Positions 1 to 64,000 of a stretch of DNA of 64,000 nucleotides are shown here, piece by piece (within the stretch, counting starts at the first letter, position 1; the number at the start of each line of letters is the position of its first letter). Source of the stretch: Gottfriedia acidiceleris (GTDB lineage Bacteria > Bacillota > Bacilli > Bacillales > Bacillaceae_G); the NCBI RefSeq assembly GCF_023115465.1, contig NZ_CP096034.1:3410001-3474000 (forward strand), read 5' to 3'. A model generated the notes under the pieces. It saw only the letters and a program-made list of their open reading frames with translations. It was not told the origin of the DNA and made no database searches. The translations under genes and the position numbers were made by a program.

Positions 1-429
1 TTTTTAACCTAATTATTTAATTGAAAAAAAGGTTCACTTATAGATTGTGGAATATTATTAACTTCAACAAAATAATAGACTTTGAACAAACCAAAAGCAA
101 TAAGGTTTATTGAATATATGATCATTACATTTATAATCGTATCTATTATATTTCTAATAATTGCAAATTTATTTTATTACTAAAGTTTGGTGCGTCTCCT
201 TTGCTCTAATAACCTCCCATTTTAATTAGACAAAACTTTTGACATGCCGATGCAAATGAAGGTTTTAAAAGATGACATTGCATTAGACGAATTTTTGCAA
301 GTAGTATTGGTGAAAATTACACTATTTGAATATTTATTTAAGACTTATAATAAATATACACTATTAACTATTCTTAATAATTTATATAACTTCTACTTTG
401 TAAATTTCGTTCAATGAAGGAGAAAAAAT
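1..429. other. AT-rich region without a supported gene
   Basis: I see no convincing gene here. Short open frames exist on the plus strand (from 118, 21 codons; from 244, 57 codons), but neither has a clear ribosome binding site or a recognisable product. The right end supplies the AAGGAG of the next small gene. Confidence 0.4.
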
Positions 430-585
430 ATGTACAATACAAAATCAAAGTTTAACAATCGATTAAACGATCTAACATTAAGAAACACTTATCCGAACGA
501 TATAATAACGATCGAACCTCAAAAAAAACGTTTGAGTTCGAAGTGTATGGCGATTACAGATATAACAATTAAATGCAAAAAATGA
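430..585 (+). CDS. hypothetical small basic protein (51 aa)
   Basis: A 51-codon frame starts at an ATG placed 6-8 bases after GAAGGAG (417-423) and ends at TGA just inside a hairpin that looks like a terminator. The product is lysine- and arginine-rich with two cysteines near the C-terminus, no membrane segment and no motif I recognise. Good start signal plus terminator argue that it is expressed. I assign no function. Confidence 0.45.
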   Translation: MYNTKSKFNNRLNDLTLRNTYPNDIITIEPQKKRLSSKCMAITDITIKCKK

Positions 586-614
586 ACCAATCAGAAATGG
601 TCGGTTCACTTTTT
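577..614 (+). terminator. probable intrinsic terminator
   Basis: An inverted repeat TGAACC/GGTTCA (583-588 and 603-608) is flanked by A-runs on the left and CTTTTT on the right. It overlaps the stop codon of the 51-codon gene and should end its transcript. Confidence 0.5.
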
Positions 615-675
615 ACAAGTTTTCATTATTGTTCAAATGAATTCACTGCTTTTAAAAACCACTTAAAGTAGTTTT

Positions 676-825
676 TTAATCACGCATTGCTCCTGCCTCA
701 CGCGAAGTCATCGCTCCCTGTCCATGGCTAACATCACTTTGTATTTGTTGTTTTACTTTTTGTGGATTCGTTCCCGATTTCATATTAGTTCCCATATTCC
801 CTTTTCCTTGCTGATTCTGTGGCAT
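676..825 (-). CDS. small spore protein, resembles gamma-type SASP (49 aa)
   Basis: The frame begins at ATG 823-825, five bases after a strong CTTAGGAGGG site (831-840). The product is rich in Gln, Gly, Asn and Met, with a segment GTNPQKVKQQIQ followed by GQGAMTSREAGAM. This resembles the Gln/Asn-rich repeats of gamma-type small acid-soluble spore proteins, which serve as amino-acid stores used after germination. There is only one repeat unit and the match is by eye, so another tiny spore or stress protein is possible. It stands alone, with divergent small genes on each side. Confidence 0.5.
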   Translation of the reverse strand: MPQNQQGKGNMGTNMKSGTNPQKVKQQIQSDVSHGQGAMTSREAGAMRD

Positions 826-1034
826 AATATCCCTCCTAAGATTATTGTTAAACAATCATATTATTTACAAAAACCCTTGGTATATCCCACGGAATAGACT
901 AATTTCATATAAAGAATGAGCAATTGTTACAAGGCTGTCAAAATAACCAATCCCTTTTTTTGAATAAAAAATAATCATCTTTCTACATTAATAGTTTGAC
1001 TATTCAGATTTAACAAACTATAATCATATTAAAC

Positions 1035-1050
1035 TAACTACCGGTAGTTA
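1035..1050. promoter_or_regulatory. 16-bp palindrome, putative regulator operator
   Basis: TAACTACCGGTAGTTA is a perfect 16-bp palindrome lying 18 bases before the ribosome binding site of the ureohydrolase gene. Its half-site is related to an inverted repeat in front of the adjacent TetR gene (2125-2138), so it may be that regulator's binding site. This is inference from position and symmetry. Confidence 0.45.
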
Positions 1051-1083
1051 ATAACCGGAATAAAAAATTAGGAGATGATTTTT

Positions 1084-2028
1084 GTGAAATATCCACTTTC
1101 CCCTGATGTAAAACCTGAGTTTTGTACAACTGGAACGTTTATGAGATTACCATCTGCAAGAGAAAATGCGAAATTAGCAATCGTTGGCATGCCTTTTGAT
1201 ACTGCTGCCTCATTTCGTGTTGGTGCACGATTTGCTCCTCAAGCAATCCGCCAAGCTTCTATGACTTTATTTCCTTATCATCCAATTCATAAGGTATATC
1301 CATTTGACGACAGCAATGCCATCGATATTGGAGATGTATCAGTTATTCCTCATAATATTCATCGAAGCTATAAACTAATGGAAGACGCAATGTTTGAATT
1401 AATGGATCGTAATATGATCCCAATTGGTTTAGGGGGTGACCACTCCATTACTTTAGCAAACCTACGAGCTGCAGCTAAAAAATATGGCCCGGTTGCGATG
1501 ATTCACTTTGATTCGCATACTGACACTTGGGATACATATTACGATGAAAAATATTGGCATGGTTCACCTTTTATCCGAGCTCACGAAGAAGGACTTCTAA
1601 TTCCAAACAAAGTCTTCCAATTAGGGATTCGAGGCACATTGAATCATCCAGGAGACATAGATGCTAGCCATGAGCTTGGGTACAATGTTATGACTACTCC
1701 GGAAATGTATGAACGTGGTTTTGAAGGTATTTTAACCGAAATGAAACAGGTAATTGGTGATACACCATGTTTCCTAACTTTTGATATTGATTTTGTCGAT
1801 CCTTCTTGTGCTCCAGGAACTGGAACTCTTGAAGTAGGTGGATACAATAGTATGGAAACTTTAAAAATGATCCGCTCATTAACTGGATTCAATTTTATTG
1901 GCTTTGACATCGTTGAAGTACTTCCATCATATGACCCAACTCAAATCACATCGCTTTTAGCTGCAACTCTTGTACATGAATTTGCAAGTTTAGCTACATT
2001 GCAAATTAATAAAGAAAACTCAAAATAA
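1084..2028 (+). CDS. agmatinase/arginase-family ureohydrolase
   Basis: This is a binuclear manganese ureohydrolase, hydrolysing a guanidino compound to an amine and urea. Visible metal-site motifs, in order, are GGDHS (about residue 117), HFDSHTDTWD (about 140) and DIDFVDPSCAPGTG (about 235). The conserved PGTGT after the last motif fits the agmatinase/guanidinobutyrase/guanidinopropionase branch, but the substrate cannot be fixed from sequence. I start at GTG 1084 because TAGGAG (1069-1074) is 9 bases upstream; an ATG at 1075 directly abuts that site. 314 aa is typical. A TetR-family gene follows on the same strand and a palindromic operator precedes the gene, suggesting inducible amine or guanidine catabolism. 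A terminator follows at 2039. Confidence 0.85.
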   Translation: MKYPLSPDVKPEFCTTGTFMRLPSARENAKLAIVGMPFDTAASFRVGARFAPQAIRQASMTLFPYHPIHKVYPFDDSNAIDIGDVSVIPHNIHRSYKLMEDAMFELMDRNMIPIGLGGDHSITLANLRAAAKKYGPVAMIHFDSHTDTWDTYYDEKYWHGSPFIRAHEEGLLIPNKVFQLGIRGTLNHPGDIDASHELGYNVMTTPEMYERGFEGILTEMKQVIGDTPCFLTFDIDFVDPSCAPGTGTLEVGGYNSMETLKMIRSLTGFNFIGFDIVEVLPSYDPTQITSLLAATLVHEFASLATLQINKENSK

Positions 2029-2038
2029 TTTTTCACTT

Positions 2039-2070
2039 AAAAAGTTCTGTTATCTAAACAGAGCTTTTTT
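2039..2070 (+). terminator. intrinsic terminator after the ureohydrolase gene
   Basis: AAAAAG-T-TCTGTT pairs with AACAGA-G-CTTTTTT around a short loop, ending in a run of T. It separates the ureohydrolase transcript from the TetR gene. Confidence 0.75.
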
Positions 2071-2124
2071 ACATTAAATCTCAACAATATTTAGACTTCA
2101 CAAAGATTCCAGTTTATAATCTAG

Positions 2125-2138
2125 CTAACAAGAGTTAG
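2125..2138. promoter_or_regulatory. inverted repeat before the TetR gene, putative autoregulatory operator
   Basis: CTAAC-AAGA-GTTAG lies 4 bases upstream of the GGAGG site of the TetR-family gene. TetR repressors commonly bind such sites in their own promoters. CTAAC also occurs at the edge of the palindrome before the ureohydrolase gene. Confidence 0.4.
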
Positions 2139-2153
2139 TTTCGGAGGATGAAG

Positions 2154-2735
2154 ATGACTAAGGATAAGATTATTGCAGCAGCACTTGCCCTGTTTTCCAA
2201 AAATGGCTATGAAGGCACAAGTTTAACTGAAATCGCAAAAGCAGTTGGAATTCAGAAACCGTCAATATATAACCATTTTAAAAGTAAGGAGGAAATCTTT
2301 CTTACTATTTATGAAAATATTTTATGGCTTCATGTGAAAAAAGTAGACGAACTAATGGGAGAAATAAGCGAACGATCTGCAAAGGAACAACTTTACCAAA
2401 TTCTAAACGTAACATTTGAATATTATATTGAGTTCGAGGAACAATCTACTTTCGTGAACCGCGCTGTCTTTTTTTCTCCTGAACCATTAAAGGAGCAATT
2501 ACATACACAGTTCATGGAATCTGAAGAAGCCATGTCGACTATTTTAAGATCAGTGATCGATAAAGGGATTAAAAATGGTGAAATTCGAGCAGGAAATGTA
2601 GAAGATTTTGTTATGTCATATTATTGTCTAATTGATGGCATCTTCATTGAACTGTCCTATTATGGAGCTGAAAAGATGAAGCCAAGGATTTCAAATATAT
2701 GGAGGAACTTTTGGTACGGTTTTAAAAATGAATAA
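2154..2735 (+). CDS. TetR/AcrR-family transcriptional regulator
   Basis: Residues about 5-50 form a TetR-type helix-turn-helix: IIAAALALFSKNGYEGTSL, then EIAKAVGIQKPSIYNHF, the standard recognition-helix pattern. The remainder is a divergent helical ligand-binding domain. 193 aa is normal for the family. The start is ATG 2154, six bases after GGAGG (2143-2147); the ATG at 2148 abuts that site. It follows the ureohydrolase gene but has its own promoter region, since a terminator lies between them. Inverted repeats before both genes suggest that it controls both. The ligand is unknown. Confidence 0.88.
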   Translation: MTKDKIIAAALALFSKNGYEGTSLTEIAKAVGIQKPSIYNHFKSKEEIFLTIYENILWLHVKKVDELMGEISERSAKEQLYQILNVTFEYYIEFEEQSTFVNRAVFFSPEPLKEQLHTQFMESEEAMSTILRSVIDKGIKNGEIRAGNVEDFVMSYYCLIDGIFIELSYYGAEKMKPRISNIWRNFWYGFKNE

Positions 2736-2767
2736 AAAAAGGCGTTCGATTACTCGAATGCCTTTTT
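2734..2767. terminator. bidirectional terminator between convergent genes
   Basis: AAAAAAAGGC-TTCGA pairs with TCGAA-GCCTTTTT. A-run on the left and T-run on the right let it serve both the TetR gene and the convergent coat-protein gene. Confidence 0.8.
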
Positions 2768-2775
2768 GCAGTATT

Positions 2776-3030
2776 TTACTGATTTGAAGTCAATTCAGAT
2801 TTGAATTGCTGTACGATCTCATCTGATGCAGGTGCTGCCGGTTTGTAAAATCCTTTTTGAAGTGCATAATTGTACAATGTACGCTGACGTGCTTCATCTT
2901 GATTGCGTAATTGGATTAAAGTTTGTCTTAATTCGTTATTATTTGACTCATTAATGAATCCAGCGTAAGCTGCTAAACTAGCGTTAAGCCCTGCTAAGTA
3001 ATCATTGACCATATCTTTATCTTGAAGCAT
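2776..3030 (-). CDS. CotF-like spore coat protein (84 aa)
   Basis: A small helical protein of the coat-F family. It has DKDMVNDYLAGLNASLAAYA near the N-terminus and LIQLRNQDEARQRTLYNYA in the middle, the pattern of the ferritin-like coat-F domain found in CotF and YraF/YraG-type proteins. These are structural or assembly components of the endospore coat. The start has GGATAAGGGG upstream. It is the second gene of a two-gene unit, 13 bases after the related 62-aa gene at 3044. No sporulation promoter could be recognised with confidence. Confidence 0.75.
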   Translation of the reverse strand: MLQDKDMVNDYLAGLNASLAAYAGFINESNNNELRQTLIQLRNQDEARQRTLYNYALQKGFYKPAAPASDEIVQQFKSELTSNQ

Positions 3031-3043
3031 AATATTAATCCCC

Positions 3044-3232
3044 TTATCCTAAAAAATTTAAAAGCTGTTGCTTTGATTGCATTGCTGATTGTGCGTCTCT
3101 TTGTAATAAAGCTCTTAATTCAGGATCAGAGCAAGCCCCCGCATAAGCCTCTAATTTATTTGCGATTGTACTATGCCCTCCGATAATATGACGTAGGTTT
3201 TCTAATTCAAGTTCTGTTAATGAATTACTCAT
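3044..3232 (-). CDS. CotF-related small spore protein (62 aa)
   Basis: The likely start is ATG 3230-3232, preceded by GAAAGGAGATC (3241-3249); a longer frame to 3319 runs through a terminator hairpin and is unlikely. The product begins MSNSLTELELENLRHIIGGH and continues with ACSDPELRALLQRDAQSA, matching the first half of coat-F-type proteins such as YraG/YraD. It is translated just upstream of the second coat-F-like gene, and the two probably form a heteromeric coat component. The function comes from family similarity only. Confidence 0.7.
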   Translation of the reverse strand: MSNSLTELELENLRHIIGGHSTIANKLEAYAGACSDPELRALLQRDAQSAMQSKQQLLNFLG

Positions 3233-3306
3233 ACTTACGATCTCCTTTCGAACATAAATTGACATTCTAACATTATTAATTTTCCAAAATCCTGTAAAAT
3301 AATACG

Positions 3307-3348
3307 TAAAAAAGCTCAATCTATCGAATAATAGATTGAGCTTTTTAA
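3307..3348. terminator. strong bidirectional terminator
   Basis: A 16-bp perfect stem (AAAAAGCTCAATCTAT and its complement at 3331-3346) has A-runs and T-runs on both sides. It ends the permease transcript arriving from the right on the minus strand and isolates the coat genes from it. Confidence 0.85.
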
Positions 3349-3360
3349 TTTAACTATAAA

Positions 3361-4848
3361 CTATAACTCACTGCTGAAATCAGCTTCTTCTAATTTAACC
3401 TTCTTCGTTTTCATCACTACTTTATAGCCAAGGTATCCAAGAATAAATAATGGTAGTCCAATATAAGAAACTGCAATACCATACCAGTCAATTTTTTCTC
3501 CAGTAAATGCTCCATAATTCGTTCCAAGCATTGCAACTAAACATAAAACCGTTGCTAAAATCGGACCTAATGGGAACCACTTTGCTAAATAAGGTAGATC
3601 CTTTAATTTTCTTCCTTGCGCGATATACGCTTTACGGAAGCGGTAATGTGTAACTGAAATGCCTAACCAAGAAATATAACCAGCTAGTCCTGCTGCATTT
3701 AGTAACCAAGAGTATACTGTACCATCACCAAATAATGAAGTTAAAAAGCAAAGGGCACCAATTAGAGTCGTCGCAATTAATGCACTTACTGGAACTCCAC
3801 CTTTATTAACTCTTTTTAAGAACTTTGGTGCTTTTCCTTCTTCAGCTAATACCCATAATACACGAGAACCAACGTATAAGCTTGAATTACCCGCTGATAA
3901 AACTGAAGTTAATATAACTGTATTCATTGCAGCAGCTGCAAAAGCAAGTCCTGCATGTTTAAATACTAAAGTAAATGGACTGATCGCAATACTATCAACG
4001 TCTCCACCCAATAAGTTTGGATCTGTATAGCTGATTAAACAGCCGATAACGAAAATCGCTAATACGTAGAATAATAAAATACGCCAAAAAATTTGCTTGA
4101 TTGCTTTTGGAATATTCTTTTCAGGATTTTCACTTTCCCCTGCAGTTACTCCGACCATTTCGGTTCCTTGGAAAGCAAAACCTACAATCATAAATACACT
4201 AAAAATCGATAAGAAACCACCTTTAAATGGTGCTTCTCCTTTTGTGAAATTATCAAATCCACCTGTATGACCACTCATAATACCGAAAATCATTAATAAT
4301 CCAACTACAATAAAAATAATGATTGTAGCTACTTTAATAATTGAAAACCAAAACTCAGATTCTCCATATCCCTTTACGGATAGTACATTTAACCCAAAAA
4401 TTAAAACAAGGAATATAGAACTCCATACGATCCCTGGAGTATGTGGGAACCAATATTTCATAATTAAAGCCGAAGCCGATAATTCTAATGCAAGGATGAT
4501 TGCATTGTTATACCAATAATTCCAACCAACAGCGAAACCAAGGGCTGGATCGACAAATCTTGAAGTATATGTGCTAAATGAACCCGAAATCGGAATTAAA
4601 GTTGCCATTTCAGCTAAGCTAGTCATTAGGAAATAAACCATGATACCAGCAATTAAATAAGCAACAAGAGCTCCACCTGGTCCTGCATCATGTATAGTTG
4701 CTCCACTCGCCAAAAATAGACCAGTACCAATTGTACCACCCATAGCGATCATTGTTAAATGTCTCGTTTTTAGTTTTCTTTCTAATTGCTCTTTTTTAGG
4801 CGCGTTACTTTGAATAGTGAAATCATTTTTACGGTTTGTATTTTGCAT
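3361..4848 (-). CDS. amino acid permease, LysP/AAT-type APC transporter
   Basis: A 12-helix APC-superfamily permease of 495 aa. It has the family hallmark GGTIGTGLFLASG at the first unwound helix (about residue 37), followed by GPGGALVAY. GESENPEKNIPKA occurs in the middle and SSLYVGSRVLWVLAEEGKAP in helix 8-loop, all typical of the lysine-specific permease/gamma-aminobutyrate permease branch. It imports amino acids with protons. Lysine is the best guess for substrate but is not provable. It is monocistronic, with a strong terminator downstream. I looked for a lysine riboswitch or T-box in the 700-base leader and did not find one. Confidence 0.85.
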   Translation of the reverse strand: MQNTNRKNDFTIQSNAPKKEQLERKLKTRHLTMIAMGGTIGTGLFLASGATIHDAGPGGALVAYLIAGIMVYFLMTSLAEMATLIPISGSFSTYTSRFVDPALGFAVGWNYWYNNAIILALELSASALIMKYWFPHTPGIVWSSIFLVLIFGLNVLSVKGYGESEFWFSIIKVATIIIFIVVGLLMIFGIMSGHTGGFDNFTKGEAPFKGGFLSIFSVFMIVGFAFQGTEMVGVTAGESENPEKNIPKAIKQIFWRILLFYVLAIFVIGCLISYTDPNLLGGDVDSIAISPFTLVFKHAGLAFAAAAMNTVILTSVLSAGNSSLYVGSRVLWVLAEEGKAPKFLKRVNKGGVPVSALIATTLIGALCFLTSLFGDGTVYSWLLNAAGLAGYISWLGISVTHYRFRKAYIAQGRKLKDLPYLAKWFPLGPILATVLCLVAMLGTNYGAFTGEKIDWYGIAVSYIGLPLFILGYLGYKVVMKTKKVKLEEADFSSEL

Positions 4849-5578
4849 GAATACACCTCTTTACTATAAATTGAAATTCCCCCAAATACGTAAAAGGCAG
4901 TTTAAATCTTTTAATAGCTCACATTCCAATCGATCCATTGGCATTGTCATTCGGTCAACAATTTACAAACCACAGACTAAGCTACCTATTTAATACTAAG
5001 CCTGGAAACTGAGCGATGTAAAGATGAAAATCCTCCCTTCTGAATAAAACAAAGGAACAAATCGAATACCTTCAATGCTGATAGCGTTTTCATTTTTTTT
5101 GCTTTCATCATCGAATTGTACTTAATTAAAATTATCATAATATGGCGAAAAATAGAAGGAGTTTTTTCATTGTTTAGATAATTTAGAGTTATTTAAGAAT
5201 AGTTAAATTTTCAAAAATCGTATATTTATTTGAAACAATAAATATATATTAAATCCAAGTTCAGCATACTTCAACTATTAATTTTTAGATTGGAAAAAAT
5301 TATATAATGAAAGCGCTTTGTTAACGTTTAAAATTGTTTTTCCTTATTTATTAATCTCTAGACTTGTAAGCAGTTCCCAATAAAAGAATCTGTAGATAGG
5401 AAAATCATCACTCTTTTTTAGGTGAAATGTCCTGATTTTTTATCTTTCATTTCATCGACTCTATACAAAAAAATGAATAAAACCAGTTCAAAAATTTTCT
5501 GAATTTTTAGAACGAAAAATTCAAAAAAACATTCTTCATATCTCCAAAAGAATGTTTTTGTCACCTAATTCTAATTTC
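4849..5578. other. long intergenic region upstream of the permease
   Basis: No gene is supported. On the minus strand there is a small hairpin CCAAT-GGATCG-ATTGG near 4927-4942. A cre-like sequence TGAAAGCGCTTTGT lies at 5308-5321; it departs from the CcpA consensus only in its last two bases. The function of either is unproven. Confidence 0.35.
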
Positions 5579-7561
5579 TTATGGGGTAACGATATTAACC
5601 CAAAGATTAAAGTGATCAAATAAAGTTAACATCTCTTTAAACTTCTCTTTATTCCCAGTAATGCTTAACTTTCCATTTGTAATTGCCTTTTCTACATCGA
5701 GTTTCCCATACATAATTAAATAAAAAGTTACTTTATCTACAATTAATGTTGCATCAGGACTTGGAGCAGTTAAACCATCACTATAATTTAAAACGGCGTC
5801 TTTTATATCAAATGTGTAATTTGTTTTCAGATCAGTAAAATTCACGTTAAATGTAAAACGCTTATTCTCTGCTTTTGGACCATTAAGCGTGATCGAAAGA
5901 TAATCAAAAAAATCTTTTACACTCATATTTAAGATCGATTGTTGGTCTACAGTACTGAATGTTTGTGAATCATCTGTCTTCCTAATACCTTTTCTCAATT
6001 CCTGTGCACCCGTCAAATAAACATTTCTCCAGGCTGCCGATTCGGCCCTGTATCCTAACTGCTCGTAAGATTTAGCTAGTAAGATCTTAGCCTCTTTGTT
6101 ATTTGGATTTGCCATGGCTACGTTTTTCAAAACTTGAGCAACAAAGCGATATTCACCTTTCTCAAAATCCAGTTTTGCAAGCTTAAGAACCTTCTTTTCT
6201 CCACCCATGTATTGAACATATTTCGTTCCAGTCTCTACTTGTGGGAGTGGATCTAAATCAGAGGGATTACCATTAAAATAACCTAAATAATAGTTGTAAA
6301 CTGCTTTAGCATTTTGCTTCAAATCACCATAATATCCTCGATTCGCCCAATATTTATCAAGACTACTAGGTAATTTTATTTGTTCAGCTATTTCATCTGC
6401 AGTGTAACCTTGGTTGGCTAGCCGAATTGTTTGATCATGAATATACTTATATAAATCTCGTTGCTTAGTAAGGTGTTCTATTACACGAGATTTCCCCCAT
6501 AACGGCCAGCTATGTGCTGTAATTAATGTATCGATTTCTTCTTTACCAAATAACTTAATTGTATCATCCAAAGCTTTCACCCACTCAGAAGCATCTCGTG
6601 TTTTTGCTCCTCTTAAGGTATAAAAATTATGCATAGTATGACCGGTATTTTCAGCCACTACTAACGTTTTGTAATCATTTATGTAATAATGCATTTCTGA
6701 TGGTGCTTCAGTATTTAAGGTTAATAAAAACTTGAACTTAACTCCATCTATTTCCATCATTTGTACTTTATCTTTTATTTCAACTGTCGGTGGCAGAAAG
6801 CTGATTGTACCTGTACTAATTCTAGGACCAATCCCATTTGTTACATATCCTTTTTTATTTACAGGTAAAAGATTTCCGAACATATACCCAGCTCTTCGTG
6901 ACATGATATTACCTAAAAGGATATTCTCACTTACTACTTCCTTCGAAAAGTTTAATGGAGCAATAATTGGTACCTTTTCTGGATTACTAGCGTATTGTAT
7001 AACTCCTTTTACCCCTCCAAAATGATCAGCATGACTATGACTGATCGCTACTGCACTAACTAACTTTTTAGGTCGATTCGCATAATATAATTCCATTGCT
7101 GCTTTAGCAGTTTCAATTGTTGATAATGCATCTAATATGATTAAACCAGTTTTACCTTCTACAATTGTCATTATAGATACATCTTGCCCACGAATTTGAT
7201 ATACCCCATCGACTACTTTATAAAGTGCAGGAGTATTTAGTAATTGAGCTTGTCTCCATAAGGATGGATTGACTGTTAAGGGTGAAGTCCCTTCATTCAT
7301 TATTGAATATTGATTGCGATCCCAAATAACAGCACCTTTTGAATTTTTTATTTGATCTTCCATTAATGGTGCTATGAACCCCTTATTAGCATCATTAAAA
7401 TCTTGCTTATCATTGAAATTTAATTCACGATAAATTTTTTCATTTTTTTTAACTGTATCCAAAGTAGGAGGCATCGCCTGAGAAGAAACGTTTTGAGAAA
7501 AAGTGGTAGTAAACAAATACGATAGTATTAGGAAAAATGATAATCCTTTAGTTTCAAACAT
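5579..7561 (-). CDS. secreted alkyl sulfatase (metallo-beta-lactamase fold, SdsA-like)
   Basis: A metal-dependent alkylsulfatase that hydrolyses alkyl sulfate esters such as SDS to alcohol and sulfate. Order of parts: signal peptide (residues 1-25, MFETKGLSFFLILSY), a metallo-beta-lactamase domain with the zinc motif HSHADHFGG (about 175), AENTGHTMHNFYTLRG (about 305), and THSWPLWG (about 350). A helical dimerisation region follows, and a C-terminal SCP2-like lipid-binding domain covers about residues 530-660. 660 aa matches SdsA1/YjcS-type enzymes. I start at ATG 7559-7561, which has AGAAGGAGT 7 bases upstream; the longer frame to 7624 lacks one. Unlike many homologues it is predicted to be exported. 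It is monocistronic with no obvious regulator beside it. Confidence 0.85.
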   Translation of the reverse strand: MFETKGLSFFLILSYLFTTTFSQNVSSQAMPPTLDTVKKNEKIYRELNFNDKQDFNDANKGFIAPLMEDQIKNSKGAVIWDRNQYSIMNEGTSPLTVNPSLWRQAQLLNTPALYKVVDGVYQIRGQDVSIMTIVEGKTGLIILDALSTIETAKAAMELYYANRPKKLVSAVAISHSHADHFGGVKGVIQYASNPEKVPIIAPLNFSKEVVSENILLGNIMSRRAGYMFGNLLPVNKKGYVTNGIGPRISTGTISFLPPTVEIKDKVQMMEIDGVKFKFLLTLNTEAPSEMHYYINDYKTLVVAENTGHTMHNFYTLRGAKTRDASEWVKALDDTIKLFGKEEIDTLITAHSWPLWGKSRVIEHLTKQRDLYKYIHDQTIRLANQGYTADEIAEQIKLPSSLDKYWANRGYYGDLKQNAKAVYNYYLGYFNGNPSDLDPLPQVETGTKYVQYMGGEKKVLKLAKLDFEKGEYRFVAQVLKNVAMANPNNKEAKILLAKSYEQLGYRAESAAWRNVYLTGAQELRKGIRKTDDSQTFSTVDQQSILNMSVKDFFDYLSITLNGPKAENKRFTFNVNFTDLKTNYTFDIKDAVLNYSDGLTAPSPDATLIVDKVTFYLIMYGKLDVEKAITNGKLSITGNKEKFKEMLTLFDHFNLWVNIVTP

Positions 7562-7644
7562 GATTCGACTCCTTCTAGTCATCAACAGATAGAATTGGAA
7601 CAAAAAGCAACATAAGATCTTCATACGTTACTCTTTGATCCAAA

Positions 7645-7872
7645 TTATTTTTTATGAGGATATGTCTGTTTTCTATTAATAATCTTCCTTAAATTTCTTC
7701 TAAACAGAGCATCTTTCATTTCTTTCGGGTTAAATGGAATAAACGGCGGTACCAAATATGGAACCCTCATTGGCCTAATTGATACCATATAAGCGATCAA
7801 AATAATGATTCCGATGCTAATCCCTTTTAAACCAAAGCAGAACCCTAAAAATAAAAAACTAATCTTAACGGA
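7645..7872 (-). pseudogene. C-terminal remnant of a GerA-family germinant receptor subunit
   Basis: An open frame without a start codon encodes a hydrophobic segment with LGFCFGLKGISIGI, then SIRPMRVPYLVPPFIPFNP, then KDALFRRNL. This is the conserved end of GerAA/GerKA-type proteins: last membrane helices, the motif (G)VPYL.P, and a D.L.R signature. The frame is closed by a stop upstream near 7873. An alternative frame just upstream (NPLRLVFYF) may be the preceding piece, displaced by a slip in a T-run. The rest of the gene and its B and C partners are absent, so this is a relic, unlike the two intact receptor operons in the window. Confidence 0.7.
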
Positions 7873-8261
7873 TTAACGTTACAGAAAGAATCAGTTTTGC
7901 AGTGAACTGAAGTTTGTCTAATTACACTAGCCCCTATGAGTGAAACAATAAAAGCTTAGTTTCTGACTTTGCGAAAAAAATCTTGGCAAATTTATGCGGT
8001 TCCAGTCTTGATGAAAACGGACCACTGTTTCAAATAAAAATTACCTTAAACATATTTTTATTTAGTTGGTCTTATAGATTCTAAATTATGTAAATATTTG
8101 TGCAGTCTAGGAAATTCAAATTAAAAGTGTAGTACTTTTTGATGGAGGTATCCGAATACTTTGTGTACTTTATTCATAAAGTTAAATAGAAATCATTATC
8201 TAAAATTGAAAAGCAGTTCATTAAATTTATTAAATTGGAAATGAATTTGTAGGTTAAATAG
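7873..8261. other. intergenic region, possibly decayed sequence
   Basis: Nothing coding is supported. This probably contains eroded remains of the gene whose tail lies at 7645-7872, but I could not align further segments by eye. Confidence 0.3.
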
Positions 8262-8300
8262 AAAAAAAGATGATATCGTCAACACGATATCATCTTTTTA
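8262..8300 (-). terminator. intrinsic terminator
   Basis: A 16-bp perfect stem, AAAAAGATGATATCGT against its complement (8284-8299), with a 4-base loop and a T-run. It lies immediately after the stop of the AI-2E-type transporter gene. Confidence 0.85.
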
Positions 8301-8302
8301 AT

Positions 8303-9337
8303 TTATTCAGTTAGTTCTTCTTCCTTATTTTCATGATCTGTTACGCCTAATACATCTAATAAAAAGATGAAAACTGGTATCCCGATAATAAGACCCCATA
8401 CGCCAAAAAATCGTTCAGAAAAGACTAGAATAAGAAATGTATAAAAAACTGGTAAGTTCGTTTTAGCTGAAATAAGCTTCGGATTTAAGAAATAGCTTTC
8501 TAGTGAGTGTAACACAAGGATCATGATGATCACATACATAATATGAGCCATTCCACCGATTGTATAGGCAATCGTACAAAGCGGAATTAATGAAATAAAC
8601 ATTCCTGCTACAGGGATTAATCCAAGTAAGAAAATCAAAAAGCCTAAACCGATTAACTGAGGAAATCCCATAAATCTTAAAGCTATTACCGATAGAATAC
8701 AATTCACAAATGCAATGATAAACTGCGCTTCAATCACTTTTCCAAAAGAACGCGAAAATCTTTCACCAAAATAGGCCATTTCATTATAAAAAACTGATAT
8801 TTTACTATTTTTAAATTTTTGAGTAAAAGCTATAATTCGAGGTTTTTCAAGTAGAAAAAAGAAGCTCAGAACTAGAGCAATTAATACTTCAATCCCCCAT
8901 TGACTAATATTAGATGCATACTTATATAAAAAATCTAATCCTTGCTCTGTATAACCTGATATTTCAACCTTTTTAATTGCTGTAACGATATAGTTTATGA
9001 TTTTCTCATCTGGTGGATTCATATAAAACGTTTTTATTTGGACGATTAGTTGAACAACTTGAGTTGTAATAATCGGTAAATAATTATAGATTCCAAAAAC
9101 TAACGCCGCCACAATGACAACATACAAAGAATAGACAACAACTAAACGATTAACTGGCAGTATCTTATTTAATCTATTCGTAATAAATTTATGTATCCGA
9201 TTCATTAAATAAGTAAAAATGAAAATTAGTAAGACTAAATTTATTATTTTCCGAATTAATATCAACACTAGAACGATACATAAAATAATCGCTAATCGTT
9301 TAAAAGTGCTACTTTGATAAAACTTTTTTACATCCAT
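8303..9337 (-). CDS. AI-2E family (PerM/YtvI-type) membrane transporter
   Basis: A 344-aa polytopic protein. It has about eight hydrophobic segments, two or three early ones, a long extracytoplasmic loop (about 85-145), and a C-terminal cluster. The C-terminal half contains GLGFLIFLLGLIPVAGMFIS, LHSLESYFLNPKLIS and WGLIIGIPVFIFLLDVL, the hallmark regions of PF01594. Some members export the AI-2 signal; others act in sodium/proton exchange, so the substrate is open. TAAGGAGGTT sits ahead of the ATG. It is a single-gene transcript with a strong terminator. Confidence 0.8.
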   Translation of the reverse strand: MDVKKFYQSSTFKRLAIILCIVLVLILIRKIINLVLLIFIFTYLMNRIHKFITNRLNKILPVNRLVVVYSLYVVIVAALVFGIYNYLPIITTQVVQLIVQIKTFYMNPPDEKIINYIVTAIKKVEISGYTEQGLDFLYKYASNISQWGIEVLIALVLSFFFLLEKPRIIAFTQKFKNSKISVFYNEMAYFGERFSRSFGKVIEAQFIIAFVNCILSVIALRFMGFPQLIGLGFLIFLLGLIPVAGMFISLIPLCTIAYTIGGMAHIMYVIIMILVLHSLESYFLNPKLISAKTNLPVFYTFLILVFSERFFGVWGLIIGIPVFIFLLDVLGVTDHENKEEELTE

Positions 9338-9408
9338 TCTACAACCTCCTTACTTTTTATCCTATTTGCCTATGTAGTATGGAATTATCTTAAACTCTAT
9401 ACAAGCAT

Positions 9409-9433
9409 AACCACATCCCAAAAGGAAGTGGTT
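9409..9433. repeat. short hairpin
   Basis: AACCACATCC and GGAAGTGGTT form a 10-bp stem with one mismatch and a 5-base loop. It sits in the region between divergent genes. No T-run follows, so it is not a standard terminator, and I cannot say what it does. Confidence 0.35.
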
Positions 9434-9557
9434 CATAAACGTTGTGTCTCTTTTCATTTTTATTTAGTAAGATCTTCATTTATGATTTTTTCATTTAATA
9501 AATTCTTAATATTAAATAGCACCAATTAATATTTTATCAATTCTAATACTAAAAATA

Positions 9558-9592
9558 AAGATGCTGCTACCAATAAAGTGTAGCAGCATCTT
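9558..9592. terminator. 13-bp perfect hairpin, probable terminator on the minus strand
   Basis: AAGATGCTGCTAC pairs perfectly with its complement at 9580-9592. On the minus strand it is followed by CTTTATTTTT. It stands between two divergently transcribed genes, so no complete gene feeds into it. It may insulate the transporter gene from antisense transcription or be left from a lost gene. Confidence 0.5.
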
Positions 9593-9702
9593 GTTATTGA
9601 ACTTTTTATGTCAAAATTTCTTTTCCCCTCTTTGCCCTTTCCTGCTTTCTTCATTCACAATTGGGCACATAGTGAATACTATAGGCATGAGGGTGTGATT
9701 CA

Positions 9703-10140
9703 ATGAATGACTATAAAATTAAAGAAGATCTTCGTATTATCGCTACTCTTCAAAGAGATTTAAATGTCGCTACTGCTGCACTATTATTAACTGGTCAAAT
9801 TACGTTAATAGGTGTTTTTGTAACGTCTGGTGAATTTAGTCTTTCTCTAAGTGGCCCCTTATTAGGTAGAGAACGTATAGAAAGTAAATATGGAGATCAA
9901 TTAACAAATACTCTCATTGATGTAATCGATATAATTATTGCGATTTTATTATTAATTGATGAAGTTCGAGTTGTAAGTTCTGTTATAGGACCTGGTAGAT
10001 TCACATTCAATGTCAGTGGTCCCATTTTCGGTGCACCAGTTAGCGAACCGACACTTCCTTTTCTAAAAAAAACGTATTACTTTTGTAAAAAAATTGTTTC
10101 GAAACATTTTGATATTGATCCGCGAATCTTTAGTAAATAA
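9703..10140 (+). CDS. uncharacterised protein with an internal duplication (145 aa)
   Basis: I do not recognise this family. The protein contains two related units of about 36 residues (about 20-55 and 76-110). Each has a long hydrophobic stretch ending in a beta-like strand pattern: GEFSLSLSGPLLG in the first and GRFTFNVSGPIFG in the second. There is no signal peptide, no cysteine-rich site and no catalytic motif; the C-terminal tail is basic. GAGGGTG precedes the ATG. A 42-codon membrane peptide gene follows 13 bases later and is probably co-translated. A small structural or membrane-associated spore or envelope protein is a possibility, but this is speculation. Confidence 0.7.
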   Translation: MNDYKIKEDLRIIATLQRDLNVATAALLLTGQITLIGVFVTSGEFSLSLSGPLLGRERIESKYGDQLTNTLIDVIDIIIAILLLIDEVRVVSSVIGPGRFTFNVSGPIFGAPVSEPTLPFLKKTYYFCKKIVSKHFDIDPRIFSK

Positions 10141-10153
10141 AGGAATGGTGATT

Positions 10154-10282
10154 ATGTCTTTAACAGATATCCCTACGGTAAGACCAACTGATACACAAGT
10201 TTTTCTTATGGCAATTTCTGTCATTTCGTTTATTTTCTTCTTTACTCAACGAAAAGCAAGTGATTCAACACAGGTGAGTTAA
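10154..10282 (+). CDS. small single-pass membrane peptide (42 aa)
   Basis: The frame starts at ATG 10154, about 9 bases after AAAGGA; an ATG at 10145 abuts that site. The peptide begins MSLTDIPTVRPTDTQ, has one transmembrane segment (VFLMAISVISFIFFF), and ends in a short polar tail. It follows the 145-aa unknown gene directly, so the two may act together. I assign no function. Confidence 0.55.
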   Translation: MSLTDIPTVRPTDTQVFLMAISVISFIFFFTQRKASDSTQVS

Positions 10283-10285
10283 GAA

Positions 10286-10786
10286 TCACAATTCGTCTTT
10301 TTCAAACTCGGGTTTATCTCTATTTTCGATAACTGATAAAACAGCTTCATTAATCTCTTCATAGCATGTGCATCTACAAATATTCGAAGATAGCCATTCC
10401 TTCATCGTTTCATAGGTTGGATGTGGATGTTTTAATAAAAGAGAATGACAATTCATAATAAATCCAGGAGTACAATAACCACATTGAAACGCAAAATTTT
10501 CAACAAATGCTTTTTGGATTGGTGAATCTTTTAACCCTTCAATTGTTGTTATTTTTTGACCAACTGCCTCGATGGCAAGCATTATACACGATTTATATAC
10601 TGTATCATTTACTACAACTGAACAAGCCCCACAATCTCCATTTAGGCAGCCTGGCTTTGCTCCAGTTAGACCTAGTTTAGTTCGTAACACATAAAGGAGA
10701 GTATCAACTGGACGGATCTCCACTTGTCGAATTTCATCATTAATGCTTAAAGAAACACTTAATTTTTTGCTTGGAGACTGGTCCAT
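10286..10786 (-). CDS. molybdenum hydroxylase [2Fe-2S] subunit (xanthine dehydrogenase type)
   Basis: The small electron-transfer subunit of a three-subunit molybdopterin hydroxylase. The N-terminal plant-type ferredoxin domain has GCLNGDCGACSV plus a later KSC. The C-terminal helical domain has QCGYCTPGF (about 103) and NICRCTC (about 137). Together these ligate two [2Fe-2S] clusters, which relay electrons between the molybdenum and FAD subunits. Relatives nearly always read CRCTGY at the last motif; here the glycine is a cysteine (CRCTCY). 166 aa is normal. It is the last gene of the operon and overlaps the FAD subunit gene by one base (TAATG). The substrate could be a purine or another N-heterocycle or aldehyde. 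Confidence 0.9.
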   Translation of the reverse strand: MDQSPSKKLSVSLSINDEIRQVEIRPVDTLLYVLRTKLGLTGAKPGCLNGDCGACSVVVNDTVYKSCIMLAIEAVGQKITTIEGLKDSPIQKAFVENFAFQCGYCTPGFIMNCHSLLLKHPHPTYETMKEWLSSNICRCTCYEEINEAVLSVIENRDKPEFEKDEL

Positions 10787-11631
10787 TACCTTCCCTCCAT
10801 TTCTAAAATGATCTCTTCTATTGTGTTTTTTAGTACAAATAGTCGGTACTCTTTTGTGCCTTCAATATCGTCAAGTACTTCACCAGGAATGAATTGAATG
10901 GCTTTTTGTATTCTTTCTTCTACACTCGAGTTCGTATTATTTAGCTCGGCTTCCATTTGCTTTGAACGAAACGGAAAAGGACATAGCCCACTAAAAGCAA
11001 AACGCAATTGATTATCCGATTTAATAGATGCGATCGTCAGTAATGGATAACCCGTATCCCATTGCTGACGTTTTTTTATGCTCATATATGGTAGATTGAT
11101 ATATTTCTTTTCCGTTAACAGCTGGATTAGAAGTTGTCCGTCTTGGAGCTGAAGGTTTTGATTGAAGATTTGTTCGATTGGATAAGCCTCTATACCATTG
11201 TACCCGGCAACAACCACTTGGCTATCACATAGTAGAAACGGTAATACTGCTTCACGGTAAAAAATTTGACCACATAAATTTCCACCTAAAGTTATTTTAT
11301 TCCTTGCAGTTCGATCAGCTATTTCCATAGAAGCTTTAGAGAGTAATGGAAAGAGGTTTTTTTCTTCAATATGAGTAAGTAAAAGTGCGGCACCTGCTAT
11401 TAAATAGTCCTCATTAAACTCAAATAATTGACACTCTTTTAGATCTTTAATATCGATTAGAGCATCTGTTTCGACGAGGTTTAAACGACCAAGTGTTATG
11501 ATTTCTGTACCACCTGCATAGTAAATGGGTCTTTTGTTTTTAGCTTTTAAAAAATAAAAAGTCTCCAATGCTTCTTTAATCGTCATTGGTTTATAGTAAT
11601 CTATATTAGAAGTTAACAAACTATACCCCAC
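10786..11631 (-). CDS. molybdenum hydroxylase FAD-binding subunit
   Basis: The medium subunit, 281 aa, which carries FAD and passes electrons to NAD+ or another acceptor. The FAD-binding motif YYAGGTE lies at about residues 37-43 and the second flavin-contact motif TLGGNLCG at about 113. The C-terminal CO-dehydrogenase-flavoprotein domain follows. It lies between the molybdenum-subunit and iron-sulphur-subunit genes, overlapping the former by 11 bases and the latter by one base, so the three are translationally coupled. The gene ends in GGAGGGAAGG, which serves as ribosome binding site for the next gene. Confidence 0.88.
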   Translation of the reverse strand: MGYSLLTSNIDYYKPMTIKEALETFYFLKAKNKRPIYYAGGTEIITLGRLNLVETDALIDIKDLKECQLFEFNEDYLIAGAALLLTHIEEKNLFPLLSKASMEIADRTARNKITLGGNLCGQIFYREAVLPFLLCDSQVVVAGYNGIEAYPIEQIFNQNLQLQDGQLLIQLLTEKKYINLPYMSIKKRQQWDTGYPLLTIASIKSDNQLRFAFSGLCPFPFRSKQMEAELNNTNSSVEERIQKAIQFIPGEVLDDIEGTKEYRLFVLKNTIEEIILEMEGR

Positions 11632-13936
11632 CTTTTATTTTCCATAATAGTTCTGGGATAATTGGTAAGTTGTAAATTTCAGCTGAAATTGCAGTTGAAA
11701 GACTATTTCCAAGAGCAGCTGGCATCCCCAGTAACCCATGTTCACCTACCCCTCTTGCACCAAATACAGCATCGATTTGTGGTGTTTCAACAAACGCAAC
11801 TTCATATTTAGGGTTCTCTCCAAATCGAATTGGTCGATAAGTTCGTAATTGTGGATTTAGTACCTTCCCATGCGCATCGAAATAAAAGGTCTCTCTTCCT
11901 GCAAAAGATAGTCCCATACTCATTGCACCTTTAACTTGACCAGTTGCAGTCTTAATGTTAAGTACTTTGCCAATGTCAACAGCTGTAACTGCTTTAAGAA
12001 TCCTATACTCATATGTTTTCGTATCGATTTCTACTTCTACACCATGTGCACAAACCGTCCACTCTGGTCCTGGCTTTCCGGCCCCAGTTTCTGGATCCAT
12101 ACGGGTTAAACCCGTTAATATATAGTGACCCCTACCTATTATTTGTCCACCAATCGAATTTCCATTTGGAAATGTGTATCCGTAAGCAATCTCTTTAATT
12201 GGAATATTTTTAGTTGGTTCACTACTTAAGTAAACTTTTCCATAACCAACTTCTAAATCCTCAACAGGAGCACGCAAAATAAATGAGGCTAAATCTTTTA
12301 ATTGTTTAATTAAATCTTCAGCAGCTGCTAACAATGCTCTTCCTGCCATGAATGTCCCTCTACTTGCAACAGTTTTCCAATGCTCTGGTGTGTTTAATGT
12401 ATTAATCTTCATTTGAACATGAATATCGTCTACATCCATTTTTAGAATCTCTGCTAACATTTGAGCAAGTATTGTTTTAGTACCTTGACCAATCTCTACA
12501 ACTCCAGAAATTAAATTAATACTCCCGTCTTCATTATAGATTAATATGACACCTGAACTTGCATTTGGTGTAATGGTAGAAGTTTTCCACGAGCAACTAA
12601 TTCCTTTTACTCTCAATTTATGATTACCTATGTCAATAACCTGACCTTCTTGCCAATTGATTAATTCTTTCATTTTTTCAATACATTTAGGTAGATTTCC
12701 AACTGTACTTGAATTTAATACAACTTGGGTAGGCGTTTGATCACCAGGTTTAATTGCGTTTCTTTCTCGGAGTTCGATCGGATCCATATTTAATTTTCTT
12801 GCAAGAATATCCATCGCTCGCTCGAATGCGAAATGTACTTCTGAATGACTAAAACCTCTAAAAGGTGCGGGGTATGGATGATTCGTATACATGCATAAAG
12901 AATCACACCAAATATTTTCGATATTGTAAGGTCCTGTACAATCAACTGCCCCTGCCCTAGTTAAATCAATTGATTTATCAGCATATGCTCCGCCATCCCA
13001 AAAATATAGAATTTCTGCAACTTTGAGCATTCCATCTTTTGTACATCCTAGTTTTACATTTGCTTCTAGACCAATATGTCCAGGAGATGAAAGCATATCA
13101 TTTTCACGAGTATTATATATTTTAACTAATCTACCATTTACAGCTCTTGAAGCAATATAGGCTAATATCTCTAACTGAACTGCTCCTTTCCCACCATACC
13201 CCCCACCAACAAAAGGAGTGTTTACAATGACTTTTCCAGGCTTAATTCCAAAATAATCTCCAATTAAATTCTTAACCATAAATGGTGCTTGGGATGAGGT
13301 GGTGATCTCAACCGTGCCATCATGATGGATTTGAGCATATGAACATCTTGTCTCCATCGCAGCATGGTCTGATGGTCTGAATGCAAAACTTTCATCAATC
13401 ATAACTTCACTTTCTCTCCAGCCTTTATTAAAATCTCCTTTTCGGATTTTTATCCTAGTAGCAATATTTGTACCAGGTTCTGGATAAACTCCTTCAGTAA
13501 TTTCATACTCTCCTAGTTTTGGGTGTAGGAGTGGCGCATCTTGTTTAAGTGCTTCAGATGGAGAATTTACAACTGGAAGTAATTCATATTGTACTCTTAC
13601 TAAATTAGCAGCTTTATTCGCTTCGTACTGGGTATCCGCTACAACGATTGCTACTACTTCACCAAAAAAACGAACGCGATCAAAAGCTATTGGATAACGG
13701 TCAAGTATTCCTTCTCCTACTAAAGGTAGATTCTCGCCAAAAATTATTTTTCTGACACCTTGTACTTTTAGAGCATCGGTAGCATCGATACTTTTAATCA
13801 TTGCATGAGCGTATGGACTTGTCACTAATTGCCCGTGTAGCATCTCATTTGTCTCAAAGTCACCTGTATATTTAGCACGGCCTGTTACTTTTTCGAAGGA
13901 CTCTTTTCGGGGGATCCCTTTTCCAATTATATGCAT
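11621..13936 (-). CDS. molybdenum hydroxylase large (molybdopterin) subunit
   Basis: The catalytic subunit of a xanthine-dehydrogenase-type hydroxylase. The N-terminal a/b hammerhead is marked by KVTGRAKYTGD (about 17-27). The molybdopterin domain shows VGGGYGGKG (about 244), YPAPFRGFS (about 350), VVEIGQGTKT (about 480) and the C-terminal GARGVGEHGLLG, whose glutamate is the usual catalytic base. Length fits PucD/XdhA-type subunits. I place the start at ATG 13936, with AAAGGGG about 12 bases upstream; a TTG at 13948 directly abuts that site. It is the first gene of a three-gene operon. Purine oxidation is the most common role for this set in Bacillaceae, but no purine or XdhC-type maturation gene is nearby. 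Confidence 0.87.
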   Translation of the reverse strand: MHIIGKGIPRKESFEKVTGRAKYTGDFETNEMLHGQLVTSPYAHAMIKSIDATDALKVQGVRKIIFGENLPLVGEGILDRYPIAFDRVRFFGEVVAIVVADTQYEANKAANLVRVQYELLPVVNSPSEALKQDAPLLHPKLGEYEITEGVYPEPGTNIATRIKIRKGDFNKGWRESEVMIDESFAFRPSDHAAMETRCSYAQIHHDGTVEITTSSQAPFMVKNLIGDYFGIKPGKVIVNTPFVGGGYGGKGAVQLEILAYIASRAVNGRLVKIYNTRENDMLSSPGHIGLEANVKLGCTKDGMLKVAEILYFWDGGAYADKSIDLTRAGAVDCTGPYNIENIWCDSLCMYTNHPYPAPFRGFSHSEVHFAFERAMDILARKLNMDPIELRERNAIKPGDQTPTQVVLNSSTVGNLPKCIEKMKELINWQEGQVIDIGNHKLRVKGISCSWKTSTITPNASSGVILIYNEDGSINLISGVVEIGQGTKTILAQMLAEILKMDVDDIHVQMKINTLNTPEHWKTVASRGTFMAGRALLAAAEDLIKQLKDLASFILRAPVEDLEVGYGKVYLSSEPTKNIPIKEIAYGYTFPNGNSIGGQIIGRGHYILTGLTRMDPETGAGKPGPEWTVCAHGVEVEIDTKTYEYRILKAVTAVDIGKVLNIKTATGQVKGAMSMGLSFAGRETFYFDAHGKVLNPQLRTYRPIRFGENPKYEVAFVETPQIDAVFGARGVGEHGLLGMPAALGNSLSTAISAEIYNLPIIPELLWKIKGGV

Positions 13937-14097
13937 AAAGTTTCTCAACCCCTTTCCTATAAAAAAAACTTAATTAATACCTTTTCAATATTGCTAAGAT
14001 GATTCTATATTTTTTGCAAATTACAAACTCCTTTATATTTCTATCTATAAAATTTCTTTAATATAAGATTCTCTAAAAAATTTATGTTTCGAATACT

Positions 14098-14128
14098 AAA
14101 AAAATGCCCAGATAGACGAATCGGGCAT
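14098..14128 (-). terminator. hairpin with T-run upstream of the molybdenum hydroxylase operon
   Basis: ATGCCC-A-GAT pairs with ATCGGGCAT around a short loop. On the minus strand it is followed by seven T. It lies about 160 bases upstream of the operon's first codon, where no gene ends. It could be a leader attenuator of the hydroxylase operon, or a barrier to transcription entering from the right. Confidence 0.55.
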
Positions 14129-14257
14129 CTTTATATAATGAAAACTTTTCCATAACAGATTATATAAGTATTTTAGGATTGTTTTTCAGTACATATCTAA
14201 TTCAGTCTTGGGAATATTATTTTTATACTTTACGGAGTTTTTAAGGAGTTGGTTTGA

Positions 14258-15646
14258 ATGGAAGTAAATGAAAAAACCTCCATGTTAGATGAAGTCAAAA
14301 GTTCATTTCAATCAAGTTCAGATTTTAAATATAAAAAATACTCAACTGGGGAAGTAACTCTTCATTTATTCTATTTAGACACAATGATCGATTCAGAAGT
14401 TATTCAAACCCATATACTAGAACGTGTTCTTTCAAAAGATGATTCAGATCGAATTAAAACAACTATCTTGAATACAGAAGATGCAAATACACTTGATGAA
14501 TGTATTCAGTTTATTCTTTCTGGTAACGTCATTGTTTTTAATGATAATAATAAAAGTAAAGCAAAGTCATATTCTGTACCAAGTAATAATAGCGATCGGT
14601 CAATATCAGAATCACTTACTGAAACTGTTTCATTAGGTGCGCATGATAGCTTTGTTGAGAGTCTAAACATCAATTCAACTTTAATTCGAAAAAGATTACG
14701 TACGAAAGAATTAATCATCAAAAAAATGGCAGTTGGTAAAAAATATCCTGTGTCGATTTCCATTTTTTATTTGAACGATATAACACCTCAAACTATGATT
14801 GAAACAATTGAACAAAAATTAAAAGAGCTAGAGTCAAGTGGAAAAGTTGAACCTGAACGAATGATTGAATCCGTACATATTCAAAATATTATCGAAGAGT
14901 ACCCCTCTTCTCCCTTTCCACAAGTAATGTTCACTGAAAGACCCGACCGTACAGTTCGTCATTTATTAATAGGTAAACCTGCAATTATGATTGATAATGA
15001 TCCTAATGCCTTATTATTTCCTTGTGATATTTATGGTTATTTTCGTAGTGTAGACGATTTTAATTTCCGATGGCTTTTTGGGATATTTTTTTATTGCTTA
15101 AGAATGGTCGCATTTTGGATTGCTGTATTATTACCTTCAATTTATATTGCTATTACAACATATCATTCGAATATTTTACCGATTTCTATTTTTTATACTT
15201 TAAAACTATCAATTGAAAATGTCCCACTTCCACCAATAATTGAAGCCTTTTCGATGATTATTATTTTAGAGCTTTTGAAGGAAGCACCTTTAAGACTACC
15301 GAATCCGATTGGGTCTACAATCGGTACAGTTGGAGCGATTGTCTTAGGGACCTCTATTGTACAAACGAATTTAATTTCAAATTCTATGGTTGTTGTCATT
15401 GCGTTCACAGCCGTTGCATCATTCTCACTTCCATCAAGGGAAATGTCGATTGCTTCAAGAATTATGGGAATACCTCTCTTAGTCCTTTCATCATTTTTTG
15501 GATTTATTGGTATTTCCTTAGGCATCTTTATGATTTTAGCTCACCTATCAAAAATTAGAGCATTTAGTTACCGTTATGTAGAAAATCCAGGTTTCTCAGA
15601 ATTTGTTTTGTTAAAAAATAGGAAGGGAAAACAACATGATCAATAA
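14258..15646 (+). CDS. GerA-family spore germination protein (receptor A subunit)
   Basis: The A subunit of a germinant receptor in the spore inner membrane. The N-terminal cytosolic half (1-270) contains the conserved FTERPDRTVRHLLIGKPAIM segment. The membrane half has IENVPLPPIIEA, EAPLRLPNPIGSTIGTVGAIVLG and about five to six helices. 462 aa is on the short side for the family. The C-terminus ends in an atypical stretch (SYRYVENPGF) instead of the usual VPYL.P motif. TTAAGGAG precedes the ATG. The B-subunit gene overlaps its end by 11 bases. I infer forespore (SigG) expression but could not identify the promoter. Confidence 0.92.
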   Translation: MEVNEKTSMLDEVKSSFQSSSDFKYKKYSTGEVTLHLFYLDTMIDSEVIQTHILERVLSKDDSDRIKTTILNTEDANTLDECIQFILSGNVIVFNDNNKSKAKSYSVPSNNSDRSISESLTETVSLGAHDSFVESLNINSTLIRKRLRTKELIIKKMAVGKKYPVSISIFYLNDITPQTMIETIEQKLKELESSGKVEPERMIESVHIQNIIEEYPSSPFPQVMFTERPDRTVRHLLIGKPAIMIDNDPNALLFPCDIYGYFRSVDDFNFRWLFGIFFYCLRMVAFWIAVLLPSIYIAITTYHSNILPISIFYTLKLSIENVPLPPIIEAFSMIIILELLKEAPLRLPNPIGSTIGTVGAIVLGTSIVQTNLISNSMVVVIAFTAVASFSLPSREMSIASRIMGIPLLVLSSFFGFIGISLGIFMILAHLSKIRAFSYRYVENPGFSEFVLLKNRKGKQHDQ

Positions 15647-16706
15647 TAAACACCTATTCTATTTAATTATATTTACACAATTCGGTGTTGCCATTACAAG
15701 CTTGCCTAATGTTATTTATAAAAAAACTGGCCATGATGGTTGGATTTCGACTCTTATTGCTGGTTTAATCGTTCAAATTTTAATATTCCTTTATTATAGT
15801 TTATATAAAAATTTTCCAAACAAAAGTTTTACTGACTATACAAAACTAATCACGAATCCATTTATTGGAACTTGTATTAATATTTGTTATTACATCTATT
15901 TTTTGTATGTAGTTCTACTAATATCTTTGAGATTTTCTGATATTATCACGATATGGATTTTTCCAAAAAGCCCTTCTTGGCTTATACTCATTTTATTTTT
16001 ATTCACCGCATATTTTGTCGCAAAAGAGGACATCCAAACAATTGCCAGAACATATGTACTCTGTACTTTTATCTTTCTGATTTTTATCTTATTTCTTCTA
16101 TCTTCTTATAAAAATGTTCATATAGGTAGAATATTACCAATTGGTCAAAATCCAATTAAAAGTATCAGCTCTGGTGCATATTCTTCATTTATTCAAATGT
16201 TAGGTTTCGAAATTTTTTTATTTTTATCACCAAGCTTTCAAAATACAAAAAAGAAATTATTTACTTTATCACTCGCAAATTTTTTTACGACAATTATGTA
16301 TACTTTTGTTATTTTTACATCGTTTATCCGATTAAGTAACAAAGAAAATAGTTATATCATAGATCCAATCCTTTATATATTTAAAACCTATCAATCAAAG
16401 ATGATTGACAGTCTAGATACACTATTTTTAAGCATTTGGACAATTGTCATTTGTGCTACAGTAGTTAACTATATTTATATCATTAGTGAAGATGTACATA
16501 AACGCTTATCTTTAATTGTAAAAAGTAGGAAAAGTATAGTACTTTTCCTACTTTTCATCATATTTGCTTTTTACCCTTTTATTTCATTATTTGTTATAAA
16601 AAGAGAGACACTCACTAACTTTGCAAGTTATTTGGATCCAATCTTTATTATCATCATTCCATTCCTATTGTTCCTTATTCATAAAGTTAGGGGGCTAATA
16701 AATTGA
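15636..16706 (+). CDS. GerB-family spore germination permease (receptor B subunit)
   Basis: The B subunit belongs to the APC superfamily (endospore germination permease), about 10 membrane helices in 356 aa. It begins with a hydrophobic helix containing FTQFGVAITSLPNVIYK and has GHDGWISTLIAGL next, the usual first two helices. B subunits bind the germinant in receptors studied so far. The start overlaps the A gene and the stop overlaps the C gene (TTGA), which implies coupled translation and a 1:1:1 complex. The germinant is unknown; it differs clearly from the second receptor's B subunit in this window. Confidence 0.92.
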   Translation: MINNKHLFYLIIFTQFGVAITSLPNVIYKKTGHDGWISTLIAGLIVQILIFLYYSLYKNFPNKSFTDYTKLITNPFIGTCINICYYIYFLYVVLLISLRFSDIITIWIFPKSPSWLILILFLFTAYFVAKEDIQTIARTYVLCTFIFLIFILFLLSSYKNVHIGRILPIGQNPIKSISSGAYSSFIQMLGFEIFLFLSPSFQNTKKKLFTLSLANFFTTIMYTFVIFTSFIRLSNKENSYIIDPILYIFKTYQSKMIDSLDTLFLSIWTIVICATVVNYIYIISEDVHKRLSLIVKSRKSIVLFLLFIIFAFYPFISLFVIKRETLTNFASYLDPIFIIIIPFLLFLIHKVRGLIN

Positions 16707-17836
16707 TTCGTAAATCATTAATCGTTTTTTGTTTATTTCCATTACTTTTATTAACCACAGGTTGTTGGGACACAAGAGCAATTTCTGATAAATCTTTAAT
16801 CAATGGAATTAGTTTTGATTTAGATCAAGATAAGAAAATTGAAATTAGTGCATTAATCTTAGATATAATCGGTAAAGGTGCTGGCGTTTTCGACTTTCAA
16901 AACGAATCTGTTAATTCTATAAAAGATTCTGTATCACAAGCTGGAATGAATATTCAGTCTTTTTTACCTGGAGATCTAACGACTTCCAAAACTAGAATAA
17001 TACTCTTAGGTGAAGACTTCTCAAAAACAGAGTTTATTCATCTTTTAAGTACATTTAGACGAAGACCTTTTTCAAACCTAAACGTTCCAGTCGCCATAAC
17101 AAATAAACAACCTGCAAAAAAAGTTTTAGAATTAAAAACAGTTGGTTCGAAACCGTTATCATTTATATTAAGAGACACAATTGATCATTCTGTAACCAAT
17201 TCAATTATACAAAAAATGGAGCTTTATAATATATTCACGTATTCTTCTGAAAAGGTTGACTTCACTTTACCAATTATAGATATAACACCAAAAGATCGAG
17301 TAGAAGTGGTTGGAGCAGGTTTACTTCATCATGGAAGCTATACAGGTCATTTAATCCCTTCAGAACAATCCCCACTTCTTTTAATGATGATGGGGAAATA
17401 CGGAAATACCGGCAATTTTATTACGAAGCTTCCTAAAAAATATAAAGAACCATATAATACGATTTCCTATGAAATTATTCGACCTAGTAGAAAATTAAAC
17501 GTTTCTACTACAAAAAATAAGATTGATGTAAATGTAACTTTGAAAGTTAAGGTTAGAATAACTGAGATGACGACAATTAAAATGTTAGATGAAGATAAAT
17601 TTTTGGCATTTATCCGAGATGATTTGAATAAAAGAGTCAAAAACGTGATTGACGAAATTCAGCTTGCCAATAGTGATGTACTGGGGATTGGACAATACTT
17701 AAGTGAACATAAGCCAGGAGTTTGGAAAAAACTAAATTGGGAAAAAGAATATCCCACTATTAAAATCCATTCAAAGGTGAATGTAGTTATATTAAGTACC
17801 GGTGCAATTGGAAGCGAGTCACAGATTGAGGAATAA
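16703..17836 (+). CDS. GerC-family germination lipoprotein (receptor C subunit)
   Basis: The C subunit is a lipid-anchored protein on the outer face of the spore inner membrane. The lipobox LLTTGCWD places the modified cysteine at about residue 22, with the WD pair typical of GerAC/GerKC. Conserved later elements are KTRIILLGEDF, FRRRPFSNLNVP and, near the end, NSDVLGIGQYL followed by PGVWKKLNWEKEYP. It starts at TTG 16703, eight bases after GGGGG. 377 aa is standard. A terminator follows, so the operon is exactly A-B-C. Confidence 0.92.
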   Translation: MIRKSLIVFCLFPLLLLTTGCWDTRAISDKSLINGISFDLDQDKKIEISALILDIIGKGAGVFDFQNESVNSIKDSVSQAGMNIQSFLPGDLTTSKTRIILLGEDFSKTEFIHLLSTFRRRPFSNLNVPVAITNKQPAKKVLELKTVGSKPLSFILRDTIDHSVTNSIIQKMELYNIFTYSSEKVDFTLPIIDITPKDRVEVVGAGLLHHGSYTGHLIPSEQSPLLLMMMGKYGNTGNFITKLPKKYKEPYNTISYEIIRPSRKLNVSTTKNKIDVNVTLKVKVRITEMTTIKMLDEDKFLAFIRDDLNKRVKNVIDEIQLANSDVLGIGQYLSEHKPGVWKKLNWEKEYPTIKIHSKVNVVILSTGAIGSESQIEE

Positions 17837-17884
17837 AAAAGATAGTGGAGTCAGTCTATTCCCCTGACTTCACTATCTTTTTTT
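17837..17884. terminator. bidirectional terminator
   Basis: AAAAAGATAGTG-AGTCAG pairs with CTGACT-CACTATCTTTTTTT. It ends the germinant receptor operon and contains the 3' end of the convergent LysR gene. Confidence 0.85.
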
Positions 17885-18780
17885 ATACTATTATTAAACT
17901 GTAATTTTATTTTCTCAATAAATTCTCTTGCCAATGGTGATAAATTTTTCGATGCTAAATAAATCAGCCAAAAGTCAACGTCAAAAGTTGACTCATCCTT
18001 TAAGGGAATTATTTTAATGTCTCCGCTTTTAACCATTGGACGATTTCGAATTGAAAATTCATGTATATACAAAATTGCTTGGCTCTCTTTTACTAACTCA
18101 AAAAGTAAGCTACTTCTATTCGTTTGAAGGACAACATTTTTAGAATTCATTTTTGAAACTTTTTGTAGTGCTTTATAGTCCGAGTTTTTATACATTACTA
18201 TTTTGGCGTCTATTAATTCACTAGGAGATACAGAATCATAAGAATAAAACGGTGATTTTTTACCGACTGCAATGCACATATGTCCTGAATGTAGGTGTTC
18301 ATATTCAATGAATCTTTCTTTTTTCAACTCTTCGTTTGTAGCAGGAATAAGTGCAAAATCGTAATCTTGTTTAGTAAAATTTTGAATAATATTAGCTGGA
18401 TTTTCTTCAACTACTTCAAATGAAACTTCATTTTGTTCCTCATTAAACTCTACCATTGTTTCTTGAAGAAGATAAGTAAAGGTAGGTGCTGTTAAAATTT
18501 TCAAATGAGAATTACTTCTACTTTTAATATCATGAATTTCTTTATTAAGGTCCTTAATGGTACTTAATAAAGCAAGTGCCTTTGCTATGACTATTTGTCC
18601 TTCAAAAGTTGGTATTACACCTTGTTTTGATCGGTTAAAAATTTTTATTCCAAGCTCATTTTCTAACTGAGTAATTGATTGACTCATGCCAGAAGGTGAT
18701 ATAAATAATTTTTCTGCAGCTTTTGTAATTGATCTTTCTTTAGCTGCGTATACAATATGTTCCATCTGATCGAAATTCAT
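17851..18780 (-). CDS. LysR-family transcriptional regulator
   Basis: The N-terminal winged helix-turn-helix covers residues 1-60, with SITKAAEKLFISPSGMSQSI and the linker-proximal NRSKQGVIPTFEGQ. A periplasmic-binding-like effector domain fills the remainder (about 90-295). 309 aa is typical. It is convergent with the germinant receptor operon and shares its terminator. Its closest match in this window is the other LysR protein at 62051, which carries the same GxIPTxEG sequence and also sits beside a gerC-type gene. The target and ligand are unknown. Confidence 0.88.
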   Translation of the reverse strand: MNFDQMEHIVYAAKERSITKAAEKLFISPSGMSQSITQLENELGIKIFNRSKQGVIPTFEGQIVIAKALALLSTIKDLNKEIHDIKSRSNSHLKILTAPTFTYLLQETMVEFNEEQNEVSFEVVEENPANIIQNFTKQDYDFALIPATNEELKKERFIEYEHLHSGHMCIAVGKKSPFYSYDSVSPSELIDAKIVMYKNSDYKALQKVSKMNSKNVVLQTNRSSLLFELVKESQAILYIHEFSIRNRPMVKSGDIKIIPLKDESTFDVDFWLIYLASKNLSPLAREFIEKIKLQFNNSIKKDSEVRGID

Positions 18781-18901
18781 GTTACACCACTCTCTTTGTA
18801 GAACAGATATCTTAATTAATTTTATCTTATTTTCGAAATAAATGCATCATTCTTAGTATTAGCTTTATGTAAACTAACATACTTATTGATACAGAATAAA
18901 A

Positions 18902-18933
18902 ATTTAAAAGAGAAGCCAAATGAGTGGCTTCTC
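18902..18933 (-). terminator. intrinsic terminator
   Basis: GAGAAGCCA (18910-18918) pairs with TGGCTTCTC (18925-18933), followed on the minus strand by TTTTAAATT. It lies directly after the decayed dockerin-bearing gene. Confidence 0.65.
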
Positions 18934-18943
18934 CTATTTGATA

Positions 18944-19506
18944 TTAGTTTAAACCCAATTGAGTTAAAACATCATCAAGCGTGACACCTTTATATGATGT
19001 CTTTGCCTTAGGTGGATTTGGAATTGAACTATTTTGTAAACCAAAGTTTTTAACTACATAATCCATATCTTTTTTGTTTACAACACCATCAAAGTTCAAA
19101 TCACAACCTACTTTATTTGTACCCCAATATGTTTGTATATTTAATGCGTCTAAAATATCAATGACATTATCTTTATTTGTATCGCCAGCTGCAGCTTTAA
19201 TGAGATTAAAGCTTATTCTATTTCCAATTGTTTCTCCACGAACATCACTTGATAAAAGAAGTGGCTTATACATTGTAAAATGTCCTGGTACATCTACTTT
19301 AATCGTATAATCATTTTTATTTTTGCACCTACTGTTCTTCGTTTAAAACAAAGCAAGATTTCTCTGATCTGTAAAAGGAACAAGCGCTCCCTCAAATTGT
19401 GATTCCCCATCAAGTCCTGAATAAGTTGGCTTAATACTTTAATTCCTTTATGACTTAATGGTGAAGAAACTCCCTTTGCTCTCATTAAATCTTTGTTCGA
19501 TTCCAC
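18944..19506 (-). pseudogene. decayed gene with a C-terminal dockerin type I domain
   Basis: The intact last segment (to about 19312) reads YTIKVDVPGHFTMYKPLLLS, then GDTNKDNVIDILDALNIQTYW and DLNFDGVVNKKDMDYVVKNF. Those are two calcium-binding loops of a type I dockerin, preceded by the end of an Fn3-like domain. Upstream, coding sense continues in other frames: TVGAKIK up to about 19325, and YSGLDGESQFEGALVPFTDQ near 19350-19440. At least two frameshifts and stops therefore separate the pieces. In Bacillaceae this combination ends large secreted subtilase-like proteins. The catalytic part is missing here, so it is a relic, perhaps of a paralogue of the S8 protease at 50933. Confidence 0.7.
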
Positions 19507-20181
19507 TACAAACCACCTATGTAATAATATTATTGAAAAAAAAGAGCATAACGTAAATTGGGGGAATTTGAAAGTTCTTCTTTCATACTAAAGACTTAAC
19601 TTTCTTTTCTTTTATTGAAACATATGTCGTAATTACAAATTTATTGTAGAAATATCAGTTTTTTCAATAGATATTCACATCCACTTTACATAATTTGTAG
19701 TTTTTTGTAATTAAAAACCACTTGAAGTTGGGGGAAAATTATCGATTACAATAATAAGTTGATTCATTAAAGTTACTATTTATTTTAAAAATTTTCGAAA
19801 TACTACATTTGTACTATCAATTATCTTAAAGACTAGAAAGTAAGAATGCAGAAACATTTTATCTTTAAATGAATCTGTACCTCTATAAGCGATACCGATT
19901 TCATTTTTTGATTCTGCAAGAAACCAGATGACTCAGCCAGTTTGTTCCATTAAGGAATAAGCACTGGCTGAACAAAGTAGGTCTGTATTCTAAAATCAGT
20001 ATTTTGTATATATCTACTTGCAAAAGGTTTAAAATGAGATTACCTGCTTGATCCATAATTTTACTTTAATAGGATCTTTAAGTGCTGATGCAAAACTCCA
20101 CACTTGTTGATTTTAATTTGTGATTTTTGAGATGAGGATTCCGAATTATGATCTTCCATTCTAATTGATCATCTCCCCTAG
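19507..20181. other. intergenic region with one hairpin
   Basis: No gene is supported. A hairpin TCAGCCAGT (19933-19941) with ACTGGCTGA (19963-19971) and an inner TTCC/GGAA has no T-run. Two TTGGGGGAA motifs lie at about 19559 and 19731, upstream of the relic gene; comparable motifs occur before the intact S8 protease gene. Confidence 0.35.
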
Positions 20182-20622
20182 CTAACCTAATTTATTTTTT
20201 GTAAAAAAATATAGGAACCATACAGCATGATTTTGCTCATCTTTTGCTGCTCTATTAAAAGCATTTTTTATGAATTGATTTGATGTTTCATCTGAAATAC
20301 TTAAGTAAAAGTCAACTGTTTCTTGCTCATCCTTTAGTGCAAACTCCAAACCTTCAATATAAGTATCGGGACAATTTTCAGATACTTTAGCCTGTGGATG
20401 TCTACCTGTTAAGCTAGTATAAATTGAGACAAATTGGTTGTAATGTTTAATTTCATCCTCCTTTATTTCCAAAATTATTTTGCGTTCATTTTTATTCTTT
20501 GTCATATCCGCTAATTTTGTATAGCAACTAATTGCTGAATATTCACCATTTATCGCTTTTTCAATGTCATTAATTAATTTTTGATTTCTAAACAAATCAC
20601 CATAATCTTGATAATAATACAT
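20182..20622 (-). CDS. ferritin-like/rubrerythrin-type di-iron protein
   Basis: A 146-aa four-helix-bundle protein. Possible di-iron ligands are E and H in AINGEYSAISCY (about 27), EIKEDEIKHYNQF (about 52), LKDEQETVDFY (about 98) and AAKDEQNHAVWF (about 128), giving the E...ExxH...E...ExxH spacing of rubrerythrin-like domains. No rubredoxin domain is present. Such proteins act in oxidative stress, and some in spore coats. AAAAGGGTGA precedes the ATG. The gene is alone on its transcript. Confidence 0.75.
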   Translation of the reverse strand: MYYYQDYGDLFRNQKLINDIEKAINGEYSAISCYTKLADMTKNKNERKIILEIKEDEIKHYNQFVSIYTSLTGRHPQAKVSENCPDTYIEGLEFALKDEQETVDFYLSISDETSNQFIKNAFNRAAKDEQNHAVWFLYFFTKNKLG

Positions 20623-20785
20623 AATAACATCACCCTTTTAATTTAGATTAATTGGTAAAGTTATATTTTTATAAATTTATACCTCGTATATTGTATGACT
20701 CATTCCTAGATATTAAGAATAGTTTTTAAATGATGACGAATCCTAGTAAGTAAATTTCAAACTATTCATGTAAACTCATAGAAAT

Positions 20786-20818
20786 AAAAAAAAAGAGCCT
20801 TTAAAAGACTCTATTTTT
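20786..20818. terminator. probable terminator after the MarR gene
   Basis: AGAG-C-CTTT and AAAAG-A-CTCT form a small imperfect stem with A-run and T-run on either side, just downstream of the MarR-family stop codon. Confidence 0.55.
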
Positions 20819-20830
20819 CTCTATCTTAAA

Positions 20831-21256
20831 TTATTTTGTTGATTCAATTTGAATTGCAGCTTGAAAGGTGTGTGACGTTATTTGTTTTGCTAAGTCCTCT
20901 CCAAGTATTTCTACATAGCGCTTATACAGGTTTTTCCAACATATTTTAATATCTTCTTGGATCGCTATTCCTTTATCAGTTAGATTAACTAATGTTAATT
21001 TCCCTTCACTTTTTCGCTCTACAAGTTTTTTGACTTCTAATTTTTCTACAAATCTTGTTGTAGTCGAAGGAGCAATGTGCAAAATATTACTTAAATCTGT
21101 TTGAGTAATACTTGGTTGTTCATAAACAGCCATTAATAAAAATGCGTAAGTTGGAGAAATGCCAAGTGGAGCAAATTCCTCTTCTGCCATCTTATTCATT
21201 AATCTGGCCAAATGATTAGCAGTAAAGTATAAACAATTACTAAAATATTGTTCCAT
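20831..21256 (-). CDS. MarR-family transcriptional regulator
   Basis: The winged helix core contains ITQTDLSNILHIAPSTTTRF and VEKLEVKKLVERKSEGKLTLVNLTDKG, the recognition helix and wing of MarR proteins. I start at ATG 21254-21256, with AGGAGC seven bases upstream. A longer frame to 21310 would run through the palindromic operator. 141 aa is typical. Divergence of sequence is greatest in the dimerisation helices, so the ligand is unknown. A TTGTATATACAA palindrome lies in its own promoter, and a related palindrome lies before the oxidoreductase gene upstream. Autoregulation and control of that enzyme are likely, as for quinone- or thiol-stress MarR regulators. Confidence 0.88.
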   Translation of the reverse strand: MEQYFSNCLYFTANHLARLMNKMAEEEFAPLGISPTYAFLLMAVYEQPSITQTDLSNILHIAPSTTTRFVEKLEVKKLVERKSEGKLTLVNLTDKGIAIQEDIKICWKNLYKRYVEILGEDLAKQITSHTFQAAIQIESTK

Positions 21257-21281
21257 TTGCTCAGCTCCTGAATTCTCTTGT

Positions 21282-21293
21282 TTGTATATACAA
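21282..21293. promoter_or_regulatory. 12-bp palindrome, putative MarR operator
   Basis: TTGTATATACAA is a perfect palindrome about 25 bases upstream of the MarR start codon. Its TTGTA/TACAA half-sites match those in the palindrome at 21915-21936. Confidence 0.6.
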
Positions 21294-21357
21294 CTTACAA
21301 AATAAAACAACGCTTTGTCAATAAGTTCTTAAAACAAATGTTAACAGCAGTTTATAT

Positions 21358-21894
21358 TTAACGATTTCCACGTAAATTCGGATTTGTAATATATGAAGCT
21401 AACTCTTCAGCACTTTCTTGAAGTTTCTCATCTGTTAAATTCATAACTCCCTGTAGTAAAAATGAAGGTAAAAAGTGCATTCCACATAAGTTTGCAGTAG
21501 CTTGTAATGGTCGAGTTAATTCACTCATCGAGTAATGATTATATCCACCTGCTTGATATGCAAGTGCAGGTCCACCTGTCGAGATCGCAAGTATTAATTC
21601 TTTTCCTCGCAGTTTAGTACCTTCAGATCCGTAAGCAAATCCATAGCTTAACACAGAATCTTGCCATTGTTTTAATAAAGCAGGCGTACTATACCAGTAT
21701 AGCGGGAACTGAAATACAATTCGATCATGATCTAATAATAATTTTTGCTCTTTTTCTACATCAATTTCAAAATTTGGATAGCTTGCATATATGTTATGAA
21801 TTGTAACATCCTCTTGTTGAAGACGATTCATCCATGCCTTATTAACTTTTGATTGTTCGATATTTGGATGTGCAACGATAACTAAAGTTTTCAT
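21358..21894 (-). CDS. NAD(P)H-dependent oxidoreductase, flavodoxin-fold (YwrO/KefF-like)
   Basis: A flavodoxin-like quinone reductase of 178 aa. Features in order: MKTLVIVAHPNIEQSKVNKA (FMN phosphate loop), FQFPLYWYSTPALLKQWQD (about 68-87, isoalloxazine contact), and ELILAISTGGP (about 110). These are shared with the YwrO, KefF and MdaB branch, which carries out two-electron quinone reduction. I start at ATG 21892-21894, which follows AAAGGAGA; the longer frame to 22023 passes through the operator and a terminator. It is adjacent to, and on the same strand as, the MarR gene. A palindromic operator overlaps its promoter region. Confidence 0.85.
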   Translation of the reverse strand: MKTLVIVAHPNIEQSKVNKAWMNRLQQEDVTIHNIYASYPNFEIDVEKEQKLLLDHDRIVFQFPLYWYSTPALLKQWQDSVLSYGFAYGSEGTKLRGKELILAISTGGPALAYQAGGYNHYSMSELTRPLQATANLCGMHFLPSFLLQGVMNLTDEKLQESAEELASYITNPNLRGNR

Positions 21895-21914
21895 ATAAAT
21901 TCTCCTTTGTATTT

Positions 21915-21936
21915 CATTTGTTTGTACATACAAATG
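21915..21936. promoter_or_regulatory. 22-bp near-palindrome, putative MarR operator
   Basis: CATTTGTTTGTACATACAAATG is palindromic at 20 of 22 positions. It lies 7 bases upstream of the ribosome binding site of the oxidoreductase gene. It shares TTGTA/TACAA half-sites with the palindrome before the MarR gene. Confidence 0.6.
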
Positions 21937-21993
21937 ATAAGTGAATATAATAAATTTAGCAAGTATTTTATCGGGTACTTTAATAATTACAAT

Positions 21994-22032
21994 TAAAAAA
22001 GCATGAAATTTTAATAATTTCATGCTTTTTTA
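21994..22032. terminator. strong intrinsic terminator after kimA
   Basis: AAAAAGCATGAAATT pairs perfectly with AATTTCATGCTTTTT (22016-22030). A-run and T-run on both sides let it end kimA on the minus strand. Confidence 0.85.
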
Positions 22033-23937
22033 CTATTTCCTTAAATGATATGGAACTGTTGTAACAACAACATCTTTTTGACTAATCAACCAAAGTCGAA
22101 GTAAAAGTGCTGTTTGATTATGAAGAAGATTATGCCACCATCTCTTTGGAATAAATTGTGGAATTACAATTTGAACATGACTATCTTGCTCATTTGCTTC
22201 AATTAACTTTATGAATCTTGAAAGTGGTGCAAGTACTGAACGATACGGGCTTTTTAGAACGACTAAGCGACATGGATTACCCCATTCCTCCCATTTTTCT
22301 TCCATTTTTTCAATTGATTCATCATCGAATCCAACATAAACAGCTATCGGTTCTGTCGCAATACCTTTTGCAAATGATAATGTATTATGAACAACACGAT
22401 GAGTTCCTGAAACTAATACAACTGTTATGACTTTATTTGCTTCTGGTTTGAATGAACTTAAATCAATACGCAATTCACTTGCAACATTTTGATAATGTTT
22501 ATAAATTGCTAAGGAAAAGAAAATAATTGTTGGAATTACGACTAAAACAACCCAAGCTCCATCTAAAAATTTAGTAACTGCAAATATAACAGTAACTACA
22601 GACGTTACGATTAAACCGATAATATTTACTGCTAATTTGACTTGCCATTTCGGTCCTTTTACTCGTTTCCATCTTCTCGTTAAACCTAATTGAGCAATTG
22701 TAAAAGATAAAAAAACACCAATTGCATATAGTGGAATCAGCGCATTTGTATGAGCTTGGAATGCAATTATTAATATACTAGCTGCTGCAGCAAGCGCAAT
22801 AATTCCATTTGAGTAACCTAAACGATCCCCTCGATTTGTAAATCCTCTTGGTAAAAATCCATCGGCCGCAACGATCGCTGCTAACTGAGAAAATCCTGTA
22901 AAAGTTGAATTTGCTGCCAAAATTAAAATGATAAATGTAAACCAAATTATTACTTGATAAAGAATTCCGTGACCGAAATACACCTTTATTAATTGAGATA
23001 ACATCGTATCGTTTGGATTAGGTGAAATTCCGTTCACATATAAATGATATGCAAAGCCTAAAAGTGTAATTGAAGTTATTACTCCTAGTGCTATATATGT
23101 TTTAATTGCATTTTTTTGACGAGGTTCTCTAAAAACTGGTACTGCATTTGAAATGGTCTCAATACCTGTTAAAGCTGAACAAGCTGAACTAAATGCTTTT
23201 AAGACAAGTAATATACTTAATCCTTGTGGAACTGTACCAAATGTAGGTGTATGATGCTGTACAAATCCATTTTGAAATTCGTCAAAGAATCCTGTGAAAA
23301 TCAAAAGTAACATACAAATCATAAAGCCAAATGTTGGCCACGCAAATATTTTAGCTGATTCAGCAACCCCACGAAGATTTACAACTAATAATAGAAATAC
23401 ACAAAAAATAGCTAAAACTGTTTCATAAGGTGCAACAGCTGGGTATGCAGATGACACAGCTTCAAGAGCAGCAGAAACTGATACAGCTACAGTTAAAATA
23501 TAATCAACTAATAGCGAACTCGAAGCCACTAGTGAAACCCAACGAGGTTTGAAATTGTCTTTTGCAATCGCATAAGCCCCACCACCACTAGGATAAGCTA
23601 ATATCCCCATAATATAAGAAAGAATTAGAATCCCCAGTAATAGAACGGTTGCTATTGTAATCGGTATGATATACCAGTGTGCTTTTGCTCCGAGACCTAT
23701 TAGCTCTGTCATTCCTGCCTCTGGTCCATAAGATACAGATGAATACAAATCGGCTGCAAGAATCGGCAAGGCAATAAACCAAATCAACTTATTATGTTGA
23801 GCATGTATTTCTGCAGTTCTCATTGGTCTGCCAATAAATACTCGTTTTACACTGTTAAAATTTGCAACTGAGTAATAAATTCCAAAAATCGCTAAAATAA
23901 ATAGTCCTAGTTCTATATAATCGGACGGATGATGCAT
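22033..23937 (-). CDS. kimA: KimA-type high-affinity potassium importer
   Basis: A KUP-like member of the APC superfamily (B. subtilis KimA, formerly YdaO), importing potassium with protons. About 12 membrane helices run from residue 10 to 460, with VSYGPEAG, AYPSGGGAY and ALTGIETISN marking the core helices. A soluble C-terminal domain (about 480-634) contains ITVVLVSGTHRVVHNTL and VIPQFIPKRWWHNLLHNQT. I use ATG 23937, which has AGGGGAG six bases upstream; the longer frame to 23970 enters the terminator. A c-di-AMP riboswitch and terminator precede it, as in B. subtilis. In that species c-di-AMP also inhibits the protein directly; whether it does so here is inference. Confidence 0.9.
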   Translation of the reverse strand: MHHPSDYIELGLFILAIFGIYYSVANFNSVKRVFIGRPMRTAEIHAQHNKLIWFIALPILAADLYSSVSYGPEAGMTELIGLGAKAHWYIIPITIATVLLLGILILSYIMGILAYPSGGGAYAIAKDNFKPRWVSLVASSSLLVDYILTVAVSVSAALEAVSSAYPAVAPYETVLAIFCVFLLLVVNLRGVAESAKIFAWPTFGFMICMLLLIFTGFFDEFQNGFVQHHTPTFGTVPQGLSILLVLKAFSSACSALTGIETISNAVPVFREPRQKNAIKTYIALGVITSITLLGFAYHLYVNGISPNPNDTMLSQLIKVYFGHGILYQVIIWFTFIILILAANSTFTGFSQLAAIVAADGFLPRGFTNRGDRLGYSNGIIALAAAASILIIAFQAHTNALIPLYAIGVFLSFTIAQLGLTRRWKRVKGPKWQVKLAVNIIGLIVTSVVTVIFAVTKFLDGAWVVLVVIPTIIFFSLAIYKHYQNVASELRIDLSSFKPEANKVITVVLVSGTHRVVHNTLSFAKGIATEPIAVYVGFDDESIEKMEEKWEEWGNPCRLVVLKSPYRSVLAPLSRFIKLIEANEQDSHVQIVIPQFIPKRWWHNLLHNQTALLLRLWLISQKDVVVTTVPYHLRK

Positions 23938-23968
23938 GTGTTTCTCCCCTTTTCTTAAAAAAACGTAC

Positions 23969-23997
23969 AAAAAAACACTAAGCTTTACTTAGTGTTT
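23969..23997 (-). terminator. riboswitch-controlled terminator in the kimA leader
   Basis: AAACACTAAG and CTTAGTGTTT (23988-23997) form a 10-bp stem followed on the minus strand by seven T. It lies between the c-di-AMP aptamer and kimA and is the expected OFF-switch. Confidence 0.85.
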
Positions 23998-24032
23998 AAA
24001 AAACAAGACTAAATAAACCCCCTTCTTTAAAT

Positions 24033-24140
24033 GCTTACGAGGTTAGCTGTCGGATTCGGGATTAAAGAATACCCCTACCTTTACAAAAAAGGATTCACCC
24101 CAATAAAGAAATGGTTCCCCCGCTCTTTTTAAGATTAAGC
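24033..24140 (-). promoter_or_regulatory. c-di-AMP riboswitch (ydaO/yuaA class) upstream of kimA
   Basis: Minus strand, in order: GCTTAATC, then CGGGGGAACC, GGGGTGAATCC, GGTAGGGG, and CGAATCCGACAGCTAACCTCGTAAGC (split here over the 3' side). These are the conserved ydaO aptamer blocks, and the outer GCTTA/GTAAGC pair closes the structure. Ligand binding normally promotes the following terminator, so kimA should be off at high c-di-AMP. Confidence 0.93.
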
Positions 24141-24181
24141 AACTATGGTTATGAATTAGAAAAATATAGAATTTAAATGTA

Positions 24182-24210
24182 AATATATAACTTCAAGATA
24201 AATTTGTAAA
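24182..24210 (-). promoter_or_regulatory. probable SigA promoter for kimA
   Basis: Minus strand -35 TTTACA (24205-24210), 17-base spacer, -10 TATATT (24182-24187). Transcription would start about 35 bases before the riboswitch aptamer. The other two riboswitch promoters in this window also use TTTACA at -35. Confidence 0.6.
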
Positions 24211-24281
24211 GAGACTTTTTTAAAAATTTACAATAGAATTTTTGAGACTAAAAAATAAAAGCAACTCTAATCCCGCTATTA

Positions 24282-24470
24282 TTAGCGTACTTGATTCCAT
24301 ACGATTTGTTGTGACTTACCCGTAGCTAAAGAGTTTGTTAATACATTTTGCACTTCTGTTTGATTAAACGTAAAAATTTTGTTATTAGCTTCTGACATAT
24401 TTGTTTCGTAACCCGTCAATAAAATAGAAAATCCACATCCAACTACTAAAGATAAAATTACTTTTTTCAT
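24282..24470 (-). CDS. small hydrophobic-leader peptide, downstream copy (62 aa)
   Basis: The 62-aa product has a basic-hydrophobic N-terminus MKKVILSLVVGCGFSILLTG, then YETNMSEANN and a polar tail ending IVWNQVR. It resembles a lipoprotein or secreted-peptide precursor, but the expected cysteine after LTG is a tyrosine; an earlier VVGC could serve as a short lipobox. GAGGAG precedes the ATG. A near-identical gene lies 296 bases upstream. The first 20 residues are almost invariant between the copies, while the mature part has diverged. I do not recognise the family. Confidence 0.6.
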   Translation of the reverse strand: MKKVILSLVVGCGFSILLTGYETNMSEANNKIFTFNQTEVQNVLTNSLATGKSQQIVWNQVR

Positions 24471-24500
24471 TTTGTTTTCTCCTCTCTATTCTTTTCAAAT

Positions 24501-24554
24501 AAAAAAACCATGACCATTGGCCGTGGTTTGACGTTCGTTTTTTAACGTAAGACC
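24501..24554 (-). promoter_or_regulatory. two-hairpin leader of the downstream peptide gene
   Basis: Minus strand: ACGTT...AACGT small hairpin, then AACCACGGCC-AAT-GGTCATGGTT followed by TTTTTTT, an intrinsic-terminator shape in front of the gene. The same arrangement precedes the upstream copy. It could be an attenuator or the terminator of the upstream copy. Confidence 0.5.
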
Positions 24555-24577
24555 AAATTCGGAAATTTCGCGACCAA

Positions 24578-24766
24578 TTATCGCACTTGATTCCAAACGA
24601 TCTCTTGTGCTTTATCAACTGCAAAAGTATTTGTTAACACGTTTTGTACCTCAGTTTGATTAAACATAGAGATCTTTTTATTAACTTCTGACTTATTCGT
24701 TTCGTACCCTGTCATTAAAATAGAAAATCCACATCCAACTACTAAAGATAAAATTACTTTTTTCAT
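24578..24766 (-). CDS. small hydrophobic-leader peptide, upstream copy (62 aa)
   Basis: Paralogue of the peptide gene at 24282: MKKVILSLVVGCGFSILMTG, YETNKSEVNK, and an IVWNQVR tail. I start at ATG 24764-24766 behind GAAAGGAGAAAAC, because a frame to 24814 would run through the leader hairpin. About three quarters of the residues are identical between copies, and length is identical. It is the first gene of the pair and has a promoter-like sequence just before its leader (24853-24881). The function is unknown; a secreted or membrane-bound peptide is the natural reading. Confidence 0.6.
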   Translation of the reverse strand: MKKVILSLVVGCGFSILMTGYETNKSEVNKKISMFNQTEVQNVLTNTFAVDKAQEIVWNQVR

Positions 24767-24797
24767 TTTGTTTTCTCCTTTCGTGATTTTTTCATAT

Positions 24798-24852
24798 AAA
24801 AAAACCATGACCAAATGGCCCTGGTTTGACGTTCGTTTTTAAACGTAAGACC
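24798..24852 (-). promoter_or_regulatory. two-hairpin leader of the upstream peptide gene
   Basis: Minus strand: ACGTTTAAAAACGAACGT hairpin, then AACCAGGGCC-ATTT-GGTCATGGTT with seven T. Since the promoter lies immediately upstream, transcription begins at this leader and meets a terminator-like hairpin before the gene. Confidence 0.55.
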
Positions 24853-24881
24853 AACTTTATCATGTTAAAATCCACTCGTCA
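24853..24881 (-). promoter_or_regulatory. probable promoter of the peptide gene pair
   Basis: Minus strand -35 TTGACG (24876-24881), 17-base spacer, -10 TAAAGT (24853-24858). It abuts the first leader hairpin. Confidence 0.5.
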
Positions 24882-24903
24882 ATTGGTGTTTTTTGGAATT
24901 TAT

Positions 24904-24966
24904 TATGTAAACGATTACTTGAAATTAATGATTTTAGGTGCTCTTTTTTTGGTAATCGTTTACATA
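24904..24966. promoter_or_regulatory. pair of cre/LacI-type operator-like sites in inverted orientation
   Basis: TATGTAAACGATTAC (24904-24918) and its exact complement (24952-24966) form 15-bp inverted arms 48 bases apart. Each contains TGTAAACGATTAC, one base short of the cre consensus TGWAANCGNTNWCA. They lie upstream of the -35 of the peptide-gene promoter. Confidence 0.45.
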
Positions 24967-25145
24967 TTTTTTTAGATTTTAAAGAGTTACATTGTAAAAT
25001 ACTCTACTTATAAAAAAAACTTTCATCTATCGGTGGAGTAACAAGCGTAGTTACTAGCACAACCACTAATAGTACCGTAAAGAATGATTAATTTAACAAT
25101 TTATTCTCTATCCTATAGAAGCAATAATTAATTTTAAAATGCAAT

Positions 25146-25199
25146 AAAAATAGGGTAATTAACTTTTTGATATAAAAAAAGTAATTACCCTATTTTTTT
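25146..25199 (-). terminator. terminator after ktrA
   Basis: TAGGGTAATTA-CTTTTT pairs with AAAAAG-TAATTACCCTA, flanked by A-run and T-run. It follows the ktrA stop codon on the minus strand. Confidence 0.85.
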
Positions 25200-25209
25200 C
25201 CTCTTAAAT

Positions 25210-25863
25210 TCATTCAATATTTGAAAAACGATGCAAATCCCTATTTTCTCCAATCATTACCAATATATCTCCTTCATGTATTACCTCATCAGGTGAGGGT
25301 GATATATTAACAACTCCTTCACTTTTAATAGCAATTACAGTTAAATTATATTCTACTCGAATATTTAATTCCTTCAACGTTTTCCCTACCATCTGAGAAG
25401 GAAGCTTTATTTCTTCTATACTGTAATTATTTGCAAGCTCAATAAAGTTTAAAACATTTGGTGACATAAGCTGATGTGCTACCCGTTCACCCATGTTCTT
25501 CTCAGGATAGATAACCCAATGTGCACCTACCTTTTTTAAAACTTCTCCGTGACGCTTATCTAATGCCTTCACGACAATCTTGTTAATGTTTAGTTCATTT
25601 AACACTAATGTTGTTAAAATACTAGCTTGCATATCATTACCAATTGCTACAATAACTGAATCAAAATTACTGATTCCAATTGCTTTTAAAGACTCTTCAT
25701 TAGTTGAATCTGCAATCACTGCATGTGTTGCAATATCTGCAATTTCATTAATACGTTCTTCATTAATATCGATCACTAGAACTTCATTTCCATGTTGCAA
25801 TAAAGTATTCACAATACCTGAACCAAATCTTCCAAGCCCAATTACTGCATATTGTTTTTTCAT
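25210..25863 (-). CDS. ktrA: KtrA/TrkA-type RCK regulatory subunit of potassium uptake
   Basis: A 217-aa cytosolic gating protein. The N-terminal RCK domain has the nucleotide-binding QYAVIGLGRFGSGIV (residues 3-17) and VLVIDINEERI (about 29). The C-terminal TrkA-C (RCK_C) domain begins at about residue 140 (IEEIKLPSQMVGKTLKEL). Octameric rings of such proteins gate the KtrB channel with ATP/ADP, and c-di-AMP binds the RCK_C domain of KtrA/KtrC in other Firmicutes. Gene order is ktrB then ktrA, 35 bases apart, with AGGAGC before the ATG. No riboswitch precedes this pair. Confidence 0.88.
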   Translation of the reverse strand: MKKQYAVIGLGRFGSGIVNTLLQHGNEVLVIDINEERINEIADIATHAVIADSTNEESLKAIGISNFDSVIVAIGNDMQASILTTLVLNELNINKIVVKALDKRHGEVLKKVGAHWVIYPEKNMGERVAHQLMSPNVLNFIELANNYSIEEIKLPSQMVGKTLKELNIRVEYNLTVIAIKSEGVVNISPSPDEVIHEGDILVMIGENRDLHRFSNIE

Positions 25864-25898
25864 ATTCGAATAGCTCCTATAACTTGAATTATGTTTTT

Positions 25899-27239
25899 TT
25901 AACCTATCATAATTTTTCCTTTTGGACGTTTAAACGGATCTGAATGTCTTCTTAACGTGATAGCAAAAGCAACTGTCAGTGGTCCCACTCTTCCTGCAAA
26001 CATTGTCAAAATAATTAGTATTCTTCCAAATGGAGTTAAATCAGGTGTTAACCCCATTGATAATCCAACTGTACCGAAAGCAGAAGTTGCTTCAAACAAG
26101 ATCATTAAGAAGTCCTTTCCATGTTCCGTAATAGTTAAAATCATTGTTACAAACATCACGATTAGTAAACCACTTACCGTTACAGTTAGCGCTTTATAAA
26201 TTGTATCGTACATTATACTTCTATTAAAAAATACAACATCTTCTTTCCCTTTAATTTGTGACCGAACCGCGCCTAATAAAGTAGCAAATGTAGTCGTTTT
26301 AATTCCACCTCCTGTAGAACCAGGAGATGCTCCAATGAACATAAGGATAATAATAATGAACAGTGTAGATTGTGTTAAATCAGGAATATTGAGTGTATTG
26401 GAACCTGCTGTTCTAGGTGTTACAGATTGATACAATGAACCAAGTAATTTACCTGACCAAGACAATGGCTGTATAGTTTTAGGATTGTGGAATTCCAATA
26501 AGAAAATAAAGATAGTTCCTATTATCAATAAAAAGAGACTTGTCCGAAGAACAACTTTTGTATGTAAAGAGAGAAATCGAGTTTCTTTGTATTCGTATAG
26601 CTCGTTCATAACAATAAAACCAATTCCTCCAAGAGTAATGAGTAAAGAAATTACGATCGTAACAATTGGGTCTGCTACATAACTAGTTAGGCTATTAAAT
26701 CCCCCCATTAAATCAAACCCAGCATTATTAAAATTTGATATAGAATGAAATATTCCAAAATAAATTGCTTTTTTTATTGGGAAATCAACTGCAAAACGTA
26801 CCGCAAGTAAGATCCCACCAATTAATTCAATTACAATCGTAAAAATAAAGATTCTCTTTACCAATCGAACAATTCCCGCTATCGATAAATTGTTTAAAGA
26901 CTCCTGTAATAATAATCGTTCTTTCAATGAAATTTTCTTACCTAATAGAATGGCAAAAAAAGTTGCGAATGTCATAAAACCTAAGCCACCTACTTGTATT
27001 AGTGACAATATAACCAATTGCCCAAAGACAGTAAATGTTGTACCTGTATCCACAACTACAAGTCCTGTTACACAGGTGGCTGATGTCGAAGTGAATAACG
27101 CATCTAACCATTTCAGACCTTCTCCATTTTTCGTTGCAATTGGAAGAGTTAGAAGAATAGCACCTAATAGAATGATAAATGCAAACCCAGTCACTAAAAC
27201 TTTAGAAGGATCTAAGGAAAACTCTGGCCTTTTTTTCAT
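25899..27239 (-). CDS. ktrB: KtrB/TrkH-type potassium uptake pore subunit
   Basis: The membrane pore of a Ktr potassium transporter. Four M1-P-M2 repeats are visible through their P-loop sequences: ATCVTGL, SNFNNAGF, TPRTAGSN and SAFGTVGLS. The intramembrane gating loop is ASPGSTGGGIKTTTF in the third repeat. I start at ATG 27237-27239, nine bases after GAGG, giving 446 aa, the usual KtrB length; a frame to 27308 adds a basic extension lacking a binding site. It is the first gene of a two-gene unit with ktrA, and divergent from the antiporter gene at 27430. Confidence 0.88.
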   Translation of the reverse strand: MKKRPEFSLDPSKVLVTGFAFIILLGAILLTLPIATKNGEGLKWLDALFTSTSATCVTGLVVVDTGTTFTVFGQLVILSLIQVGGLGFMTFATFFAILLGKKISLKERLLLQESLNNLSIAGIVRLVKRIFIFTIVIELIGGILLAVRFAVDFPIKKAIYFGIFHSISNFNNAGFDLMGGFNSLTSYVADPIVTIVISLLITLGGIGFIVMNELYEYKETRFLSLHTKVVLRTSLFLLIIGTIFIFLLEFHNPKTIQPLSWSGKLLGSLYQSVTPRTAGSNTLNIPDLTQSTLFIIIILMFIGASPGSTGGGIKTTTFATLLGAVRSQIKGKEDVVFFNRSIMYDTIYKALTVTVSGLLIVMFVTMILTITEHGKDFLMILFEATSAFGTVGLSMGLTPDLTPFGRILIILTMFAGRVGPLTVAFAITLRRHSDPFKRPKGKIMIG

Positions 27240-27429
27240 TGTGTACAACCTCACTTTTTTCCTTATTTTGTTTATTCTCATTAAATAGTTCATTTTTAGC
27301 GTTCCCATTGATGAAAAAAAATAATTACGACTTGTCTTCTAGCAATGGAGTTTCTAATAAATATTTCAAGTGCATCAAGGTCAATCTAAGAACATAAATA
27401 ATGAAGAATGTTGAGAGGGGCTTTAAACG

Positions 27430-28671
27430 ATGGAATCAGATGTAATGAAAATAGTCGACCATGAGTTATATATCATCACTTTAGTTTTGATTTTCGGCTT
27501 ATTAGCAATGAAATTAGCTGAAAAAATAAAAATTCCTGATGTAGCTCTATTTATAATAACAGGTATAATATTAGGCCAATCCGTGTTTAATATAATCTCA
27601 GTACCAAATGAATCCGCTGCTTATCAATTCATAATCGTTTTAGGATCGGTACTCATCCTTTTTGATGGAGGTAGAGCCATTCAATTCTCTGTTCTAAAAA
27701 AAGTATGGATTACGATATCACTTTTATCGATAATCGGGGTTCTCATCACTGCTACGGTAGTAGGGTTTACCGCTTTTTACATATTAAAAATACCTATTTT
27801 ATATTCATTTTTACTGGCCTCCGTTATAGCTTCAACAGACCCAGCAACTTTGATTCCTGTATTCAAACAAATTACCATTCGAGAAAAGGTAAAAGAAACA
27901 GTAGAAAGTGAGTCTGCATTTAATGATGCAACAGGTTCCATTTTAGCATTTACAATTCTGGGTGTTATTTTAGGACAAACTCAATTATCTATTACATCTA
28001 GCATATGGAGTTTTATCAAGGAGGCTGGAGGTGGTATTTTAGTAGGAGTTGTTATTGGTTTCTTAGGTGTTTTTTTTACATCCGAACACAGATGGGGATT
28101 GCTAAAAAGATACAGTAAAATTGTAAGTTTTGTTGCTGCGACAAGCTCATATATTGCAGCTGGATCTATCCATTCAAGTGGATTTATGGCTACTTTTACT
28201 GCTGGTCTTATTATAGGTAATCCTCAATTGTTTCGACTTCATATTTCGGAAAAAACAAGAACAACCGATGCACATTTTTCAGATACGTCTACTTTAATTA
28301 TGAGAACACTTATTTTTATGTTACTAGGTACACAAGTGAATTTTCATATTATAAGTAAATTCTGGATACAAGGCATATTGATTGTCTTAGTATTTATGTT
28401 TATTGCAAGACCACTTACAGTCCTTGCATGTACATTGCCTGATCGAAAAGCTAAATGGAAATGGAATGAGATTCTGTTTATGTTTTGGGTTAGAGAAACA
28501 GGTGTAATTCCAGCAGCACTTTCCGGGATGATTGTTGCAGCAGGAGTTGATTATGCAGACGAAATTACAACTGTCACCTTTATTGCAATACTAATGACGA
28601 TACTAATTCAGGCTAGTACAACTGGCTATGTAGCTAAAAAGCTAGGCATTTTAGTAGATCAGGTTAATTAA
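27430..28671 (+). CDS. CPA-type cation/proton antiporter (NhaP-like)
   Basis: A 413-aa monovalent cation/proton antiporter with about 12 to 13 membrane helices. Key residues are in ASTDPATLIPVF (helix 4-5 unwound region) and ESAFNDATGS (the ND pair of CPA1-type, electroneutral exchangers). No cytosolic RCK or CBS domain is attached. GAGAGGGG precedes the ATG. It is divergent from ktrB with only 190 bases between the start codons. Placed among potassium importers, it may provide the export arm (K+/H+ or Na+/H+), but selectivity cannot be read from sequence. Confidence 0.85.
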   Translation: MESDVMKIVDHELYIITLVLIFGLLAMKLAEKIKIPDVALFIITGIILGQSVFNIISVPNESAAYQFIIVLGSVLILFDGGRAIQFSVLKKVWITISLLSIIGVLITATVVGFTAFYILKIPILYSFLLASVIASTDPATLIPVFKQITIREKVKETVESESAFNDATGSILAFTILGVILGQTQLSITSSIWSFIKEAGGGILVGVVIGFLGVFFTSEHRWGLLKRYSKIVSFVAATSSYIAAGSIHSSGFMATFTAGLIIGNPQLFRLHISEKTRTTDAHFSDTSTLIMRTLIFMLLGTQVNFHIISKFWIQGILIVLVFMFIARPLTVLACTLPDRKAKWKWNEILFMFWVRETGVIPAALSGMIVAAGVDYADEITTVTFIAILMTILIQASTTGYVAKKLGILVDQVN

Positions 28672-28773
28672 AATACATTTAAAAATACGATTTAAAATGA
28701 AGGTTAATACCTAATTTGACTTTGATTAGAAATAATCTTCCTCAATTTATTAAACATGGTACTTTATCATAAA

Positions 28774-28822
28774 AAAATGCCCCGATTACTATTTATGGCT
28801 AGCAATCCGGGGCATTTTAAAC
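28774..28822 (+). terminator. terminator after the antiporter gene
   Basis: AAAATGCCCCG pairs with CGGGGCATTTT (28808-28818) around a 23-base loop, about 100 bases after the antiporter stop codon. Confidence 0.7.
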
Positions 28823-28862
28823 TTTTAGGTTTTGCTCTAACTTTCTGTCTTAATTTTTACTT

Positions 28863-28967
28863 TCATTTCATATTCATATTTCCCAATTTTTCTGTTGAAT
28901 TTTCATTAAATTCTCTTCTGTTTCTTTTATTTGTCAGCTTTGCTACTTGTCCAATTGTATAATTCAT
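28863..28967 (-). pseudogene. truncated MerR-family regulator start
   Basis: A 34-codon frame begins MNYTIGQVAKLTN, which matches the first helix and turn of MerR-family DNA-binding domains, then goes into low-complexity sequence and stops. The second helix and dimerisation region are missing. This is a short match and could be a relic of a lost regulator. Confidence 0.4.
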
Positions 28968-28979
28968 GAACACTCATCC

Positions 28980-29315
28980 TTAATAAGGCATAATTCCTTT
29001 TTCATTTAGAATTTTACCATTGTAATTTATCTTACTTAATTCATAATCAGTAATAATTTTTGCACCTTCAACTATTGTTTTGCCTATTGGTGTATTTCCA
29101 TTTAGGTCAGTCGTAGTAAATTCAGGTGTAACACCAAAAATCTCTGGACCATCACTACAAAATTTTTTACCTAATGAAAGTGTTAATGAATTGTTAGCAG
29201 TTTTTGAGGAATTATAACCAAGTATATTGATTGACGCTGCTTCTCCACGATCAATTAATGTTTGCGATGCCAAATCTGTCGTAACATTAATAAAAAAAGC
29301 ATGAAATTTTTCCAT
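28980..29315 (-). CDS. hypothetical protein (111 aa), N-terminus resembles DUF3870
   Basis: The first 32 residues (KFHAFFINVTTDLASQ, then TLIDRGEAASINI) resemble the AFFIGLVVDRTSHLIVDADCSATISL stretch of the DUF3870 protein at 57509, but the conserved start of that family is absent. The remainder includes LGKKFCSDGPEIFG and DLNGNTPIGKTI, which I do not recognise. The start codon lies within the terminator of the kdpD-like gene and has no clear binding site. It could be a remnant fusion or a chance frame. Confidence 0.35.
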   Translation of the reverse strand: MEKFHAFFINVTTDLASQTLIDRGEAASINILGYNSSKTANNSLTLSLGKKFCSDGPEIFGVTPEFTTTDLNGNTPIGKTIVEGAKIITDYELSKINYNGKILNEKGIMPY

Positions 29316-29323
29316 TTCACGCT
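29292..29323 (-). terminator. terminator after the kdpD-like gene
   Basis: Minus strand AGCGTGAAAT-GGAAAA-ATTTCATGCT followed by TTTTTTT. One mismatch in a 10-bp stem. It ends the kdp transcript. Confidence 0.75.
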
Positions 29324-29359
29324 CATTTAGAAAATGATACTTTAAAGAAATTACTTTTT

Positions 29360-31714
29360 TTACTTCCTTTGAAGGTTACAAGATTTTGCACTTTGATCTG
29401 CAACAACTAAAACATCTAAAAAACGTAATTCCCTTAACAGTTTTTGAACAATTGATCCAGTTTTTATTTCTTGCCATCTAGTACGAGCAGACTGTCCTAT
29501 AATGACATGAGTTGTCTTTTTTTCACAAATATTTTTTACTAATTCAATAAAAACATGTCGCCGATCAGTTGTCTCATACAATTCAAACGAACCACCTAAA
29601 CGTTCAGTTAAGTCTTTTATTATTTTTAATGAAAGCTTTTCTTTTTCAGATAATTTATCATGGTCTTTAACAAAGGCCACAAACAATTTAGCTTTTAAAC
29701 GATAAGCTATTCGAAAGCCTCGTCGAATAAGCCTTTCACTATTGGATTTTAAATTTACACAAACAAAAATTACTTCTTCTTGTCGCCATGGTCCTCTGAG
29801 CGTTAAATCTCTTTCCCAAGCTTCTAGACGTTCATCTACATCGTCTGCTACTTCCCTAAGCGCTAATTCTCTTAAAGCAATTAAATTTCCAGTTTTAAAA
29901 AAATTATTTAGCGATTGTTCTATTTTTATTGGAGCGTAAATTCTTCCTTCTCTTATTCTTTGCCTTAGTGCTTTTGGAGAAATATCAATTAATTCAATCT
30001 CATTGGCTTCTCTTAATATTTGGTCAGGAACTGTTTCTCTAACTCTAACTCCAGTTATTTGTTCAACACTATCGTTTAAACTTTCAACATGTTGAATATT
30101 CATTGTTGAAATGACTGATATTCCCGCTTCTAAAATTTCTTCAACATCTTTATATCTCTTATTAAACTTACTTCCTGGAGCATTCGTATGTGCTAATTCA
30201 TCGATTAAAACTACTTCTGGGTTTCTTTGTATAATTGCCTCTGTATCCATTTCCTCAAGTGTCGTTTCTTTATACGGAATGATACTTCTTGGAATAATTT
30301 CTAAATCTCCTACTTTTTCTAACGTTTCTTTTCTACCGTGAGTTTCAAGTAGCCCAATTACAATATCGATACCTTTTTTCTTAAGTTCATTTCCTTCTCT
30401 TAACATCGTGTAAGTTTTTCCCACGCCAGGAGCAGCTCCAATATAAACTTTTAATGAACCTCTTTTAATTTTATGAATTTCATGTGCAAGCTCTTGCGGG
30501 CTCAATCGACGATATGGATTTACTACTTCTTTATTAACTTGCTTTGTAGGAATTACTCTTTCTCCATCTTTTTCCGCTCGATCAGCAACAATAAAAACAT
30601 CTATATTGCTAGTTTTCCTTAAAATTTTATTTACAATTGAACCTTTTACGATTTCTTCCAAACGCGTTCTCTTTGATTGCCCTATTACAATACTTGTTAT
30701 ATTGCTATTAATAGCATATTTGATTATTTCACTTGCAATTGAATGACTAGTTAATGATAATTCTTCAAAATTACCTCCAACTTTTTCAACAAGTTTTATG
30801 ATCGAGCGTTTAAACGTTAATTCATCATTTGTAAATTTTTTATTAGGTGGTTGAAAGCATACAACATGCAAATCTCCACCCAATCTTTTTGAAATTTGTT
30901 GTCCCCTTCTTACTAAAATAGAACCATTCAAATGATATTGAACAGTAACTAATATTTTTTCAGACGCTCCAGATGGTCCGACTATACCGTGTTTTTCACG
31001 GTATTCATCAAGCTCGTCATTAACCTCGCTAGCTATAAAACGAAGAGCAAGTTCACGAAGAACTGCTAAATTACTTTTATGAAATAATTGGTGACGCTTT
31101 TTATTTTCTCCTTTATTGTCATAATCTTCATTTGATCTCTGTAAAATAACTTCAGGTGTAACATCTAATAACCTGACTTCATCTGCCAAAGCTAAGGTTT
31201 CTTCTGGAACAAATAAATTGCTCCTAACTTTGCCACCAGTCAACTTTTCAGCTTCATCATATACTTCTTTTATTTCATATATATTCATAGTCGTAATAAC
31301 GCTTATATTTTTGGATAGTAAGTAATTAATATCTTCTAACCGTGTTGGAAATATTGCTTCGAGTCGATTTTGATGGGCTAGTGAATCAACAAGTACGACT
31401 TCAGGATTTCTTGATATAATTGCAGCTAAGTCAAGATCTTGTTTAACAGTCCCCCCTTCTTCCCATTTAATGGTAGGTATTTTTTCTAAACAACCAACTT
31501 GGTCAATCGTTTTTTGACGGTTTGTCTCACTAATTAAACCAATCACAACATCTATTCCACGCTCCTTCAATCCGTTCCCTTCCTGGAGCATATGATATGT
31601 TTTGCCAGATCCACTTACCGTTCCAATGATAATTTTCAATCGACCTTTTTTGATTTTCTGAATAGATTCTAGTAATTCCTCGGGTGTTTTCCTCCGAAAC
31701 TGTTTATCGCTCAA
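29360..31714 (-). CDS. tandem KdpD N-terminal domain protein without histidine kinase (784 aa)
   Basis: Two complete KdpD-type sensor modules are fused head to tail. Module 1 (about 1-385): KdpD domain with Walker A GTVSGSGKT and a degraded Walker B (VVLVDSLAHQN), then a universal-stress-protein domain (ILVTVQYHLNGSILVRRG, VIGQSKRTRLEEIVKGS). Module 2 (about 400-775): Walker A GAAPGVGKT, intact Walker B VVLIDELAHTNAPGS, then a USP domain (VIGQSARTRWQEIKTGS). The four-helix membrane region, GAF and kinase domains of full KdpD are absent. It starts at TTG 31714, seven bases after AGGAGG. It is the last gene of the kdp operon. No KdpE is nearby, so it cannot signal by phosphotransfer alone. Confidence 0.85.
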   Translation of the reverse strand: MSDKQFRRKTPEELLESIQKIKKGRLKIIIGTVSGSGKTYHMLQEGNGLKERGIDVVIGLISETNRQKTIDQVGCLEKIPTIKWEEGGTVKQDLDLAAIISRNPEVVLVDSLAHQNRLEAIFPTRLEDINYLLSKNISVITTMNIYEIKEVYDEAEKLTGGKVRSNLFVPEETLALADEVRLLDVTPEVILQRSNEDYDNKGENKKRHQLFHKSNLAVLRELALRFIASEVNDELDEYREKHGIVGPSGASEKILVTVQYHLNGSILVRRGQQISKRLGGDLHVVCFQPPNKKFTNDELTFKRSIIKLVEKVGGNFEELSLTSHSIASEIIKYAINSNITSIVIGQSKRTRLEEIVKGSIVNKILRKTSNIDVFIVADRAEKDGERVIPTKQVNKEVVNPYRRLSPQELAHEIHKIKRGSLKVYIGAAPGVGKTYTMLREGNELKKKGIDIVIGLLETHGRKETLEKVGDLEIIPRSIIPYKETTLEEMDTEAIIQRNPEVVLIDELAHTNAPGSKFNKRYKDVEEILEAGISVISTMNIQHVESLNDSVEQITGVRVRETVPDQILREANEIELIDISPKALRQRIREGRIYAPIKIEQSLNNFFKTGNLIALRELALREVADDVDERLEAWERDLTLRGPWRQEEVIFVCVNLKSNSERLIRRGFRIAYRLKAKLFVAFVKDHDKLSEKEKLSLKIIKDLTERLGGSFELYETTDRRHVFIELVKNICEKKTTHVIIGQSARTRWQEIKTGSIVQKLLRELRFLDVLVVADQSAKSCNLQRK

Positions 31715-31742
31715 GATTTTGCCTCCTTTCTTTTACATAATG

Positions 31743-31767
31743 AAAAAAGGGAAGAAAACTCTCCCCT
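31743..31767 (-). terminator. weak terminator between kdpC and the kdpD-like gene
   Basis: Minus strand AGGGGA-GAGTTTTC-TTCCCT followed by TTTTT, overlapping the kdpC stop codon. It may lower expression of the KdpD-like gene relative to kdpFABC. Confidence 0.5.
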
Positions 31768-32326
31768 ATTTTAATTTCTGTAAATCTATGTTCAGTTCCA
31801 ATATATTCACGCGTGGCTCTCCAAATATTCCTAGTTGGCGACCTTTTATATGACTATTAATTAAAGATACTAATTTATCCTCTGGAATTCCTGTTGCCTT
31901 AGCAACCCTAGGAACTTGAGCTTTCACTGCTTCGGGGGATAAATCCGGGTCAAATCCAGAGCCAGATGTTGTTACTAAATCTGTTGGTATCTTTTTACCT
32001 AGATTACTATTTTCATTTTTTAATTCTTTTATTTTATCTTTTGTTTCTTTAACATATTCTTTTGACGCTACTGCTGCATTTGTTGCTGCCGAAGTAGTAG
32101 GATTATAGTTAGCAGCAGAAGCTCTAGAATGGAACCATTCTGGTCCTTTAAATTCTTGAGCTAATAGTTTAGAGCCCATAACTTTTCCATTTGTTTCTAT
32201 TAAACTACCATCCGCTTTTTTCGGGAAAATAACTTGTGCGACACCTGTTGTAGCTAATGGATAGCCCAATCCGCATATTATTATCAATACAATAGATGTT
32301 CTGATCGCAATCATAACTGATTTCAC
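31766..32326 (-). CDS. kdpC: potassium-transporting ATPase subunit KdpC
   Basis: A 186-aa protein with one N-terminal transmembrane segment (IAIRTSIVLIIICGLGYPLA) and an extracytoplasmic domain. Typical motifs are EFKGPEWFHSRASAANYNP (about 55-73), GSGFDPDLSPEAVKAQVPRVA (split over about 120-140) and LVSLINSHIKGRQLGIFGEP. KdpC stabilises the KdpFABC complex and raises its affinity for potassium and ATP. It lies 24 bases after kdpB. Confidence 0.93.
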   Translation of the reverse strand: MKSVMIAIRTSIVLIIICGLGYPLATTGVAQVIFPKKADGSLIETNGKVMGSKLLAQEFKGPEWFHSRASAANYNPTTSAATNAAVASKEYVKETKDKIKELKNENSNLGKKIPTDLVTTSGSGFDPDLSPEAVKAQVPRVAKATGIPEDKLVSLINSHIKGRQLGIFGEPRVNILELNIDLQKLK

Positions 32327-32350
32327 ATTAAATCCTCCTATTCTTACTTT

Positions 32351-34390
32351 TTAAACAAATTGCAATGTAGATACAATCATATCGATAACTTTAATTCCAA
32401 AAAACGGCACAATAACTCCACCTATTCCATAGATTAACAAGTTTTTAGATAATAGTTTGTTTGCATCCATCGGTTTATATTTCGCACCCTTCATCGCAAC
32501 AGGTATGAGGATTGGAATAATGATCGCATTAAAAATTAATGCTGACAGGATTGCTGACTTCGGCGAGTTCAATCCCATAATATTTAGATAATCCAATTGT
32601 GGAATTGCCATTATAAATAGAGCTGGAATAATCGCGAAATATTTCGCAATATCATTTGCAATCGAAAATGTTGTTAATGAACCACGAGTGATTAATAGCT
32701 GCTTACCAATCGCGATTACAGATAATAATTTAGTAGGATCAGAGTCTAAGTCAATCATATTTGCAGCTTCTTTTGCAGCCATTGTTCCTGAATTCATCGC
32801 TAAACCAACATCAGCTTGAGCTAGAGCAGGAGCATCATTTGTTCCATCGCCGGTCATCGCAACTAACTTACCTTCATTTTGTTCTTTTTTAATAGCAGCA
32901 ATTTTATCTTCAGGTTTAGCTTCTGCAATAAACTCGTCAACACCTGCTTCTCTAGCAATTGTTGCAGCAGTTAAAGGATTATCACCAGTACACATTACAG
33001 TTTTGATCCCCATCGCTCTTAATTCATCAAATCGCTCTTTTAAGCCTGGTTTAACTGTATCTTTTAAATAAATAACACCGTAAATTTTATCATTTATTGC
33101 AACAGCAAGTGGTGTACCTCCTGCTTTTGCGACGACATTTGCTTTTTCGTCTAGCTCATTCGGAATACTTCCACCTTTTGCAGTTACATATTTTTTTACT
33201 GCATCTACAGCACCTTTTCTAATTTCAGTTCCATTTTTTAAATTTAAACCTGACATTCTAGTTTCAGCAGTAAATTCAATAATTTCTGCATCCTTATAAT
33301 CATTCTCATCCCAAGTAATACCAAGTTTATGTGCTAACTCAACAACCGAACGTCCTTCTGGTGTTTCATCTTTTACAGAAGATTTTAGTGAAGCTAAAGT
33401 TATCTCTCTTTCTGTTATACTTCCAACCGGAATGAATTCACTCGCCATTCGGTTACCGAATGTAATTGTTCCGGTCTTATCTAAAATCATCGTATCAATA
33501 TCTCCAGCAGCTTCAACTGCTTTACCAGACATAGCTAAAACATTAAATTGTGTTACACGGTTCATCCCTGCAATTCCGATTGCAGAAAGTAATCCACCAA
33601 TCGTAGTCGGTATTAAACAAACAAGTAAAGCGATTAATGTTGCTACGTCAATTGAGACATTTAAATAATTCGCAATTGGAACAAGCGTCATTATGACGAT
33701 TAAAAACACTAAAGTTAATACTGCTAATAAAGTCGTTAATGCAACTTCATTCGGAGTCTTTTGACGAGCCGCACCTTCAACTAATGAAATCATACGATCT
33801 ATAAACGATTCACCAGGATCCGTTAAAATTTTAACAATGATATAATCTGAAACTACTCTAGTACCGCCAGTTACAGATGAAAAATCTCCACCAGCTTCTT
33901 TAATAACTGGCGCTGATTCACCTGTAATAGCTGATTCATCGATGGATGCTAACCCTTCAATAATCTCACCATCTGAAGGAATAATTTCACTTGTATCAAC
34001 TCGAACGATATCTCCTTTTCTTAAAGAAGTAGATGGTACTTCTATATATGATCCATCTTTTTGTCTTAACTTCGCATTTGTTTCTGATTTCGTTTTTCTT
34101 AATGTATCTGCTTGCGCCTTCCCACGTCCCTCTGCAAGAGCTTCAGCAAAGTTTGCGAAAAGTACTGTAAATAATAAAATTAAAAATACCGCAATATTAT
34201 ATGGTCTTCCTACTGTGCTAATTCCAAAAATATCTGGCCTAATAGAAAGAATTAATGTAATAAAAGTACCAACTTCTACGATAAACATGACTGGATTTTT
34301 TACCATAACAAGTGGATTCAACTTTTTAAAAGAATCGATTATTGCCTGAGTTTTTATTTCTTTAGAAATAGGCTTATTTTCTATAGCCAT
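32351..34390 (-). CDS. kdpB: potassium-transporting P-type ATPase subunit KdpB
   Basis: The catalytic P-type ATPase of Kdp, 679 aa. It shows the actuator TGES (about 157), the phosphorylation site DKTGT (about 303) and the hinge [17 protein letters not shown] (about 510). It has seven membrane helices in the usual arrangement (two pairs before the P domain, three after). ATP hydrolysis drives potassium uptake through KdpA. GAGGAG precedes the ATG. Gene order kdpF-A-B-C is canonical. Confidence 0.96.
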
Positions 34391-34422
34391 ATGATCAATC
34401 TCCTCTTTCTTTATTATTGCTA

Positions 34423-36102
34423 CTATTTAAACATTCCTAAGTGTTCAGCGATTGGTCCGAGTGCAAGTACTGGGAAAAACGTTAATGCACAGACGATTAC
34501 AATAATCGCAATTAAAATAACTGTAAATAATGGTGTATCCGTTCGGAATGTTCCAGACGTTACTGCAACAATTTTTTTAGTAGAAAATGAGCCTGCAATT
34601 GCTAACATAGCAATAATTGAAATATATCGACCAAATAACATAACTAATCCAATTACGATATTATAAAAATCGGTGTTCGCTGTTAAACCACCGAATGCAG
34701 ATCCATTATTAGCAGCTCCAGAAGTAATGGCGTACAGCACTTCAGATAAACCATGGAACCCTGGATTTAATATAGAAGAAACTGGTCCTTTTAATGCTAA
34801 TGCTAAAGCAGTTGGAACTAAGATAATTAAAGGGTGAGTTAAAATCGCAATAGATGCTAGTTTAATTTCTTTTGCTTCAATTTTCTTTCCTAAAAATTCT
34901 GGTGTTCTACCTACCATTAGCCCACATATAAAGACAGATAAGATGACATATAATAATCCGTTTAATAAACCAACGCCCTTTCCACCAAAAACATTATTTA
35001 ACATCATTTCAGCAAGTGGTACCATTCCACCAATAGGCGTTAATGAGTCGTGCATGTTGTTTACTGAACCAGTTGTTGCAGCAGTAGTAACCGCTGTAAA
35101 TAGAGCAGATTCTGATATTCCAAATCGAACCTCTTTTCCTTCCATATTTCCATGTATACCAAGTGCTTGTAATGCAGGAGTTCCGTTATACTCTGCAACA
35201 AAAACTGCTGTAAGAAGACCTAAAAATAATATGCCCATTGCAGCAAATACTGTCCAACCTTGTCTTTTATTTTTAACCATTACACCAAATGCATAAACTA
35301 ATGATGTTGGTAAAAGCATCATACAAACGATGTGAACTAAATTTGATAAAGGTGTAGGATTTTCAAATGGATGAGCCGCATTTGTACCAAAAAATCCTCC
35401 ACCGTTTGTACCAATATGTTTAATTGATTCGAGTGCAGCTACTGGTCCCCTAGTAATGATTTGTTTAACTCCTTCAATTGTTGTCGCATCTACGGCACCT
35501 TTTAATGTTTGTGGTACACCTTGGAATACTAAAAATAAAGCAACGATAAATGATAATGGTAAAAATACTCGAGTGATTGAGCGAACTAAATCAACATAAT
35601 AGTTTCCTAGATGATCCTGACGGCCTACTAACCCTCTAATAAATGCTATAGCTACTGCAAAACCTGTAGCAGCAGAAGTAAACATTGGGTACGTAATAGC
35701 CATCATTTGTGAAAAATATGAAAGTGAATTTTCACCACTATAAGATTGCCAGTTTGTATTTGTAATAAAAGAAGTTGCCGTATTGAATGCCAAGGCAGAT
35801 GGCATATTACCTATATGATCAGGATTTAAAGGCAAATATTTTTGAAATCTAAAAATTGCATATAACATTATTAGCATGACAAAATTACTTAACAACATCG
35901 CTAATACATATTTTTTCCAACCCATTTTCTCTTCTTCTCGTACACCAATTAACCGATATACTAATCTTTCAAAAGGTCCAAAAAAGCGATCTAATCCTGT
36001 TTTCTCACTGTCATATACTTTAACAAGGTAGCTACCTACTGGCTTTATTAATAAAACAATAATTAGCAATGTAACAACTACCTGTAAAATTCCCATGGAC
36101 AT
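34423..36102 (-). CDS. kdpA: potassium-transporting ATPase subunit KdpA
   Basis: The potassium-selective channel-like subunit, 559 aa with about 10 helices. P-loop segments of the KtrB/TrkH superfamily are TNWQSYSGE (about 118), [19 protein letters not shown] (about 230), [10 protein letters not shown] (about 342) and [17 protein letters not shown] (about 465). It follows kdpF by 32 bases and is followed by kdpB 32 bases later. Expression is expected to depend on the c-di-AMP riboswitch about 600 bases upstream. Confidence 0.96.
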
Positions 36103-36134
36103 TTAATAATTCCTCCCACATGTTAAACTAATTT

Positions 36135-36212
36135 CTAAAATTTCTCTGGTTTAATTAAGACAAAAACTAAATAAAGAATAAGTACAATTCCAATAATCGC
36201 TGGAATAATCAT
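36135..36212 (-). CDS. kdpF: KdpF small membrane subunit (25 aa)
   Basis: A 25-codon gene whose product MIIPAIIGIVLILYLVFVLI ends in KPEKF, the single-helix KdpF signature with its KPE(K/R)F end. KdpF is a lipid-like stabiliser of KdpA-KdpB. It starts behind AAGGGGGAAATAAC and lies just before kdpA. Confidence 0.88.
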   Translation of the reverse strand: MIIPAIIGIVLILYLVFVLIKPEKF

Positions 36213-36226
36213 TTGTTATTTCCCCC

Positions 36227-36313
36227 TTACGCTTTTTCACAAAAAATTGTAAACCCCCAAAAAATTGCAAAAACGATTACTAGTAAACCCACCATTGTTA
36301 AATCATTTATCAT
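36227..36313 (-). CDS. small membrane peptide preceding kdpF (28 aa)
   Basis: A 28-codon frame, MINDLTMVGLLVIVFAIFWG and FTIFCEKA, with a good AAAGGAG site and one hydrophobic helix. It is the first gene of the kdp operon, 14 bases before kdpF. It differs from kdpF itself. It may be an extra Kdp-associated peptide or a translated leader peptide. Confidence 0.6.
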   Translation of the reverse strand: MINDLTMVGLLVIVFAIFWGFTIFCEKA

Positions 36314-36375
36314 TGCAATTCTCCTTTCTTTGAACTCTAAATTTTTTTATGTTTTCTAAGCCGTTTCTGAACAAT

Positions 36376-36512
36376 AAAAAAGACCAATGGATACTAATCT
36401 CCCAATCAATTAACTAATATTTAGTTTGAAAAACATAATTTCTAAATGAAATATGTCTACACCAAACTTGTTTTAGTTAATTGAAATACGGAAGAAAAGC
36501 ATTCATTGGTCT
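36376..36512 (-). other. long nested stem structure ending in a T-run, kdp leader
   Basis: Minus strand, outer to inner: AGACCAATG/CATTGGTCT, TCAATTAACTAA/TTAGTTAATTGA, AGTTTG/CAAACT, and ACATATTTC/GAAATTATGT with one bulge. The 3' outer strand is followed by TTTTTT. It forms a roughly 137-base extended hairpin with terminator character, 60 bases before the first small kdp gene and downstream of the riboswitch terminator. It matches no riboswitch class I know. Confidence 0.6.
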
Positions 36513-36657
36513 ACCTAACACCCAGCTAGCACTACGCTCTCTTTGTGTTCTGTCTCCCTAATCTTTTCTATACCTATCCATAATTTTCCATCTCATTACA
36601 AAATAAAAAGACCTACACAATTATTTGCTCAGGTAAAATTACTGCAGAAAATGCAAT

Positions 36658-36684
36658 AAAAAAACCCGCTCAAATTAGGCGGTC
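36658..36684 (-). terminator. riboswitch-controlled terminator in the kdp leader
   Basis: Minus strand ACCGC-CTAATTTGA-GCGGGT followed by seven T (36658-36664). It lies directly downstream of the aptamer at 36703-36823. Confidence 0.75.
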
Positions 36685-36702
36685 TACTGACCTCCCTCGC
36701 TT

Positions 36703-36823
36703 TAGCCTACGAAGTTAGCTGTCGGGTAGGATGGCGAAAGAGTATCTCATCCCTTCTACATTCATGTAAAATTAACCCCAAAAAATTGGTTCCTCCGCTT
36801 ACGAATGATTCGTAATTAAGCCG
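36703..36823 (-). promoter_or_regulatory. c-di-AMP riboswitch (ydaO/yuaA class) upstream of kdp
   Basis: Minus strand blocks: GGCTTAA, GCGGAGGAACC, GGGGTTAATT, CATCCTACCCGACAGCTAAC and TTCGTAGGC. The order and closing helix match the ydaO class. Some conserved positions differ from the other two copies (GGAGG for GGGGG, GTTAAT for GTGAAT, AACTTC for AACCTC), so ligand affinity may differ. Confidence 0.88.
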
Positions 36824-36843
36824 ATATTTATTTTGTTGACTCG

Positions 36844-36872
36844 ATTATACGGCGTTGTTTTTTACATGTAAA
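36844..36872 (-). promoter_or_regulatory. SigA-type promoter for the kdp operon
   Basis: Minus strand -35 TTTACA (36867-36872), 17-base spacer, -10 TATAAT (36844-36849). Transcription would start about 15 bases before the aptamer. Confidence 0.75.
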
Positions 36873-36914
36873 GAGTTTTTTTTCAACAAAAAAATTTTAG
36901 TAAATTTTTACCCC

Positions 36915-36942
36915 TTTACAATTTTATTTATCTCTGTATGAT
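36915..36942 (+). promoter_or_regulatory. SigA-type promoter for the MpsC-like/CBS operon
   Basis: -35 TTTACA (36915-36920), 16-base spacer, -10 TATGAT (36937-36942), about 25 bases before the plus-strand riboswitch. Confidence 0.65.
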
Positions 36943-36973
36943 AAACATATCAACAAAATAAATTTGCTGTAAT

Positions 36974-37085
36974 CGCTAAATCGTGAATTCGAGCGGGGGA
37001 ACCATTCGTGCATTGCACATGGGGTGAATCCAATTATGGTAGGGCTACTTTTCAAGCCCGAATCCGTCAGCTAACCTCGCCAGCG
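36974..37085 (+). promoter_or_regulatory. c-di-AMP riboswitch (ydaO/yuaA class) upstream of the MpsC-like/CBS operon
   Basis: Plus strand blocks: CGCTAAATCG, GCGGGGGAACC, GGGGTGAATCC, TAGGGC, CCCGAATCCGTCAGCTAACC and TCGCCAGCG. All conserved positions are intact, and CGCT/AGCG closes the structure. It points away from the kdp riboswitch, about 150 bases distant. Confidence 0.93.
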
Positions 37086-37144
37086 TTTGAAGAGAGCAAA
37101 ACTAAATCGCGTTATTAATATTTCAATATACTTTTTATTGGTAT

Positions 37145-37187
37145 AAATAGCTACGAGAAAATTGCTCTTCTTGTAGCTATTTTTTTG
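37145..37187 (+). terminator. riboswitch-controlled terminator with a competing antiterminator
   Basis: AAATAGCTAC pairs with GTAGCTATTT followed by TTTTTG. The loop contains TTGCTCTTC, which can instead pair with GAAGAGAGCAA (37089-37099) right after the aptamer, so the two forms appear mutually exclusive. Confidence 0.8.
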
Positions 37188-37216
37188 TTTTAAATAACAG
37201 TATGGGAGAGATATTA

Positions 37217-37594
37217 ATGATGACATCGAAAAAAAAGCTAGAAATCGAATTAAGTGAGGCATTTATTAAATTCCAAAGAGAGCTGATTGGAAGAGGTCCT
37301 CAAGAAGCCAAAACTTATATAGTTGAAGATATGATTATCCTCCGATTTAAAGGCGTATTGACAACAGAAGAGAAACATTTAGTTTCACATACTACAGGAA
37401 AAAGTCTTGTAAAAAAAATGCGCCAAGTACTTAGAGAAATGTATAGTAAAGAATATGAAGAAATTATTGAAAAACATACTGGTTGTAAGGTTTTATCTAG
37501 TCATAGTGATACTAGTACAAATACTGGTGAACGAATTGAAGTTTTTGTAATGGATCAAAATATTAATAAGTTACTAGAAGCAAAGAACAACTAA
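37217..37594 (+). CDS. DUF2294/MpsC-like protein
   Basis: A 125-aa soluble protein of the DUF2294 (MpsC) family. It contains GRGPQEAKTYIVEDMIILRFKG (split; about 25-46), LTTEEKHLVS and VKKMRQVLREMYSKEYEEIIE. MpsC was named as the third component of the MpsABC membrane-potential/bicarbonate system of Staphylococcus; here no MpsA or MpsB is nearby. I start at ATG 37217, 6 bases after GGGAGAG; an ATG at 37202 overlaps that site. It is the first gene after a c-di-AMP riboswitch and is followed 28 bases later by a CBS-domain gene. A role in potassium or sodium homeostasis is inferred from this control. Confidence 0.75.
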   Translation: MMTSKKKLEIELSEAFIKFQRELIGRGPQEAKTYIVEDMIILRFKGVLTTEEKHLVSHTTGKSLVKKMRQVLREMYSKEYEEIIEKHTGCKVLSSHSDTSTNTGERIEVFVMDQNINKLLEAKNN

Positions 37595-37622
37595 ATATTA
37601 AAATTATAAAGGAGTATGAAAA

Positions 37623-38048
37623 ATGAATATCGCGTTTTTCTTTACCCCAAAAAATGAACTTGTTTTTATGAATATCAATTCTACAATGCGTCAAGCACTT
37701 GAGAAAATGGAACACCATCGTTATTCGGCTATACCTTTAGTCGATGATAATGGCAAATATGTTGGTACACTTACTGAAGGTGATTTATTATGGAAATTAA
37801 AAAATACTCCAAGCTTATCTTTTACTAATACAGAAGAAATCAGCTTAAATGAACTATCTCTGCACAACATATATGAGCCTGTTTCTATAAATGCACAAAT
37901 TGAAGATTTATTTACAAGAGCAATTTATCAAAATTTCATTCCTGTTATTGATGATCATGAAGTTTTTATCGGGATGGTTAAGAGGAAAGAAATTATTGAG
38001 TATTGTAGAAGGCAATTATTAGGTGATAAAAATAGAGCAACTACATAG
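37623..38048 (+). CDS. two-CBS-domain protein
   Basis: A 141-aa stand-alone CBS pair. The first domain contains TMRQALEKMEHHRYSAIPLV and GKYVGTLTEGDLLW; the second contains PVSINAQIEDLFTRAIYQNF, IPVIDD and FIGMVKRKEIIEY. CBS pairs bind adenosine ligands, and some stand-alone Firmicute ones (DarB/CbpB) are c-di-AMP receptors. Sequence similarity to DarB is low, so ligand identity is inference. AAAGGAG precedes the ATG. It shares an operon, and therefore a c-di-AMP riboswitch, with the MpsC-like gene. Confidence 0.85.
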   Translation: MNIAFFFTPKNELVFMNINSTMRQALEKMEHHRYSAIPLVDDNGKYVGTLTEGDLLWKLKNTPSLSFTNTEEISLNELSLHNIYEPVSINAQIEDLFTRAIYQNFIPVIDDHEVFIGMVKRKEIIEYCRRQLLGDKNRATT

Positions 38049-38068
38049 AATTTGTAGTTGCTCTTTTA
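38034..38068 (+). terminator. terminator after the CBS gene
   Basis: AGAGCAACTACA pairs with TGTAGTTGCTCT around a 7-base loop, followed by TTTTAATTTTT. The hairpin overlaps the last codons. Confidence 0.85.
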
Positions 38069-38240
38069 ATTTTTATTGCGCTCTTCCTTTATGGATTGTC
38101 CCTAGAAATAACTAACTTTATTCCTAATCTAGTAATTTGTCTAATCGTAATAGGATAATATGGGGCATTCAGTAATATTAATTAATAAAGATGTAAAATT
38201 TAGACTCCAATAAATGAATTTTGAAAGTTGGTGAAAAATA

Positions 38241-39614
38241 GTGAATGATAAAACTGTAAAAGCAACTCATTCTACTTCCCTATCTAAGGAAGAGCTTCTT
38301 GAATTAGATCGAAAATATGTATGGCATCATATGTCGCCCCACAATCCAAATCCAATGGTTCTTGTATCAGGTAAAAATAGTACAGTGACTGACATTGATG
38401 GTAAAAATTATTTAGACGGTATGTCAGGATTATGGTGTGTGAATGTAGGTTACGGTCGTGATGAAATAGCCAACGCCGCTGCTGAACAAATTCAAGCAAT
38501 TCCTTATGTCCCAATGTCACAGGGCAATGTACCTTCCATCTTATTAGCTGAAAAGTTAAATGAATGGCTTGGTGGAGATTATCGTATTTTTTATTCTAAC
38601 TCTGGATCTGATGCAAACGAAGTAGCTTTTAAGATTGCTAGGCAATACCATCAACAAAATGGTGAACCTTTACGATATAAATTTATATCAAGATACCGTG
38701 CATATCATGGTAATTCGATGGGTGCGTTAAGTGCTACTGGTCAAGCTAACCGTAAAGTTAAATATGAACCTCTTTCTTCAGGTTTTCAGCATGTAGCTCC
38801 ACCTTATTGCTATCGATGCCCTTTCGGTAAAACGTATGGAGATTGCGGTATCCAATGTGCACAAGCAATTGAAGATGTAATTAATTTCGAAGGCGCTGAA
38901 ACGATTGCAGGGATTATAATGGAACCAGTTATTACAGGTGGAGGAGTTATTGTCCCGCCTGCTGAATACTTAACAAAAGTTCGAAACATTTGTGATAAGT
39001 TGGGTATCTTGTTAATAGTTGATGAAGTTATATGTGGCTTTGGTCGTTCTGGAAAGCACTTCGGTCACCAAAACTTTGCAATAAAACCTGATATTGTCAC
39101 AATGGCAAAAGGTATGACTAGTGCTTATTCACCTCTTTCAGCAACCGCTGTACGAAGTGATCTATATGAAGTATTTAAACAACCTGGTTCAGACAATCAT
39201 TTCCGTCATGTGAACACATTTGGAGGAAACCCAGCGTCATGCGCAGTTGCACTTAAAAACTTAGAAATTATTGAAAGAGAAAATTTAATAGAGCGTGCTG
39301 CCTATTTAGGTGAAGAGCTCCATAAAAAATTAGATAGTTTACTAACTTATAAAAATGTTGGAGACATCCGAAGTTTTGGTTTTATAGCAGGAATTGAGCT
39401 TGTTGAAGATAAAAAAAGTAAAAAACCTGCTAGCCCAGAGTTGGTGTTAAAAATAATAACTGAATGTAAGGCACAAGGATTAATAATCGGTCGAAATGGA
39501 GATACGGTTCCAGGCTTTAATAATATCCTTACACTTTCTCCTCCATTTACAACAACTGATGCAGAGCTTGATTTTATCGTAAATACTTTAAACAAAGCAT
39601 TCTCAAAACTATAA
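38241..39614 (+). CDS. class III omega-aminotransferase (beta-alanine--pyruvate type)
   Basis: A PLP-dependent class III aminotransferase of 457 aa. It has the cysteine-rich YCYRCPFGKTYGDCGIQC segment (about 193-210), VDEVICGFGRSGKHFG (about 260) with the PLP-ring aspartate, the Schiff-base lysine in MAKGMTSAYSPLS (about 290), and HVNTFGGNPASCAVAL (about 323). In this context it should convert beta-alanine (or 3-aminoisobutyrate) to malonate semialdehyde (or methylmalonate semialdehyde). It starts at GTG 38241 behind AAGTTGGTGAA. It forms an operon with the semialdehyde dehydrogenase gene, convergent with the pre/hyd operon. Confidence 0.85.
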   Translation: MNDKTVKATHSTSLSKEELLELDRKYVWHHMSPHNPNPMVLVSGKNSTVTDIDGKNYLDGMSGLWCVNVGYGRDEIANAAAEQIQAIPYVPMSQGNVPSILLAEKLNEWLGGDYRIFYSNSGSDANEVAFKIARQYHQQNGEPLRYKFISRYRAYHGNSMGALSATGQANRKVKYEPLSSGFQHVAPPYCYRCPFGKTYGDCGIQCAQAIEDVINFEGAETIAGIIMEPVITGGGVIVPPAEYLTKVRNICDKLGILLIVDEVICGFGRSGKHFGHQNFAIKPDIVTMAKGMTSAYSPLSATAVRSDLYEVFKQPGSDNHFRHVNTFGGNPASCAVALKNLEIIERENLIERAAYLGEELHKKLDSLLTYKNVGDIRSFGFIAGIELVEDKKSKKPASPELVLKIITECKAQGLIIGRNGDTVPGFNNILTLSPPFTTTDAELDFIVNTLNKAFSKL

Positions 39615-39632
39615 TCGTACGGGGTGATATTC

Positions 39633-41099
39633 TTGTCTACACAAACTAATATAAAGGTTTTAAAAAATTTTATAAATGGTGAATGGATTGAAGCTTCACC
39701 AAAAGCCAAGACAATTCCAGTTCCAAATCCCGCTACTGAGGAAATATTAGCATTTGTACCTCTCTCAACTAAATCAGATTTAGATACAGCTGTAAAAGCA
39801 GCTAAAAAAGCTTTTATTACATGGAGTAAAACCCCTGTTCCTAAAAGAGCAAGAATACTATTTTCATATCAACAATTGCTAATTAAACATTGGGATGAAC
39901 TTGCTAATTTAATAACGATTGAGAATGGTAAAAGTTATAATGAGGCATATGGAGAAGTTCAACGTGGAATTGAATGCGTAGAATTTGCTGCCGGTGCGCC
40001 AACACTAATGATGGGAAAACAATTACCTGATATTGCGACAAATATTGAATCGGCGATGTATCGATACCCTGTTGGAGTTGTTGGAGGAATAACGCCTTTT
40101 AATTTCCCAATGATGGTACCTTGTTGGATGTTCCCATTAGCAATTGCATGTGGAAACACGTTTATCTTAAAGCCTTCAGAACGTACTCCACTTCTTGCAA
40201 ATCGTTTAGCAGAACTCTTCACGGAAGCAGGTCTTCCAAAGGGTGTATTCAATATTGTTCATGGAGCACATGAAATTGTAAACGAGTTACTTCAAAACAA
40301 AGATGTTCCTGCCATTTCATTTGTAGGCTCACAGCCTGTGGCGGAATATGTTTATAAAACTGCATCTGCTAATGGTAAGCGCGTTCAAGCCTTAGCTGGT
40401 GCTAAAAACCATAGTATCGTTTTACAGGATGCAAACTTAGATGAATCGGTAAAGCAAATCATTACTGCAGCTTACGGTTCAGCTGGAGAACGATGTATGG
40501 CATGCTCAGTAGTCGTAGCAGTAGGCGATATTGCCGATCCTTTAATCGAAAAATTAATAATAGAAGCGGGTAGCATTACGATTGGGAATGGATTAGATGA
40601 TGATGTATTCCTAGGTCCTGTCATCCGCAGGGAACATCGCGAACGAACGGAAAAATATATTGAATGTGGAATTCAAGAAGGTGCAACCTTATTGCGTGAT
40701 GGACGAAATGACTTAGTTAGAAAAGAAAAAGGTTACTTTATTGGACCAACAATCTTTGATAATGTGAACCCATCAATGAAAATTTGGAAGGAAGAAATTT
40801 TTGCACCTGTGCTTTCGATCGTTAGAGTAGAATCATTAGAAGAAGCAATCGAGCTAACAAACAAATCAGACTTCGGAAATGGCGCGTGCATTTTTACTGA
40901 CAGTGCAGCAAGTATTCGATATTTCAGGGAAAACATTGAAGTAGGAATGCTCGGCGTAAATATCGGTGTACCAGCTCCAATGGCATTCTTTCCATTCTCT
41001 GGATGGAAAAACTCTTTTTATGGTGACCTACATGCAAATGGTGCAGATGGGGTCGAGTTCTATACAAGGAAAAAAATGATTACGAGTAGATTTGAGTAA
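39633..41099 (+). CDS. mmsA: (methyl)malonate-semialdehyde dehydrogenase, CoA-acylating
   Basis: An aldehyde dehydrogenase-fold enzyme of 488 aa. It has the NAD site region [21 protein letters not shown] (split over about 150-172), [12 protein letters not shown] (about 230), and the catalytic cysteine in [13 protein letters not shown] (about 285). It converts malonate or methylmalonate semialdehyde to acetyl- or propionyl-CoA. I start at TTG 39633, with GGGGTGAT five bases upstream; a GTG at 39624 lies inside that site. It is downstream of the omega-aminotransferase gene and completes pyrimidine (and possibly valine) catabolism. Confidence 0.88.
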
Positions 41100-41107
41100 A
41101 TAAAATT

Positions 41108-41154
41108 GGGCTTTTCCATTAGTTTAGGTATCTGACTAAAGGGAAAGCCTTTTT
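41108..41154 (+). terminator. terminator after mmsA
   Basis: GGCTTTTCC pairs with GGGAAAGCC, with an inner TTAG/CTAA pair, followed by TTTTTAAAT. It ends the aminotransferase-mmsA transcript. Confidence 0.8.
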
Positions 41155-41163
41155 AAATAGAAA

Positions 41164-41205
41164 AAATCGCATAATCCGTTCGTAGTTACGGATGCGATGC
41201 GATTT
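41164..41205. repeat. hairpin between convergent operons
   Basis: AAATCGCAT pairs with ATGCGATTT, with an inner CCGT/ACGG helix. No T-run follows. It borders the degenerate 20-bp repeats at 41227. Confidence 0.5.
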
Positions 41206-41226
41206 AAAATTAATGATAGGATTTGA

Positions 41227-41346
41227 TTTAATTGCGATTTCACCTTTTTTATTTGTGATCGGTCAATTTAATTGTAATTCGCTGATTTTATTTGCGCTTC
41301 ACTATTTTAATTACGGTTCGACCAATTTAAATGCGATTCACTGACT
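41227..41346. repeat. six degenerate direct repeats of about 20 bp
   Basis: Units start at about 41227, 41248, 41267, 41287, 41306 and 41326. The consensus resembles TTTAATTGCGATTCACTGA, with most variation in the second half. Spacing is 19-21 bases, near two helical turns. The TTTAATTGC core recurs (as GCAATTAAA) at 58143 and 58163, again 20 bases apart. Confidence 0.6.
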
Positions 41347-41350
41347 TTCA

Positions 41351-41569
41351 CTAATGGATCCCAAATTGCTTAATAATCAATGCACCAAAATATTTCCGAG
41401 TATCAGCATTCATTATATGAAGAGTAATTAACTTCTCATCTTCTTCTTTATTTTCAAAGTCAACATAATCACCGTCTAGCGTTTCTCTAACATTTTTAAT
41501 CTTATAACCTTTCTTTATAAGGGAATCGATCTGATTTCTTTCGATTAAAAATTCCTTATAAGTTGACAT
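41351..41569 (-). CDS. hypothetical small protein in the pyrimidine catabolic operon (72 aa)
   Basis: Acidic 72-aa protein with no membrane segment. It contains SLIKKGYKIKNVRETLDGDYVDF and an ITLHIMNADTRKYFG stretch toward the end (each described in part). AAAGGAG precedes the ATG, and the gene starts 4 bases after the dihydropyrimidinase stop, so it is co-transcribed. I do not recognise the family. A structural or regulatory accessory of the pathway is possible. Confidence 0.65.
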   Translation of the reverse strand: MSTYKEFLIERNQIDSLIKKGYKIKNVRETLDGDYVDFENKEEDEKLITLHIMNADTRKYFGALIIKQFGIH

Positions 41570-41573
41570 TGCT

Positions 41574-42995
41574 TTACTCCTTTCCTTCGCTACTAAACTC
41601 GTCTATTAAACTAGTCTCACCATACTTCTTCCTCTTTAAGTACTGCCCACTACCTGCATTACCTACAAATTGCTTCTCTCTTATGACAAACTCCCCACGA
41701 ACTAAGACGCTCACTGGCTCTCCGGTCACTTCCATCCCTTCAAATGCGTTATAGTCCACTGCCATATGATGAGTTTCGGAAGAGATTGTTCGTTTACTAT
41801 TTGGATCAAAAATAACTAAATCTGCATCTGAACCAACTGCAATTGTTCCTTTTTGAGGATATAATCCAAATAACTTTGCACTTCTAGTAGAAGAAATGTC
41901 AACAAATTGGTTTAATGATATTCTTCCTTTTTTAACACCTTCAGAGAACAAAATGCTTACTCGATCTTCAATCATCGGTCCTCCATTTGGAATTTTTGAA
42001 AAATCATCACGACCTAGATCCTTTTGTCCCTTAAAGTCAAAAGAACATTGATCGGATCCTAATGTTTGCAGATTTCCATTTCTTAAAGCACTCCATAGCA
42101 CGTCTTGGTGCCATTTTTCTCGAAGTGGAGGTGACCAAACATATTTTGCCCCCTCAAAGTCAGGCTTTTCTAGCATAGATTGATCCAACACTAAGTATTG
42201 TGGGCACGTTTCACCCCATACTTCGATTCCATTATTTCGGGCTTCCGTTATTTTTTCAACAGCCTCTGCACACGTAACATGAACGACATATAATTGTGAA
42301 TTTGCAAGTCCAGTTAATGTAGCCGCTCTTCCTGTCGCTTCACCCTCTACTTCTGGAGGGCGTGTTAATGCATGGTAAATAGGTTCTACTTTTCCTTCAG
42401 CTAAAGCTTGATTGATTAAATAATCTACAACATCTCCGTTTTCTGCATGCACCATTACCAGTGACCCATATTCTTTTGCTGCTAATAGCGTACGATACAA
42501 TGTTGCATCATCAGCTTGAAATACATTTTTATAAGCCATAAATACTTTAAATGAAGTAATTCCCTCTTTTTCTATTACTTTAGGTAACTCTTTTAATACA
42601 TCATCATTTATTTCACCAATCATAAGATGAAAACTATAATCGATCACTGCTTTATTTTTCGATTTTTCATGCCATGTTTCGATTGCTTTTTGTAGTGGCT
42701 CTCCTTTATTCGTCAAACAAAAATCAATAATTGTTGTTGTCCCACCAAAAGCTGCTGCGATCGTTCCAGTTTCAAAATCATCTTTTGTGACAGTTCCGCC
42801 AAATGGCATATCTAAATGTGTATGGGGATCTACTCCACCTGGAAAAATATAATATCCTGAGGCATCAATCATTTCAACATCTGAACAATCTAAATTTAGC
42901 CCAATTGCAGAAATTTTATTTTCTTCTATTAAAATATCAGCCTTGTAAGTATCCGTAGCAGTAACAATCGTTCCATTTCGAATGATTTTCTTCAT
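41574..42995 (-). CDS. hydA: dihydropyrimidinase (D-hydantoinase family)
   Basis: A zinc amidohydrolase of 473 aa opening dihydrouracil or dihydrothymine to N-carbamoyl-beta-amino acids. Metal ligands are visible in GVDPHTHLDMPFGG (HxH, about 55), the carbamylated lysine in FKVFMAYKN (about 149), histidines in MVHAENGD (about 180) and YVVHVTCAEA (about 235), and the catalytic aspartate in LGSDQCSFD (about 312). It overlaps the preA stop by 4 bases. It lies third in preT-preA-hydA-72aa. Confidence 0.92.
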   Translation of the reverse strand: MKKIIRNGTIVTATDTYKADILIEENKISAIGLNLDCSDVEMIDASGYYIFPGGVDPHTHLDMPFGGTVTKDDFETGTIAAAFGGTTTIIDFCLTNKGEPLQKAIETWHEKSKNKAVIDYSFHLMIGEINDDVLKELPKVIEKEGITSFKVFMAYKNVFQADDATLYRTLLAAKEYGSLVMVHAENGDVVDYLINQALAEGKVEPIYHALTRPPEVEGEATGRAATLTGLANSQLYVVHVTCAEAVEKITEARNNGIEVWGETCPQYLVLDQSMLEKPDFEGAKYVWSPPLREKWHQDVLWSALRNGNLQTLGSDQCSFDFKGQKDLGRDDFSKIPNGGPMIEDRVSILFSEGVKKGRISLNQFVDISSTRSAKLFGLYPQKGTIAVGSDADLVIFDPNSKRTISSETHHMAVDYNAFEGMEVTGEPVSVLVRGEFVIREKQFVGNAGSGQYLKRKKYGETSLIDEFSSEGKE

Positions 42996-44299
42996 TTTCT
43001 TTTCCTTCCCCCCTTTAAAATTGAATATTGATTAGATCTTGTTAATACTTTTAAAGCTTGTTGACGTTCGTTCCAAGTCATCGATGGTTGTTTACTTGGA
43101 ACCTCTACCATGTTAATGGCACCATCCACTGGACAGACTATTTTGCATAAATTGCATCCTACGCAGTCTTCCTCCCGAACCTTTAAATACGACTTTCCAC
43201 TTTCATCTACTGACATATCAATGCATTGGTGAGATGTATCTTCACAAGCAATATGGCATTTATTACAGTTAATGCATTCCTCGGTATCAATCCTAGCAAC
43301 TACTTGATAATTTAAATCTAAATTTCCCCAATCTGAATATTTATGAACCGCTTTACCTACTAGCTCTGTTACTGAGGAAAGACCTTTTTCATCTAAATAA
43401 TTATTTAAACCATCAATCATGTCTTCAACAATTCGGAAACCATGGTGCATTGCTGCAGTACATATTTGAACTCCAGTCGCTCCCATTAATAAAAACTCTA
43501 CTGCATTTTGCCAATTAGAAATGCCACCAATCCCGGAAATTGGAACTGATATCCTTGGATTACGTGCACATTCTGCCACCATATTTAATGCAATTGGTTT
43601 TACTGCAGGTCCACAATATCCACCATGTGCTCCTTTTCCAGCAACATGCGGAACAGTATGCCAAGAATCTAAATCTACTCCCATTAAACTATTAATCGTA
43701 TTAATCATACTGACTGCGTTCGCTCCACCTCGAACTGCAGCTTCTGCCGTAACTGTAATATCAGTAATGTTCGGCGTTAGTTTTACAATGACAGGTGTTT
43801 TTGCAACTTCTTTTACCCAATATGTTTGTTGTTCTACCAACTCGGGAACTTGACCGGATGCAGACCCCATCCCTCGTTCTGCCATTCCATGTGGGCAGCC
43901 AAAGTTCAGTTCTAAACCATCAACACCAACATCCTCTACCCTTTTTACGATTTCGTGCCATTTATATTGTTGCGGTTCAACCATAAGCGATGCGATGATC
44001 GCTCGGTCTGGAAATCTTTTTTTCGTTTCATAGATCTCTTTTAAATTTACTTCAAGAGGTCGATCAGATATCAGTTCGATATTATTAAATCCTGCAACTC
44101 TTTGTCCGTTAAAGTTAATAGCAGCAAATCGGGAGGATGTATTTATAATCGGTTCTCCTAATGTTTTCCAAACGGCTCCTCCCCAGCCAGCTTCAAACGC
44201 ACGTTGGACTTGATAACCCGAATTTGTTGGAGGAGCAGAAGCAAGCCAAAATGGGTTAGGTGACTGTATGCCCGCAAGATTGATTCGTAGATCTGCCAT
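42992..44299 (-). CDS. preA: NAD-dependent dihydropyrimidine dehydrogenase subunit PreA
   Basis: The FMN-containing dihydroorotate-dehydrogenase-like subunit with a C-terminal ferredoxin domain, 435 aa. The active-site loop is NFGCPHGMAERGMG (about 132). Two [4Fe-4S] motifs, CINCNKCHIAC (about 338) and CVGCNLCKIVCP (about 375), follow. With PreT it reduces uracil and thymine with NADH. The gene lies 15 bases after preT. Confidence 0.93.
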   Translation of the reverse strand: MADLRINLAGIQSPNPFWLASAPPTNSGYQVQRAFEAGWGGAVWKTLGEPIINTSSRFAAINFNGQRVAGFNNIELISDRPLEVNLKEIYETKKRFPDRAIIASLMVEPQQYKWHEIVKRVEDVGVDGLELNFGCPHGMAERGMGSASGQVPELVEQQTYWVKEVAKTPVIVKLTPNITDITVTAEAAVRGGANAVSMINTINSLMGVDLDSWHTVPHVAGKGAHGGYCGPAVKPIALNMVAECARNPRISVPISGIGGISNWQNAVEFLLMGATGVQICTAAMHHGFRIVEDMIDGLNNYLDEKGLSSVTELVGKAVHKYSDWGNLDLNYQVVARIDTEECINCNKCHIACEDTSHQCIDMSVDESGKSYLKVREEDCVGCNLCKIVCPVDGAINMVEVPSKQPSMTWNERQQALKVLTRSNQYSILKGGRKRK

Positions 44300-44314
44300 G
44301 AAAGAAAACCTCCT

Positions 44315-45652
44315 TTAAGTGTTTAATTGTTTATGAATCGCATAAGCTACTTCTTTTCCTTGTTGTGCTGCCGTCACTACCATTGCTTCACCTTGCCCTT
44401 TTCCAAAAATGACATCACCACAAGCAAATACTTTAGGATTAGACGTCTGAAAAGATTCTTGGTTAATTTTTACAACTCCATCTCTGTGTTCTAACCCAAA
44501 TTGTTCGATTAAGTCTGTATAGCGAGTTTGCCCGATCGCTTTTATGACACCATCTACCGGTATCGTGAAATTCGAATTTGGAATAAGCACAGGACGGCGG
44601 CGACCGTCTTTTCCAACTTCCCCTAACTCCAAACGAACACACTCCAGTGCGATTACTTTATCGTTCTCACCGATGATTCGAATAGGTAATGTTAGCCATC
44701 GGAATTCAACTCCATCTTGCTTAGCAAAATCATATTCAAATTGATAAGCGCTCATTTCTGATTGCGTTCTACGATATAAAATTTTGACATTTCCTGCCCC
44801 TAAACGAACAGAACATGTCGCAGCATCAATTGCCGTATTACCCGCACCTATTACAACAATGTTTTTACCTATAAAACGATTTGATAATTCCCCTGATTTT
44901 GTCTCTTTTACAAAATCAATCGCGTCATATACTCCGTCCAAATCCTCTCCTTCAATATCTAGCATCGGAACTTTCCCCATACCTATAGCCAGAACGACCA
45001 TGTCATAGTTTGCTAATAATTCATCTGAAGAAATATCCGATCCGATTCTAGTGTTCGTATGAATTTTCACATCTAACTTTTCTATTTGTTGAACTTCCCA
45101 CGTTGATATACTCTTTGGTAGCCGGAACGAAACGATACCATATCGATTTAATCCTCCTGCATGTTTTTCCGCTTCAAAAATCGTTACATCATAGCCAAGT
45201 AATGCAAGTTCACGAGCAGCTGCTAAACCAGAAGGACCACTACCAACGATTGCAATTGTTTTTCCGTTCTTTTTTCCAGCCTTAAATAATACTTGATTAT
45301 TTTTGATCGCCCAATCAGTTGCATAACGTTGTAAATTCCCAATCATAATCGGTTTAGTAGAATGATTTAGAACACATGCACCTTCACACAGTTCTTCTGT
45401 AGGACAAACTCGAGCACAGCTTGCTCCAACAGGATTAGATGTCATAATTGTTTTAGCTGATCCCTTTAAATTGCCTGAACCAATTTTCTTTATAAACGTA
45501 GGAATGTCGATCCCAGTTGGACATGCTTTAATACATGGGGCATCATAGCAATAAAGACATCGATGTGCTTCTTCAAATGCTTCTCGTTCCGATAACCCAG
45601 GATGTACTTCTTCAAAGTTCTTCGACAAATTCTCTAACGAAACTCTATTCAC
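44315..45652 (-). CDS. preT: NAD-dependent dihydropyrimidine dehydrogenase subunit PreT
   Basis: The FAD/NAD(P) electron-input subunit. The N-terminal iron-sulphur domain has CLYCYDAPCIKACPTGIDIP (about 34-53) and GASCARVCPTEELCEGAC (about 75). The FAD dinucleotide motif is AIVGSGPSGLAAAREL (about 137) and the NAD(P) motif VVIGAGNTAIDAA (about 265). I start at GTG 45652, nine bases after AGGAGG; upstream GTG and TTG codons lie too close. It is the first gene of preT-preA-hydA. I could not identify the regulator or promoter. Confidence 0.92.
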   Translation of the reverse strand: MNRVSLENLSKNFEEVHPGLSEREAFEEAHRCLYCYDAPCIKACPTGIDIPTFIKKIGSGNLKGSAKTIMTSNPVGASCARVCPTEELCEGACVLNHSTKPIMIGNLQRYATDWAIKNNQVLFKAGKKNGKTIAIVGSGPSGLAAARELALLGYDVTIFEAEKHAGGLNRYGIVSFRLPKSISTWEVQQIEKLDVKIHTNTRIGSDISSDELLANYDMVVLAIGMGKVPMLDIEGEDLDGVYDAIDFVKETKSGELSNRFIGKNIVVIGAGNTAIDAATCSVRLGAGNVKILYRRTQSEMSAYQFEYDFAKQDGVEFRWLTLPIRIIGENDKVIALECVRLELGEVGKDGRRRPVLIPNSNFTIPVDGVIKAIGQTRYTDLIEQFGLEHRDGVVKINQESFQTSNPKVFACGDVIFGKGQGEAMVVTAAQQGKEVAYAIHKQLNT

Positions 45653-45965
45653 TAACAACACCCTCCTATTAGGCTACAAAGTTATTTTTTAAGAAAGCGG
45701 ATTAAATCACCGTTTCAATGATTTTCGATTGATTCATGAGTAAAGCCGTTTTCAAGTAAGAACAATTACTTATTTTCTTTCTTAAAAAGGTAAAGCTTTT
45801 TCTAAAATTGAGGTATTTCAATATATGATTAAATAAATTAATTTAGACATGTTTATGTAATGGGTTGTCAGTGTTTAACTAATGAATATTAAAGCTTTCG
45901 ATTTAGAAATTAAAGAAAGCTATTCTTTTTGATTTGAATTCATTTTTAGGTTGTTGTATTTGAAA
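45653..45965. other. intergenic region upstream of preT
   Basis: No gene is supported. It should hold the preT promoter, but I could not pick a convincing -35/-10 pair or a sigma-54 site. Confidence 0.3.
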
Positions 45966-46006
45966 AAATAAAAGCTCAAACCCTTTTATATGGTTTGAGC
46001 TTTTTT
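45966..46006 (-). terminator. terminator after the TVP38-family gene
   Basis: AAAGCTCAAACC pairs with GGTTTGAGCTTT (45992-46003), with A- and T-runs on both sides. Confidence 0.85.
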
Positions 46007-46015
46007 ACATTTTTC

Positions 46016-46585
46016 TTAAACTTTATTCTTTACAAACACATTAAATCGTTTTCTATAAAAATAGATTAGCAAGACGATAATTAACAGTCCCAAAATGACT
46101 TTACCAAATAATGTGAACTCTAACACTTGATTAACAGAATACGATTCAAATAATATGACGGGTAGCTTACCAATCAAACTAGCTAACATGAAGTTTGACC
46201 ATGTGATTTTTCCAAAGGCAGCAAACAATGTAATTAAACTAGATGGAATAAAAGGAATAAAACGTAGAACTAACACACCGTAAAAAGCTTCTTTTCCTTC
46301 TAAGCTTAAAAGCCTATTTAATCCTTTGAATTTAGTTGAATGACTAATAAATCTTTTTTGTAAACCCTTTCTATATAAAATGAAAGAAACTAATGTTCCA
46401 GCTAATTCACCTATGAAAGAGATTAAAAATCCTTCAGTAAAACCAAATAGTTTAATATTGATTGCTGTCAAAAACCAAGCTGGTATAATACCAACAATAC
46501 TAATTAGAACATTAATTAAAATACTAAGTATGGCAGCATAGTCTTTGTATGTATTTAAAAAATGTTCAATTGCAGAAAGTGTCAT
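46016..46585 (-). CDS. TVP38/TMEM64 (DedA-like, VTT domain) membrane protein
   Basis: A 189-aa membrane protein with about five to six hydrophobic segments. The VTT-domain region runs from FLTAINIKLFGFTEGFLISF and ELAGTLVSFILYRKG (about 37-75) to VLVLRFIPFIPSSLITLFAA (about 104-123), including the conserved RFIPF. Family members are thought to move lipids or support membrane-potential homeostasis. The gene stands alone with its own terminator. Confidence 0.8.
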   Translation of the reverse strand: MTLSAIEHFLNTYKDYAAILSILINVLISIVGIIPAWFLTAINIKLFGFTEGFLISFIGELAGTLVSFILYRKGLQKRFISHSTKFKGLNRLLSLEGKEAFYGVLVLRFIPFIPSSLITLFAAFGKITWSNFMLASLIGKLPVILFESYSVNQVLEFTLFGKVILGLLIIVLLIYFYRKRFNVFVKNKV

Positions 46586-46748
46586 AATTTTCCCCCATTT
46601 TTTTTAACCACTTAATTGTACAACATTTAGTATGATAAAAAAGCTAAGGTTACAAAAATACATAAATCTTCCAAAATTAAAACCTATTTACTATTTTAGA
46701 CATTGAAGTTTTAAACATACTAACCAATTTAAATTTAATTTTTTTAAA

Positions 46749-46790
46749 CAAAAAAGATGACTTCGAATGCAAAACGAAATCATCTTTTTG
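46749..46790 (-). terminator. terminator after the 47-aa gene
   Basis: AAAAAGATGA-TTCG pairs with CGAA-TCATCTTTTT; the hairpin contains the stop codon of the small minus-strand gene. Confidence 0.7.
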
Positions 46791-46923
46791 AAAAATTTTT
46801 ATTCTTCTTGTCCTTGGAAGTATATTCTAAAACGGAAATTAAGGCTGCCGCTAAATACGTAAGGGCAGCGGTTCCCAATACTTTATTTACACCTTTTCTG
46901 TCAGTATCATTGATTGCTAACAT
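46780..46923 (-). CDS. small membrane protein (47 aa)
   Basis: A minus-strand frame of 48 codons encodes MLAINDTDRKGVNKVLGTAA, a hydrophobic stretch (ALTYLAAALISVLEY) and a lysine-rich tail. The stop codon lies within a good terminator. The ribosome binding site is weak (AAAGAAG). I do not recognise the family. Confidence 0.5.
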   Translation of the reverse strand: MLAINDTDRKGVNKVLGTAALTYLAAALISVLEYTSKDKKNKNFSKR

Positions 46924-47153
46924 TAACTTCTTTGCTCGTTAGCTATTATTATATTCAACTGGTAAAGTGATCTGTTAAAAACGCTACTGCTATATACGAA
47001 CCTAATAAAACGTACGGTATAACGGTTCATTGTTCAAATTCGAATTTTAACAATAAAGCAGTAAACTATCTTCATATTTAAGTCCAGAATATTAACAGGG
47101 ATTATGGGAAAAAATAGGATAAAATTACCTAACAAAGAAAAGAGGAACATTTA

Positions 47154-48593
47154 ATGATAGCTGACCGAAATTTAGATAAAAATGAGATTTCACTTCGGGA
47201 ATTGCTATTTAATAGTTCTGACTTTAAATCAAGCAATTTTGGCACTAGTGAACGAAGTTATCGCCTATTTTATTTAGATTCAATGATTGATGAGTCAGTA
47301 GTTCAAGAACATATTATTCGTCCTTTACTTCATAACACAACAGATAGTATACGTGAAGTTGTCTCAATTCTCGATTACAGTGAAACGGAAATTCTTTCTG
47401 TAGCAGCACAAGCTCTTGTTGATGGGAAGACGGTTGTTCAAATCAAAGGTGAATCAAATCTCTATTTACTTAGAGCAGAGCTTATTAAAGAACGCTCTGT
47501 GAACGTTCCAATAAATGAGCGAGTTTTACGTGGCTCTCACAAAGCCTTGAATGAAAATCTAAATACGAATCTAAATATTATCCGAAATCTAGTTGCCACT
47601 CCAGATCTTGTGATTAAGTATTATCAAGTTGGCCGTAAATCGAACACGAAATTAGCTATACTTTATTTGCAGTCCCTAGCAAACGAGGTAGTTTTAAAGG
47701 AATTTGAACATAGAATTTCTAAAATTAATACTGATTACATTGAAGCACCTGGCTTTTTTCAGGAACTTATTCAAGATAATAAATTCTCTCTATTTCCAAA
47801 AATGCTCGTATCTGAAAGACCAGATCGAATACTATCTTATTTAATGGAAGGGAAAATCACTTTTTTAATCGATGGTACACCAGAGGGAGTAATCGTTCCT
47901 GTCTCGTTCTGGGCATTCTTTCAAACTCCTGATGACTACCAGGTAGGCTGGCTATTCGGTAGCGTTTTAAGATTTTTACGAATTTTCTGTTTTATTATTG
48001 CTATTAGTTTACCTGGTGCTTATGTGGCACTCGTTACCTTTGATCCGCGAGTTCTTCCACTAGATCTTGCACTGACTCTTCAAAGCTCTATGCAGTTCGT
48101 TTCAATGCCACCTATTCTAGAGGCTATAACAATGCTATTCATACTTGAAATTCTAAAGGAAGCAACTGTCCGTTTACCAAATCCTGTAGGTCAGACAATC
48201 GGGGTTGTAGGTGGTATTTTAATCGGCACAGTTGTTGTTCAGTCTAATCTAATTTCAAACATGATGGTAGTGATAGTAGCGCTTACGGGGATTGCTTCCT
48301 TTATCATCCCTTCATATGAAATGAGTAATACAGCTCGTTTATTAGCTTATCCCTTTATCTTAATGGCTGCTTTATTCGGGCTAATCGGTTTGGAAGTTTC
48401 ATTTCTATTGATTCTGACACATTTAGCAAGAATGAATACAATGGGTATTCCCTACTTTTATACGTCGTTTAATGGCGATACGATTAAAGATACTCTTTTC
48501 AGGGCACCGATTAAGAGCATGAAAAAACGACAAGTTGAAAGCTTGGCTAAGGACGAGAGTAGTAAAAGTAAGCCAAAGGGGGAGACAAATTGA
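47154..48593 (+). CDS. GerA-family spore germination protein (second receptor, A subunit)
   Basis: 479-aa A subunit of a second germinant receptor. It has VSERPDRILSYLMEGKITFL (about 221), the membrane-region MPPILEAITMLFILEILKEA, RLPNPVGQTIGVVGGILIG, and a standard C-terminus MGIPYFYTSF followed by DTLFRAP. That C-terminal signature is the one missing from the first receptor's A subunit and present in the relic at 7645. AAGAGGAAC precedes the ATG. The B-subunit gene overlaps by 4 bases. Confidence 0.93.
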   Translation: MIADRNLDKNEISLRELLFNSSDFKSSNFGTSERSYRLFYLDSMIDESVVQEHIIRPLLHNTTDSIREVVSILDYSETEILSVAAQALVDGKTVVQIKGESNLYLLRAELIKERSVNVPINERVLRGSHKALNENLNTNLNIIRNLVATPDLVIKYYQVGRKSNTKLAILYLQSLANEVVLKEFEHRISKINTDYIEAPGFFQELIQDNKFSLFPKMLVSERPDRILSYLMEGKITFLIDGTPEGVIVPVSFWAFFQTPDDYQVGWLFGSVLRFLRIFCFIIAISLPGAYVALVTFDPRVLPLDLALTLQSSMQFVSMPPILEAITMLFILEILKEATVRLPNPVGQTIGVVGGILIGTVVVQSNLISNMMVVIVALTGIASFIIPSYEMSNTARLLAYPFILMAALFGLIGLEVSFLLILTHLARMNTMGIPYFYTSFNGDTIKDTLFRAPIKSMKKRQVESLAKDESSKSKPKGETN

Positions 48594-49687
48594 TACAATT
48601 AAAAAAGGTTTCCATTAATCAACTTGTTTGCCTTGTTATACTAAACCAAGTAGGTGTCAGTGTTTTATCAATTCCATATAAAATGTCTCAATTATCAGGC
48701 TATGACTCTTGGATGTCCATTATCATTGGAGGTGTAATTGCTCAAATTGGAATCTTGATTATCTATCAACTTGGAAAAAGTTATCCCGACAGACCTTTTC
48801 AACAATACATATCGACTATTATTGGAAAGCCACTAGGATCGATCATAAACTTTCTATTTGCAGCATACTGTGCAGAATCCTGTTTAATGGTCATCATTTC
48901 ATATTCTGATGTCATTAATCGATGGTTGTTATTTGAAACACCTTGGTTTGTACTAATTGGATTATTGGTCATGATTTCCGGGTACATCGCTTCATCAACT
49001 CTTCGATCAATCTCGACCCTTACACAGTCAATAATGGTTATGTTTCTGATTTGTTTCGTGATCGTCTTTATTAGTGGCTTCGGAAAAGGAGACTTGCGTC
49101 ATTTTTTGCCAATTGGTACTCATGGGATTGCTCCTATACTAAAAGGTGCTTTGCCATCATTTTGGGCGTATGCTGGATACGAACTTCTCCTGTATGTATT
49201 TCCATTTGTAAAATGTAATAAAAAGAAAGATATTTTTATTGCGACTTCAGTTGCGAATGGAATAACGACTTTTTTTTATGTTTTTATAGCGTTTGTTGTG
49301 ACGTACAACTTTAGTGAAAATCAATTAAATTTCATTCCAGAGCCAATGGTCTTTATTCTACGTAAGTTCAGATGGCCAGTCGTTCAAAGTCTAGATATTC
49401 TCTTTATCACAATCTGGCTATCTGTGACGCTTGTAACAGCTTATATTTACTTATTTTTGTCCGCCCGTTATTTAGCATTTCTCGGTAAAAAAGAAAATCG
49501 TAACCACCCACTTTTAGTATGGATAATAGCAATTGTATGCTTCGGGGCAGGACTATTCTTCTCAAACAGACAGTGGATTCCCAAATTTTCCGAGTATCAT
49601 AATATAGCAACAGAATTTATGATTATGGGCGTACCTTCATTACTTCTACTAATATCCTTTGTAAAAGAAAGGGTGGCGAAAAAATGA
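48590..49687 (+). CDS. GerB-family germination permease (second receptor, B subunit)
   Basis: 365-aa APC-type permease with about 10 helices. It begins with LVCLVILNQVGVSVLSIPYK and GYDSWMSIIIGG, the conserved first two helices. It starts at TTG 48590 within the preceding stop (TTGA), after AAGGGGGAG, and its stop overlaps the C gene (ATGA). The B subunit is expected to bind the germinant. It is well diverged from the B subunit at 15636, so the two receptors probably sense different molecules. Confidence 0.92.
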   Translation: MIQLKKVSINQLVCLVILNQVGVSVLSIPYKMSQLSGYDSWMSIIIGGVIAQIGILIIYQLGKSYPDRPFQQYISTIIGKPLGSIINFLFAAYCAESCLMVIISYSDVINRWLLFETPWFVLIGLLVMISGYIASSTLRSISTLTQSIMVMFLICFVIVFISGFGKGDLRHFLPIGTHGIAPILKGALPSFWAYAGYELLLYVFPFVKCNKKKDIFIATSVANGITTFFYVFIAFVVTYNFSENQLNFIPEPMVFILRKFRWPVVQSLDILFITIWLSVTLVTAYIYLFLSARYLAFLGKKENRNHPLLVWIIAIVCFGAGLFFSNRQWIPKFSEYHNIATEFMIMGVPSLLLLISFVKERVAKK

Positions 49688-50808
49688 AAAAAGTCTTATC
49701 TTTAATTCTATTATTGCCACTATTGACTGGATGTTGGGATCGATTGGAATTAAATAAGCTTCATTTAGTTGATGTAAATGGTTTTGACCTGGACGACAAA
49801 ACAGGTGAAGTTAAAGCATTATTCCTCGTTACGAAGCTTAAAAGCACTGGACAGGGAACTGGAGATCCAATCTCAGTAATGAAGGAGCTAAAAGGACCAA
49901 GTGTAGCAGAAGCAATCGGAGAATGGGAATTTACTGATCAGTCACCTTTTATAGGGATTAGTACGAGGGTCTATTTGATAAGCCAGAGCTTTGCAATGAA
50001 TCATCCAGTTTCCGAACTTGATTTTTTACTCAGTGCTCCATATTCATCTATTAATACGCCATTAATCGTAGTTGATGGAGATTTGTCAAAGATAATGAAA
50101 ACATCATCAAGTCACAATAAAGAGTTTACAAAAGAATTGAATGAGTTTATTATCTCAATGGAGAAGAACAGAACAATTCCAACAGTTTCAATGATGAATT
50201 TTATCCAATCCCGCAATGAACCGTGCTCTGATTTAGCGTTACCAATGTTAAGTCCTATTAATTCTGACTTCGAATTAAGTGGTGCCTTATTATTCCGCAA
50301 TGGTTCACCTACAGGGAAAAAACTTGATAGAGATCAAGTTAAAATGATGATGTTACTAGAAGGTGGAAACACAGGAAGGCAAAGATTTACAGGAAATTTC
50401 TTAAAAAAACATGGTGATAAATCATCTTCTGATATGTCGTTCAAAAATAATTATGGGTTTACGGTCAAAAGAAATTTTTCAAAAATCATCCTTTCCAATA
50501 CGGCAAGTAAATTACCGAAAATTAGTATTAAAGTTCAGTTACAAGTCAGTGCTTTCGAGCTTGGAGAAGAAGGACATAAGTTAAAGCCTAATTATGCTCG
50601 AGTGGAAAAAGTTCTTAATAAACATTTTGAAGAAATGGCTATGGAAACGATTAAGACTATGCAATCAGCAAACTCAGACGTTCTAGGGATTGGAAAGGAA
50701 TTAAAAGCATTCCATCCAAAAGTTTGGAAATCTTTAAATTGGAGAAAAGATTATCCACGAATATCGATTGAACCGAAATTTGATATCAGCCTTCTTAATT
50801 CGAAATAA
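49684..50808 (+). CDS. GerC-family germination lipoprotein (second receptor, C subunit)
   Basis: 374-aa lipoprotein. Signal and lipobox LLPLLTGCWDRLELNK place the lipidated cysteine at about residue 17. Family motifs follow: STRVYLISQSF, ANSDVLGIGKEL and PKVWKSLNWRKDYP near the C-terminus. It completes an exact A-B-C operon with overlapping stop and start codons and a terminator at 50846. Confidence 0.92.
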   Translation: MKKVLSLILLLPLLTGCWDRLELNKLHLVDVNGFDLDDKTGEVKALFLVTKLKSTGQGTGDPISVMKELKGPSVAEAIGEWEFTDQSPFIGISTRVYLISQSFAMNHPVSELDFLLSAPYSSINTPLIVVDGDLSKIMKTSSSHNKEFTKELNEFIISMEKNRTIPTVSMMNFIQSRNEPCSDLALPMLSPINSDFELSGALLFRNGSPTGKKLDRDQVKMMMLLEGGNTGRQRFTGNFLKKHGDKSSSDMSFKNNYGFTVKRNFSKIILSNTASKLPKISIKVQLQVSAFELGEEGHKLKPNYARVEKVLNKHFEEMAMETIKTMQSANSDVLGIGKELKAFHPKVWKSLNWRKDYPRISIEPKFDISLLNSK

Positions 50809-50845
50809 CTTAAACTAGAGTCCAAACTGTTCTAAAACAAACAAA

Positions 50846-50880
50846 GAACCAAGAATACAATCGTATTCTTGGTTTTTATT
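50846..50880. terminator. bidirectional terminator
   Basis: AACCAAGAATAC pairs with GTATTCTTGGTT (50863-50874) around a 4-base loop, followed by TTTATT. It separates the receptor operon from the convergent protease gene. Confidence 0.8.
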
Positions 50881-50932
50881 TAAGGGGAAATGATGTTGTT
50901 AAATCTAGAAATTATCTAACAGCTAACTAAAG

Positions 50933-53900
50933 TTATTGAACAACTGTTACTGTTTTAGGTGTCGATGTTACTTTAAAACCATCCTTTGTCACAAGGTCTA
51001 ATGTGATCGAATATGTGCCATTTGGAAGGTTTTTATCAGGTACCCAGTTTGCATGCAATGTATGTTCATTTTTCAAGTAGGATGTTTCAACAATTTGCCC
51101 GCTTGAATTTTTCACATTAATCGTCCAGTCACCTCGGTTATACGCATATCCATTAATTTTTACTGGTTTGTTTTGGTTAACACCAACAGTCGGAGATACA
51201 TTCCACGTTTGAATAGCCATAGTATATTTAATATAACTTGGATCTCCCCAAGTAGTCCAAGATACATTTCCTGCATAATCAATTCCTAAAATAACAATGC
51301 TCTTCGGTTCGGTATTGACAATTTGAGATTTTGCCTCAAGGCTCGGTGTATAGGATACTCCATTTACATAAATTACGGCAGAATTATAGTCACTTGCATT
51401 ATCTTCCGCATTCCAGCTAACTTCATATTTTCCATTCTTTGGCGTAACTTTAATATCTGAAATTTTTGGAGGAATGGAATCAACGATCATTGGCATTTTT
51501 ACAATCTGTGGTCTTGCGTTTGGATAATCCAAAGTTGTTTTTAACACATATTGGTAGGTACCGTCTGGAACATATTGTCCAGTTGACGGGTCTTTCATAT
51601 CCCATTTATAACCGTCATAATTATAAACCCCATATGACATTATATTTTTACTAAATTTAAATGGCTGCCCAGTTCCTGAATATTCACTAAAGTCTCCTAA
51701 ATATTTAATGAGGTTTCCATCTTTATCTTCAATAGAGGATTCAACTTTTTCTAAATTACGTAAGGCTGTGAATCCCGCAAAGATTCCATTATTAATATAA
51801 TTTGGCGAATAAGCAATATGATTCAGCTTAAATCCTTTTCCAGTATATCCTAACGGCGCACCACCTTCTGTCATATCATCCCAAAGTGCAGTATGTCCTG
51901 TAAAGTTATCATGATCCCAAGCCGGTGAATCGATATTACGTAGTTCATCCCATTTTCCATAGAATCCCATATAAGGTATAGATAGAGAAACAGCTTTATC
52001 TTGATCCTTCGATACTGGTACGAGACGAACAAATCCTTCTACAAAACTATTTTTCTTTAAGGAATCTGGTAATGAAACATTAACCGTCAGCATTTTCGTT
52101 TGACCTGGCTTAATTTTAACTAAAGCACCTGTTTTGTCTGAAACAATATTATCATTGACAGTAACAATTGCACCACTAATACGTTCGCTTGTTAATGATA
52201 AATAGTCTCTTGGTTCTGTTTGCCCATCACCATTAAAATCAAATTCTTTCGTTTCAGTTCTGTCTTTTAATAAATCAACATAGACATTGTATTCAATATC
52301 AGCACTATTATTTTTCCCTTTAGGAGCGTCAAATGCTACCATATTTAATTTAAAGCTTGTATTTTGTCCAATTTCCTTTAATGCAACAGCTCCAGCTTTT
52401 TCTAACGGTGTGTTTCTAGCTGTGACAATAACTGGTGTATTGATCGCATTTTGAATTTTCATTAAGCCAGAACCTTGAATACGTGGTGAATAAGGAACTT
52501 CACCGTTTGTTCTTGGATCAATGACAACATTAGCTGTATTCATTAAAGCCAGTTTTGCTTTTAAAACAGTATCTTCTGAATGTGTTAATCCTTTTTCATA
52601 AAGTGCTTGTAATAATAAAGCCGAGCCACCTGCAACATGAGGTGTTGCCATCGATGTACCACTCATCACTTCATAACTATTACCTGGTATAGTAGAATAG
52701 ATATTTCCACCAGGAGCAGAAATTTCTGGTTTAAAATCTAATGTATGTGGAGCACCCATTGATGAAAAATAAGACATCGTGTCTTTTGCTGGATTATCTA
52801 CATAAGTGCCACCTTTATATTTTAAACTTAAATATTGACCGCTTGGCATATTTTGCATTTTGTTTAATAAGGCTTCACCTAGAACTTTACTTGTTGAAGC
52901 AGTAGGTACTGCAGTTGGCGTTACTGGTAGACTAGTATAATCTGACCAACCCGCTGGTGGAATCATAATAATAGCCTTTGCTCCAGCAGCCTTTGCTGTA
53001 AATTGGATGGATGAAACAGTACTATATTGGTTTAATAGTTTTACTACTGCAATATAGCCAGTTTTACCTTTAGGATAATTTGTAGCACTCTTTCCTTCAC
53101 CCACATATACCATATCATAGCTCTGATCTGCTATTAGATTATTTGAAACCTTAAAATTATAAGAAGGTGCAAATTGAGTTTGATCTCGGAAAGGTACTGA
53201 TAGACCACTTTCATCACCTAATGCATACACATGCATTTTCGTATTTTCATAAGAAGCAACTGATAATGCATATGGACTCACACCTGGTGCGCCGACTGTT
53301 CCAATATCAGGATCTTGTGCATATGGTCTTAATGTAGATGGAACTAATAAATTCTGCGTACTGTATGCTGAATTTCCTGCTGCTACGACTACTAGTGTCC
53401 CCTGTTCTGTCGCTTCGCGGATCGCTTTTTGAATTGGATCATACTCTTCATCAACATAACCCGAATCTGTGCCCAAGCTCATATTAATAACATCTGCTCC
53501 CATGGTGACAGCATGCTCTATACCAGCAATAATATCATCCTCGTAGGCTCCGCTTGCATTATCTGAAAATACTTTCTCAGCTAAAAGCTGAACTCCAGGT
53601 GCAATACCAACTACTCCATCCTTCGTTTCGTCACCATTTGCTCCAATTGTTCCAGACACATGTGTACCATGCGGGCTTCCTTTTGGACCAGGAATAACAT
53701 TCGTATCGTTGTCTGCCCAGTCATAGCCTGTTGGAACTTTATCAGAGTACCAAATTTCGTTTACATCGGTCTGTGCCATTTTTTGATTCATTTTATCTTG
53801 AGTCCATCTTTCTTTTGCTTTCGCATCATCAGATAGTTTCATATCTTTGTGGGTATAATCAATCCCCGAATCAACAACTCCAACAACAAGTCCTTCACCT

Positions 53901-54493
53901 TTATAACCATATTGCTCCCAAACTTTTTGAGCTTGTACTAATTCCTTACTTGCTGCCATATTTTCCTTGTATGTTCTAGCCACAGAAACATGTGTAACCC
54001 CTGGCATAGACTGAATCTCTTTTATATTTTTGTACTCTGTTTCTACGCTGAATCCGTTAAATCCTTCAAAATAACGATGTTTAACTTTCATTGTATCATT
54101 CGATTTAGATTTTTTTTCTTTCGTTAATTGATCGATAACTGAGTCTTGCTTTTCTGTATATAAAGCTTGTTTATTTTGAGCTGTAACCTCGTTTTCCGAA
54201 GGCTCATCTACTTGTACGATTAAATGAACAAGTTCGTCTGGTTTATAGTTATTTGTTTGAGCATCTTCATTTTGAACATCTTGATTTTGAGTATCTTTAT
54301 AAAGTGAGTTTTCTTGATCAGTATCGGTGTTCCTTTGGACGACAATTGGAGTTCCTTGTTCTGCAATTTCGTCTGTCGGATTTTGGAATGATATATCATT
54401 ATTTTCTGCAAAAACTGAAAAAGATGTAAAAATCAATGATGTTAAAGCTGCTGTGGACATAACTTTGAATGCTTTCAATGTTCCATTTTTCAT
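50933..54493 (-). CDS. Vpr-like secreted subtilase (S8 family serine protease)
   Basis: A 1186-aa secreted protease. Parts in order: signal peptide (1-30), an I9-type propeptide (about 70-170, ending near VTHVSVARTY), and the S8 domain with catalytic Asp in GVVDSGIDYTHKD (about 210), His in PHGTHVSGTIGA (about 275) and Ser in MSGTSMATPHVAGG (about 610). A PA domain is inserted between His and Ser (KTGYIAVVKLL ... AGAKAIIMIPP), and C-terminal beta-sandwich domains occupy about 690-1186. I use ATG 54493 behind GGGGGAG. No dockerin or sortase motif ends it. The relic at 18944 probably came from a related gene. Confidence 0.9.
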   Translation of the reverse strand: MKNGTLKAFKVMSTAALTSLIFTSFSVFAENNDISFQNPTDEIAEQGTPIVVQRNTDTDQENSLYKDTQNQDVQNEDAQTNNYKPDELVHLIVQVDEPSENEVTAQNKQALYTEKQDSVIDQLTKEKKSKSNDTMKVKHRYFEGFNGFSVETEYKNIKEIQSMPGVTHVSVARTYKENMAASKELVQAQKVWEQYGYKGEGLVVGVVDSGIDYTHKDMKLSDDAKAKERWTQDKMNQKMAQTDVNEIWYSDKVPTGYDWADNDTNVIPGPKGSPHGTHVSGTIGANGDETKDGVVGIAPGVQLLAEKVFSDNASGAYEDDIIAGIEHAVTMGADVINMSLGTDSGYVDEEYDPIQKAIREATEQGTLVVVAAGNSAYSTQNLLVPSTLRPYAQDPDIGTVGAPGVSPYALSVASYENTKMHVYALGDESGLSVPFRDQTQFAPSYNFKVSNNLIADQSYDMVYVGEGKSATNYPKGKTGYIAVVKLLNQYSTVSSIQFTAKAAGAKAIIMIPPAGWSDYTSLPVTPTAVPTASTSKVLGEALLNKMQNMPSGQYLSLKYKGGTYVDNPAKDTMSYFSSMGAPHTLDFKPEISAPGGNIYSTIPGNSYEVMSGTSMATPHVAGGSALLLQALYEKGLTHSEDTVLKAKLALMNTANVVIDPRTNGEVPYSPRIQGSGLMKIQNAINTPVIVTARNTPLEKAGAVALKEIGQNTSFKLNMVAFDAPKGKNNSADIEYNVYVDLLKDRTETKEFDFNGDGQTEPRDYLSLTSERISGAIVTVNDNIVSDKTGALVKIKPGQTKMLTVNVSLPDSLKKNSFVEGFVRLVPVSKDQDKAVSLSIPYMGFYGKWDELRNIDSPAWDHDNFTGHTALWDDMTEGGAPLGYTGKGFKLNHIAYSPNYINNGIFAGFTALRNLEKVESSIEDKDGNLIKYLGDFSEYSGTGQPFKFSKNIMSYGVYNYDGYKWDMKDPSTGQYVPDGTYQYVLKTTLDYPNARPQIVKMPMIVDSIPPKISDIKVTPKNGKYEVSWNAEDNASDYNSAVIYVNGVSYTPSLEAKSQIVNTEPKSIVILGIDYAGNVSWTTWGDPSYIKYTMAIQTWNVSPTVGVNQNKPVKINGYAYNRGDWTINVKNSSGQIVETSYLKNEHTLHANWVPDKNLPNGTYSITLDLVTKDGFKVTSTPKTVTVVQ

Positions 54494-55147
54494 TACTAAC
54501 TCCCCCAAAAATTTAATCTATATTTATATGGCATTTTACTATTTTCTTATTTTTTGTGGTTACCAATAAATACTAATTAATTGTACTTGCCTAATAAATA
54601 AACTTGTATTGGGGGAATTCCTCTAATTATTTCTCCTTAGTTCATTAGTCGTAATTTTCAATAGTTCATTGATGTAAATGTAAAATAAAGACGAATTTCA
54701 TGGTGCTTTTTTTGGAAAAACGCGAATTCCTTTGTCGGAAAATTTCATTTTTTCTAAAAATACAATATAAAATCCGAGTGAAAATTGGGGAAAATTAAAC
54801 GAAAATACATTTAATTTGTAGAATATTCAAATTATTCAACAGTAAAATAAGGAAAAAGTACTACTATAAGGAAGATTAAACGACATTAGTATTTAGAATT
54901 TTATTACAAATTCATTCGATTGAAGGCAGAAATAAAAGATGGTCTATTCCACCTTTTCTTTTAATTTCTCATAAAGGGAAATGATATTAGGTTGCTCTTC
55001 ATCTCTTTCCCTCTATCCTATGGGACAAGAAATTTTTCCAACTAAAGAATATCTTCATTAATTGAATAATTAGCAGAGAAAATGCAGAATAATTCTAGTA
55101 CATAGAATTTAAATCTTAAGAAACTACTAACATTACGAGAAAAATAT
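54494..55147. other. long region upstream of the subtilase gene
   Basis: No gene is supported. Two TTGGGG(G)AA motifs at about 54608 and 54785 recall those upstream of the decayed gene at 18944. The region probably carries the protease promoter; I could not place it. Confidence 0.35.
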
Positions 55148-55183
55148 AAAAACCATGAACAAGTGCAATTGTTCATGGTTTTT
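55148..55183 (-). terminator. terminator after ykfC
   Basis: AAAAACCATGAACAA pairs with TTGTTCATGGTTTTT around a short loop. Confidence 0.85.
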
Positions 55184-55219
55184 CAACTTACTTTCATCAG
55201 TAGGATGCAATTTGTTTGA

Positions 55220-56251
55220 TTATTCTTCCCAATAGCGACGAGCACCTGAGAATTCTTCAATATAACCAGGAGTGTTTAGTGGAATGATTTCAACACTTCT
55301 AGCAGCATTAGGAGCCTGAATCATCAAACCATCACCAATATACATTGCAACGTGATGTACTGATCCAGTTCCATTGTTACTCGCAAAGAATAAAAGATCA
55401 CCAGGTTTAATCTCATCTTTTTTTACTTCTTTTCCGCTCTTAGATTGAGGGCCTGAGTCTCGTGGAATTGTTATACCATATGACTTAAATAAGCTATATG
55501 TAAATCCTGAGCAATCAAAACCAAATCCTGATACACCAGCCCATAAGTAGCGTAAACCAAGGAACTTCTTCGCCGTTTTAATTAAGTTTTCAGGCGTTGC
55601 CTTTGGAAACTGATTTTCATTTTGATAGACTGCCACGTCTTCTTTTTTAATAAATTTATTTCCATCATCTGGTGTTGCAACCATTACGATATCTCCAAAA
55701 TCTTTAACGACAGGTAAGCGTGTATTAAAGCTAATCTCCATAAACTTATGATTTAAAGCTTTTCCATCATACAACCAAGCTGTTTGACTTGATACCATAA
55801 TAAACGGGGTATCCTTATAATTCTCTAAACGATCATCCGTCGTTAATTGTCTTTTCGGCATCCATCCAGGATAGCCTAATGTATTACGTGGTGTAGGCTG
55901 GCCATCTACAGCAACCTTCACCCAATCCCCCGACTCCTCTAAAATCGTTACTTTTGTACCGTATACTGCTTGCGTTTCTAAATAACTTGTTAGCCAACGT
56001 CGAACCTCAGTATCTTCCATATTAACTGACCATTGACGCGGATCAACTGGATTGCTTAAAGATGGCGCATCAATATCTCTAACTTGGAACCTACCGTTTG
56101 TTGTCCACTGTGTTGAAACAGACACATCAACGTAAGCTGTCTCCCCTGGAGTAAGTTCTTCTTGTGAGTTTGCTAATGATTGACTTGTCATCGTAGAAAG
56201 TAAGGTACCTGCAACACATAAACTCAATATTAAATTTCTTGTCTTTTTCAT
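55220..56251 (-). CDS. ykfC: gamma-D-glutamyl-L-diamino acid endopeptidase, NlpC/P60 type (YkfC)
   Basis: A 343-aa exported cysteine peptidase cleaving murein peptides between D-Glu and the diamino acid. It has a signal peptide (1-28), two SH3b-like domains (about 35-210; TKVTILEESGDWVKVAV, GWMPKRQL), and a C-terminal NlpC/P60 domain with Cys in GFDCSGFTYSL (about 247), His in HHVAMYIGDG (about 308) and a polar third residue near MIQAPN. It follows the L-Ala-D/L-Glu epimerase gene by 21 bases, as in B. subtilis ykf. YkfA and YkfD partners are absent. Confidence 0.88.
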   Translation of the reverse strand: MKKTRNLILSLCVAGTLLSTMTSQSLANSQEELTPGETAYVDVSVSTQWTTNGRFQVRDIDAPSLSNPVDPRQWSVNMEDTEVRRWLTSYLETQAVYGTKVTILEESGDWVKVAVDGQPTPRNTLGYPGWMPKRQLTTDDRLENYKDTPFIMVSSQTAWLYDGKALNHKFMEISFNTRLPVVKDFGDIVMVATPDDGNKFIKKEDVAVYQNENQFPKATPENLIKTAKKFLGLRYLWAGVSGFGFDCSGFTYSLFKSYGITIPRDSGPQSKSGKEVKKDEIKPGDLLFFASNNGTGSVHHVAMYIGDGLMIQAPNAARSVEIIPLNTPGYIEEFSGARRYWEE

Positions 56252-56272
56252 CGTAAAACTCCTCTCCCTATT

Positions 56273-57358
56273 TTAACGAAGACTTTTGGATAATCTTCGG
56301 CGAAGCCCTAAACCAGGTAGGGATGATAATTGAACTTCATCCCCAATAAAATCAATTCCATCAAAATCTTGATTCTTCAACCAAAGTGGCGCATCCAAAT
56401 CGATTTTTTGAATATTCGGATGGGCAGTAGCAATATGTGCTGCCGCAAGTACTGAGACAGAAGTTTCCATCATACTTCCTATCATGCAAGGAATATTCGC
56501 TGTTTCTGCAAAATCTGCAATTTGCAGTGCTCTTCTAATTCCCCCTGTCTTCATCAACTTAATATTTAGAAGATCAACTGCATTCTCTTTAATTAGTCGT
56601 AATGCGTCTTGCGGAGAAAATAGACTTTCATCTGCCATGATTGGTGTATTGACGTTTTGCTTAACAAATTTGAGCCCATCAATATCACCTGCATGTACGG
56701 GTTGCTCAATTAACTCGATTTTAGAATTCAACTGTTCTAGTTCTTTGATAATCGAAACAGCTTGTCTTGGAGTCCATCCTTGGTTGGCATCCACTCGGAT
56801 TGTGACGCGATTACCGACTTTTTCACGGATTGCCATGATACGTTCAATGTCAGTCGACCAGTCTTTTCCGACTTTGATTTTCAATATTGAAAAGCCATCC
56901 TCGATTATTTGCATCGCATCCTGACACATTTGATCCACCGTTCCAACACTAACAGTCATATCGTTTTTTAATTGATTTGTCCTTCCTCCAAGATATTGAT
57001 AGAGCGGAAGATTAAGATATTGACATAATGCATCATACAGTGCGATTTCCATAGCTGCCTTTGCACTTGTATTTGCCACACAAGAGCGTTCAATCAATAG
57101 AGAGAGTTCATTAATATTTCTAATATCTCTTCCTAGTAGTAGTGGTGTAAGGACAGTCTTTAAAATCGCTTCAATACTTTCTTTTGATTCTCCTGTAATA
57201 GCCAATGTTGGTGCTGCAGCCCCTACTCCGACAACCCCATCTTCTAGCTGGACATATACAAAAATGTTTTCTATTTCAGTAGCTGTCCTCAGAGCTGTCT
57301 TAAATGGCTTTTTTAAAGGGAAAACTTCTGTTTGCACTTGTATTGATTGAATAATCAT
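56273..57358 (-). CDS. ykfB: L-Ala-D/L-Glu epimerase (enolase superfamily, YkfB)
   Basis: A 361-aa muconate-lactonising-type enolase member. Catalytic residues are visible: KxK in ILKIKVGKDW (about 160), metal ligands in RVDANQGW (about 190), ELIEQPVHAGD (about 216) and MADESLF (about 242), and the second base in LLNIKLMKTGGIRRAL (about 265). It epimerises L-Ala-D-Glu released from murein to L-Ala-L-Glu. It is the first gene of a two-gene unit with ykfC. Confidence 0.88.
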   Translation of the reverse strand: MIIQSIQVQTEVFPLKKPFKTALRTATEIENIFVYVQLEDGVVGVGAAAPTLAITGESKESIEAILKTVLTPLLLGRDIRNINELSLLIERSCVANTSAKAAMEIALYDALCQYLNLPLYQYLGGRTNQLKNDMTVSVGTVDQMCQDAMQIIEDGFSILKIKVGKDWSTDIERIMAIREKVGNRVTIRVDANQGWTPRQAVSIIKELEQLNSKIELIEQPVHAGDIDGLKFVKQNVNTPIMADESLFSPQDALRLIKENAVDLLNIKLMKTGGIRRALQIADFAETANIPCMIGSMMETSVSVLAAAHIATAHPNIQKIDLDAPLWLKNQDFDGIDFIGDEVQLSSLPGLGLRRRLSKSLR

Positions 57359-57435
57359 CGTTTTTGTCCTTTCCTATTCGATTAAAGTTAGTTCCAAGAC
57401 CTCTAATTGATTCAAAAATCTTGTATTAAATAAAA

Positions 57436-57480
57436 AATCCAGCTATTAGAAAGGAACATTCCCTACTAATAGCTGGATTT
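57436..57480 (-). terminator. terminator after the DUF3870 gene
   Basis: AAATCCAGCTATTAG pairs perfectly with CTAATAGCTGGATTT (57466-57480). It lies just downstream of the DUF3870 stop codon, separating it from ykfB. Confidence 0.8.
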
Positions 57481-57508
57481 CATCTACGAAAATAGATAAA
57501 GCAGCGGT

Positions 57509-57826
57509 TTAAGATTCAATTATTTGTGTATATTTTATATGTGCATTTTTAAAGGCTACTGCCAGAGCTTTCTGGGAAGAACCAAAATAACGTGTATTAA
57601 TTTCTTGTATTACTCCATCCACGTCTAACATTGATTGACCAACAAATAGTTGTTGCACAAAGGATGAAGTTAAAGAAATTGTAGCTGAACAATCGGCATC
57701 AACAATTAAATGACTTGTCCGATCGACTACCAATCCAATAAAAAAAGCATTATATTTCTGCATAATTGGATTATTAGATGAAGTCTTTGCATCTCCAATA
57801 AGATAGATCGTATTTTTATTGTACAA
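57509..57826 (-). CDS. DUF3870 domain protein (105 aa)
   Basis: Small soluble protein matching DUF3870: TIYLIGDAKTSSNNPIMQKY at the start, AFFIGLVVD, IVDADCSATISLTSSFVQQL (about 42-61), and a C-terminal SSQKALAVAFKNAHIKY. It starts at TTG 57826, 7 bases after GGGAGG. DUF3870 genes often occur beside catabolic operons and regulators, but their role is unknown. A terminator divides it from ykfB. Confidence 0.75.
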   Translation of the reverse strand: MYNKNTIYLIGDAKTSSNNPIMQKYNAFFIGLVVDRTSHLIVDADCSATISLTSSFVQQLFVGQSMLDVDGVIQEINTRYFGSSQKALAVAFKNAHIKYTQIIES

Positions 57827-58282
57827 TTTATTTCCTCCCGCAAAACAGGTATTCCGTGCATAAATCTAACCGATGAGGAAAGAATTGGCAACGGCATATG
57901 TATTCGCTTACAGTTTATATTAATATACGAAACTACTTTTGACAATATATTATGAATATTCTGTTTTAAGAAAAGTACTTGTGAACTATATTCAGACTCT
58001 TACTTTTTTACTAGAAATAGGTTTCGAGCGTCTATTGACTAATGAAAACCACAAGGAAAATTATCCTCGTGGTATTTATTTTTTTCTTTTTTGTATTTTG
58101 CTAGTATCGAACTACCCCAAAATCAAATAAATTCTGAAAATGGCAATTAAAATTAGTAAACTGCAATTAAAATTAGAGATGCATGTACACTAAAAAAAGG
58201 ACACACAGCAAACTATTAAAGTATTATTACTATTATATCTATTTAATTCAAGCTTAGTCTCTTTAGTAAATCATTAGACTAA
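57827..58282. other. intergenic region with a hairpin and a 20-bp repeat pair
   Basis: No gene is supported. ACCAC-AAGGA and TCCTC-GTGGT (58048-58073) form a hairpin followed by a T-rich stretch. GCAATTAAAATTAG occurs at 58143 and again at 58163. Confidence 0.4.
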
Positions 58283-58331
58283 AAAAAACTGTCACAAGTC
58301 AGTTGTACTGATTTGGACAGCTCTTTTTTTG
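58283..58331 (-). terminator. terminator after the nucleotidase gene
   Basis: Minus strand CTGTCC-AA-TCAGT pairs with CTGA-TT-GTGACAG, followed by eight T. It lies immediately after the yfkN-like stop codon. Confidence 0.8.
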
Positions 58332-61300
58332 TTAATTTACTTTTTGAATTCTTCCTTCAACTTCATAATTGAAAGGTCTTGGAAGTGATTTAACATAATC
58401 TACAGTTGCTTGAAGATCCTCTGGTCCTACTTCTAAATCAGTAGAACGTTCTCCAATACCATATTTTACATTTCCGTACATATAGTTGTTTACTACAACT
58501 GAATATTCTTTGTTCGGATCAATTTTACTACCGTTTGGTAAAAAGATATCTACTACCTTTTTAGTAGATGAGTCCCATGTATATTTAAAACCAGCGATAT
58601 GGAAATCTAAGCCCTTATCAGTAATTTGATTATTTAATACTGTTTCAATGTCTAGACCGCTAAGCATTACTTTATTTAAGACATTTCCAAAAGGCTGAAT
58701 TGCGAATAGATCACCAAACGTAACTTGACCAGCGTTAAGTTGCGCTCTAACACCTCCACCATTCATCATTGCGAAGTCGGCGTTCATCGCTGCCTTCATT
58801 CCATCTGCAATTAAGTTACCTAGTGCAAAATCACCATAAGTTTCAGAAGATGGATATCCTTTTGGTAAAGTTTGCATTGAGTCTCCAACAATCTCAGCTT
58901 TAATTGGCATAATTAAATCTTCATATTTTTTCATGATCGCAGAAACTGTTGGGTCTGGTGTATAGTCTTTTTGATAAACAGTTACTACTTCTGCTTGCTT
59001 CTTAACAATCTCACCTGTTACTGCATCTAGTTCTAAGTCAACATCTGAAAATGCAGAGCCATATGAATAAGCTTGTACAATTAATTTATTATCTACTTCT
59101 TTATTAACAAACACATGATTATGAGCAGCAAAGATTACATCTACTTCATCATCAACTTTTTCTGCAATATCAGTTGCATCATATAAGTCTGCTTTACCTG
59201 TTTGAAGAGTAGGATTATGTGCTAGTACGACAATTGCTTCGATGCCTTGTTTTTTTAGAATTTCTGTATAGTGGTTAATTGCCTCAACCTCATCACGGAT
59301 CTCAAGCGTTTCGTTTCCTTTTCGAACGATCATTGATGGCGTTTCTTGTGTAACAACACCGATGAACCCAATTTTTTTACCGCCAACTTCTTTGATTGCA
59401 TATGGTTGAGTGATTAATTGTCCAGTTGAAGTATCGTACGCATTAGCAGCGATTACTGGAAAGTTCATTCCATCATATCCCTTTGTACCCTTTGGATGTT
59501 CACCACCATTAATCATACGCTTTAATTCAGCTATACCTTCATCAAACTCGTGATTTCCAACTGTACCAACATCAAAGCCCATTGCTTCCATAACTTCTAC
59601 AGTCGGTTCATCTTGGAACAACGCAGAAATCAGTGGGCTACCACCAATCATGTCACCAGCGTGAACTAGTAATGTATTAGGATTAGTTGTTTCACGTTGT
59701 TTCATAGCAGCAGCTGTGTATTCCATACTTCCTGCTAGTACTTCTTGTCCATTAAGCGTAACTTTTGTATCCGTATCAAGTTGTCCGTGAAAATCATTTA
59801 ATCCAAGTAATTGAACTTTAATATTTTCTTTTGGAGCAGCCCCTAAATCTAATTTAAAAATTCCAAAGCCAGCATTATCAGTTTTATTTGTAAATGAAAT
59901 CTTACTGTTAGGCTTTATAAATTCTTCCGCTCTTGGTGAAGTCGTAAACGTTACATTGACATTTCCGCTAATTGGTGCAATCGACCAGTTATAATCTGCA
60001 GTTGGTGTGATTGTTTTCGATTCAGAAATGTAATCCATTAAGATTTGACGATTTTCATCAGCAGAATCTACCACAAGCTCGCTACCTTTAACACCTGGGA
60101 AATTACCACCGCCACCAGCACGATAGTTATTTGTTACGACGATGAATTCTTGATTTAGATCAATTGGTTGTCCATTATAAGTTAAATTTATTACTCGACT
60201 TGAATTACGATTAACTAGATTTCCGTTTATATCATACTTTGCTGGTTTTGTTACATCAATTTGGTAGTTAACACCATCAATTACATCAAAGTTATAAACA
60301 GGGAAAGCAGGATTTAATAATGGTTGTTCTTCTGTTTTATTTGGATCAATTTGATTATATTTACCTGCCGTCATTTCAATCCATTCTTTAACAACAGAAC
60401 CTTTTACTTTAATTGCTTTTAACGTATTATCATAAAGATATAGATCGCCTGCACTTCTTATCGTAAGATCGCCTTTTTTAATCTCCGTATATTCAGCTAC
60501 ACCATTACGTCCAGCTTTGAATGGAGCTCCTACTGATAAAATTGGTAATTCTTTATATTCAGGTTTCTTTTCTGCAATATATTTTTCTACAAACCATTTT
60601 TGTGCATTTGTAACAACTTGAATCGATGGATCATCTTGTATCAATGAGAAGTAACTATGAATATCATCGGTAGTTGTTCCGATTGGAGTATTTACATATT
60701 TAACTGTTGCATCATGATTTGGTTTAACAGCATTTACGATTTCTTGATCTGGAGCTACTTTACTTTCTGTTTTAGTTTTACCTGTAGCAGGATCCTTTAC
60801 ATCAGCCCAAATTTCTCTAGTTGAAGATTGAGAATTTACTACTGACCATTTTCCTTTTTCTTTTTTAAGTGTTAAATCAATTAATCCTAATGAACCACCA
60901 CCGTATCCCGCTTGAACAGCAGGTACGCCATTAATTGTTCCTTTTGAATTATCAACACCTGGTAATGGCTTTTTATCTGCATCTAAAAATAATGCATCAA
61001 GAGTAGCCTCTGATTTTGCTGGAAACACCTTATGTGTATGAGAAAACGTAATTGCATCAATACCAGGTACTTCACTTAATGAATAAATAACATCTTCAGT
61101 ATTTTCTTTATTCGCATTAAATCCTGAATGAGTCATTGCAACAATTACGTCTGCACCGTCTTTTCTCATTTCAGGTATGAATTTTTTAGCTGTTTCTACT
61201 ATATTTTTCGTAATAACTTTTCCATCAAGATTTGCCTTGTCCCACTCATTAATTTGCGGTGGTACAAATCCAATAAAGCCGATTTTAATTTCTTGCTTCT

Positions 61301-61919
61301 TCCCTTGTTCATCAATCATTTTTTTCTTAATGATTTTATAAGGATTAAATTTGTTCTTATCATTATTAGGATTTTGATCGTGATCATCTACGTAAACGTT
61401 TGCATTAATGTACGGAAAATCTGCATCATTATATGCTTCGTTTAAAAAGTCTAATCCATAGTTAAATTCATGATTACCTAAAGTTGCAATATCATAACCC
61501 ATTATGTTCATTGCTTTAAATACAGGATGAACTTCTCCTTTTTTTAATAGGTCAATTTTTGCTTCATATGTTCCGAGTGGTGTACCTTGTATTAAATCAC
61601 CATTATCGACCAAAACATTATTTTGAACTTCTTTTCGTGCTTCCTTTACTAAAGTAGCAGTCTTAGCTAATCCAACTTTTTCATATGCTGCATCCTTGTA
61701 GTAATCATAGTTTAATAAATTTGTATGGATATCTGTCGTTTCCATAATTCGAAAATTTACTAAATCCTTCTCATCTTTATTCTTAGATGCAAGCACATTT
61801 ACCGGTTCATCCTCTTTTGGTGTAGCATACGCCGGCATACTCATAACTGACATGCTTAATAAAGATAAAGCTAAAGAAAATGATAACACTTTTGAATTTG
61901 TGCGATTTTTTCTCCCCAT
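58332..61919 (-). CDS. yfkN: YfkN-like bifunctional 2',3'-cyclic-nucleotide phosphodiesterase/5'-nucleotidase
   Basis: A 1195-aa exported enzyme with two calcineurin-type modules. Signal peptide 1-33 (SALALSLLSM region to AYATP). Module 1 (about 50-640): TTDIHTNLL, GDLIQGTPLG, GNHEFNYGL, THSGFN, SHTHKVFP; then a nucleotide-binding C-domain (NYRAGGGGNFPG). Module 2 (about 690-1195): GLNDFHGQLD, HAGDMIGGSP, GNHEFDEG, AHNHVF, and GGGVRAQLNAGQ. It scavenges phosphate and nucleosides from extracellular nucleotides, as B. subtilis YfkN does. No sortase motif or C-terminal anchor is visible. AAGGGG precedes the ATG. Confidence 0.9.
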   Translation of the reverse strand: MGRKNRTNSKVLSFSLALSLLSMSVMSMPAYATPKEDEPVNVLASKNKDEKDLVNFRIMETTDIHTNLLNYDYYKDAAYEKVGLAKTATLVKEARKEVQNNVLVDNGDLIQGTPLGTYEAKIDLLKKGEVHPVFKAMNIMGYDIATLGNHEFNYGLDFLNEAYNDADFPYINANVYVDDHDQNPNNDKNKFNPYKIIKKKMIDEQGKKQEIKIGFIGFVPPQINEWDKANLDGKVITKNIVETAKKFIPEMRKDGADVIVAMTHSGFNANKENTEDVIYSLSEVPGIDAITFSHTHKVFPAKSEATLDALFLDADKKPLPGVDNSKGTINGVPAVQAGYGGGSLGLIDLTLKKEKGKWSVVNSQSSTREIWADVKDPATGKTKTESKVAPDQEIVNAVKPNHDATVKYVNTPIGTTTDDIHSYFSLIQDDPSIQVVTNAQKWFVEKYIAEKKPEYKELPILSVGAPFKAGRNGVAEYTEIKKGDLTIRSAGDLYLYDNTLKAIKVKGSVVKEWIEMTAGKYNQIDPNKTEEQPLLNPAFPVYNFDVIDGVNYQIDVTKPAKYDINGNLVNRNSSRVINLTYNGQPIDLNQEFIVVTNNYRAGGGGNFPGVKGSELVVDSADENRQILMDYISESKTITPTADYNWSIAPISGNVNVTFTTSPRAEEFIKPNSKISFTNKTDNAGFGIFKLDLGAAPKENIKVQLLGLNDFHGQLDTDTKVTLNGQEVLAGSMEYTAAAMKQRETTNPNTLLVHAGDMIGGSPLISALFQDEPTVEVMEAMGFDVGTVGNHEFDEGIAELKRMINGGEHPKGTKGYDGMNFPVIAANAYDTSTGQLITQPYAIKEVGGKKIGFIGVVTQETPSMIVRKGNETLEIRDEVEAINHYTEILKKQGIEAIVVLAHNPTLQTGKADLYDATDIAEKVDDEVDVIFAAHNHVFVNKEVDNKLIVQAYSYGSAFSDVDLELDAVTGEIVKKQAEVVTVYQKDYTPDPTVSAIMKKYEDLIMPIKAEIVGDSMQTLPKGYPSSETYGDFALGNLIADGMKAAMNADFAMMNGGGVRAQLNAGQVTFGDLFAIQPFGNVLNKVMLSGLDIETVLNNQITDKGLDFHIAGFKYTWDSSTKKVVDIFLPNGSKIDPNKEYSVVVNNYMYGNVKYGIGERSTDLEVGPEDLQATVDYVKSLPRPFNYEVEGRIQKVN

Positions 61920-62050
61920 TTATATTCCCCTTAAACATTTTATTAGGATTTAATTAAAAAACATCCCCGAAAATTATTATAAAATTAAAATAGGTTAAAA
62001 TATATTTAATTATACTTAAACAAAGTTAACGATTTCTTAAGGAGCGAAAA

Positions 62051-62953
62051 ATGAATTTAGACCATCTAGCTTATATTGTTGATGTTTCAAAAACGAAATC
62101 ACTATCCATGTCAGCGAAGAACTTACATATTTCTGTTTCGGCAATCTCTCAGGCAATTAATAATTTAGAAGAAGAATTCGGATTTAAAATTTTTACCCGT
62201 TTACGACAAGGTACGATTCCAACATCTGAGGGAGAGAAATTAATTGAAAAATCCCTTAATGTGCTAGCACATGCTGAAAAATTAAAACAGTTAGCAATAA
62301 ACAACAATGAAATACAAAAGGAGATTACAATTGCTACTGTTCCTGGACTAATGCATTATATCGTAAATTTAATTAAACTAATTAAAGCCGAAAATCCAAA
62401 GTCAAAGATTAGGGTTCACGGAAAAAATTCTTTAGAAATTTTGAATGATGTAAAAGAAAATAAATTACGTTTTGGTTTAATTTGGATTTATGATGAATTG
62501 ATAAAAAGGAATAAAGAATTGGTCTTCGATATCTTTCAAGAAGTTAAAATAAATGTGTGTGTTAGTAAAAATCACATACTTGCTGAATATAAGCAAGTAA
62601 CAATTGACGATCTAAAAAATGAAGCGTTTGTTGTGAATGATGAACAATATTTGAAATGGTATTATGATGAATTCTTAAAAGACAAAACAGAAATATTGTT
62701 TACAACAAATAATATCGATAGCATTAGAAGTGCTGTCAATGAAAATATTGCGATTACAATTGGCACAGACTTTGTTGTACAAAATGAACCACTCATTCAA
62801 TCTGGGGAAGCTATTGCAATCGAACTGATTAATCCTTTTCATCGTCCTTTTTATGTTGGATGTATTCGAAATGTGAATCTTCCTCTTTCAGAATCAGATA
62901 AAAAGTATATAAATGAATTAAAAAATGAATTTGAACGTAGAAGCAATCGTTAA
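62051..62953 (+). CDS. LysR-family transcriptional regulator
   Basis: 300-aa LysR protein. The helix-turn-helix covers SLSMSAKNLHISVSAISQAI (about 16-35), followed by RLRQGTIPTSEGEKL and an effector domain. It shares the GxIPTxEG element and overall length with the LysR protein at 17851. AAGGAGCGAAAA precedes the ATG. It is divergent from the yfkN-like gene and lies upstream of a gerC-type lipoprotein gene on the same strand. Its target could be either neighbour. Confidence 0.88.
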   Translation: MNLDHLAYIVDVSKTKSLSMSAKNLHISVSAISQAINNLEEEFGFKIFTRLRQGTIPTSEGEKLIEKSLNVLAHAEKLKQLAINNNEIQKEITIATVPGLMHYIVNLIKLIKAENPKSKIRVHGKNSLEILNDVKENKLRFGLIWIYDELIKRNKELVFDIFQEVKINVCVSKNHILAEYKQVTIDDLKNEAFVVNDEQYLKWYYDEFLKDKTEILFTTNNIDSIRSAVNENIAITIGTDFVVQNEPLIQSGEAIAIELINPFHRPFYVGCIRNVNLPLSESDKKYINELKNEFERRSNR

Positions 62954-63172
62954 AAGCCAGTAGATAAATTGGAAATGACTAGTTCTGATCTAAAGCATGC
63001 ACAATTTAAAAGGGTAATCTTAAAATGAATTTGTTTGTTTTTACTTCGGACTTCAGAAATTGGTACATTAAGTAACAAAAAATGGAAAAAATATACTATG
63101 TACATGAACCTCTTGAGTAATTGAAATTTGATATTAAGAATTAGAAAAAAGACGATTATTGGAGAAAAAAAT

Positions 63173-64000
63173 GTGAAAAAGAAATTTTTTATTTTATTTC
63201 TGATTGTAAGTATGCTTTTAGGTGGTTGCTCTAACTATAAAGAATTAAATCAAGTATCTATTGTAGTTGCAATGGGGGTTGATTACTTCCCAAAAGAAAA
63301 AAAATATCATGTAATCACTCAAATTTTTAATCCTAGTGCAATTGCAACACAGTCAGGTTCTCAAGGTGTTCCAGTAATTGCAATAGATGAAAAAGGTAAA
63401 ACCATTTCAGAAGCTGTTCGAAATGCGTCTAAGAAGGGATCTCGACAAAATATATATTCTCATGTTGCTCTTGTCATAATAGGAGAAACATTAGCAAAAG
63501 AAAAATCATTGAATAATATTTTCGATGTATTTGAAAGAGACTCTAAAATTCGTGTAAATATTCCAGTTATTATTGCAAGAAATAAAAGTGTTGATGAAAT
63601 AATGAATAACATAGCAGCACTTGATAAAATATCTGCTAAATCAATTGTAGGTAAAATTAAAAATACATCAACCCTTTTAGGTGAAAATCAAGAAACATTA
63701 ATGCGCGAGGCAATTTCTGCAATTTCTAGTAGTGGAAGGGAACCAGTAATAAATGGCGTGAGCTTAGAAAATAAAAGTGGAACATCACAAACACTTGAAA
63801 ATGCTAATAAAGTCAATTCTAGTTATGATCGAATAAATGGCACAGGGATTTTTAGAGATGGAAAATTAGTTGGTTGGTTAGATGGACCACCGGCAAAATC
63901 AATACAAATTATTGATAATCTGATTAAAGAAACGAATGTGCAAATACCATGTAATAAAAAAGAATATGCTTCGATGGAGCTAACTCGGGTAAAATCTAAG
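63173..64000 (+). CDS. GerC-family lipoprotein, cut by the window end
   Basis: The frame starts at GTG 63173, eight bases after GGAG, and stays open to the last base (276 codons). The signal and lipobox are VSMLLGGCSNYKELNQ. Family features are GVDYFPKEKKYHVITQIF, YSHVALVIIGETL and a later NGTGIFRDGKLVGWLDG. It belongs to the GerAC branch of germinant-receptor lipoproteins. The A and B partners are not upstream, so either the operon order is C first or the gene is separate. It is more diverged from the two complete C subunits than they are from each other in the N-terminal region. Confidence 0.85.
   Translation, partial: MKKKFFILFLIVSMLLGGCSNYKELNQVSIVVAMGVDYFPKEKKYHVITQIFNPSAIATQSGSQGVPVIAIDEKGKTISEAVRNASKKGSRQNIYSHVALVIIGETLAKEKSLNNIFDVFERDSKIRVNIPVIIARNKSVDEIMNNIAALDKISAKSIVGKIKNTSTLLGENQETLMREAISAISSSGREPVINGVSLENKSGTSQTLENANKVNSSYDRINGTGIFRDGKLVGWLDGPPAKSIQIIDNLIKETNVQIPCNKKEYASMELTRVKSK

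Follow-up and report, generated by a model that had tools for sequence, protein, structure and literature searches.

A tandem KdpD/USP protein encoded next to kdpFABC joins a pseudokinase-like module to a probable KdpB serine kinase

Short proteins that combine a KdpD domain with a Usp domain have been described as atypical serine kinases, and phosphorylation of KdpB at Ser162 switches off KdpFABC (PMC11018627, 2024). According to the same account, the KdpD domain of E. coli has no ATPase activity and phosphorylates KdpB Ser162, a reaction for which Walker A, D109, E110 and the W39/R190 pair are all required, and the short KdpD/Usp of D. geothermalis is stimulated by c-di-AMP. The short KdpD of B. 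anthracis is reported to bind c-di-AMP (PMC11302148), and transcription at the B. thuringiensis kdp riboswitch is reported to be terminated on c-di-AMP (PMC6488665). For the USP domain of S. aureus KdpD, the β1-α1 and β4-α4 loops have been described as contacting the nucleotide (PMC8214093). The locus analyzed here encodes two such modules, A and B, fused in one chain, and we consider it reasonably probable that this tandem protein is a soluble off-switch of KdpFABC, in which a pseudokinase and sensor module A is fused to a KdpB kinase module B and USP-A is likely the c-di-AMP receptor.

In our own genome, the gene lies in an open frame of 790 aa; positions are given for the window, i.e. the whole stretch of 64,000 nucleotides that was analyzed (Table 1). 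Pfam returned two PF02702 (KdpD) stretches for the whole protein (517.5 bits) and a single USP stretch; of the two PF02702 and two USP domains expected from the sequence-only reading, both KdpD domains and one USP were therefore recovered, and USP-B, which Pfam did not detect, is assigned from the match to NCBIfam NF038185 and from a structure model. NF038185 ('KdpD_non_kinase', a KdpD-like non-kinase potassium sensor) matched in two stretches with 814 bits, the best being aa 400-773, and its curated cut-off of 550 bits was exceeded by the whole tandem and not by the separate modules (502.9 and 323.4 bits). No GAF or histidine-kinase domain was found by Pfam at E ≤ 0.01 and no membrane helix was suggested by hydropathy (top 19-residue value 1.09), i.e. 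by these measures the protein has none of the transmembrane, GAF and DHp/CA parts of a canonical KdpD histidine kinase. The proposal of two KdpD+USP modules devoid of membrane, GAF and histidine-kinase regions was thus confirmed by Pfam, NF038185 and hydropathy. As in the NF038185 class, KdpD and Usp domains occur without TM, GAF or DHp/CA domains, and a kdpFABC operon with a TGES motif in KdpB adjoins the gene; members of that class are single modules of about 380 aa, whereas the tandem has two modules and 784 aa. The Pfam scan also gave weak, overlapping matches to two other P-loop models (ResIII and Microtub_bd).

Table 1. Features of the kdp operon and of the tandem gene, by window position and in minus-strand order.
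Feature	Positions	Strand	Evidence or remark
Sigma-70-like site TTTACA-17-TATAAT, before aptamer	36844..36872	minus	11/12 matches, best of 36 in region
c-di-AMP riboswitch aptamer, kdp operon	36689..36832	minus	RF00379 79.6 bits, gathering 38
Candidate terminator after aptamer, short CCGC/GCGG stem and T run	36658..36682	minus	by eye; weak
28-aa hydrophobic peptide, upstream of kdpF	36227..36313	minus	relatives in most loci
kdpF, 25 aa	36135..36212	minus	PF09604 and TIGR02115 exceed cut-off
kdpA	34423..36102	minus	TIGR00680 752.4 bits
kdpB with TGES phospho-site motif	32351..34390	minus	TIGR01497 1123 bits; TGESA as in E. coli
kdpC	31766..32326	minus	NF001454 215.2 bits, TIGR00681 177.5 bits
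Terminator-like hairpin between kdpC and tandem gene	31748..31767	minus	scan: 9 such sites found vs 4.6 expected
Tandem KdpD/USP-KdpD/USP protein, 784 aa	29360..31714	minus	likely TTG start after good ribosome-binding site
Module A KdpD domain, aa 24-232, pseudokinase-like	31019..31645	minus	PF02702 206.7 bits
Module A Walker A GTVSGSGKT, aa 31-39	31598..31624	minus	lysine in 87/87 A modules
Module A Walker B DS, aa 110-111, instead of DE	31382..31387	minus	D in 87/87, E in 6/87 A modules
Module A USP domain, aa 251-378, proposed sensor	30581..30964	minus	PF00582 stretch aa 252-375
USP-A β1-α1 loop QYHLNGS, aa 259-265	30920..30940	minus	family consensus QYHWNGS
Module B KdpD domain, aa 418-625, proposed KdpB serine kinase	29840..30463	minus	PF02702 322.8 bits
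Module B Walker A GAAPGVGKT, aa 426-434	30413..30439	minus	residue retention count, sequence
Module B Walker B DE, aa 505-506	30197..30202	minus	E in 87/87 B modules
Module B USP domain, aa 645-772	29399..29782	minus	model match to 7ji4; absent from Pfam list

We then compared the two modules residue by residue, using E. coli KdpD numbering. The alignment comprised 89 distinct tandem proteins, 35 single modules and two full-length KdpDs; the tandems were our own, those from the best 80 of 203 loci in a scan of named genomes with the tandem protein as query (a selection that gives no measure of frequency), and eight from other genomes. Two tandems with DE in both modules (L142 and L143, from G165/G282) were left out, giving counts over 87 rows. 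K37, D109, R190 and an aromatic residue at position 39 were found in 87/87 A and 87/87 B modules. The catalytic glutamate E110 was present in every B module (87/87) and every single module (35/35) and in 6/87 A modules, E61 occurred in 0/87 A modules, and module B kept the ATP-binding and catalytic residues throughout, with 66 invariant columns in its KdpD domain across 51 proteins. Within our own protein, Walker A, the Walker B DE and the aromatic/Arg adenine pair are all present in module B, and module A lacks the glutamate. The residues agree with the initial description of an intact second module and of a first module that keeps Walker A with DS in place of DE; the term 'ATPase site' used there does not hold, as the E. 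coli domain is a serine kinase on KdpB Ser162 without ATPase activity (PMC11018627).

Among 53 core positions common to E. coli KdpD, module B and the single modules, module A keeps 24 at ≥97%, including G36, K37, D109 and R190, has lost 11 in ≥95% of rows (E61, H63, K123, Q145, H146 and others) and is mixed at 18. A modules also show a conserved pattern of their own, with Y145 and E146 in 85/87 and W83 in 86/87. Because the aromatic residue at 39, R190, Walker A and D109 are kept and E110 is lost, module A looks like a pseudokinase that could still hold ATP: at the level of sequence, nucleotide residues are retained, catalytic residues are lost and the module is under selection, with the glutamate kept in 6/87. 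The six A modules with DE count against the pseudokinase reading. In tandem L181, N replaces the Walker A lysine of module 1 and Walker B reads DD.

In a quick tree of 83 modules (from 30 of the 89 tandems, 21 singles and two full-length proteins), 28 A modules grouped together with support 100 (stem 1.19), and a second clade with support 99 comprised 28 B modules. The modules of L142 and L143, with DE in both, fell outside the A and B clades; trees constrained to a single clade of all A or of all B modules nevertheless had the higher likelihood, and since AU tests did not reject such a clade (p 0.897 and p 0.767), we do not claim a separate origin. As a suggestion only, these two tandems may represent a stage that preceded the loss of catalysis in module A.

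Next, we determined mean column entropies across the 87 proteins with a Wilcoxon test over columns, the rows being related and many of them from Paenibacillus. Entropy of the KdpD domain was 1.18 in A vs 0.75 in B (p 4.6e-8), and that of the USP domain 1.25 in A vs 1.68 in B (p 7.2e-5), i.e. conservation is crossed, with the KdpD domain tighter in B and the USP domain tighter in A. An AlphaFold2 model built from 51 sequences placed KdpD-A (model aa 21-232) close to the KdpD domain 2r8r (Z 28.1, rmsd 1.8) and USP-B (model aa 646-774) close to the S. aureus USP 7ji4 (Z 16.3, rmsd 2.3). USP-A and USP-B together matched tandem USPs, namely 7mq5 (Z 21.6), 3loq (Z 21.0, 246 residues, rmsd 3.0) and UspE 5cb0 (Z 20.6); because the mean pLDDT was 73.8 and the pTM 0.57, domain packing is uncertain. 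The model suggests an internal USP-A:USP-B pseudo-dimer, with moderate inter-domain confidence. The notion of an internal heterodimer with one degenerate site, raised in the sequence-only reading, is well supported by conservation in the 87 proteins and more weakly by the modeled pairing of the USPs.

The nucleotide loops of the USP domains showed the same trend. Entropy of the β1-α1 loop was 0.45 in A vs 1.79 in B (p 0.055), and that of the β4-α4 loop 1.07 in A vs 1.95 in B (p 0.0035). The β1-α1 motif QY[HY][WL]NGS was found in 84/87 A modules, 0/87 B modules and 0/35 single modules, and a strict single-type β4-α4 pattern in 34/35 singles, 49/87 A and 20/87 B modules. Two Deinococcus short KdpDs, from D. 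sp. D7000 and D. radiodurans, have a similar β4-α4 loop, and the S. aureus USP does not; these two served as stand-ins, and a search of the plasmid collection for the D. geothermalis KdpD gave other Deinococcus members and not that species among the matches listed. On the basis of these alignments, the assignment of sensing to A and action to B is well supported for the whole family and less so for the protein of the window. Among the 22 Bacillales tandems, the entropy difference between USP-A and USP-B was not significant (p 0.16), and 17/22 have a USP-B with the single-type β4-α4 loop, as does our own protein. Because our own USP-B loop is still single-like, B may also bind ligand. It could be that both USPs or chiefly USP-B sense the ligand, and that module A is a structural partner replacing the second subunit of a homodimer. 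We regard this as unlikely, as only three of the other 65 tandems, mostly Paenibacillaceae, have the strict USP-B loop, and the β1-α1 loop of USP-A is nearly invariant.

A comparably doubtful alternative keeps the kinase/pseudokinase split and assigns USP-A a ligand other than c-di-AMP, which might be ATP, AMP, another nucleotide or a protein partner. USPs elsewhere bind ATP or AMP, and QYHWNGS differs from the published c-di-AMP motif: (A/G/C)XSXSX2N, located in the β1-α1 loop of the S. aureus protein, occurred in 0/87 A, 0/87 B and 0/35 single modules. Because this motif is absent from all modules, c-di-AMP binding by the S. aureus USP is not transferable, and the link that had been drawn through it falls. 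The lack of the motif, however, extends to the short single modules, and among described short proteins, stimulation by c-di-AMP is reported for the D. geothermalis KdpD/Usp (PMC11018627) and binding of c-di-AMP for its B. anthracis counterpart (PMC11302148), which favors c-di-AMP as the ligand of USP-A.

On the minus strand, a promoter-like site, the riboswitch, a weak terminator candidate, a 28-aa peptide, kdpF, kdpA, kdpB, kdpC and a hairpin precede the tandem gene. The peptide had no Pfam or NCBIfam match. Sigma-70-like sites occur in the region at chance level (36 vs a shuffle mean of 36.7). The terminator right behind the riboswitch is a weak candidate, as it was absent from the terminator scan and folding favors another hairpin (z -0.70). 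Our own genome is a single contig of 4.69 Mb with four c-di-AMP riboswitches, three of them inside the window, and four diadenylate-cyclase matches. A KdpD/KdpE pair encoded elsewhere could have explained regulation of the operon. The tandem is the sole PF02702 protein of the genome, no DUF4118 protein was matched in it, and the best of 29 response-regulator matches to E. coli KdpE reached 148.6 bits. In comparison, 47 frames from the best 80 of 203 loci had E. coli KdpE as best query (scores 68-258), with 36/47 at or above 207; the low-scoring ones include frames truncated at contig ends as well as other regulators. A KdpD histidine kinase thus appears to be absent from the genome, as does a clear KdpE; because the two KdpE searches differ in set-up, the missing KdpE is a strong hint, not proof.

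Among the best 80 of 203 loci, kdpA, kdpB and kdpC lay upstream on the same strand in 75/80; the five exceptions were a short kdpA frame (L071), a stretch that begins within kdpB (L094) and three stretches with no kdpABC (L087, L100 and L106). TGESA was present in 95/98 long KdpB frames from these loci, and the three frames without it are short, one belonging to a split gene in which the motif lies in the other frame and two representing the same gene. Upstream control was surveyed in the 73 of these loci in which kdpA was present and preceded by at least 1.5 kb of sequence, using a riboswitch model built from the three riboswitches of the window. A c-di-AMP riboswitch was found upstream in 42/73 loci, two riboswitches in 11. 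The riboswitch was the only such element in 28 loci, a gene in the stretch resembling a histidine kinase or KdpE the only one in 30, both occurred in 14 and neither in one (L112). The tandem therefore occurs with either type of transcription control, which fits a post-transcriptional role, and such action on KdpFABC, anticipated from the sequence, accords with the published short KdpD/Usp serine kinases (PMC11018627).

The presence, in the fetched stretch of 44/73 loci, of a gene resembling the C-terminal part of KdpD or KdpE could suggest instead that the tandem acts mainly on transcription, as an input to a separate histidine kinase and KdpE. We judge this very improbable, given the absence of a DUF4118 or KdpE-level match in our own genome, the 28/73 loci with a riboswitch and no such neighbors, and the report that deletion of the single short kdpD of B. 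thuringiensis left kdp transcription unchanged (PMC6488665). In B. anthracis, kdpD is reported to have some influence on the transcripts of kdp and ktr (PMC11302148).

The tandem is a real, conserved architecture. It was found in 8/13 genomes of the genus, our own included and one with two copies; four of the 13 gave no match and one a fragment. Other genera of the family carried a single module of 382-391 aa in 4/6 genomes and the tandem in 0/6. At the level of the order, at least 22/397 genomes, G165 and G282 included, had a two-module frame of 760-835 aa among the matches listed, and at the level of the phylum 8/398 genomes, our own included, had one at a limit of 1e-60, seven from the same class and one (G433) from another. 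All of the best 80 of 203 loci (80/80) had two modules; they came from Gottfriedia, Neobacillus, Bacillus, Paenisporosarcina, Brevibacillus, Paenibacillus, Cohnella, Siminovitchia, Fontibacillus, Mesobacillus, Metabacillus, Domibacillus and others, and the nearest relative among the matches listed was Gottfriedia acidiceleris, 95% identical. The second module was shortened in three of these 80 loci (L112, L120 and L123). Locus L179 has two adjacent unfused modules with DE in both. A single-module DNA stretch used as query against plasmids gave no match.

Both modules are under purifying selection. Across six genus-group comparisons (L061, L063-L067), dN/dS was 0.085-0.102 for KdpD-A, 0.050-0.152 for USP-A, 0.044-0.178 for KdpD-B and 0.079-0.169 for USP-B; in pairs L068 and L069, silent sites were in part saturated. 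These low values argue that module A is not decaying. A functionless decaying duplication or assembly artifact, which the core residues missing from module A and the absence or fragmentation of the gene in some genomes of the genus might suggest, is thus so improbable as to be negligible, given the low dN/dS of module A, the single contig of our own genome and the recurrence of open two-module frames in the genus and in the 80 loci.

The reading that we prefer, the soluble off-switch of KdpFABC, would operate as follows. With potassium high, and c-di-AMP therefore high as well, module B would phosphorylate the serine in the TGES motif of KdpB; this reaction and its stimulation by c-di-AMP are taken over from the described relatives. 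Module A, judging by its residues, would bind ATP and be unable to transfer phosphate. USP-A would be the conserved domain that receives a nucleotide, c-di-AMP being the most likely one, and would signal to module B via the USP-A:USP-B pseudo-dimer; we infer its ligand, the binding of ATP to module A and which way the allosteric effect runs. At low potassium, c-di-AMP would be low, the kdp operon transcribed and the pump active. At high potassium, c-di-AMP would rise, transcription would decrease and USP-A would turn on module B, so that existing pumps are inactivated. This would place a second level of c-di-AMP control on an operon already under a c-di-AMP riboswitch. More tentatively, and as a possibility we rate somewhat short of even, a widespread class of bacterial P-loop serine kinases may unite kinase and pseudokinase in one chain, with the pseudokinase half bearing a c-di-AMP receptor marked by a new motif, the QYHWNGS loop, and gating the active half that silences KdpFABC.

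In the literature searched, the tandem is an undescribed variant of a recently described kinase family whose basic function is already known. We found no activity report for any tandem member there, and no title or abstract opening among the matches listed for KdpD with pseudokinase, tandem/Usp/duplication or Paenibacillus describes a doubled KdpD. A doubled, fused or pseudokinase KdpD is likewise not mentioned in the main text of PMC11018627, a paper whose supplementary tables classify 5495 species. As sensing and catalysis apparently reside in different modules of a single chain, the two can be mutated independently, which a single-module KdpD does not permit, and the tandem makes the activation mechanism of the KdpD serine kinases testable. 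In addition, it provides a bacterial example of a conserved, apparent pseudokinase in a P-loop kinase family.

Taken together, the tandem most closely resembles the short KdpD/Usp of the D. geothermalis type (PMC11018627; NF038185) as described: both consist of KdpD and Usp domains only, lie downstream of kdpFABC and lack a histidine kinase, and in both cases KdpB has the TGES target serine and the genome a diadenylate cyclase. The tandem differs in having two fused modules, the first without the catalytic glutamate and other core residues. With the truncated KdpDs reported from B. thuringiensis and B. anthracis (PMC6488665, PMC11302148), which bear out the statement in the sequence-only reading that single truncated KdpDs are known, it shares the restriction to the N-terminal part of KdpD and a kdpE reported as not found, and with B. 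thuringiensis also a c-di-AMP riboswitch preceding kdpFABC (PMC6488665); in those species, however, a single truncated KdpD is described, 365 aa long in B. thuringiensis. Compared with full-length E. coli KdpD, the tandem lacks the transmembrane, GAF and DHp/CA domains and its module is doubled. Its two modeled USPs appear to pack like those of the tandem USPs UspE, 3loq and 7mq5 (Z about 21), whereas in the tandem protein a KdpD domain separates the two in sequence. In outline, the arrangement is similar to eukaryotic kinase-pseudokinase pairs such as JAK, in which the dead module is N-terminal to the active one; the folds are unrelated, the tandem belonging to the P-loop serine kinase family.

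Three of the four c-di-AMP riboswitches of the genome fall inside a potassium island of about 13 kb. Besides the kdp operon, this island encodes an amino-acid/K+ transporter-type permease that we take to be KimA-like, proteins of the TrkA and TrkH types, and an antiporter of the CPA1 type. Downstream of the riboswitch that diverges from the kdp riboswitch lie an MpsC-family (PF10057) gene and a gene for a two-CBS-domain protein, the latter resembling CbpB at a sub-cut-off score (62.8 of 125 bits).

Features in and around the kdp operon (window positions)
Feature	Position	Strand	Remark
Potassium island	24017-37101		
Terminator-like hairpin	31748-31767	-	between kdpC and the gene for the tandem KdpD/USP protein
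Hydrophobic peptide, 28 aa	36227-36313	-	between riboswitch and kdpF; own ribosome-binding site
c-di-AMP riboswitch and downstream genes	36964-38048	+	riboswitch diverges from the kdp riboswitch

Within the kdp operon, the terminator-like hairpin, together with the TTG start of the tandem gene, may hold the regulator at a lower amount than the pump. The 28-aa peptide matched no family in Pfam or NCBIfam. Using a small model of ten seeds drawn from the same set as the loci searched, we found relatives of it upstream of kdpA at 82 of the 87 loci examined, both where the tandem protein is encoded and where a single KdpD is present, and the peptide may represent an unnamed Kdp accessory peptide.

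Variant arrangements were also encountered among the relatives. The tandem protein at L181 carries asparagine in place of the Walker A lysine and a DD Walker B, both in the first module, while at L179 two adjoining modules are unfused and have both sites intact. The tandem frame of Bacillus methanolicus PB1 (L071) is open, whereas its kdpA and kdpB have short frames, of 133 and 446 aa respectively.

Among the 73 loci with kdpA and at least 1.5 kb before it, 11 have paired c-di-AMP riboswitches, one after another, upstream of kdpA (L081, L083 and L086 among them). PMC6488665 suggests that riboswitch and histidine kinase/KdpE are mutually exclusive. In contrast, with neighbors assigned by score thresholds, 14 of the 73 loci combine a c-di-AMP riboswitch ahead of kdpA with a gene resembling a histidine kinase or KdpE in the retrieved stretch (L077, L078, L079, L080, L085, L086, L088, L091, L095, L101, L103, L107, L108 and L115).
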